A stretch of 37,291 nt of DNA from Methylocystis sp. (lineage in GTDB: Bacteria > Pseudomonadota > Alphaproteobacteria > Rhizobiales > Beijerinckiaceae): contig JAKFXD010000133.1 of assembly GCA_021731565.1 (NCBI GenBank), positions 1 to 37,291 on the forward strand, read 5' to 3'. The notes beneath the pieces are model-generated. The model was not told where the DNA came from, made no database searches, and was given only the letters and a program-made list of their open reading frames with translations. This document shows positions 1-37,291 of the stretch, piece after piece (position 1 is the first letter of the stretch; each line of letters starts with the position of its first letter). Both the position numbers and the translations under genes were made by a program.

Positions 1-1
1 C

Positions 2-64
2 CGCTTCGCGGCTGAAATCGGCGGTCCGGTGATTCCGAAGTTCGTCGCGGGCGACATGCCCTAA
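2..64 (+). CDS. pmoB: C-terminal fragment of a CDS, probably PmoB (particulate methane monooxygenase subunit B); truncated at window edge
   Basis: Frame 2 reads RFAAEIGGPVIPKFVAGDMP* with TAA at 62-64; resembles the GGPxIPxF-type C-terminus of PmoB/AmoB as recalled; followed by a terminator and a PmoD/CopCD cluster. Only 20 aa are visible. Confidence 0.5.
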   Translation, partial: RFAAEIGGPVIPKFVAGDMP

Positions 65-83
65 GCGATCCTGACGGATAAGC

Positions 84-125
84 CAAAAAGCCCCCGGCCC
101 ATAAAGCCGGGGGTTTTTTATTTGA
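84..125 (+). terminator. Rho-independent terminator
   Basis: GC stem cccccggc...gccggggg followed by tttttta, just after the stop codon at 62-64. Confidence 0.85.
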
Positions 126-500
126 AAATGCTGCAGAGCGCGGCGCGGAGAGCGACGTGCGGCTCCGAACGTTCGATGAGGCGGCTCCAGCGGTCCCTGG
201 CGCGCCGTCAAGCGGCCTGGATGGCGCGCCGAACGCGCCGATCAGGATGAAAATGTCTCGTGGCGCGATGAATCGCGCGCGAGGGTCGCGGTGCGTCCTT
301 TCGACGCAAATTTTGCGGCAGATTTTGCTCGCGTCAATTTGTGGCATTTGTCAAAAGTGGACGATCAGCGTTTAGGGCCGTTGCAATGCGAAGGCGACGA
401 CAAAGATGGAGCCGCGAGTAAAAAATCCGCTATAGAGGAGGCAGGGTTCACAAAGATCGCCTAAATGAGCGACGGCCCTGAAATCCGGATCGATCGAGGG

Positions 501-1121
501 ATGGAAATGACGAAATGGCGTAGCCTCGCAGCCGCAGTTGTCGGCGCGTTTTTCTCGCTGGCGTGGGCGGCCCCGCTATCGGCGTCGGAAGGCGGCGCCG
601 GCCCCGAAGCCATGACAATGGGCAATATGTGCATGGTCATGTTCGGCTATGACATGATCCACATCACGGCCTATCAGCCCGGCAAATCGCGTAGCGAATA
701 TTGCGCCGAAATCCCGGCGGCCGGCCCGACGATTCTCGTGTTCGACATCGAAAATCCGTCGTTCCGCGACATACCGCTCGAACTGCGGATCATTCGCGAT
801 CCATTGACGCCGATCACCAAGGACACCGATCTCGAGGCGCTGACCGAAGTCTATCGCCCGGCGACGAAATATACCAAGGGCACCTTCAATCTGGAGCATG
901 ACTTCAAGAACAACGGCCATTACATCGGCCTGGTCACCCTGACGCGACCGGACGGCTCGCAGGAGACGTCGGATTTCAAATTCACGGTCGGCGAGACCTT
1001 GTGGGCGTGGGTGCCGCAGATCGCCGGAACGGTGCTCATCGCCGGCATGGTTTTCGTTTATTGGAAACATACGCATCCAAACTCCAAGAAGAAGAATGCC
1101 GCCGGCGTCGCCGCATCTTGA
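501..1121 (+). CDS. PmoD-like copper-associated membrane-anchored periplasmic protein (copy 1)
   Basis: Signal peptide, Cys/Met-rich segment (MTMGNMCMVMFGYDMIHITAYQ...YC), C-terminal TM helix; homologous to 8024-8635; lies between a pmoB-like end and copCD. ORF opens at 465; start at 501 or 507 looks more natural. Confidence 0.7.
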   Translation: MEMTKWRSLAAAVVGAFFSLAWAAPLSASEGGAGPEAMTMGNMCMVMFGYDMIHITAYQPGKSRSEYCAEIPAAGPTILVFDIENPSFRDIPLELRIIRDPLTPITKDTDLEALTEVYRPATKYTKGTFNLEHDFKNNGHYIGLVTLTRPDGSQETSDFKFTVGETLWAWVPQIAGTVLIAGMVFVYWKHTHPNSKKKNAAGVAAS

Positions 1122-1188
1122 ACGCGGCGCAATGCGTAAACATCTCAAAAAATCGAAAAATGGAGGCTTGCGCCTCCGGGGAGACGAC

Positions 1189-1605
1189 ATGACCAATGCT
1201 GACCAGGCTTCGCCGATGCGCGCACGCCTTCCGGCCGGGCTCAGCCTCGCCGTCTGCGGGGCTTTCGCCATTGTCCTCTCGGTTGCAGGAACAACCTCGG
1301 CCTTTGCGCATTCGTTCCTTGTCGACGCAACGCCTTCGTCCAAGGAGCATGTGGCGTCGCCGCCGAAAACGATCAAGCTGAAGTTCGGCGGCGGTATCGA
1401 GCCGCCTTACTCGAAAATCTCCGTCGAGACTCCCGACGGTAAGGTGCTCGGCGAAGGCAATGCCGGCGTGCCCGGCAAGCCGCGGGAATTGACCGCCAAT
1501 GCGCCAGATCTCGCGCCCGGCAAATATATCGTCCGCTACCGCGTGCTCTCCAGCGACGGTCATATCGTCGAAGGGAACTACGAGTTCACCGTCGACGCGA
1601 AATAG
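1189..1605 (+). CDS. copC: CopC-family copper-binding periplasmic protein
   Basis: Signal peptide ...TTSAFA|HSFLVDATPSSKEHVASPPKTIKLKFGGGIEP...YRVLSSDGHIVEGNYEFTV, a typical CopC domain. ORF opens at 1096; start MTNADQ at 1189. Confidence 0.92.
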   Translation: MTNADQASPMRARLPAGLSLAVCGAFAIVLSVAGTTSAFAHSFLVDATPSSKEHVASPPKTIKLKFGGGIEPPYSKISVETPDGKVLGEGNAGVPGKPRELTANAPDLAPGKYIVRYRVLSSDGHIVEGNYEFTVDAK

Positions 1606-1714
1606 GCGGGTTCGCGCGATGGGCCGGCGCGGGGCGCGGTCCGACGCGCTGCGCGTTCTCGCATCCTAGCGCGACCTGAGGAGCTCTACGTCACAGAATT
1701 CGGGCGAAGGAAAA

Positions 1715-3640
1715 ATGTATCTGTCTCTAGCGGCCATTCGCTTCCTTCTGAGCCTGCCGTCGGCCCTCGCGGTCGGACTTCTGCTCGTGCCGCGTCTCAT
1801 CGGCGAGGACGGCGCGCGCTTCAAGCCGGCCGTGGCGGCGCTGGCGCTGATGCGCGCCCTCTTGGGCTTCGCGCTGCTCTATGTCACCGCGCTCTCGATC
1901 TTTCCCGCCGATCATCCGATTGAATTCGGCACGCTGTGGGAATTCGCCGTCACCACCACGGTCGGCAACGCCTGGATTGCGACGCAGCTGATCGCGTTCC
2001 TTTTCGTCTGCCTCACGGCGGCGCGGCTGTTCATTAATTTTGAATTGCTCGATCGGGCGACGCTGTGGGTCGGCGTCGTCCTCGTCGCGGTCGTTTCGGT
2101 GACCGGCCATGCCGTCGATGACGGCCTGCCGCGCTGGACGCAGGCGAGCTTCCTGATTCATACCGCCGCCGGCCTCATCTGGCTTGGCGGACTGCTGGGG
2201 CTCGTGTGGTGGATGTTCACGGCGCGCGGCAAGCCGCCGGAGGTCGCGGCGCGGCTCGCGGAACGCTGGTCCCTGATCGCCAAAGTCGCCATGGCGGTCG
2301 TCGCCGTCTCCGGATTTGCGATCGCCTGGGAGAATGTCGGCAGCATTCCCAACATTCTGGCGACGCCCTACGGCCGGATGTTGACGCTGAAGCTCTTATG
2401 TCTGTGCGGCGTGCTGCTCGCGGCGCTGGCGCTTGCGCGCTACATCACGCGACGGCCCGACGGCGAATTCAATGTCGCCTGGTACGGCAAGGTCGGGGCG
2501 GGCGAGTCGGTCTTCGCGCTCGCGTTGCTTGCGATTGCGGGCTACATCGCGGTCATCACGCCGGCGGCGCATGAGACCAGTCTATATTGGCCGCTGCCGT
2601 TTCGGCTGTCCTATATCGCGACCTGGGGACAAAACCCGGCGATGTTCAGCCCGATCTGGTGGTGGGCGATCGCGGCCGTCGTTCTTGCGATCGTCGCCGC
2701 GCTGATCTGGTGGACGCCGAGAACGCGCGAATATCGTCTTTATGCAACGCCGGCGATCTCCGCCGCGGCGTTGATTTCGCTCGCCGTGTCCTTTGCGACG
2801 GAGGCCTATACCGACACTTACGACGATCCGACGCAAGACTATACGGCGGAGTCGGTCACCCGCGGCCTCGGGCATTTCAAGGAAAACTGCATCGCCTGCC
2901 ATGGCGATCAGGGTGAAGGCAATGGGCCGCTCGCCAAGGACCTCAGGAATGTGCAAGGGCTCCCCGTGCAGCCCGCCGACCTGACGGCCCCCCACGTCGG
3001 CACGCATACGATCGGCGACATTTTCCACTGGCTGACGCACGGCGGACAAAGCGGCGTCATGCCTGGATTTCGCGATCAGCTCGACGTCGACGATCGGTGG
3101 GACGTGATCAATTTCCTGCTGATGATGTCCTATTCGAACCGGGCGCGCTTCATGAGCGCTCAGCCGATGATTCAATGGCTGATCGCGCCCGACTTCGCGC
3201 TCATCGATCCGCAGGAGGAGGTGACCTCGCTCTACCGGCTGCGCGGCGTGCCGACGCTGATCTCCTTCGCGCGCTGCGGGTCGCCGAAAGGCGATCCGAA
3301 GGCGCGCGACGAAAGCGTGAAAATCGCACATGATTCCGCGAAAGCCGCCGGCGCGAACCATGTGACGATCTATGACGCAGCCTGTCCGCAGGAGGCGAAG
3401 GGGCGGGAGCCCGTTCATCCCAAAGCGGTCGAGACGGCCTATTCGGTGATCAATCGCTACCCTAACGAGCTGCCCTCGGAGGAGATTGAAGAGGCGCATT
3501 TTCTCGTCGACCGTTCCGGCTATATTCGGACGCGTTTCCGCGCTTTCGCGCCTGACGACGGAAACGCCCAGAAACTGGCTGGCCTCGTCGCCGAATTCGC
3601 CCGTGAACCCTTCGTCGAGATCAGTTTGCACTCGCATTAG
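1715..3640 (+). CDS. copD: CopD-domain membrane protein fused to cytochrome c (CxxCH) and a C-terminal thioredoxin/SCO-like domain
   Basis: Multi-TM N-terminus, then ENCIACHGDQGEGNGPLA...GGQSGVMPGF (class I cyt c), then a soluble region ending EEAHFLVDRSGYIRTRFRAF. Confidence 0.85.
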   Translation: MYLSLAAIRFLLSLPSALAVGLLLVPRLIGEDGARFKPAVAALALMRALLGFALLYVTALSIFPADHPIEFGTLWEFAVTTTVGNAWIATQLIAFLFVCLTAARLFINFELLDRATLWVGVVLVAVVSVTGHAVDDGLPRWTQASFLIHTAAGLIWLGGLLGLVWWMFTARGKPPEVAARLAERWSLIAKVAMAVVAVSGFAIAWENVGSIPNILATPYGRMLTLKLLCLCGVLLAALALARYITRRPDGEFNVAWYGKVGAGESVFALALLAIAGYIAVITPAAHETSLYWPLPFRLSYIATWGQNPAMFSPIWWWAIAAVVLAIVAALIWWTPRTREYRLYATPAISAAALISLAVSFATEAYTDTYDDPTQDYTAESVTRGLGHFKENCIACHGDQGEGNGPLAKDLRNVQGLPVQPADLTAPHVGTHTIGDIFHWLTHGGQSGVMPGFRDQLDVDDRWDVINFLLMMSYSNRARFMSAQPMIQWLIAPDFALIDPQEEVTSLYRLRGVPTLISFARCGSPKGDPKARDESVKIAHDSAKAAGANHVTIYDAACPQEAKGREPVHPKAVETAYSVINRYPNELPSEEIEEAHFLVDRSGYIRTRFRAFAPDDGNAQKLAGLVAEFAREPFVEISLHSH

Positions 3641-3794
3641 ATCATCCCGCCTTTGGGCGGTTTTCGCGGCGCGCTCCGGCGCGCCACATTGTCGCAAGCG
3701 CGACGTTCGCGCCACGGTATCTAAGGAATGCGTCGTTCGTCATGATGCAGTGAGGCCGGCGGAGAACAGTCCGGCGCAGAAAGGGAGAAGCCAG

Positions 3795-4382
3795 ATGCTA
3801 AAGCGGCGTGATTTTTTGCTTACCGGAGGAACTCTCTTGACGGGGACGGCGCTTGGACTCTTCGCCTCGCGCGGTCCGGCCTCGGCCCATGAATATGACG
3901 TCGGCAATCTGAAGGTGGAGCATCCCTGGCTGCGCGCGCCGGTCGACGGCGACAACAAGGCCCAGTTCTACGCGATCCTCCACAACAGCGGCGCGACCCC
4001 GGATAAGCTCATCGCGGTCAAATCTGAAAAATTCGGCAGGGCGGAAGTTCACGGCGACGCCAAGAAGCTCGACCTCGTCACGCCGATCGTTGTGCCGCCC
4101 AAGTCGACGCTCACGCTCGCGCCCGGCGGGGCCTATGTCGCGCTCCTCGACATCAAGAAACATCTCGAAGTGGGCTGGGGACTGGAGATGACGCTGGTCT
4201 TCGAAAAGGCCGGCGAAGTGGAAATCGACGCCGCGATCGACGCGCCGGATGCGGCGCATGCCCATGACGCCGAAGCCATGGAGCGCTGGCAGAAGGCGCA
4301 TGGCCAGGATTCGGCCGGTCCCAAGGAGGGCGCCGCCCACCAGGATCACGAGCATCACGAGCATCACATGGATAAGAAGTGA
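3795..4382 (+). CDS. PCuAC-domain copper chaperone with Tat-type signal and His-rich C-terminus
   Basis: MLKRRDFLLTGG (Tat-like), HPWLRAP...NSGATPDKLIAVKSE...AEVHGD...L.PGGAYVALLDIKKHLEVG, tail HQDHEHHEHHMDKK. ORF opens at 3486; start at 3795. Confidence 0.88.
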   Translation: MLKRRDFLLTGGTLLTGTALGLFASRGPASAHEYDVGNLKVEHPWLRAPVDGDNKAQFYAILHNSGATPDKLIAVKSEKFGRAEVHGDAKKLDLVTPIVVPPKSTLTLAPGGAYVALLDIKKHLEVGWGLEMTLVFEKAGEVEIDAAIDAPDAAHAHDAEAMERWQKAHGQDSAGPKEGAAHQDHEHHEHHMDKK

Positions 4383-4423
4383 TCGCTGGCGCCTGACGCC
4401 GGCGGTCGACGCCCGGCGAACGC

Positions 4424-4458
4424 AAAAACCGGCCGCTCGAAAGGCGGCCGGTTTTTTT
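4424..4458 (+). terminator. Rho-independent terminator after the PCuAC gene
   Basis: aaaaaccggccgctcgaaaggcggccggttttttt. Confidence 0.85.
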
Positions 4459-4536
4459 GAGCCTGGAGCGCAAAAAAGAGTGCGCGCGTCGCTGGACGCG
4501 CGCTTTCTTAAGTTGGCTGCGATATCTCGAAACCGA

Positions 4537-4770
4537 TTAGCGGTCGATCGTCACCAGCCGCCCGGCGAAGGCGCCACTGTCGGTCGCCACGGGCGTGGCC
4601 TTCTGCGCAGGCGAGCTGATCGGCAGGGCGAAGCCGAGAACGAACGCGGCGGTCGCCATCGCGGCAACAAGAAGGAGTGAAACCCGGAACTGGCGGCGCG
4701 CCGACTCCCTGTCGAAGCTGCGCGTGAAGGCCGGCTCCATCTGATCTTCAAATTTATCAACGAGCGACAT
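4537..4770 (-). CDS. Small single-TM hypothetical protein (77 aa)
   Basis: MSLVDKFEDQMEPAFTRSFDRESARRQFRVSLLLVAAMATAAFVLGFALPI...; AT-rich upstream region. Confidence 0.6.
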   Translation of the reverse strand: MSLVDKFEDQMEPAFTRSFDRESARRQFRVSLLLVAAMATAAFVLGFALPISSPAQKATPVATDSGAFAGRLVTIDR

Positions 4771-5160
4771 TGTCCCTGATCCTCTCGCATTCGCCCTTTG
4801 TAACGCTTGCGCCTCTCCCCAGGGGCGCGCGCGCGATTAACTCGCGTCGCTGCGTTCTCAAGACAGAAACGAGGATGGGCTAAAAAAGTTGCATGACTTT
4901 TCAGAAATTTTATAAATTTTTAAGCAATCCGTGAAACCAGGTTAACGCTTGGCAATATTGGTTCGATCAAGTTTATCCAAGTCTTGGTCGCCGATTTGGC
5001 CATTTTTAGCTGAATTCATTGTTTTTCCTAACAAAAAATCTACAGGCAGCTTACCGGTCAAGCGCGGCGGGCCGGATGGCGAAACAAGCCGTCGCTCGCG
5101 CGAAATCGCAAAAGCCGCAGACAGGTTTCGCAAAACTTCGTCGGTCGGCGACCGGCGTAA

Positions 5161-6450
<1,290 letters not shown>

Positions 6451-6627
6451 CGCTGACGGCGCTTTGCGCATTGCGCGCGCCAGCCTAAACTAACGCTAGG
6501 CGCAAGCGGCGGCCGTGCGCGAGCGCTTCGCCAATTGCGCGAAGTCTCGCGCCAGGGAGCGCGGAACCGGTTTGCCGGCTCGTCGGCCCTCGGCCGGCGG
6601 GCGGCGCCTTCTTCGGGAGACCTGCAT

Positions 6628-7176
6628 ATGACGATTTTCGCTCTCCTTTTCCTCGCGCTGCTCAGCGCGCTGATCGCCTATATCTCCTTCCTGCCGGACA
6701 GTTTCCGCATCGCGCGCTCGACGACGATCGACGCGCCGCCGGAGACCGTCTTCCGGCATATCTACGACTTTCACAATTGGCGCGACTGGTCGCCCTGGGC
6801 CAAGCTCGATCCCGAAATGAAGGAAGAATATGGAGGGACGCCGCAGGGCTATGGCGCGACCTATTCCTGGTCGGGGAACAAGGAGGTCGGCGTCGGCCGC
6901 ATGGAGATCGTCGAGAGCCGTCAGGGCGAACGGGTTCGCATCAAGATCGCATTCACGAAGCCGTTCGAGGCCAAGCATGACGTGCAGTTCGATCTCAAGC
7001 CGCTGGGCGACGACCGAACGGAAGTCACCTGGGCGATGTCCGGCCGTCACGAATTCATCGGCAAGGCGATGTTTAAATTTTTCGGCGTCGACAAGTCGCT
7101 CGGCCAGCGGTTCGAAAAGGGGCTCGCCGACCTTAAGAGGGTCGTCGAGTCGCAGCCCAAAATCGCCGCAGGCTGA
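6628..7176 (+). CDS. SRPBCC / polyketide cyclase-like family protein
   Basis: N-terminal TM then IARSTTIDAPPETVFRHIYDFHNWRDWSPW; start codon at 6628. Confidence 0.8.
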   Translation: MTIFALLFLALLSALIAYISFLPDSFRIARSTTIDAPPETVFRHIYDFHNWRDWSPWAKLDPEMKEEYGGTPQGYGATYSWSGNKEVGVGRMEIVESRQGERVRIKIAFTKPFEAKHDVQFDLKPLGDDRTEVTWAMSGRHEFIGKAMFKFFGVDKSLGQRFEKGLADLKRVVESQPKIAAG

Positions 7177-7195
7177 TCCGCTGCCATTGCGCGGC

Positions 7196-7229
7196 AAAAA
7201 AAAGCGGCGCGTCAGTCAAGGCGCGCCGC
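7196..7229 (-). terminator. Rho-independent terminator for sodB (minus strand)
   Basis: 8-A run at 7196-7203 then gcggcgcg...cgcgccgc stem; read on the minus strand, stem then T-run. Confidence 0.75.
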
Positions 7230-7253
7230 GCAAAGAGCGGAAATGAAGTCGCG

Positions 7254-7850
7254 CTACGTCGCCGCGTCGAACATTTCCTCGACATGCTCCCAATTGACCA
7301 GATGATCGAGGAAAGCCTTGAGATAGTCGGCGCGGCGATTGCGATAGTCGATGTAATAGGAATGCTCCCAGACGTCGGCGACGAGGATCGGCGCGGCGCC
7401 ATGGATCAGCGGATTCTCGGCGTTCGGCGTCTTGCGAACAGCGAGCTTTCCAGCCTTCGCCTCCAGCCACACCCAGCCGGAGCCGAATTGGCCCAGGCCT
7501 TCCTTCTGAAACTCTTCGCGGAATTTGTCGACCGAGCCGAAGGAATCGATGATCGCCTTCTCGACCTTGCCGGGAATGGCGCCGCCGCCGTTCGGCTTCA
7601 TCCACTTCCAATAGTGGGCATGGTTGTAATGCTGGGCGACGTTATTGAAGATCGGCGTATTGCGATTATAGGCGGTGACGATCACTTCCTCGATCGGTTT
7701 GCCGTCATATTCCGTGCCTTTGATGAGATTATTGGCGTTCGTGACATAGGTCGCGTGATGCTTGTCGTGGTGATACTCAAAGGACTCGCGCGAAAGATAA
7801 GGCTGCAGAGCGTCATAGGGATAGGGCAGATCTTCCAGTGTGAAGGACAT
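7254..7850 (-). CDS. sodB: Superoxide dismutase (Fe/Mn family)
   Basis: MSFTLEDLPYPYDALQPYLSRESFEYHHDKHHATYV...QHYNHAHYWKWM...DVWEHSYYIDYRNRRADY. Confidence 0.96.
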   Translation of the reverse strand: MSFTLEDLPYPYDALQPYLSRESFEYHHDKHHATYVTNANNLIKGTEYDGKPIEEVIVTAYNRNTPIFNNVAQHYNHAHYWKWMKPNGGGAIPGKVEKAIIDSFGSVDKFREEFQKEGLGQFGSGWVWLEAKAGKLAVRKTPNAENPLIHGAAPILVADVWEHSYYIDYRNRRADYLKAFLDHLVNWEHVEEMFDAAT

Positions 7851-7967
7851 AATTCTCTCCCGAATAAGTTCGCCGAGCGTCAGCTGCACGCGTTAACTAG
7901 CCCCCCGCGCGACATGCGGCAATATCGCGCGATCGCGAACGGCGCCGCTATGTTCGCTTTTTGGCGA

Positions 7968-8003
7968 CAAAAAAGCACGGCTCGGTGACGACCGAGCCGT
8001 GCT
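7968..8003 (-). terminator. Rho-independent terminator for the downstream end of the PmoD-like paralog (minus strand)
   Basis: aaaaaagcacggctcgg-tgacga-ccgagccgtgct; perfect stem with T-run on the minus strand. Confidence 0.85.
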
Positions 8004-8023
8004 GCAATCTTCGGGCCGCTTCT

Positions 8024-8635
8024 TTAGGCGATGGCGTCGCCCGTCGAGGGCTTTTTCCTTGCGCTGGCGCGCAGCGCCCACCACAGCAGTCCGACGAGCG
8101 AGACGAAGCCGACTGCATAGAGAATGTATTCGATCAATCCGTGGAAGGTATAGAGTCCCACTGAGAACGGAAAGCGCGAAACCCATTCATTGCCGAGACC
8201 GTCGCGCGCCGTGACGATTCCGACATAATGGCCGGAATCCTTGAAGTCGTGTTCGAAGGTCATCGTGCCGTTGCGATAGACCTTCGGCTCGATATAGGCG
8301 ACGGTGATCGCGTCGAGGTTGGCTTTTTCCTTTTCTTCGCCGACGTCTTTAACGACGCGGATGCCGATCGCCATGTCGCGCAGTTTTGGCGAAACGGCGG
8401 TGAGCGCGATCACGGTCGGTCCGGTATTGGCGATATCCTCGCAAAACTCCAGATCTTCGCCGATGCGCTGATAGCCGATGAAGTGCATGACGTGCGGACC
8501 GATCCGCAGCACGCAATCATCCTGCTCGAGCGCCACGCCGCCATGCGCGAGGACGGCTGTCGGCGCGGCGATAAAGGCCGCGACCGCAATCACTGCGCCG
8601 GCGAACAGGCCGCGCATCCCAGTTACACTCGCCAT
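8024..8635 (-). CDS. PmoD-like membrane-anchored periplasmic protein (copy 2)
   Basis: Aligns to 501-1121: DDCVLRIGPHVMHFIGYQRIGEDLEFC / NMCMVMFGYDMIHITAYQPGKSRSEYC and FEHDFKDSGHYVGIVT / LEHDFKNNGHYIGLVT; signal peptide and C-terminal TM. Confidence 0.7.
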   Translation of the reverse strand: MASVTGMRGLFAGAVIAVAAFIAAPTAVLAHGGVALEQDDCVLRIGPHVMHFIGYQRIGEDLEFCEDIANTGPTVIALTAVSPKLRDMAIGIRVVKDVGEEKEKANLDAITVAYIEPKVYRNGTMTFEHDFKDSGHYVGIVTARDGLGNEWVSRFPFSVGLYTFHGLIEYILYAVGFVSLVGLLWWALRASARKKPSTGDAIA

Positions 8636-9025
8636 TTACAGTCTCCCCATGATCGCCGACGCCGCGACCGCCGAAGGCTCCCGCCGCATACGCGTCGCCG
8701 CTGTAGTGATGACGTTTGTATTGGACGAATGGATTGCGACGCGACATCTTGACGCATCTTAATGATACTTATAACATATTGAAAAAAATTGAAAAAAATT
8801 CTCACAGCTCCGACCGTTGAAAATCATAAATACCATATATTGATGTAAAATGTGATTGAAGCGATATATATATGGTTTTGCTCGCGGGACAGACCGCAGA
8901 ATGGTTTCTAACATAACAGTATTGTACTGAGTCTAATACTTTGAACTTTCGGCATCCGCCGTCGATTGTGCCGACGGGCGCGGCTTGTGGTAGGTTTCGC
9001 GCCAACCAACATTCAAAGGATAACG

Positions 9026-9487
9026 ATGAAGCGTTACGGTTTCGGCGTGACATTGCTTGGGCTCGCGCTTGCGGTTTCCGGCCTCTACGGCATGTGGTCC
9101 GGCTGGGACTACATTCAGCTCGAACGGGGTTGGAGCCTGTTCATCGGCGGCGCGACGGCGGTGTCGGGCGGCGTGGTGACGATCGCGCTTGGGCGCGCGA
9201 TCGGCCTTCTGGGTCGCATCGCCGATCATGCGTCGGCGACGCAAGCGAGCGCCGAGCAAAAGCCGCCAGCGGCGGAACCGGTCGAGCGCGCGCCGTCGGG
9301 GGATCGCGCGCCAGCCGCCACGCGCAGGCCGGCAAAGCCGCCCGTCGAAGTCGACCGATACAGCGCCGGCGGCTCGGTCTATGTGATGTTTTCCGACGGT
9401 TCGGTCGAAGTTCAGACCGACGGCCGCTCGCACCGATATGCTTCGCTCGCGGCGCTGCGCGCCGACACGGGCGTCCACGACGGATAA
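9026..9487 (+). CDS. Hypothetical membrane protein with C-terminal YVMFSDGSVEVQTDGRSHRYASLAALR segment
   Basis: Two predicted TM segments then a Pro/Ala linker; start at 9026 (MKRYGFG). Confidence 0.7.
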   Translation: MKRYGFGVTLLGLALAVSGLYGMWSGWDYIQLERGWSLFIGGATAVSGGVVTIALGRAIGLLGRIADHASATQASAEQKPPAAEPVERAPSGDRAPAATRRPAKPPVEVDRYSAGGSVYVMFSDGSVEVQTDGRSHRYASLAALRADTGVHDG

Positions 9488-9493
9488 TCGCGC

Positions 9494-10435
9494 TCAGTTG
9501 GGCGCCGCGCTCCACATCAGGAACAGCGCCGCGTCGCCTGGCAGACCTTCTGGGAAATCGACGATTTGCGCGGCGATGCGGAAGCCGCGAGGGTGCAGTT
9601 CGTTGCGCCAGCGCTGAAAAACGTCGGCCGGTTCGCCGCGCAGAGTCGCCGGCCAGTTGGGATCGGGCGCATTGATCGCGCGGCCGCCGTCCACGCAAAG
9701 CTGCGACGGAAAGCGGATCAGCAGATGTTCGGTGAGTCCGGCCGCCGCGCTGCGCCGCGCCAACTCAAGCATCTCCCGCCATCGAGCTTCCGTCAGCCGC
9801 TGACGAGCGAGTTCGCGGATGCGCTGATCGCGCAGCTCGATCGCCATGCGCCGACGTTCGACGCGCTCCAGTTCGAGTTGGCGCTCATGGGCCGCCACGA
9901 GTTCGCGAAACTCCAAAGCGGTCGCCACGGCGCAGCGGTCGCCGCTTTGCTGCGGAATCGAGATGAGCGGGCGACGCCGATGCGCCTCCAGCGCCATGGC
10001 CGGAAAGCCGCCCTTCATCGCTTCCATGACTTCCTTGCGGAGCAGGAGGCCGATGATCTTATGGCCTTCGACGACAGGGATGCGTTTGAGGCTGTGACTC
10101 TCCATGATCCGCGCAATGTCGGGAATCTTGGCGACGTCGGAAATCGAAATCGCCGGCGTCGTCATCACTTCGCGCAGCGCGCGCCCATTGGCGTGAAACG
10201 CTGGCTTTGGCCTGTCGCGCAGCAGAAACGCCGGAATGGCGCCGAGGTCGGGCAGGGGTTGAACGCGCGGCTCTTCGAGATTGCTGCGCGTGACGATGCC
10301 GATCGGCGTCAGGTCGTCATCGACGACCGGCACGGCGCCGAGGCCGCAGTCGGCAAGAAGCTTCGCGACGTAATCGAGGTCCGCGTCCGCCGTGACAAAG
10401 GGAAAATCGCTGTTCATCAGATCGCGCGCGATCAT
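9494..10435 (-). CDS. CBS-domain-containing protein
   Basis: Two CBS-like repeats: MIARDLMNSDFPFVTADADLDYVAKLLADCGLGAVPVVDDDLTPIGIVTRSNL and VMTTPAISISDVAKIPDIARIMESHSLKRIPVVEGHKIIGLLLRKEVM. Confidence 0.85.
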   Translation of the reverse strand: MIARDLMNSDFPFVTADADLDYVAKLLADCGLGAVPVVDDDLTPIGIVTRSNLEEPRVQPLPDLGAIPAFLLRDRPKPAFHANGRALREVMTTPAISISDVAKIPDIARIMESHSLKRIPVVEGHKIIGLLLRKEVMEAMKGGFPAMALEAHRRRPLISIPQQSGDRCAVATALEFRELVAAHERQLELERVERRRMAIELRDQRIRELARQRLTEARWREMLELARRSAAAGLTEHLLIRFPSQLCVDGGRAINAPDPNWPATLRGEPADVFQRWRNELHPRGFRIAAQIVDFPEGLPGDAALFLMWSAAPN

Positions 10436-10469
10436 GCCGCCGTCTCGCCTCCCGATCCTTTTTTAGCGC

Positions 10470-11285
10470 TCAGCCCGACAATTCAATCGTCACCGGCACA
10501 TGGTCGGACGGCCGGTTCCAGCTGCGCGCGTCGCGCAGCACGTCGAGACGTTTGAGTCCGCCTGCAAGCGCCTCGCTCACCAGAACATGATCGAGCCGGC
10601 GTCCCCGGTTCGACGCCTGCCAATCGGCGGCGCGGTAGCTCCACCAAGTATAAAGCTTTTCCTCCGCCGGCACGAAATGCCGCATCGCGTCGACCCAAGC
10701 GCCGGCGCGGAATACTTCCCCGAGCTTTTCCACCTCGACGGGCGTATGGCTCACGACCTTCAGCAGCGCCTTGTGGCTCCAGACATCATGCTCGAGCGGC
10801 GCGACATTGAGATCGCCGACCAGAACCGCGCGTCCGCGCGAAACGCCATCGGTAACGATCCAGTCGCGCATTTCGTCGAGAAAATCGAGCTTGTGCTGAA
10901 ATTTTGGATTGATGTCGACATCAGGTTCGTCGCCGCCCGCCGGCACATAGAAATTGTGCAGCGCTATCGGGCCGCGTTCGGCTTCGACTTCGACGCAGAT
11001 ATGGCGCGCGTCGCCCTTTTCGCAGAAGTCGCGCTTCTCGACGAAGCGCAAGGGCCGCCTCGATATGACGGCGACGCCGTGATAGCCCTTCTGACCATTG
11101 ATCGCGACATGTTCATAGCCGAGCGCATGCAAATCCTTCATCGGGAATTCGGCGTCCCGGCACTTCGTCTCCTGCAGACAGAGCACGTCGGGCGCTCGGC
11201 TTTTGAGAAACTCCGCGACGAGCGGAAGCCGCAGCCGCACGGAATTGATGTTCCAGGTGGTGATCTTGAGGCTTTTTGATTTCAA
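10470..11285 (-). CDS. xth: Exodeoxyribonuclease III
   Basis: KITTWNINSVRLRLP...LCLQETKC...GDLNVAP...RRLDHVLVS...SDHVPVTIEL. Confidence 0.93.
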   Translation of the reverse strand: MKSKSLKITTWNINSVRLRLPLVAEFLKSRAPDVLCLQETKCRDAEFPMKDLHALGYEHVAINGQKGYHGVAVISRRPLRFVEKRDFCEKGDARHICVEVEAERGPIALHNFYVPAGGDEPDVDINPKFQHKLDFLDEMRDWIVTDGVSRGRAVLVGDLNVAPLEHDVWSHKALLKVVSHTPVEVEKLGEVFRAGAWVDAMRHFVPAEEKLYTWWSYRAADWQASNRGRRLDHVLVSEALAGGLKRLDVLRDARSWNRPSDHVPVTIELSG

Positions 11286-11291
11286 TGAGGA

Positions 11292-12371
11292 TCAGCTCTT
11301 GGTCTTGTCGCCGCGGAAAAGGAAAGGCGCGACGTCGGTGACGCCCGGCTGTTTCTCGGCGATGAACGGCGTCGGGCGGCAGACCGCCATGGCCGAGAGG
11401 CCGACTCGCGCGGTGAGAAGCCCGTTCAACACGCCTTCGCCGAGCTTTGCGGAAACGCGGGCGGCGATCCCGTGGCCGAGCGCCTGCTGGAGCAAGGAAT
11501 CGCCGACCGCCATGCCGCCGGTGATCGCAAGATGCGCGCCGACCGAGCGGGCGAGCTTGAAGAAGCCGAACAGTCCCGGTCGGCCGCCGTAAATCTCCGC
11601 GATGCGGCGCATCAGCACGATCGCCTGTCCGACGACGAACAGAACGTCGATGAGCGCGCGCGGGCTGATTGCGGTCACGACGGAGACGCGCTTGGCGGCG
11701 CCGGCGATCTCGCGCCGCGCCGCTTCGTCGAGCGGCGCGACGAGATTGCGTTCGGCCAGCGTGATCAAATCGCGTCCGTCGATGATCTGCTTGAGATAGT
11801 CCTTGAGCAGCGCGCGCGCCCGGCCGGTGTCCGGGCGATCGTCATAAAGCTTGCAGAGTTCGTCGACCCGCTCGCGCGCGGCCTTGCCGTCGTCGCTCGC
11901 ATGCGCCTCGGCCAGCGCGGCATGCAGCTTGGCGATGCGGTTCTGCCGGCTCATCGTGCGAAACTCGCGCCCGATGAAGATGACCGCGGCGACGACGGCG
12001 ATACCCGCAAGGCTCAATCCCACCGTCCCGAGAATGGCCGAGCGGCGGAACAGGTCTTCGACGAAACTCCAGATCCACACCGTGAGCGCCAGCGAGATCA
12101 GTCCGGAGACCGCCGACAAAAATACGCCGCCCCAGGAGAAGACGTAACGGCGCAGCAGGCCATCCGCCTGCGCCGCTTCGACAGCCGCCTCATCGCCGGT
12201 CATCCCGTCGGCGAGTTCCGCGGCTTCGCGGGCGAAGGCGTCAAATTCGGCCTCGACCACCTCGACCGACCGCCGCCGCGCCTCGTCAGCTTGCGTCGGC
12301 GACCTGGCGGTGACCGTCTGGTCGCCTTCGAGGCGGAAAGCTCGTGGGCGCGGCCTTCGTTGCTGGGTCAT
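11292..12371 (-). CDS. YcjF/TIGR01620 (DUF697) family membrane protein
   Basis: Two central TM segments, GRDLITLAERNLVAPLDEAARREIAGAAKRVSVVTAISPRALIDVLFV. ORF opens at 12395; start MTQQRRPR likely. Confidence 0.8.
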   Translation of the reverse strand: MTQQRRPRPRAFRLEGDQTVTARSPTQADEARRRSVEVVEAEFDAFAREAAELADGMTGDEAAVEAAQADGLLRRYVFSWGGVFLSAVSGLISLALTVWIWSFVEDLFRRSAILGTVGLSLAGIAVVAAVIFIGREFRTMSRQNRIAKLHAALAEAHASDDGKAARERVDELCKLYDDRPDTGRARALLKDYLKQIIDGRDLITLAERNLVAPLDEAARREIAGAAKRVSVVTAISPRALIDVLFVVGQAIVLMRRIAEIYGGRPGLFGFFKLARSVGAHLAITGGMAVGDSLLQQALGHGIAARVSAKLGEGVLNGLLTARVGLSAMAVCRPTPFIAEKQPGVTDVAPFLFRGDKTKS

Positions 12372-12596
12372 GGCGATCCTGGTTTGGCCTTCCATAGCGC
12401 CTCGCGCGGGAAAAGGCGAAGCGCATCTTTCGCTGGAGCGTCGAGGGAGCGATCTGCCTTTTAAAAAGGGCGCCGCGGGGGCGCGACGGCCAGAAATATA
12501 GGCGACGTCGCTGCGAAAAACGCTTGTTGCGGCGCGATTGCGCCTCCTTTAGCATTCCAACGCCTTTCGGTGTCTAGAAGTATCGCGTTTTCGCGC

Positions 12597-13190
12597 ATGA
12601 ACGCCATCATTTACGACCTCCTCGCCCTTGCGGTCGGCTATCTGCTGGGCTCGATTCCTTTCGGTCTGCTGCTGACGCGTCTGGCGGGCACGATCGATCT
12701 TCGCTCAATCGGCTCCGGCAATATCGGCGCGACCAACGTCTTGCGCACCGGTCGAAAGGATTTGGCGGCGGCGACGCTGCTGCTCGACGGTCTCAAGGGA
12801 ACGGCGGCGGCGCTGATTGGCGCGTGGCTTTCGCCGGAAGGCGGTATGATCGCCGGCCTCGCCGCCTTTGTCGGCCATGTCGCGCCGGTCTGGTTGCAAT
12901 TTAAAGGCGGCAAGGGCGTCGCGACCTTTCTTGGCGTGCTGTTCGGGCTCAACTGGCCGACGGCGCTGATATTCTGCGGCGTCTGGCTGTCGACGGCGAC
13001 GCTGACGCGTTATTCCTCGCTTGGCGCGCTGACCGCCAGCGCGGCGGCCCCGCTGGCGCTGTTCGTGTTTGGCCATAGCGGCGAAGCCGTTGTCGTCGCG
13101 ATCATGGCTGCGATCGTCTACTACAGGCACAGGGACAATATCGCCCGTCTGCGCGCCGGCTCCGAAACGCGCATCGGACAAAAGGCGTGA
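12597..13190 (+). CDS. plsY: Glycerol-3-phosphate acyltransferase PlsY
   Basis: [16 protein letters not shown]...[17 protein letters not shown]...[17 protein letters not shown]. Confidence 0.96.
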
Positions 13191-14458
13191 GCGAGGCTGC
13201 GCCGCCAGGACGGTTGAGCGAGGCGCAGCTCGTCGACTGGCTCAGGCTCATTCGCAGCGAGAATATCGGTCCGCGCACCTTCAGGCAGCTCGTCAATCGT
13301 TTTGGCGGCGCGGGCGCGGCGCTGGACGCGCTGCCGTCGCTCGCGGCGCGCTCCTTACGCGGCCGGACGATCCGCATCGCGACGCGCGAGGAAGCGCTGC
13401 GCGAGATCGAGGCGGCGCACGCGCTCGGCGTGCGCTTCGTCACCACCGTCGATCCCGACTATCCGCCGCTGCTCAAGGAAATCGCCGATGCGCCGCCGCT
13501 GATCGCCCTACGCGGCGCGTCATGGGCCGCGCAGCGCGACGGCGTCGCCATCGTCGGTTCGCGCAACGCTTCGGCGGCGGGTCTCGCCTTCGCCGAACGG
13601 CTCGCGCGCAGTCTCGCGCTCGAGAATTACGTCATCGTCTCCGGTCTTGCGCGCGGCATCGACGCCGTCGCCCATCGCGCCGCGCTCGAAACCGGAACGA
13701 TCGCCGTGCTGGCCGGCGGCCACGCGCGCCCCTATCCAGCCGAACATGCGCGTCTCGTCGAAGAAATCGCCGAGAGGGGATTGATCGTCTCTGAAATGCC
13801 GATCGAATGGGAGCCGCGCGGCCGCGATTTTCCGCGCCGAAATCGGATCATTTCGGGGTTGAGCCGCGGGACGATCGTCGTCGAGGCGGCGCGCCGCTCG
13901 GGGTCATTGATCACCGCGCGCTTCGCCAATGAGCAGGGGCGAGAAGTCTTCGCCGTTCCAGGCTCGCCGCTCGATCCGCGCGCGGAAGGCGTCAATGATC
14001 TCATCCGCCAGGGCGCGACCTTATGCGCCCGGCCAGAGGACGTGATTTCGGTCCTTGCCGAAAACGCCGGCGCGCCGGCGCGCAAGACTCTCTTCGACGA
14101 CGACGCGCTCGAAGGCGAGGAAATCCTGATCGACGAACTGGATCTTTTCTCCACCCCCGACGAGTCGGCGTTCGAGGAGAGGGCCGCGCCGACTCGCTTT
14201 TCGGCGCCCGGCCCGGCGGGGGAATGCGGCGCCGATCCCGAGGCGGGCGTGACGAGCGAGCCGTCGCTGCGACCCGACGCCCATGAAATCGTCGTTGCCC
14301 TGCTGGGGCCCGCGCCTGTCTTGGTCGACGATCTCATCCGCGTCGCCGGTTTGACGGCGCGCGAGGTCCAGGGGGTGCTGGTCGAACTCGATGTCGAGGG
14401 ACGGCTGCTGCGCCATGGGGCCAACCGCGTTTCCCTCGTTTACAATCAAAAGTTGTGA
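13187..14458 (+). CDS. dprA: DNA-processing protein DprA
   Basis: GTG start overlapping the plsY stop (GTGA); [81 protein letters not shown]. Confidence 0.96.
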
Positions 14459-14459
14459 T

Positions 14460-14705
14460 CTAGGCGGAGCGATCGATCGAATAGCCGCCAAGCTCACGCG
14501 CCCGCATATCGGCCTCGGCCCGCGCCAGATTCAGGAAATAGCAGAGCATCGGCATGTCGCAGCGATTGGCGAGCTTTGCCATTTCATCAGCCATATCAGC
14601 AATATAAGATGCAATCGAAGCCGCTTCTTCATTGGCTTTCTTGTCCTCCGCAGTCGTTCCGCGGGGCGCCTTGGATTCGCTATTGGTAGAATCCGGCCGG
14701 GACAT
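14460..14705 (-). CDS. Small hypothetical protein (81 aa)
   Basis: ORF with plausible helical composition, convergent with dprA; followed upstream by an AT-richer promoter region. Confidence 0.6.
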   Translation of the reverse strand: MSRPDSTNSESKAPRGTTAEDKKANEEAASIASYIADMADEMAKLANRCDMPMLCYFLNLARAEADMRARELGGYSIDRSA

Positions 14706-14843
14706 GGTGATCGGTCTCCACGGACCACGGGGCGGTTATGAATTAGTTAAGCATCGGACTTTCTTGCATTTTCTTCCACCGCGTCTATCCTATGTCAAGG
14801 ACAAAATTCTATCACAAGTTGTAATTCTGCCGGCGGGGCCAGG

Positions 14844-15314
14844 CTAGAGCCGTTTCAGTCGATCAAGCGCGCCTTGCAGAATATAAGCGGCGGCCATGCG
14901 GTCGACGACTTCCGCGCGCTTGGCGCGGGACGCGTCCTGCGCAATCAATTCGCGGGTCACGGCCGCGGTCGACAGGCGCTCGTCCCAGAAGGCGAAGGGC
15001 AGGGACGCCAGCTTCGACAGATTGCGCATGAAGGCGCGCGTCGCCTGCGCGCGCGGCCCCTCCGTGCCGTCCATATTGAGCGGGAGGCCGACGACGAGCG
15101 CGCAGACCTCAAAATCCTTCGTGCGCTTAAGCAGGTTGGCGGCGTCCTGTGTGAACTTCATGCGCGCGATCGTATCGAGCGGAGAAGCGAGCCGCCGTTC
15201 GACGTCGGAAAGCGCCAGACCGATGGTTTTGGTCCCAAGATCCAGGCCCATCAGCCGGCCTTTCGGCGGCAGAAGCGCCGCTAAATCTTCCAAGGATGTC
15301 GCGCGCATGCTCAC
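14844..15314 (-). CDS. ruvX: YqgF/RuvX family putative Holliday junction resolvase
   Basis: RLMGLDLGTKTIGLALSDVERRLASPLDTI...VVGLPLNMDGTEGPRA...FWDERLSTAAVTRELI. Confidence 0.93.
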   Translation of the reverse strand: MSMRATSLEDLAALLPPKGRLMGLDLGTKTIGLALSDVERRLASPLDTIARMKFTQDAANLLKRTKDFEVCALVVGLPLNMDGTEGPRAQATRAFMRNLSKLASLPFAFWDERLSTAAVTRELIAQDASRAKRAEVVDRMAAAYILQGALDRLKRL

Positions 15315-15460
15315 CGCGCTCCGCTATCATGTCGCGATCGTTCCGCAAACCGGAGGGGTTGAGCGCTCCTCCTTTTTGAGCCCGCGATCGGCCGCCATCA
15401 TTGCGCCGCGATAGACCAGGCGCTATAGCGCCCCGTTGAGACCTTTCTTGCGGAGCTCTA

Positions 15461-15748
15461 ATGTCCGTTGATTCCGCGACCGTCCGCCGGATCGCCCATC
15501 TCTCGCGCATCGCCATCGACGACAGCGAGGTCGAACGGCTGCGCGGCGAACTCAACGCCATTCTCGCTTTCGTCGAAACCTTGAGCGAGGTCGACATCGA
15601 CGGGGTCGAGCCTCTAACCTCCGCCCTGCCGATGCAAATGAAGAAGCGCGCCGACGTGGTGACGGACGGCGGCATCTGCGACGACATTCTCGCCAATGCG
15701 CCGATGCGCGAAGATCATTATTTCGTCGTGCCCAAGGTCGTCGAATAG
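15461..15748 (+). CDS. gatC: Asp-tRNA(Asn)/Glu-tRNA(Gln) amidotransferase subunit C
   Basis: [45 protein letters not shown]...[14 protein letters not shown]-type C-terminus. Confidence 0.95.
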
Positions 15749-15800
15749 CGTTTGCGGCGCAGCCGTCGCGCATGCGGCGGCCTCAGAAACAAAGGGACAA

Positions 15801-17291
15801 ATGTCCGATCCCACGCATCTCTCTCTTGCCGAGGCGCGCGACGCGCTCAAATCGAAACGGCTCTCCGCCGTCGAGCTGACGCAGGCGCATATCGATGCGA
15901 TCCAAGAATCGCGCGCGCTCAACTGCTTCATTACGGAGACGCCGGAGCTGGCGCTGTCCCAGGCGCGCGACAGCGACGCGCGCATCGCGCGCGGCGACGC
16001 GCGCCCGCTCGAGGGCCTGCCGCTCGGCATAAAGGATCTTTATTGCTCGAAGGGCGTGCGCACGACGGCGGGGAGTCGCATTCTCGACGAGTTCACGCCC
16101 ACCTATGAATCGACCGTTTCGGCCAATCTGCTGCGCGACGGCGCGGCGACGCTCGGCAAGCTCAATCTCGATGAGTTCGCGATGGGCTCGTCCAATGAGA
16201 CGAGCGCCTTCGGACCCGTGGTTTCGCCGTGGCGGCGCGCCGGCGATCCCGACGCCAGGATTGTTCCGGGCGGTTCGTCGGGCGGCTCCTCGGCGGCGGT
16301 GGCGGCGCATCTTTGTCTCGGCGCCACCGCGACGGACACCGGCGGTTCGATCCGTCAGCCGGCCGCCTTCACGGGGACCGTGGGCGTCAAGCCGACCTAT
16401 GGCCGCTGTTCGCGGTGGGGAATCGTCGCCTTCGCCTCTTCGCTCGATCAGGCGGGTCCGATCGCGCGCAACGTGCGCGACGCCGCGATCATGCTCAGAT
16501 CGATGGCGGGCCATGATCCGAAAGACACGACCAGCGTCGACGCGCCCGTGCCGGACTATGAAGCCGCCGTGGGCGCATCGGTGAGAGGGCGCCGCATCGG
16601 CGTGCCGAAGGAATATCGTATCGACGGCATGTCGGCGGAGATCGCCGCGCTGTGGGACAAGGGCGTCGCCTGGCTGAAGGACGCCGGCGCGGAGATCGTC
16701 GAAATTTCCTTGCCGCATACCCGCTACGCCTTGCCCACGTACTATATTATTGCGCCCGCCGAAGCTTCCTCCAATCTCGCGCGCTACGACGGCGTGCGCT
16801 ATGGCCGACGCGAGCAGGGCCGCGACATTACCGATATGTACGAGAAGACGCGCGCGACCGGCTTTGGCCCGGAAGTGCGGCGGCGCATCATGATCGGCAC
16901 TTATGTTCTGTCGGCCGGCTATTACGACGCTTATTACGTGCGCGCGCAGAAGGTCCGCAGCCTGATCAAGCGCGACTTCGACGACGCCTTCGCCGCGGGC
17001 GTCGACGCCGTCCTGACGCCGGCGACGCCGTCGACCGCCTTCGCGCAAGGCGAGAAGGGCGCGGCCGACCCTGTCGAAATGTATCTCAACGACGTGTTCA
17101 CCGTGACGGTGAACATGGCCGGTCTTCCCGGCGTCGCGGTTCCCGGCGGTCTCGCTGAGAATGGCTTGCCCCTGGGCCTGCAGCTGATCGGCCGGCCCTT
17201 CGACGAAGAGACGCTGTTCTCTCTCGCCGCGGCGATCGAGCAGGCGGCGCCGAAGATCGAATGTCCTCAGCCATGGTGGCGCGAGAACTGA
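15801..17291 (+). CDS. gatA: Asp-tRNA(Asn)/Glu-tRNA(Gln) amidotransferase subunit A
   Basis: Amidase signature [36 protein letters not shown]; start at 15801. Confidence 0.97.
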
Positions 17292-17293
17292 AG

Positions 17294-17650
17294 ATGACCA
17301 CGCCGCGGGCTCAGAAGGATATTGCGCAAAGCTCCGAGCAGGAGCTGCAGGACGAAATGTCCGACGTCCGCCGTTTGATCGACGAATTGGACGAGGAGCT
17401 GGTCGCGCTTCTCGCCAAGCGCCAAAGACAGATCGAGCGCGCGGCGAAGGTCAAACCCGCCCTTGGGATTCCCGCCAATGTGCCCGAGCGCGTCGATGAA
17501 GTGCTGGGACATGTGCTGGGCGTCGCGCGCCGGGAGGGCCTGTCGGTCGAACTGGCGATGAACCTTTGGCGCGCGCTGATCGACTGGTCGATCCAATATG
17601 AAGAGCGACTGATGGGCGACCGCGCACGAAAGCGCGATCCTGGCGCCTAG
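17294..17650 (+). CDS. Chorismate mutase (AroQ-type)
   Basis: DVRRLIDELDEELVALLAKRQRQIERAAKVK...VPERVDEVLGHVLGVARREGLSVELAMNLWRALIDWSIQYEE. Confidence 0.85.
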   Translation: MTTPRAQKDIAQSSEQELQDEMSDVRRLIDELDEELVALLAKRQRQIERAAKVKPALGIPANVPERVDEVLGHVLGVARREGLSVELAMNLWRALIDWSIQYEERLMGDRARKRDPGA

Positions 17651-17731
17651 AGCGCGTAAAGCGCGCTCTAGGCTTTTGGAATCGATCACGTCATCTGCGT
17701 TCAGGCGAGTCCGCCTGAACGCAGCGTGATC
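17648..17731. repeat. Dispersed palindromic repeat, copy A
   Basis: tagagcgcg-taaa-gcgcgctcta then gatcacg-tcat-ctgcgttcaggcg-agtc-cgcctgaacgcag-cgtgatc (13-bp perfect inner stem, 7-bp outer stem); similar to 25223-25336. Confidence 0.85.
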
Positions 17732-18075
17732 TAGCGCGAATCTAATCTCTTTTCCGGCGGCGGCCCGTCATCCTGATCGCCGACGCGCGTCGTTCTTTTG
17801 ATGCGAACGAAGCCGTTGCGGATCGACCAGCGCAGGCACTTGATCGACCACCGGTGAAAGCGTCGCGACAATCTGTGGGCGCCGGGCGAATGCGGGGCGA
17901 GGATCGCGAGGCCGAGAGGGAACATCCAGACGCCGAAGACCGGAAGCGGCGCGAGAATGGTGCCGCCGAGGATCAGGCCGACGCCGACGGGAATGCTCAC
18001 ATGGCGGGGAGCGTCGCGCATGCGCGCGATCAGTCCTTTCCTGCGATCGTCGTCAGAATTCCTGTTCGTGGCCAT
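17731..18075 (-). CDS. Small hypothetical membrane protein (114 aa)
   Basis: VSIPVGVGLILGGTILAPLPVFGVWMFPLGLAILA; one or two hydrophobic segments. Confidence 0.65.
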   Translation of the reverse strand: MATNRNSDDDRRKGLIARMRDAPRHVSIPVGVGLILGGTILAPLPVFGVWMFPLGLAILAPHSPGAHRLSRRFHRWSIKCLRWSIRNGFVRIKRTTRVGDQDDGPPPEKRLDSR

Positions 18076-18162
18076 ATCGTCGCTTGTCCTTCGCGTGGCG
18101 CCGGCCGTTCCGCTCCCGCCAAGCGTGGTTTATATGGATGACGCAATTTTAGCGAGGCAGAT

Positions 18163-19632
18163 ATGGCGACAGAGGCGGCACCTTCCAAGCTCATCAAGGG
18201 CGCGACCGGCGACTGGGAAGTCGTAATCGGCATGGAAATCCATGCCCAGGTGACGAGCAACGCCAAGCTCTTCTCCGGCGCTTCCGCCGAATATGGCGGC
18301 GCCCCGAACGATCACGTCTCGCTCGTCGACGCGGCGATGCCGGGCATGCTGCCGGTGATCAACGAGGAATGCGTCAAACAGGCGATCCGGACCGGCCTCG
18401 GCCTCGAAGCCAAGATCAACCTGCGCTCGGTCTTCGACCGAAAGAACTATTTCTATCCCGATCTGCCGCAGGGCTATCAGATTTCCCAATTTAAGCACCC
18501 GATCGTCGGCGAGGGCGTCGTCATTGTCGACGTGTCGCCCAGCGAGCGCATTACCGTCGGCGTCGAGCGTCTGCATCTCGAGCAGGACGCCGGCAAGTCG
18601 CTGCATGATTTATCGGCGACGGAAAGCCACGTCGATCTCAACCGCAGCGGCGTGGCGCTGATGGAGATCGTCTCCAAACCGGACTTACGTTCGGCCGAGG
18701 AGGCGCGCGCCTATGTTTCGAAGCTGCGAACGATCTTGCGCTATATCGGCTCCTGCGACGGCAATATGGAGCAGGGCTCGCTGCGCGCCGACGTCAACGT
18801 ATCGGTGCGTCGACCCGGCGCCGCGCTCGGCACGCGCTGCGAAATCAAGAACGTCAACTCGATCCGCTTCATCGGCCAGGCGATCGAGGTCGAGGCGCGC
18901 CGTCAGATCGGCATTCTCGAGGACGGCGGCAAGATCGATCAGGAGACGCGGCTGTTCGATCCCGGCAAGGGCGAGACGCGCTCGATGCGCTCCAAGGAGG
19001 AAGCGCATGATTATCGCTACTTCCCCGATCCCGATCTGCTGCCGCTCGAATTCGATCAGGCCTATGTCGACGCGCTGAAGGGCGAACTGCCGGAACTGCC
19101 CGACGCCAAGCGCGCGCGCTTCATCGCGCAGTATGGTCTACCGCCTTACGACGCCGGCGTGCTGGTGATGGAGCGGGCCGCGGCTGACTATTTCGAGGAG
19201 ACGGCGAAAGGCCGCGACGCCAAGCTCGCGGCCAATTGGGTGATCAACGAGCTGTTCGGCCGCCTGAACAAGGAAGGGCTCGACGTCGCCCGCTCGCCGG
19301 TGTCGTCGCAGGCCTTGGGCGCGATCATCGATCTCATCTCGCAGAACGTCATTTCGGGCAAGATCGCCAAGGATCTTTTCGAGATCGTCTGGACGGAAGG
19401 CGGCGAACCGAAGGAGATCGTCGAGACTCGCGGCATGAAGCAGGTGACCGACACGGGCGCGATTGAAGCCGCCGTCGACGCCGTCATCGCCGCCAATCCC
19501 GACAAGGTCGAGCAGGCGAAGGCGAAGCCGACGATGCTCGGCTGGTTCGTCGGACAGGTGATGAAGCAGACCGGCGGAAAGGCGAATCCGCAGGCGGTGA
19601 ACGATCTCTTGAAGCGCAAATTAGGCGTTTGA
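18163..19632 (+). CDS. gatB: Asp-tRNA(Asn)/Glu-tRNA(Gln) amidotransferase subunit B
   Basis: [24 protein letters not shown]...[12 protein letters not shown]...[12 protein letters not shown]...[15 protein letters not shown]. Confidence 0.97.
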
Positions 19633-20292
19633 CGCGCGCCTTTCGCCGCCAAAAACGAATCAGTTTGCGACACGCGCTGCGCGATTCCTCTCCCGATGGA
19701 GGCGTTGCGCAGCAATTTTTTTTGTTTCCGCCGCGCTAGCCACAATTTTTTTTTTGTCCCGATGCGGCTTCGTTGCGCGTTGCGCAAGCGCGCGCGCCTA
19801 TGGCGGCGTCTGACGCGCTTCGCTTCTCGACGGACGTTGATTTTTCCATCCGCCGAAGAAGCGCGCGACGCAGAATCATCGTGTCTCGACATATTGCCCG
19901 AGGGGCGCTTGCCGTCAGCGTCGCCGACCTGCGGATGTTGGCGGATATAAAAGCAAATCAAATAATTGAACGACAAGCGCGGCGCGCGGCGCAGAATGCG
20001 CGCGCATGTCTTGAAGGCTTTTTTGAGCAGATGTCGCTCACGGATTCGACGCTTGGATCGTCGCAATAAAACGCAAGACGCAAACCTGTTGCGACAGTCT
20101 CGATGAAGCGTTCGCAAAGCAGCTTCGCGATCATTTTGCTTGTCGCGCGACCGCGCTCAACATGCCTCGTCATGCGCAGCGTCGATCACTTCTGCGCGCT
20201 TAGCTCTTGAACGACTGATTAACCGCGATACGCTATTTGCGCGTATTGTCGGTCGAGCATAGTTCCGGCAATTCGGATCAAGGGGACTTATT

Positions 20293-20592
20293 ATGGCGAG
20301 AGCTACAATCAAGCGTAAGCCGGCCAAGAAGGCTGCGGCGAAGAAGGGTGCGCGTAAAACCGCGAAGAAGACCGCGACGAAGAAGTCGGCGGCAAAGAAA
20401 GGCGCCCGCAAGGCTACGCGAAAGACCGCCGTGAAGAAGACGGTCCGCAAGGGCGTCCGCAAGGCGGCGACCAAGAAGCGCGGCGTGAAGAAGGCAGGCG
20501 CCAAGAAGGGCGCTCGCAAAGCGACCGCGAAGAAGCGCGCGCCGCGAAAGGTGAAGGCGCCGGCGCCGTCTGCTCCTCCGGAGGCCATGTAA
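20293..20592 (+). CDS. Histone H1-like Lys/Ala/Arg-rich DNA-binding protein
   Basis: Repeated AAKKGARK/KKTATKKS-type motifs, no acidic residues apart from the C-terminal PPEAM. Confidence 0.8.
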   Translation: MARATIKRKPAKKAAAKKGARKTAKKTATKKSAAKKGARKATRKTAVKKTVRKGVRKAATKKRGVKKAGAKKGARKATAKKRAPRKVKAPAPSAPPEAM

Positions 20593-20760
20593 GGCGAAGC
20601 GCCTTCGCATGCGCGATCGACAGTTTCGCGTCGTTGCGTCAGCGCTTCCAGCACTCATCGCCCGAGGGCGCGCGTCCAGCGAGGCGCGTCCCGGGCGATA
20701 GTCGTCACAGGCGATTATTTTGTGTGCGCGCCGCCGTCGCGCCCGGCCGCTTCAAGACGC

Positions 20761-21237
20761 CTATCGCGTCAGGCACTCCGTCGCGAAGTCGCGCCACGTC
20801 GGCAATCCTTTATTCGACTCACGCTTCATCCTGTCCCATTCCTCGGCGCAGGCGCGCATCTTCTGGCGCGACGCGCGGGGGAGCGAGGGCGGCGGCTGAC
20901 TCGTATCGACAGGAGGCGGCGCCTGCGGCGGCGGAAGCGCGCCGACGTTCGGCGGCTGAATCGGTTGCGGAGCGGGCTTTGCGCCTGGCGTCGCGGGAAC
21001 GGCGTCTTGGACTGGCGGCCGCGACGGTTGCCGGACAGTCTGTTCCGGCGCGGGCGCGTTTCGCTTTTGCGCCGGCGCGGAACGCACGGGCGGCGTCGGC
21101 GTTGCGGGTTTGACCTGCGCCAGGGTCGCGCTGGCGGCGACAAGCGCGCCGGCGGCGATCGCCACAACGCTCGCCGATCGCCGAAATGAAAAGTTGCGCG
21201 AGCCGATTTTCAATGGTTTTTCCTCACGCAAGCGCAA
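20761..21237 (-). CDS. Secreted Pro-rich protein with conserved C-terminal MRACAEEWDRMKRESNKGLPTWRDFATECL motif
   Basis: Signal-peptide-like N-terminus, Pro/Ala-rich middle, PsiF-like/rhizobial C-terminal motif. Confidence 0.7.
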   Translation of the reverse strand: MRLREEKPLKIGSRNFSFRRSASVVAIAAGALVAASATLAQVKPATPTPPVRSAPAQKRNAPAPEQTVRQPSRPPVQDAVPATPGAKPAPQPIQPPNVGALPPPQAPPPVDTSQPPPSLPRASRQKMRACAEEWDRMKRESNKGLPTWRDFATECLTR

Positions 21238-21257
21238 TGGCCGTCGATCCTCTATAG

Positions 21258-22343
<1,086 letters not shown>

Positions 22344-22378
22344 CGCGCGACGCGCCGCTTTCTCTCAGCGAAAGATCG

Positions 22379-22819
22379 TCAAGCGGCGTCGCGCAGGCTG
22401 CGCACGCGATCGTGATTTTCCTTCACGCCTTGATATTGGCGCTGCACCAGGGACCTGATCTCCGGCGGAAGCGGCTGGGCGATGGCCTGCTGATAGGCGT
22501 CCTTGGCCGCATCCTCGCCGCGTTCGACCTCTTCGAGCACGGCGCGTTCCGACCGGCTGCTCAGCGCGGCCTTCACATTCGTCCAGGCGCGATGCATCGC
22601 GCCGGTCATCGAACCGCCCCGTGCAGGCTCGCCGCCGAGGTTCACGATCTTTGATTCAAGCTCCCTGGCGCCTTCCGCGCAACGCGCGGCCGCGGTGCGA
22701 AACACAGACTTCAGCGTCGTGTTTTGAACGTCTTCCGCCGCGGCCAGAAACCCTTGCTCGCCGTCGCGGCTGATTTCAGCGAGCTCGTTCAAGGTGGAGA
22801 TGACCTCGGACTTTTCCAT
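22379..22819 (-). CDS. PA2169-family four-helix-bundle protein (DUF2383)
   Basis: VISTLNELAEISRDGEQGFLAAAEDVQN...HRAWTNVKAALSSRSERAVLEEVERGEDAAKDAYQQAI. Confidence 0.85.
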   Translation of the reverse strand: MEKSEVISTLNELAEISRDGEQGFLAAAEDVQNTTLKSVFRTAAARCAEGARELESKIVNLGGEPARGGSMTGAMHRAWTNVKAALSSRSERAVLEEVERGEDAAKDAYQQAIAQPLPPEIRSLVQRQYQGVKENHDRVRSLRDAA

Positions 22820-23041
22820 TTTCCTGCCTCCCGGGGACGCGGGCGCGTAAGCGTCCTAAACAAAGGGCGGATGGCTTTGTTCCAACGGGATGTTGCGTAG
22901 CGCGCGCCGGTTGACGACGAGACGCCCGCGTCGCGGGGTGGACAAAGCCCCCCAAGCATGGTTTGCAGAACCGCCTGCCGCGCCGACCTCGCGCCGGCGC
23001 CAGCGACTCGTCTTCGGCCCTCTCCAGGCATCGCTAAAACT

Positions 23042-23461
23042 ATGATTGGACGCGCCCTTCTTGTTGCCGCTCTATCATTTTGCGCCGCCGCGCCGGCCCG
23101 CGCCGACTTTCGTCTGTGCAACAATACGAGCGCCCGCGTCAGCGTCGCCATCGCCTATACCGATGGGCGCAACTGGTTGTCGGAAGGCTGGTGGAACCTT
23201 CGGCCGAGCGTTTGCGAAACGCTTCTGCGCGGTCCGCTCGCCGCACAATTTTATTATGTGTATGCCATGGACGAACGCGGCGGCGAATGGAAGGGCAAGG
23301 CGTTCATGTGCACGCGCGACCGGGAATTTCGTATCGACGGAAGAGAAGATTGTTTCGCGCGCGGTTTCGACCGCACCGGATTCTTCGAGATCGACACGGG
23401 ACGGGACGCGAAGAGCTGGACGGTGCAGCTCACCGATCCCACTGCCGCGCCGACGCAATAA
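23042..23461 (+). CDS. DUF1036-domain secreted protein
   Basis: Signal peptide then ADFRLCNNTSARVSVAIAYTDGRNWLSEGWWNLRPSVCETLL...YYVYA. ORF opens at 22958. Confidence 0.85.
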   Translation: MIGRALLVAALSFCAAAPARADFRLCNNTSARVSVAIAYTDGRNWLSEGWWNLRPSVCETLLRGPLAAQFYYVYAMDERGGEWKGKAFMCTRDREFRIDGREDCFARGFDRTGFFEIDTGRDAKSWTVQLTDPTAAPTQ

Positions 23462-23485
23462 CTTGAACTCGGGAACGTTTTCGCC

Positions 23486-24928
23486 ATGAGAAGGTCGCGG
23501 CGCGTCAAGATCATCGCAACGCTTGGGCCGGCGACGGTCGACAAGGCGGTCATCGCGGGCCTCGTGCGCGCCGGCGCCGATGTTTTCCGCATCAATATGA
23601 GCCACACCGATCATGCGGGTCTTGCGAGCTATGTCCGGATGATCCGCGAGATCGAGAACGACATGTCGCGCGCGATCGCCGTGCTGGTCGACCTCCAGGG
23701 CCCCAAGCTGCGCATCGGCGCCTTCGAGGAGGGCTCGGTGCATGTGCGCAAGGGCGACGTCTTCGTCTTCGACAGCGATCCGGCGCCCGGCGACGCCACG
23801 CGCGTGCGCCTGCCGCATCCCGAAATCCTCGCGGCGCTCAAGGTCAATGATTCGATCCTCATCGACGACGGGCGGGTGCGGCTCCATGTCGTCGAAACCG
23901 CTCCCGAGCGGGCGCACGCCGTCGTCGATGTCGCCGGACGCCTGTCGAACCGAAAAGGCGTGAGCCTGCCGGATACGGAAATTCCGATCACATCGATGAC
24001 GAATAAGGATCGCGCCGATCTCGACGCCGCGCTGAAGGAGGGCGTCGACTGGGTCGCGATTTCTTTCGTCCAGCGGCCCGAGGACGTGATCGAGGTGAAG
24101 CAGATCGCCCAGGGCCGGGCGCTGATCATGGCGAAGATCGAGAAGCCTCAGGCGATTTCGAGGCTCGAGGACGTGATCGAAGTTTCGGACGCGCTGATGG
24201 TGGCGCGCGGCGACCTCGGCGTCGAAGTGCCGCTCGAGCGCGTTCCGGGGCTCCAGAAACGCATCAACCGTTCGGCGCGGCGCCTCGGCAAGCCGGTGGT
24301 CATCGCCACGCAGATGCTCGAGTCGATGATTCTTTCGCCCTTGCCGACGCGCGCCGAAGTGTCCGACGTCGCCACGGCCGTGTTCGAGGGCGCGGACGCG
24401 GTGATGCTGTCCGCCGAAAGCGCGGCGGGGCAATATCCGCAGGAGGCCGTCGCGACGATGAGCCGGATCGCGGAAGAGGTCGAGACGGACGCGATCTATC
24501 GCTCGATCATCAACGCCCAGCGCGGCGAATTGCCCAACCCGACCTCGGCTGACGCCATCGCCGTCGCCGCGCGCGACGTGGCGCAAACGCTTCATTCAAA
24601 GGCGGTCATCGCCTGGACGTCGTCCGGTTCGACCGCGCTGCGCATTGCGCGCGAACGGCCGCAGTCGCCAATTCTGGCGCTGACCCCAAAGCGCGACACC
24701 GCCCGACGTCTCGCCCTGGTCTGGGGCGTGCACGCGCTTCAAACCCGCGACGCCGTCGACATTGAAGACATGGTGGGGCGCGCCTGCGAATATTCGGAGA
24801 GCGAGGGGTTCGGCGTCGCCGGCGACCGGGTGATCATCGTCGCCGGCATGCCTTTCGGCACGCCGGGCGCGACGAACATGATGCGGATCGCGCATCTTGG
24901 CGAGCAGGGCTGCCCGCCGAAAGACTGA
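23486..24928 (+). CDS. pyk: Pyruvate kinase
   Basis: RRVKIIATLGPA, VFRINMSH, DLQGPKLRIG, IMAKIEKPQA, MVARGDLGVEVP, VVIATQMLESM, MLSAESAAGQYP. Confidence 0.97.
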   Translation: MRRSRRVKIIATLGPATVDKAVIAGLVRAGADVFRINMSHTDHAGLASYVRMIREIENDMSRAIAVLVDLQGPKLRIGAFEEGSVHVRKGDVFVFDSDPAPGDATRVRLPHPEILAALKVNDSILIDDGRVRLHVVETAPERAHAVVDVAGRLSNRKGVSLPDTEIPITSMTNKDRADLDAALKEGVDWVAISFVQRPEDVIEVKQIAQGRALIMAKIEKPQAISRLEDVIEVSDALMVARGDLGVEVPLERVPGLQKRINRSARRLGKPVVIATQMLESMILSPLPTRAEVSDVATAVFEGADAVMLSAESAAGQYPQEAVATMSRIAEEVETDAIYRSIINAQRGELPNPTSADAIAVAARDVAQTLHSKAVIAWTSSGSTALRIARERPQSPILALTPKRDTARRLALVWGVHALQTRDAVDIEDMVGRACEYSESEGFGVAGDRVIIVAGMPFGTPGATNMMRIAHLGEQGCPPKD

Positions 24929-24958
24929 TCTTTCAGGCGTAATTCAGCCACGACAGGT

Positions 24959-25549
24959 TCAGCGTTGCGGTCGCCATTCCATCATGATGGTTTCGCGCCC
25001 GGACAGCGTATTCGCGCCGCGTCCCACCCGCGAAAATCCGTCGCGCTCATAAAAGCGAATGGCGCGAAGATTGTCGGCATTGACGTCGAGCCGGATCACG
25101 TTCGGCGAAACATTGCGCGCGGCGGAGAGCAGCGACGCGCCGAAGCCGGCGCCGAAGCGTTCCGGAGCGACGCAAATCTGATCGAGCCAGCCGTCAGCCG
25201 GATTGATCACGACGAAGCCGGCTAGAGCGCGCTGCGAAAAAGTGGGAACCGGCTTTTCGCATAGGGCGCGCTCTAAACTTTTGGGATCGATCACGTTTTC
25301 TGCATTTGGGCGATTCCGCCCGATTGCAGCGTGATCGAGCGTCGATCCGGTGTCGAACAGACAGAGCGTCACCCCGCCGACGGCCTCAAGCTCGCGAACG
25401 TGGCGCAAGAGCCAGTCGCGGCGCGCGTCGAAGTCGATTTCGGGATAGGTGGCCCGCCAGGAGGCGACCCAGACATCGAGAATCGACGGCCAGTCGTCCT
25501 CGACGCGCGGGCGCAGTTTCATCGAGACATGTGGCGGAGAGGCGTTCAC
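24959..25549 (-). CDS. GNAT-family N-acetyltransferase carrying an in-frame repeat insertion
   Basis: MKLRPRVEDDWPSILDVWVASWRATYP...LDQICVAPERFGAGFGASLLSAARN...LDVNADNLRAIRFYERDGF. GTG start at 25549 overlaps the suhB stop (GTGA); the provided ORF extends to 25720. Confidence 0.75.
   Translation of the reverse strand: MNASPPHVSMKLRPRVEDDWPSILDVWVASWRATYPEIDFDARRDWLLRHVRELEAVGGVTLCLFDTGSTLDHAAIGRNRPNAENVIDPKSLERALCEKPVPTFSQRALAGFVVINPADGWLDQICVAPERFGAGFGASLLSAARNVSPNVIRLDVNADNLRAIRFYERDGFSRVGRGANTLSGRETIMMEWRPQR
25223..25336. repeat. Dispersed palindromic repeat, copy B, inside the GNAT ORF
   Basis: tagagcgcgctgcgaaaaagtgggaaccggcttttcgcatagggcgcgctctaaacttttgggatcgatcacgttttctgcatttgggcgattccgcccgattgcagcgtgatc; shares gcgcgctcta..cttttgg.atcgatcacgt..tctgc and gcagcgtgatc with copy A. 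Confidence 0.85.
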
Positions 25550-26337
25550 GCTTTCCTCATCAGGTCGAGGAGTTGGCGATGAATCGTTTCGTTGCCCGCA
25601 CATATCTCGCCCTTCACAAGCATCTCGGCGCCTCCCGAAAGGTCGCTCACGAAGCCGCCGGCTTCGCGCACGAGGACGATGCCGGCCGCGACGTCCCAGG
25701 AGTTGATGCCGCGCTCCCAATAGCCGTCGAAACGCCCGCAGGCGACCATGGCGAGATCGAGCGCGGCGGCGCCCATGCGCCGAATATTGGCGATCTTGCC
25801 CATCCCGGCCGCAAGCTCGCGCTTGAACGACTCATGATCGCGGGCGCGCGCCAGCGGCGGAATCCCGCAGGCCACCATGCATTCGGAGAGCGAGCGCCGC
25901 GCCGCGACCCGCATGCGGCGATTGTTGAAATAGGCGCCCTGGCCGAGCTCGGCGACGAACATGTCGTCGGTGGCGGGATTATAGACGAGCCCGGCGACGA
26001 GACGATCCTCGCGCTCAAGCCCGATAGAGATGGCGAAGACCGGAACGCCATGGAGAAAATTAGAGGTGCCGTCGAGCGGATCGATCAGCCAGCGGTGGCT
26101 CTTGTCGGAGCCCTCGACGATTCCCCCTTCCTCCAGAACGAAGCCATAGCCGGGGCGCGCCTTCGACAGTTCCTCGAACAGGGTCTTCTCGGCGCGCCTG
26201 TCGGCCGCGGTGACGAAGTCGCCGGGACCTTTCACCGAGACCTGAAGGTTCTCCACCTCGCCGAAGTCCCGTTTAAGGCCGCGACCCGCCTTCAGGGCGG
26301 CGGCGGTCATCACATTCATCAAGGCGGAGCGAATCAT
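25546..26337 (-). CDS. suhB: Inositol monophosphatase family protein (SuhB)
   Basis: GDFVTAADRRAEKTLFEEL...WLIDPLDGTSNFLHGVPVFAISIGLE...WERGINSWDVAAGIVLVREAGG. Confidence 0.93.
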   Translation of the reverse strand: MIRSALMNVMTAAALKAGRGLKRDFGEVENLQVSVKGPGDFVTAADRRAEKTLFEELSKARPGYGFVLEEGGIVEGSDKSHRWLIDPLDGTSNFLHGVPVFAISIGLEREDRLVAGLVYNPATDDMFVAELGQGAYFNNRRMRVAARRSLSECMVACGIPPLARARDHESFKRELAAGMGKIANIRRMGAAALDLAMVACGRFDGYWERGINSWDVAAGIVLVREAGGFVSDLSGGAEMLVKGEICAGNETIHRQLLDLMRKA

Positions 26338-26663
26338 TTAGGGAGAGCCTAGGGGGACGGGTGCAGGGGGTTCAACGCCTTTGAGCGCGGCGGGGTCGTT
26401 CCGGCGAACGCGGCGGGAATGTTCAAATGCGCCAGTTTTCGCTCCGGCGCCAGTCCCTTTTTTGCTTCGCCGACAGAGCCTTGCATTTGCAGGGGCGCCG
26501 GGCGGTCCGCCGCGTCTCGGTCCTCGGGACAACACATTGGCCCGGTTGTATTTTGATGCGGCCGTCCACCCAAAACGTCCAGAAAAGCGGACAATCGGGC
26601 CGATGCGTTAACCTCATATTAATGATTATCGGTTTACGCTGAATACGTCCCTTCAGTGGGATG

Positions 26664-26742
26664 TCCGAGTGGCTTCTTCTCCACTCGTCCTTGATGCCTC
26701 CCTGTCAAGAAGCCTTGAGAGCCGCCTTGCGGCTCTCTTTTT
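26664..26742 (+). ncRNA. Candidate mmgR/suhB-family alphaproteobacterial sRNA with intrinsic terminator
   Basis: cttcttctccactcgtccttgatgCCTCCCTgtcaagaag then gagagccgc-ctt-gcggctctc-ttttt; CCUCCCU loop held by ttga/tcaa, adjacent to suhB, no ORF feeding the terminator. 5' end estimated. Confidence 0.6.
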
Positions 26743-26864
26743 ATGGGCCATAAGAGGCGCGATCCCATTAAGGTTAAAGAAAGGCTAAGCGCGCGCCACT
26801 CGGCCGCCTGCGCTACTGTCCGCGCATCAGGGGCGCGGTCGCGCCAAGCAAGCGTGAGCGTCGC

Positions 26865-27398
26865 ATGGCCCGAGTTACCGGCAGCGCCGGAGAAAAACAG
26901 CCGCCGGTCTCTTTCATCGAAAGGCTCGCGGGCTCCGAAGGATTTTGCGCGCTGTTTCGCGAGGGCATGAGCCTTGTCGAGGAAGCGGCCTCCTATCTCG
27001 ATGGCGACGGGCGTATGGAGGCCAGGGAGCTGGCGAAAGCCGAAGCCCTCGCCTATGCGGCGGAGAGCATGCGGCTGACCACCCGGCTGATGCAGATCGC
27101 GTCCTGGCTGCTGCTGCAGCGGGCGGTCAATCAGGGCGAACTGACGCGTCATCAGGCGGCGAGCAATCGCCATCGGGTGAAGCTTCGCGAACAGGAGCTG
27201 GCGTCGGCCGCCGAGATTTTCCACCGCCTGCCGGAGCGGCTGCGCGAGCTTGCGCTGCACTCGCTGCGTCTGCAGGCCAGGATCATTCATCTCGATCGGC
27301 TGATCTATGCGCCCGAGCCGGCGTCCGCCGAGCCCGCGCCGGCGCCAAGTCCGGTCGAAGCGCAGATCGCGAAACTGCGCGCCGCCTTCAGCCAGTGA
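26865..27398 (+). CDS. rcdA: DUF1465 / RcdA-like protein
   Basis: SFIERLAGSEGFCALFREGMSLVEEAASYLDGDGRMEARELAKAEALAYAAESMRLTTRLMQIASWLLLQRAVNQGELT, typical DUF1465. Confidence 0.85.
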   Translation: MARVTGSAGEKQPPVSFIERLAGSEGFCALFREGMSLVEEAASYLDGDGRMEARELAKAEALAYAAESMRLTTRLMQIASWLLLQRAVNQGELTRHQAASNRHRVKLREQELASAAEIFHRLPERLRELALHSLRLQARIIHLDRLIYAPEPASAEPAPAPSPVEAQIAKLRAAFSQ

Positions 27399-27422
27399 CA
27401 TTTTACGGGCAAGCCGACTGCA

Positions 27423-27453
27423 GGCGGCGGTTCGACCGCCGCCGTTCTTTTGA
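27423..27453. terminator. Intrinsic terminator downstream of rcdA
   Basis: ggcggcggttcgaccgccgccgttctttt. Confidence 0.65.
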
Positions 27454-27462
27454 TTCTTGACT

Positions 27463-27693
27463 TTATTTCTTGCCGAAAGAGAGATTGCCGAAGCGGGAGT
27501 TGAAGCGCGAAAGCCGGCCGCCGCGGTCGAGGAGCTGGGTCGACCCGCCCGTCCAGGCCGGATGCGTCTTGGGGTCGATGTCGAGATGCAGCGTGTCGCC
27601 GTCGTTCCCCCAAGTCGAACGGGTCGTATATTCCGCGCCGTCGGTCATCACGACCTTGATCGTGTGATAGTCGGGGTGGATGTCCTTCTTCAT
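27463..27693 (-). CDS. rpmE: 50S ribosomal protein L31
   Basis: [76 protein letters not shown]; internal start in the 391-aa ORF. Confidence 0.96.
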
Positions 27694-27864
27694 GGCGACG
27701 CATCCTTCCTGCGATGGAAACGGCTGAAGCCCCGCGCCGCGGCGGCGCGGGGTCGGCCGGTCGAAACAAGCGAATTTGACGGCGCTGATAGCGCAATGCG
27801 GGCGAATGGGCAAGTTGGGCTTCGGGGCGGCGCGTCGAAGCGCGGCAAGCGCGGAGGGGAGAAT

Positions 27865-28800
27865 ATGGCCAAATACCGAGGCGATCTGCCACAGTTGAAG
27901 CCGGGGCTCTTCGTCAGCGACGGGGGCCTGGAGACGACGCTCATTTTTCATGAGGGCGTCGACCTGCCGCACTTCGCGTCTTTCGTCTTGCTGGACAGCG
28001 AGGAGGGGCGGGCGCGACTGCGCGACTATTACGAGCGCTATCTCGCCATCGCGCGCCGCCATCGACGCGGCCTCATTCTGGACAGTCCCACCTGGCGGGC
28101 GAACCGCGACTGGGGCGCCAAACTTGGTTATGACGCGGCGGGCTTGGAGCGCATCAACAAGGGCTCGATTTCGCTCCTCGAGGAACTGCGCCAGGCCTGG
28201 GAAACGCCCGAAACGCCCCTCGTCGTCGCCGGCGTCGTCGGTCCTCGCGGCGACGGCTACGCCGTGGGCCGCTTGAGCGCGGGGGAGGCGGAAGATTATC
28301 ACGCGCCGCAAATCGGGGCGTTCGCCGAGACGGCCGCCGACATGGTCGCGGCCTATACTTTGAATGATGTCGAAGAGGCGATCGGGATCGCCCGCGCCGC
28401 GAAAGCGCTCAACATGCCCTGTTCGATCTCCTTCACAGTGGAGACCGACGGCAGGCTGGTCAGCGGGCGCAGCTTGCGCGACGCGATCGAGACCGTGGAT
28501 CGCGAAACCGACGCGGCGCCCGCCTATTACATGATCAATTGCGCCCATCCGACGCATTTCGAGCAGGCGCTGTCGGGGGACGAGCCGTGGATGGGAAGGC
28601 TGCTCGGCGCCAAGGCCAACGCCTCGACCAAAAGCCACGCCGAACTCGACGAATCGGTAACGCTCGACTCGGGCGATCCGCTCGATCTAGGGCGCAGATA
28701 CCGGAAGTTGCGCGAAACCCATCCGGGCCTGCGCATCCTGGGGGGCTGCTGCGGGACGGATGAGCGCCACGTCGCGGCGATCTGCGAAGCCTGCGCGTAG
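27865..28800 (+). CDS. Homocysteine S-methyltransferase family protein
   Basis: [17 protein letters not shown]...[12 protein letters not shown]...[13 protein letters not shown]...[15 protein letters not shown] (zinc CC motif). Start at 27865. Confidence 0.9.
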
Positions 28801-28806
28801 CCCCTC

Positions 28807-29193
28807 TCAGGCCGCGAGCATCCTCTGCACCTCGGTGACCAGATCCCGCAGATGAAAGGGCTTGGAGAGGATTTTCGCCTGCCGTGGCGCGTGATTGTCC
28901 GGGTTGAGCGCGACGGCGGCGAAGCCGGTGATGAACATGACCCTGATGTCCGGATCAAGCTCGGTCGCGCGGCGCGCGAGTTCGATCCCGTCCATCTCGG
29001 GCATGACGATGTCGGTCAGGAGCAATTCGAAGGGCTCGACCCGAAGCTGATCATAGGCGGAAAGCCCGTTGTCGAAGGACGTGACCGAAAAGCCGGCCTG
29101 CTGCAGCGCCTTGACCAGGAAACGCCGCATGTCGTTGTCGTCTTCGGCGAGCAGAATGCGTGCAGCCGGACTATCGTTCATCGCCATCCTCAC
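28807..29193 (-). CDS. cpdR: CpdR-like single-domain response regulator
   Basis: ARILLAEDDNDMRRFLVKALQQAGFSV...ELLLTDIVMPEMDGIELARRATELDPDIRVMFITGFA...KILSKPFHLRDLVTEVQRML. Confidence 0.88.
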   Translation of the reverse strand: MRMAMNDSPAARILLAEDDNDMRRFLVKALQQAGFSVTSFDNGLSAYDQLRVEPFELLLTDIVMPEMDGIELARRATELDPDIRVMFITGFAAVALNPDNHAPRQAKILSKPFHLRDLVTEVQRMLAA

Positions 29194-29361
29194 TGATTTT
29201 TCCCCATATGGCCCGAGCTTTGTAAATTTCAGGTGAAACCGGGGCGCCGCCGCGTTAACGTAACGTTCTTATTTAGCGGGAGGCGCCGCCGTTTTCGAGC
29301 GCCTGTCCGCAGCGCCGGCGCTAGAGTAAAGGCCGTCGCGGCGCGAAAACGAGACGAGCGA

Positions 29362-30318
29362 ATGAACGAGGGCATGCGCGAGCGGCGTGAAACGAATGTG
29401 GCGGCGCTCTGCTGCGAACCGGAATTCGAGCGCGCCTTCGACATTATCGAGCCGGACGCGCTTGCGTCGCCGCTGGTCTTTTCCTCGCCGCACTCCGGCC
29501 GGATCTATCCCGCGCGCTTCCTGGCCGCGACGCCGCTCGACACGGCGACCCTGCGCCGCTCGGAAGACGCCTTCGTCGACGATCTGTTCGCTTCGGCGCC
29601 GTCGATCGGGGCGCCTATGCTGCGGGCGCGATTTCCCCGCGCCTATCTCGACCTCAATCGCGAGCCCTATGAACTCGATCCCAGGCTCTTCGACGGCGCC
29701 TTGCCGGCCTTCGCCAATGCGCGCTCGCTGCGCGTCGCGGCGGGACTGGGGACAATTCCGCGGGTGGTCGCCGACGCGCGCGAAATTTATGCAAGCCGGC
29801 TGTCGCTCGAAGAGGGCTTGCGTCGCATCGACTGCCTCTACAAACCCTATCATACGGCCCTGCGCGGCTTGATGGAGCGCGCCGCCGACCGTTTTGGCGT
29901 GGCCGTGCTGATCGATTGCCATTCGATGCCCTCGACTGGCGCGCGCGATCCGGTGCTCGCGGCGCGTGGCGACAAGCGGCGCATCGATTTCGTCATCGGC
30001 GATCGCTACGGCGCCAGCGCCTCGACCGGCCTCGTCGACATTGTCGAGGACCGGCTGCGCGGCCGCGGCTATCACGTCATGCGCAACCGGCCTTACGCCG
30101 GCGGCTTCATCACCGAACATTACGGCAAGCCGGCCGCCGGCTGGCATGCGCTGCAGATCGAAGTGTCGCGCGGTCTTTACATGGACGAGTCTACCCTCCA
30201 GAAGAACGAGCGCTTCGACGCCGTCGCCCGCGATCTCGGCGATGTGCTGGCGGCAGTGGCGCGACTGGAAGATTTGGCCGAGATTCTGGGCGGCGAACGA
30301 CGGGCGGCGGCCGAGTAG
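29362..30318 (+). CDS. hutG: N-formylglutamate amidohydrolase
   Basis: SPLVFSSPHSGRIYPARFLA...FPRAYLDLNREPYELDPRLFDG...VLIDCHSMPS. Start at 29362. Confidence 0.9.
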   Translation: MNEGMRERRETNVAALCCEPEFERAFDIIEPDALASPLVFSSPHSGRIYPARFLAATPLDTATLRRSEDAFVDDLFASAPSIGAPMLRARFPRAYLDLNREPYELDPRLFDGALPAFANARSLRVAAGLGTIPRVVADAREIYASRLSLEEGLRRIDCLYKPYHTALRGLMERAADRFGVAVLIDCHSMPSTGARDPVLAARGDKRRIDFVIGDRYGASASTGLVDIVEDRLRGRGYHVMRNRPYAGGFITEHYGKPAAGWHALQIEVSRGLYMDESTLQKNERFDAVARDLGDVLAAVARLEDLAEILGGERRAAAE

Positions 30319-30351
30319 TCGGACGTTCGAGCGCTCGACCGCGGAGTTCGC

Positions 30352-31164
30352 ATGACCGCCGTCGATTTCGAGAAATTCGTTGAGCGTCTCGCCGATGTTT
30401 CGGCCGAGGCGATCATGCCCTTCTTCAGGACGGCGCTTGCCGCCGACGACAAGGCGCATGGCGGGGCCTTCGATCCCGTCACCGAGGCCGACCGCGGCGC
30501 CGAACTCGCCATGCGGCGCCTGATCGAATCGACCTTTCCCAGCCACGGCATACATGGCGAGGAGTTCGGACACCTACGCGAAGACGCCGAATATGTCTGG
30601 GTGCTCGATCCGATTGACGGCACCAAGAGCTTCATCTGCGGCCTGCCGCTATGGGGCACCCTGATCGGGCTCGCCCATCGCGGGCGTCCCTGTTACGGGC
30701 TGATGAGCCAGCCTTTCACCCGCGAGCGCTTCTTCGGCGACGGCGAGGCCGCGCATTGGCGCGGGCCGGCGCGGGGGGCGGCGGGCGCGCACGGCGCCGT
30801 CGAGACTCGCAGGCTGGCCACGCGCGTCTGTTCGACGCTCGCCCAGGCGACGCTGATGACGACATCGCCGCTGCTGATCGACCCGGCGCTGCGCGAAAAT
30901 TTCCACCGCGTCGAGCGGGAGGCGCGGCTGTCGCGCTATGGCGGCGACTGCTACGCCTATTGCGCGCTGGCGTCCGGCCATGTCGATCTGGTCGTTGAGA
31001 CCAATCTGCAGCCATACGACATCGTCGCGCTGATTCCGATCATCGAGGGCGCCGGCGGCGTCGTCACCAATTGGAGCGGCGGCGCGGCGGCCCAAGGCGG
31101 CGCGATTGTCGCGGCGGGCGATCCGGCGCTGCACGAAGAGGCGTTGAAGCTGCTCGGCGCATAA
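30352..31164 (+). CDS. hisN: Inositol monophosphatase-fold histidinol phosphatase-like protein
   Basis: DPVTEADRGAELAMRRLIESTFPSHGIHGEEFG...WVLDPIDGTKSFICGLPLWGTLIGL. Confidence 0.85.
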   Translation: MTAVDFEKFVERLADVSAEAIMPFFRTALAADDKAHGGAFDPVTEADRGAELAMRRLIESTFPSHGIHGEEFGHLREDAEYVWVLDPIDGTKSFICGLPLWGTLIGLAHRGRPCYGLMSQPFTRERFFGDGEAAHWRGPARGAAGAHGAVETRRLATRVCSTLAQATLMTTSPLLIDPALRENFHRVEREARLSRYGGDCYAYCALASGHVDLVVETNLQPYDIVALIPIIEGAGGVVTNWSGGAAAQGGAIVAAGDPALHEEALKLLGA

Positions 31165-31207
31165 ATCGCGCTGCGAAAGCGCGATCTCGCCAAGAGAGCG
31201 GGGGGAT

Positions 31208-32155
31208 TTAAGCGACGAAGGCTTCTCCCGGAATGAAGGCGTCGAAGGCGCGCCAGAACTGGCTGCGGAACTCGTCGCGCTCCATCAGCAGTTCGTGCTT
31301 GGCGCCTGGGATCATCGCCAGCGCGCCGCTGTCGAGATTTTGCGCGAAGCGTTCGATGGCGGCGTTGGAGACGACCATCTCCCGCCCGCAGCCGAACATC
31401 AGAATGGCCGCGCGGATGCTTCGCGCATAGTCCGGCGATTCGAATCCCCTCATCAGCCTGAAGGCGGCGTTGATCCAGCCGATCGTCGGATCGCCGATCG
31501 CGAGCTGCGGCGCAACCCTGAGAATCTCGGCGTTTCGTTCGAAGCGAGCCCGATCCGTCGTCAGCAAATTCCCTTCGAAGGGTTTCTCGATAAAGGAGGC
31601 GCCCTTGCCGCCCGGAATATACATGCCGCCGAAGCCGCACATGTCGAGCGTGTCGGCGAGCCAGCGCGTGGCGCGCGGAAAGCGCAAATTGGCGAGATCG
31701 ATCATCGGGGCGGTCAGCACGAAACGCTGAAACGGCGTTCGTTCGGCATGCGCCGCCTCGAGCATGATGGCGGCGCCCATCGAGTGGGCGAGCGCGAACC
31801 AGGGCTGCGGCCGATCGCACAATACTTGCGCGATCAAGACTTCGAGGTCGCGCTGATATTGCGAGAAATCGTCGATATGGCCTTTGCGCCGGTCGGCGAG
31901 TTCGCGCTCCGAGCCGCCCTGGCCGCACCAGTCGAGCGCGACGACGTCGAAGCTGCGCCTGCGCAAATCCTCGATCGTCTCGAAATATTTCTCGATGAAT
32001 TCATTGTGGCCCTGAAATACGGCCACCGTGCCGCGCGGCTTTTCGCTGCAGGGAAAAGCGGCGGCGCGCACTCTTCGGCCGTCGCGCGTCTTCAGCGCGT
32101 AGACCGTCGCGCCTTCGGGGACGGGATTGTGGGGCGACGCAATAAGTTCCGGCAT
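31208..32155 (-). CDS. Alpha/beta hydrolase (lysophospholipase-like)
   Basis: GTVAVFQGHNEFIEKYFETIEDLRRRSFDVVALDWCGQGGSER...FALAHSMGAAIMLEAA. Confidence 0.9.
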   Translation of the reverse strand: MPELIASPHNPVPEGATVYALKTRDGRRVRAAAFPCSEKPRGTVAVFQGHNEFIEKYFETIEDLRRRSFDVVALDWCGQGGSERELADRRKGHIDDFSQYQRDLEVLIAQVLCDRPQPWFALAHSMGAAIMLEAAHAERTPFQRFVLTAPMIDLANLRFPRATRWLADTLDMCGFGGMYIPGGKGASFIEKPFEGNLLTTDRARFERNAEILRVAPQLAIGDPTIGWINAAFRLMRGFESPDYARSIRAAILMFGCGREMVVSNAAIERFAQNLDSGALAMIPGAKHELLMERDEFRSQFWRAFDAFIPGEAFVA

Positions 32156-32233
32156 AGGGCCTCCTCGGCGCTCAAGGCCGATTCTTCACGTCAAGATAAT
32201 GCATTTTGGCGACGAGGCCGAACGGCGCGGTTT

Positions 32234-32800
32234 TCAGTCGGCGCAGAAGGCGGCGAGGCGCTCCGGCTCCTCGAAGTTCAGCCGACCGCTGACGATGGCG
32301 TCGACCCGTCCCGAAGCGCCGACCAGATAGTGGAGCGGGGTGACTACCCCGCCATCGGGCGTCGCGCCGTAGAAGGCGCGCGCGCTTTTCGCTTTCGCGA
32401 GATCGGCTTTCGCGGAATCGCCGACGCGGAATATCTTCCAGGGCAGGCCGTAACTCTTGAACTTCGCCGCGTCCTTGGCGTAGTCGCTGGCGCGCGCCGA
32501 GACGAAGACCATGTTCCAGCGATCCGGGCATGTAGCGGCGATCGCCTTGAAGCCTTTCATTTCGGCGAGGCAATTGGGACACCAATGCGCCCAAAGGCTC
32601 ACCAGCGTCGGCCGCCCGTTCGCCATCAGCGCGCCAAGGTCGAGCGGCGCGCCATTGGCGCCGACGAGATCGATCTCCCGCAGGGAAGCCTTCATCTGGT
32701 CTTCGGTGACCGAGCGCTGCGCCTGCGCGCCGATGATCTCCGCATGCGCCGAGGCGAGGGAGGCGCAAAGCAAAGTGGTCAGAACGAAAGATCGTCGCAT
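32234..32800 (-). CDS. Thioredoxin-like (TlpA/redoxin) periplasmic protein
   Basis: Signal peptide and RPTLVSLWAHWCPNCLAEMKGFKAIAA (WCxxC). Confidence 0.88.
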   Translation of the reverse strand: MRRSFVLTTLLCASLASAHAEIIGAQAQRSVTEDQMKASLREIDLVGANGAPLDLGALMANGRPTLVSLWAHWCPNCLAEMKGFKAIAATCPDRWNMVFVSARASDYAKDAAKFKSYGLPWKIFRVGDSAKADLAKAKSARAFYGATPDGGVVTPLHYLVGASGRVDAIVSGRLNFEEPERLAAFCAD

Positions 32801-32830
32801 GGGCGCGACCCTATAGGAGCAAGAGTTTAG

Positions 32831-32860
32831 AAAAAAGGGCGGCGCGCCGGCGCGCCGCCG
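32831..32860 (-). terminator. Rho-independent terminator for the TonB receptor (minus strand)
   Basis: aaaaaagggcggcgcgccggcgcgccgcc; stem then T-run on the minus strand, just past the stop at 32876. Confidence 0.8.
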
Positions 32861-32875
32861 TCCACATCGTCGCGG

Positions 32876-35263
32876 TCAGAACTTCACCGTCAGGCCCGCA
32901 TAGAAGTTGCGGCCCATTCCAGGCACCTGACGCACGCTCGCAAGGCCGGCGTTACGCCCCAACAGGAACGCGTTGCGCGAATAGTTCGTCAGATCGAATC
33001 CGCCGAGCGGCAGCGAGTAGAGCGCATTGGTGAGATTGTCGACGCCAAGGTCGATCCGCATGTTGCTCCACTCGTAGGCGGCGCGCAGATTGAGGAGCGC
33101 GTAAGCGGGCGTGGTGAATTCGCCCTTGTTGGCGGACACATGATCCTTTGGCGCGACAAGCTGCGTTTCGGCGGCCATGCTCAATCCGCCGATCTGATGC
33201 TCGAGCGCAATGCGGGCGTTGGCCGGCATCAAATTCCACAGGCCGTCGCCTTTCTTGATCAGGAAGGACGCGACCGAGCAGAAGCCGGCGCCGGGCAGAC
33301 AGTACTGTGGATTGCCGATGTCGAGATTGCGTCCGTAGACGAAACTGACGACCCCGACCGCCTGCAGCCTGCCGTATTCCGGCGACTCATGCAGCTTGAT
33401 CCTGCCTGAGCCGTCGACGCCGTAAAGCTCCGCGTTGAAGTTGCGGAACTGCATGATCTGGAAGATGTACGAGTTCGCCACCGGGAACTGATTGAAGGTC
33501 CCGCCGGTTCTGGCGCCGTCGATGTAATTCTCGACATAGGTATAGAAGGGCGAAATCCGCGCCTCCCAATTATTGGCGCCCGACATGTCGCGCCAGGCGC
33601 CGGTGATCGCGACATTGTGCGCGACTTCCGGCTTGAGATTGAGATTGCCGACGTAGCCGTTGCCGTCGCCGAACCAGTTGAACATCGCCGTGAACGGGCT
33701 GAACATCGGCCATGTATATCGCTCATAGAGGTTGGGCGAACGCGTCTTTCGCGAATAGCCGAATTCGTAAAGACTGCCGGGCTCCGGTTCGTAGCGTCCC
33801 AGCGCGGTCATGTCGAAGTTGACGTCGGTGCGGGCGCGGTTTTGGGCGTTGAACAGATTGACCGCGATGACGTTCGGATTGGTGAGGGTGAAGGGCGTAT
33901 AGCTGCGGCCGGGACCCGTATCCATCCAGACGACGTCGTTACGAAGGCCGATCAGGCTCGACCATTGCGGGGTCCAGCGGCGCTCCCACTCCGCATAGGT
34001 TCCGACGCGATTGCGTTGGCCGCCGTTGATGTTGATCTGCGCGAACGGACGCGACATCGCGTTGGGAAAGCCGGTGAGATCGGACGGCCAGTAGTCCTGC
34101 AGCCGAAAGCCGTGGAACTCATTGCCGATGCGGAAGAGATCCTGCTCGCTGTAGGGAATTTCCGTCTTGACCGAATAGCCGAAGTCGCGGCCGAGCGCGA
34201 TCATCGGGTGATTGAGCCAGAACCTGTCTTCCAGGAATCCCATTTTGTGGAAGACCTGATGCCAGTAGGCGCGCGCCTCGACCGTCCCCCATGCGTAGGC
34301 GCCCTTGTAATTCGCGTCCAGCGAATAGGAGCGGTTGCGGGTCATATCCATGCGCTGGTTCGGAAAGCCCTGATAGGGAATGTTCTGATAGGCGCCGCGG
34401 AAGGTGAAGAGGTGCCCTTCGTTCTGGTAGCCGAGCGTGACGGCATGGTTCTCCGAGATGAAGCCCGTCGAGAGAACTTTGTCGCCGTTGCCGCCCGCGT
34501 GATAATTCGTCGCGCGTTGCCAGGACCCGTTGTAGAGCAGGCTCCAATGGTCGTTGGCCATGTTGATGTTGGCGGAAACGCCGACGCCATTGTTGTTGCC
34601 GCGGAAGAAGGCCGAGATCGATCCCGTCGTTAAAACTTCGTTGTTGGGGCCAAATCGCAGCGTGCCCGGAACCGGCAGCGGCAGATAGGGAACGGGAGGG
34701 TAGGGACTCGCGGCGACGATCGGCGAAATCGGCGCGCCGGCAGGGCCGACGACCACCGGAGCGACGACGGGAGTCGCGAACACCGGCGATTTCGGGGTGA
34801 CCAGGATCGAACCGCCGATCGAATCGCCGCCCTTGCTTACTGACGAAACCGCGGTGACGATCTCCACCCGGCCGATCGTATTCGGATCCGTGTAGCTCAG
34901 CGGCGAATTCATGTGATTGGCGCAGGCGGACGTCGTCTGCACGCCGCCCACCACAATCTTCAGGCGATCGTCGGCGAGGCCTCGGATCGCCGGGAGGCCG
35001 GAAACGCCGCCGCCGGTCTGAACGCTCACGCCGGGCTGATGTTCGAGAAGCTTCGCCGTATCTGTTTCGGGAGGCTTTTCCGCCACGATTTCCTTTGGCG
35101 TGACGACGGCCTCGTCGCCGGCCTTCTCCAAAGGCGGCGCGGCAGGCGCCGGCGCCGCGCCGACGACGATCTGGGGGAGAGAGACTTGGGCCTCAGCGCT
35201 TGCGACCGACGCGAGCATGAGGGCGCAGGCGCTGACGCCGCGCGATAGGACGGTGAGATTCAT
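32876..35263 (-). CDS. TonB-dependent receptor, OprC/NosA-type copper receptor candidate
   Basis: Plug domain (TAKLLEHQPGVSVQTGGGVSGLPAIRGLADDRLKIVVGGVQTTSACANHMNSPLSYTDPNTIGRVEIVTA) with CxxxM motif; barrel ends GMGRNFYAGLTVKF. Confidence 0.88.
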   Translation of the reverse strand: MNLTVLSRGVSACALMLASVASAEAQVSLPQIVVGAAPAPAAPPLEKAGDEAVVTPKEIVAEKPPETDTAKLLEHQPGVSVQTGGGVSGLPAIRGLADDRLKIVVGGVQTTSACANHMNSPLSYTDPNTIGRVEIVTAVSSVSKGGDSIGGSILVTPKSPVFATPVVAPVVVGPAGAPISPIVAASPYPPVPYLPLPVPGTLRFGPNNEVLTTGSISAFFRGNNNGVGVSANINMANDHWSLLYNGSWQRATNYHAGGNGDKVLSTGFISENHAVTLGYQNEGHLFTFRGAYQNIPYQGFPNQRMDMTRNRSYSLDANYKGAYAWGTVEARAYWHQVFHKMGFLEDRFWLNHPMIALGRDFGYSVKTEIPYSEQDLFRIGNEFHGFRLQDYWPSDLTGFPNAMSRPFAQININGGQRNRVGTYAEWERRWTPQWSSLIGLRNDVVWMDTGPGRSYTPFTLTNPNVIAVNLFNAQNRARTDVNFDMTALGRYEPEPGSLYEFGYSRKTRSPNLYERYTWPMFSPFTAMFNWFGDGNGYVGNLNLKPEVAHNVAITGAWRDMSGANNWEARISPFYTYVENYIDGARTGGTFNQFPVANSYIFQIMQFRNFNAELYGVDGSGRIKLHESPEYGRLQAVGVVSFVYGRNLDIGNPQYCLPGAGFCSVASFLIKKGDGLWNLMPANARIALEHQIGGLSMAAETQLVAPKDHVSANKGEFTTPAYALLNLRAAYEWSNMRIDLGVDNLTNALYSLPLGGFDLTNYSRNAFLLGRNAGLASVRQVPGMGRNFYAGLTVKF

Positions 35264-35323
35264 GGAACAGTTCTCCTGGTCCGCCGGCGAACGGCGGTTG
35301 AAACAATGCGCGTTCTTGTTTCG

Positions 35324-35725
35324 TCAGGAGAGCAGGGGAGGGGCGCGCGACCGCGTTTCTCCCGGACGGCGTCTTTCTCGGGGTTTGAACGACCAAGCGT
35401 CGACGTAAACGAGCGAGGTCGGCGACTGCTCGACGCGCGCGATGGGCGGCTTTTCGGGCATGAACGGCGCCGTCGCGATCAGGCAGGCGCGGCAATGCGC
35501 GTGCCGGCCGAGCTTTGTCTGGCCGCTTGGCGCCTTTCTGTCCGCGCCATCCGCCGGCGCGTGGTCGCTGACGCAGAAGCCAAGCGTCGCCGACAGCGCG
35601 GCGTGCGGCGCGGCCGTCGCCTGCGTCAACGCCGAGACGACGAAAAGCGCCGCGGCAAGAAATGCGCGCAGGCATTTCCCTGTTGCGCGCGTCGTCGGCG
35701 TCTCGATGGATGTTCTGGTGATCAT
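35324..35725 (-). CDS. Small secreted Cys/His-containing protein (DUF2946-like)
   Basis: Signal peptide, GFCVSDHAP...KLGRHAHCRACLIATAPFMP; immediately upstream of the TonB receptor on the same strand. Confidence 0.6.
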   Translation of the reverse strand: MITRTSIETPTTRATGKCLRAFLAAALFVVSALTQATAAPHAALSATLGFCVSDHAPADGADRKAPSGQTKLGRHAHCRACLIATAPFMPEKPPIARVEQSPTSLVYVDAWSFKPRERRRPGETRSRAPPLLS

Positions 35726-35824
35726 GGCGTCGCTGACTTCTTTTTTGCAATTTACGTGTTGCGGTTTTTTCCGTTTCCCCCCGATTGGGAGGGGGTCGTC
35801 GGCCGCTGATCAAATTCGCGTCCC

Positions 35825-37099
35825 TTGTTGCAGTTACGCAACACAGAAGCTAAGATGCGCAGAAGTGGCGCCCTCGAATTTTTGCTGGTTTCTCTAGGGC
35901 TCCAGGGCAGTTCGACAGCTCGCCGCGCGGCGCGCGCCATCGCAGGAGCCGGCTTTGCGAAGGTGTGGCGAGTGGTCGCACCGGGTGAAGAGATGACGAC
36001 TTCGGAGAATGGGGACGCACGCGTCGTCGCGGCGATCAAAGCCGCAGGCGCCGACGCGCGATGCTGGCCGGATGCGCTCGACGAGATTGCGCGCGCGCTG
36101 AATGCGCGCTTTGCGGCGCTGCTATTCGAAGACCGTGTTTCGGCGCTGCTGGAGCTCAAATATTCGACGCATGCCGAAAAGGCGTGGATCATCGAATATC
36201 TGCGCAACCATCGCAAGCTCGATCCGGTCAAGGCGCGCGTGCTGGCCGAGATTGGCGTCGGCCGGGCGTTCTCCTCGGAAGACTTTGTCTCGCTCAAGGC
36301 GCTCCATCGCAGCGGCGCCTATCAGCGCTGGATGGCGCCATTCGGATTCGCGGATATTGTCGGAGGGGTCATTCACCGATCCGAGACGGGCGCTTGCTTG
36401 TTCGTGGCGTTTCGCGACGAAGGCGCCGGCATGGCGAACAAAGAAGCGAAGACGTGTCTCGATGCGCTATTGCCGCTGCTCGCTGACGCGATCGCGCACC
36501 ACAGGCCGGCTTCAGACACATCCGTGCTGGTGGAATTGTTCGACGAGCTGACGACGCCCGTGCTCGTGGTCGATGGCAAGATGCGCATCGGATATAGAAA
36601 TCGCAGCGCCGACGACATGCTCGGCGAAGGCGATGCCTTCGCGACCGTCGGCGAAACGCTGACGATGCGCGATCCGCGCGCCAGGGAGGCGCTTGAGCGC
36701 GCGCTCGCCGGGATCGGCGGCGCCGAGGCCGAAGCCTTCGCGATTATGGTGAAGCACGGAGAATCGCGCTGCTGCGTGATGCATGTGCTGCGGCTGGCGC
36801 ATGGGCTCTCGGCGCTGTTCCTGCGCCGCCTCGAGCCCGCCGCGGATGAGGGCGGCGCAGTCGCCGCGGAACTGTTCGGGCTCACGGCGCGCGAGAGTTC
36901 GGTGCTGCTGGCGATCGCCGAAGTCGGTGGGGTTCCGGCCACGGCGCGCGCGCTCGGCCTGAGCGAGGGTACGGTGAAGGGCTATCTCAAGAGCATTTTC
37001 CAGAAAACCGGAGCGACGCGCCAAGCGGATCTGGTCAAGCTCGTGCTTACCCTGGAATCGCCCTTCCGCGCGCCGGAGCGCCATTCCGTGCCGGCTTGA
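35825..37099 (+). CDS. LuxR-type helix-turn-helix transcriptional regulator with N-terminal sensor region
   Basis: C-terminal LFGLTARESSVLLAIAEVGGVPATARALGLSEGTVKGYLKSIFQKTGATRQADLVKLVL. Start uncertain (35825, 35854 or about 35993). Confidence 0.85.
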   Translation: MLQLRNTEAKMRRSGALEFLLVSLGLQGSSTARRAARAIAGAGFAKVWRVVAPGEEMTTSENGDARVVAAIKAAGADARCWPDALDEIARALNARFAALLFEDRVSALLELKYSTHAEKAWIIEYLRNHRKLDPVKARVLAEIGVGRAFSSEDFVSLKALHRSGAYQRWMAPFGFADIVGGVIHRSETGACLFVAFRDEGAGMANKEAKTCLDALLPLLADAIAHHRPASDTSVLVELFDELTTPVLVVDGKMRIGYRNRSADDMLGEGDAFATVGETLTMRDPRAREALERALAGIGGAEAEAFAIMVKHGESRCCVMHVLRLAHGLSALFLRRLEPAADEGGAVAAELFGLTARESSVLLAIAEVGGVPATARALGLSEGTVKGYLKSIFQKTGATRQADLVKLVLTLESPFRAPERHSVPA

Positions 37100-37195
37100 G
37101 ACTTTGCGGCGCTCCATCGCGGCCGCCCCTTGAACGACGCTTTTCCGCTTCCTAAATCGTTGCCAGCGCGGGCCGTAACGGACGCGCGAAGAGGC

Positions 37196-37244
37196 GCGGC
37201 GCGGTCACGCAAGCGCGCCGCATGTCGCTCAACTGGAGGATATG
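37196..37244 (+). promoter_or_regulatory. ROSE-like RNA thermometer in the hsp20 5' UTR
   Basis: Hairpin gcggcgcg/cgcgccgc followed by catgtc-G-ctc/ggaggatatg, which sequesters the GGAGG with a bulged G. Confidence 0.7.
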
Positions 37245-37246
37245 TC

Positions 37247-37291
37247 ATGCGTCAGTTCGATCTCTCTCCGCTGTATCGTCAGACCGTCGGC
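37247..37291 (+). CDS. Small heat shock protein (Hsp20/IbpA family), N-terminus only, runs off window
   Basis: MRQFDLSPLYRQTVG matches the typical start of alphaproteobacterial Hsp20/IbpA; strong SD GGAGG. Confidence 0.8.
   Translation, partial: MRQFDLSPLYRQTVG

Follow-up and report, generated by a model that had tools for sequence, protein, structure and literature searches.

How do copper and electrons reach the methane and ammonia monooxygenases? This is a long-standing open question. To our knowledge PmoD, a copper-binding protein of methane oxidisers, is one of the few accessory factors linked to both, and only for the CuA-type PmoD1 is a site known. The stretch of DNA analyzed here (37,291 nucleotides of a Methylocystis contig, hereafter "the window") carries two PmoD-like genes, which raises the question of what the second one, termed copy 2 or PmoD2, is for. 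Both lie at the places given in the earlier note (Table 1), copy 1 on the forward and copy 2 on the reverse strand, the latter encoding 203 residues.

The window starts with the last residues of pmoB (2-64), whose C-terminal peptide matches that of genome G010; copy 1 therefore serves as pmoD in an extended pmo operon. Within this operon, the gene at 1715-3640 (+) encodes a protein that joins CopD to a cytochrome c domain (Pfam CopD and Cytochrom_C) and a further C-terminal stretch; the same long protein also occurs at related Methylocystis and Methylosinus loci.

Table 1. Positions of the features of the pmoD2 locus in the window.
Feature	Position	Strand	Basis or remark
PmoD1 (copy 1), CuA-type Cx7MxHxnC, directly downstream of pmoB	501..1121	+	6CPD match, E 4e-61
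copC, copD-cytochrome c fusion, PCuAC (rest of extended pmo operon)	1096..4382	+	Pfam
Fe/Mn superoxide dismutase (sod), conserved pmoD2 neighbour	7254..7889	-	Pfam, synteny
Intrinsic terminator between pmoD2 and sod	7974..8003	-	13-bp stem, 4-nt loop, T-run
PmoD2 (copy 2), with signal peptide, cupredoxin domain (periplasmic) and TM helix at the C-terminus	8024..8635	-	ORF, 6CPD match, Foldseek, orthologues
C-terminal transmembrane helix (predicted), residues 164-193	8057..8146	-	AlphaFold2 secondary structure
Cys65, invariant second Cys	8441..8443	-	Orthologue conservation
Met50-His51 (Cx8MH); invariant His, Leu or Val instead of Met in 6/36 orthologues	8483..8488	-	
Cys41, invariant first Cys	8513..8515	-	Equivalent of 6CPD Cys41
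Asp39 (Cys-2), co-occurring across the family with a Cys+10 His	8519..8521	-	43/43 vs 3/27
His31 codon, predicted first mature residue	8543..8545	-	Invariant in 36/36 orthologues
Signal peptide (predicted), residues 1-30, ends AVLA	8546..8635	-	Sequence
AATACAAA, -10-like element	8715..8722	-	Fixed 33-nt spacing from start of box; 14 orthologue promoters aligned
Inverted-repeat box of TGCGTC-N5-GACGCA type, here TGCGTCAAGATGTCGCG	8740..8756	-	Conserved in orthologue promoters
AT-rich conserved element TCAATATATGG	8833..8843	-	Orthologue promoter alignment

Copy 2 is a genuine PmoD-family gene under purifying selection (dN/dS = 0.07-0.26). Using phmmer, the crystallised PmoD 6CPD matched it with an E-value of 1.1e-17 across 120 residues, the match to copy 1 being far stronger (4e-61). 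Modelled with AlphaFold2, the predicted mature protein (pLDDT 81.5) had 6CPD as its top structural match (Foldseek E-value 1.8e-12, TM-score 0.83 on the target). Copy 2 combines the features of the PmoD/AmoD family, namely homology to 6CPD, the cupredoxin fold, two invariant cysteines, a predicted transmembrane helix at the C-terminus, as the earlier note had proposed, and a genome with a CuMMO operon (the pmoB end described above; PmoB is also present in related genomes); the signal peptide was judged by sequence only. The motif HDFKxxGHYxGxVT described earlier is indeed present in both copies (HDFKNNGHYIGLVT and HDFKDSGHYVGIVT), and no Pfam or NCBIfam model matches either of them.

Orthologues of copy 2 were detected in 33 of the 37 genomes of the genus, in G034 only as two overlapping fragments (C83:1250-1820; 71% and 67% identical, the split being due either to a frameshift or to faulty assembly), and in none of 24 sampled genomes of the same order. 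Identities range from 64 to 97% in most Methylocystis genomes. Across the genus the gene order pmoD1-copC-copD-PCuAC-aminotransferase-SRPBCC-[SOD, pmoD2 reversed]-hypothetical-CBS-XthA is kept, and three Methylosinus genomes share it without the SRPBCC and CBS genes (PmoD2 43-47% identical). In both genera pmoD2 sits 7-9 kb from pmoD1, with the exceptions of G162, which has PmoD1 and lacks pmoD2 at the conserved place, and G024, in which pmoD2 is unlinked. In nearly all relatives pmoD2 is followed by the superoxide dismutase gene on the same strand; in the window a terminator separates the two. Copy 2 belongs to a syntenic group of orthologues that is conserved in both Methylocystis and Methylosinus. 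The conserved residues include those on which the earlier note relied, Cys41, His51 and Cys65, all invariant in 36/36 orthologues together with His31 and His129. A recent duplication of copy 1 was ruled out by the low identity between the copies (about 31%) and their separate clades; the nearest paralogues of copy 2 in the same genome lie elsewhere (48% and 42% identity).

A phylogeny of PmoD paralogues, proposed as a check in the earlier note, was built without the motif columns and placed the copy 2 group in one clade of its own (100/100), apart from PmoD1, AmoD and AmoE. AU tests rejected none of the groupings copy 2 plus AmoD, PmoD1 plus AmoE, and copy 1 plus copy 2; the first reached p = 0.46, although the tree shows separate clades. 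The tree suggests that the CuA motif may have originated independently in PmoD1 and AmoE, a joint clade of which was not rejected (p = 0.33). The published motif classes of Fisher et al. were also considered as clades and discarded, since Met, Leu, Val and Ile interchange within orthologue groups; the Cx8MH class is itself not a clade, with 6/36 copy 2 orthologues carrying Leu or Val. A separate PmoD-like group in Methylocystis and Methylosinus (L220, L213, L218, L225, L230) has the conserved motif AAGWHYYDP(E/D)CPI(x)LG but lacks a Cys+10 His. In Methylosinus sp. C49 (G136, C1:3704144 and 3704909), a PmoD without a ligand motif beyond the Cys adjoins a further pmoB copy.

Whether copy 2 forms the known CuA site can be assessed from its motif. 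Mutagenesis showed that two chains each contribute Cys41, Met49 and His51 as CuA ligands, M49A abolished CuA in the protein of 6CPD, and CuA formation was confined to PmoDs of the Cx7MxHxnC type (Fisher 2018, PMC6189053). Copy 1 (CMVMFGYDMIH) belongs to the Cx7MxH class. Copy 2 (CVLRIGPHVMH) has Val at Cys+8 and Met at Cys+9, so that the CuA combination of Cys41, Met at Cys+8 and His at Cys+10 is incomplete; the Met-His pair at Cys+9/+10 and the second Cys place it in the Cx8MHxnC class. The shared pattern C-x(n)-MxH-x-x-YQ reported previously does not hold, as copy 1 reads CMVMFGYDMIHITAYQ (Cx7MxH) and copy 2 CVLRIGPHVMHFIGYQ (Cx8MH). With its ligand Met displaced, copy 2 is predicted by motif not to form CuA. 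Residue 50 is Met in 30, Val in four and Leu in two of the 36 orthologues, which speaks against Met50 as an essential ligand.

The earlier note had correctly read NMCMVM (copy 1) and DDCVLR (copy 2) around the first Cys and suggested that copy 2 may have a different metal site. That idea is well supported; its reason, the loss of flanking Met ligands, is not, given the CuA ligands named above. The copper bound by Met42/Met44 between monomers in the crystal is a contact that the authors consider a likely artefact (PMC6189053), and a modelling paper on AMO from 2020 reports the flanking Met residues to be missing from AmoD and AmoE (PMC7584546). AmoE has the complete CuA ligand motif without them, and together with the literature this rules out the flanking Met residues as CuA ligands. 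Among 135 PmoD homologues, MCMVM occurs in 15/15 operon PmoDs of alpha-methanotrophs and in none of the other His-bearing classes or remaining listed sequences; we read it as a specialty of PmoD1 rather than a loss in copy 2. The decisive difference is that the ligand Met has shifted from x7 to x8; to this come a His at the N-terminus and an Asp, both of which had been overlooked.

A relative of copy 2 has probably been purified already. MettrDRAFT_0370, a Cx9H protein of M. trichosporium OB3b, binds copper and forms no CuA (Fisher 2018, PMC6189053), and its locus tag lies 11 tags from that of the operon pmoD (MettrDRAFT_0381). Genome G201 represents this strain (plasmid contig 100% identical to NZ_CP023738), and its gene at the pmoD2 position (L083, C1:264070), about 8.5 kb from the operon pmoD, is the only Cx9H gene among the seven OB3b PmoDs found here (Fisher et al. 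count eight; PMC6189053). Motif and position thus make MettrDRAFT_0370 the probable OB3b orthologue of copy 2. The syntenic gene shares the gene order and 45% identity with copy 2, and differs by a Val in place of Met50 and an insertion midway through the domain. Among the PmoDs reported as tested in the main text of PMC6189053, no Cx8MH protein appears.

The N-terminus of copy 2 shows a further pattern. AVLA is directly followed by His31, so that the signal peptide is presumably cleaved just before this residue, which would make it a candidate copper ligand at the mature N-terminus. A His at precisely Cys-10, counted from the first Cys, is found in 88/135 PmoD/AmoD proteins (the next commonest offset occurs in 14), in 87/88 cases directly after an AxA-type signal-peptidase site. 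It is present in 28/28 AmoD/AmoE-type proteins of AOB and absent in 15/15 operon PmoD1 of alpha-methanotrophs. Proteins with the Cys-10 His carry Asp at Cys-2 in 43/43 cases with His at Cys+10 and in 3/27 without, a covariation that rests on three to four independent changes on the tree and is to be read as a pattern, not as a statistically independent test. This pattern appears to be new, and a literature search pairing the histidine brace with PmoD returned no paper from the collection searched. All published PmoD constructs carry an extra Ser-Met at the N-terminus and the crystallised 6CPD chain starts five residues before Cys41; published experiments would therefore have been blind to a native N-terminal His. 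In the model of mature copy 2, residues 1-5 have a pLDDT below 50, so that it speaks neither for nor against His31 as a ligand, and the site is put forward as a hypothesis.

Brace or brace-like sites are known from the CuB site of pMMO, CopC and PmoF1, among others (PMC10952591). Tentatively, and with clearly less than even confidence, we consider that most PmoD/AmoD proteins including copy 2 may carry a second copper site on a free N-terminal His (H-x7-D-x-C-x9-H), similar in concept to CopC or the histidine brace, and that operon PmoD1 of alpha-methanotrophs may have lost it and become a CuA branch with MCMVM. If so, in vitro work with Ser-Met constructs would have missed the site, and AmoE, so far modelled only as CuA, would have it as well. 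Two further proteins of the region have a His as predicted first mature residue, PCuAC (3780-4382, +; MLKRRDFLL..ASA, then HEYDV, with a Tat-like signal) and CopC (1096-1605, +; AFA, then HSFLV), so that an N-terminal His is possible in three (PmoD2, PCuAC, CopC). In G182, a genome from another genus of the family, the gene immediately after pmoB (L064, G182:C3:98739-99278) encodes a copy 2-like Cx9H PmoD with an N-terminal His. None of the four PmoDs found in G182 is Cx7MxH; a pmo operon may be able to do without a PmoD of the CuA type.

Concerning its expression, copy 2 forms a transcription unit of its own, with a terminator and conserved promoter elements. Both the terminator and the AT-rich upstream region (33-34% GC vs 55-69% around) had been recognized previously and are borne out here. 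In aligned orthologue promoters, TCAATATRTRG, TGCGTC-N5-GACGCA and the -10-like element occur at near-fixed spacing. The core GCGNC-N5-GNCGC was found at -90 to -200 in 14/24 orthologue promoters vs 0.17 expected, a ratio to be read with the relatedness of the promoters in mind, and the extended box (at most two mismatches) fits well only at the pmoD2 promoter in six genomes. A degenerate GCG inverted repeat has been proposed for RegA/PrrA (PMC4263372); the resemblance of the box to it is a lead only, and control by RegA/PrrA is not claimed. No RNA families were found around the gene.

Taken together, we consider it somewhat better than even that PmoD2 is a PmoD/AmoD protein of an old, conserved, non-CuA kind, exported, anchored, probably binding one copper ion, and handling or delivering copper for pMMO. 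The protein would be exported and held by its single C-terminal helix, with the cupredoxin domain facing the periplasm or the lumen of the intracytoplasmic membranes, a compartment in which the soluble domains of PmoB are located as well. Most likely a single copper ion would be bound near the start of the mature protein; we infer His31 (amine and imidazole), His51 and Cys41 as ligands, with Asp39 possibly helping and Met50 dispensable, and a role in handling or delivering copper rather than in electron relay via a homodimeric CuA. The neighbours of PmoD2 are copper-handling proteins (Pfam). Counting against this role is the separate transcription unit, so that co-expression with pMMO is only presumed.

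Three other explanations were weighed against this one. That copy 2 forms an ordinary homodimeric CuA with Met50 replacing Met49 is quite improbable: the spacing of Cys41 and His51 (C+10) does equal that of the CuA protein, but Met50 is not conserved, M49A kills CuA and the tested PmoDs other than Cx7MxH made none (PMC6189053). We would be equally surprised to find it a heterodimer partner of PmoD1, with a CuA-like site built from Cys41-Met49-His51 of one chain and Cys41-Met50-His51 of the other. The known CuA site is built between two PmoD chains (PMC6189053), both copies have the Cys and His ligands, and the linkage of the genes at 7-9 kb is conserved; however, PmoD1 makes CuA alone, copy 2 is transcribed separately, Met50 is Leu or Val in 6/36 orthologues, and the linked pair is broken in G162, where PmoD1 is present but copy 2 is missing from its usual position, and in G024.

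It is unlikely, though less so, that copy 2 serves pMMO as a structural or assembly factor or acts as a thiol redox protein, with Cys41 and Cys65 forming a disulfide and copper binding being incidental. The discoverers proposed structural roles for PmoD, 6CPD has a disulfide between the two Cys, and a PmoD with only the CxnC motif also binds copper in vitro (all PMC6189053). Selection on copy 2, however, holds His31, His51 and Asp39 in addition to the Cys pair.

By kind copy 2 is an ordinary PmoD, yet its orthologue group is worth naming PmoD2, being non-CuA by motif, syntenic, conserved and probably a mononuclear copper-handling protein. A conserved PmoD2 is now set apart from PmoD1 and linked to an already purified protein. 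The native N-terminal His is a simple variable that could explain why other PmoD classes looked featureless.

Among known systems, 6CPD (Met49242_1452, Methylocystis sp. Rockwell) has its gene in the same genomic neighbourhood as copy 2. The two share the fold, the two invariant Cys, the His at Cys+10, the signal peptide and the C-terminal helix; copy 2 differs by its Cx8MH instead of Cx7MxH motif, the lack of MCMVM, its predicted N-terminal His and Asp39, and an identity of only about 31%. AmoD of AOB (Cx8MHxnC) resembles it in HGG[VL]-x-L-x-x-D-x-C-x-L-x-[IV]-GP-x-x-MHF and the predicted mature N-terminal His, whereas it falls into a separate tree clade (joint clade AU p 0.46) and is encoded inside the amo operon. 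Histidine-brace proteins (CopC, PmoF1, the CuB site of PmoB, LPMO) likewise are exported beta-sandwiches with an N-terminal His (predicted in copy 2) and a further conserved His and Asp, but they belong to a different family, and the copper site of copy 2 is a putative one.
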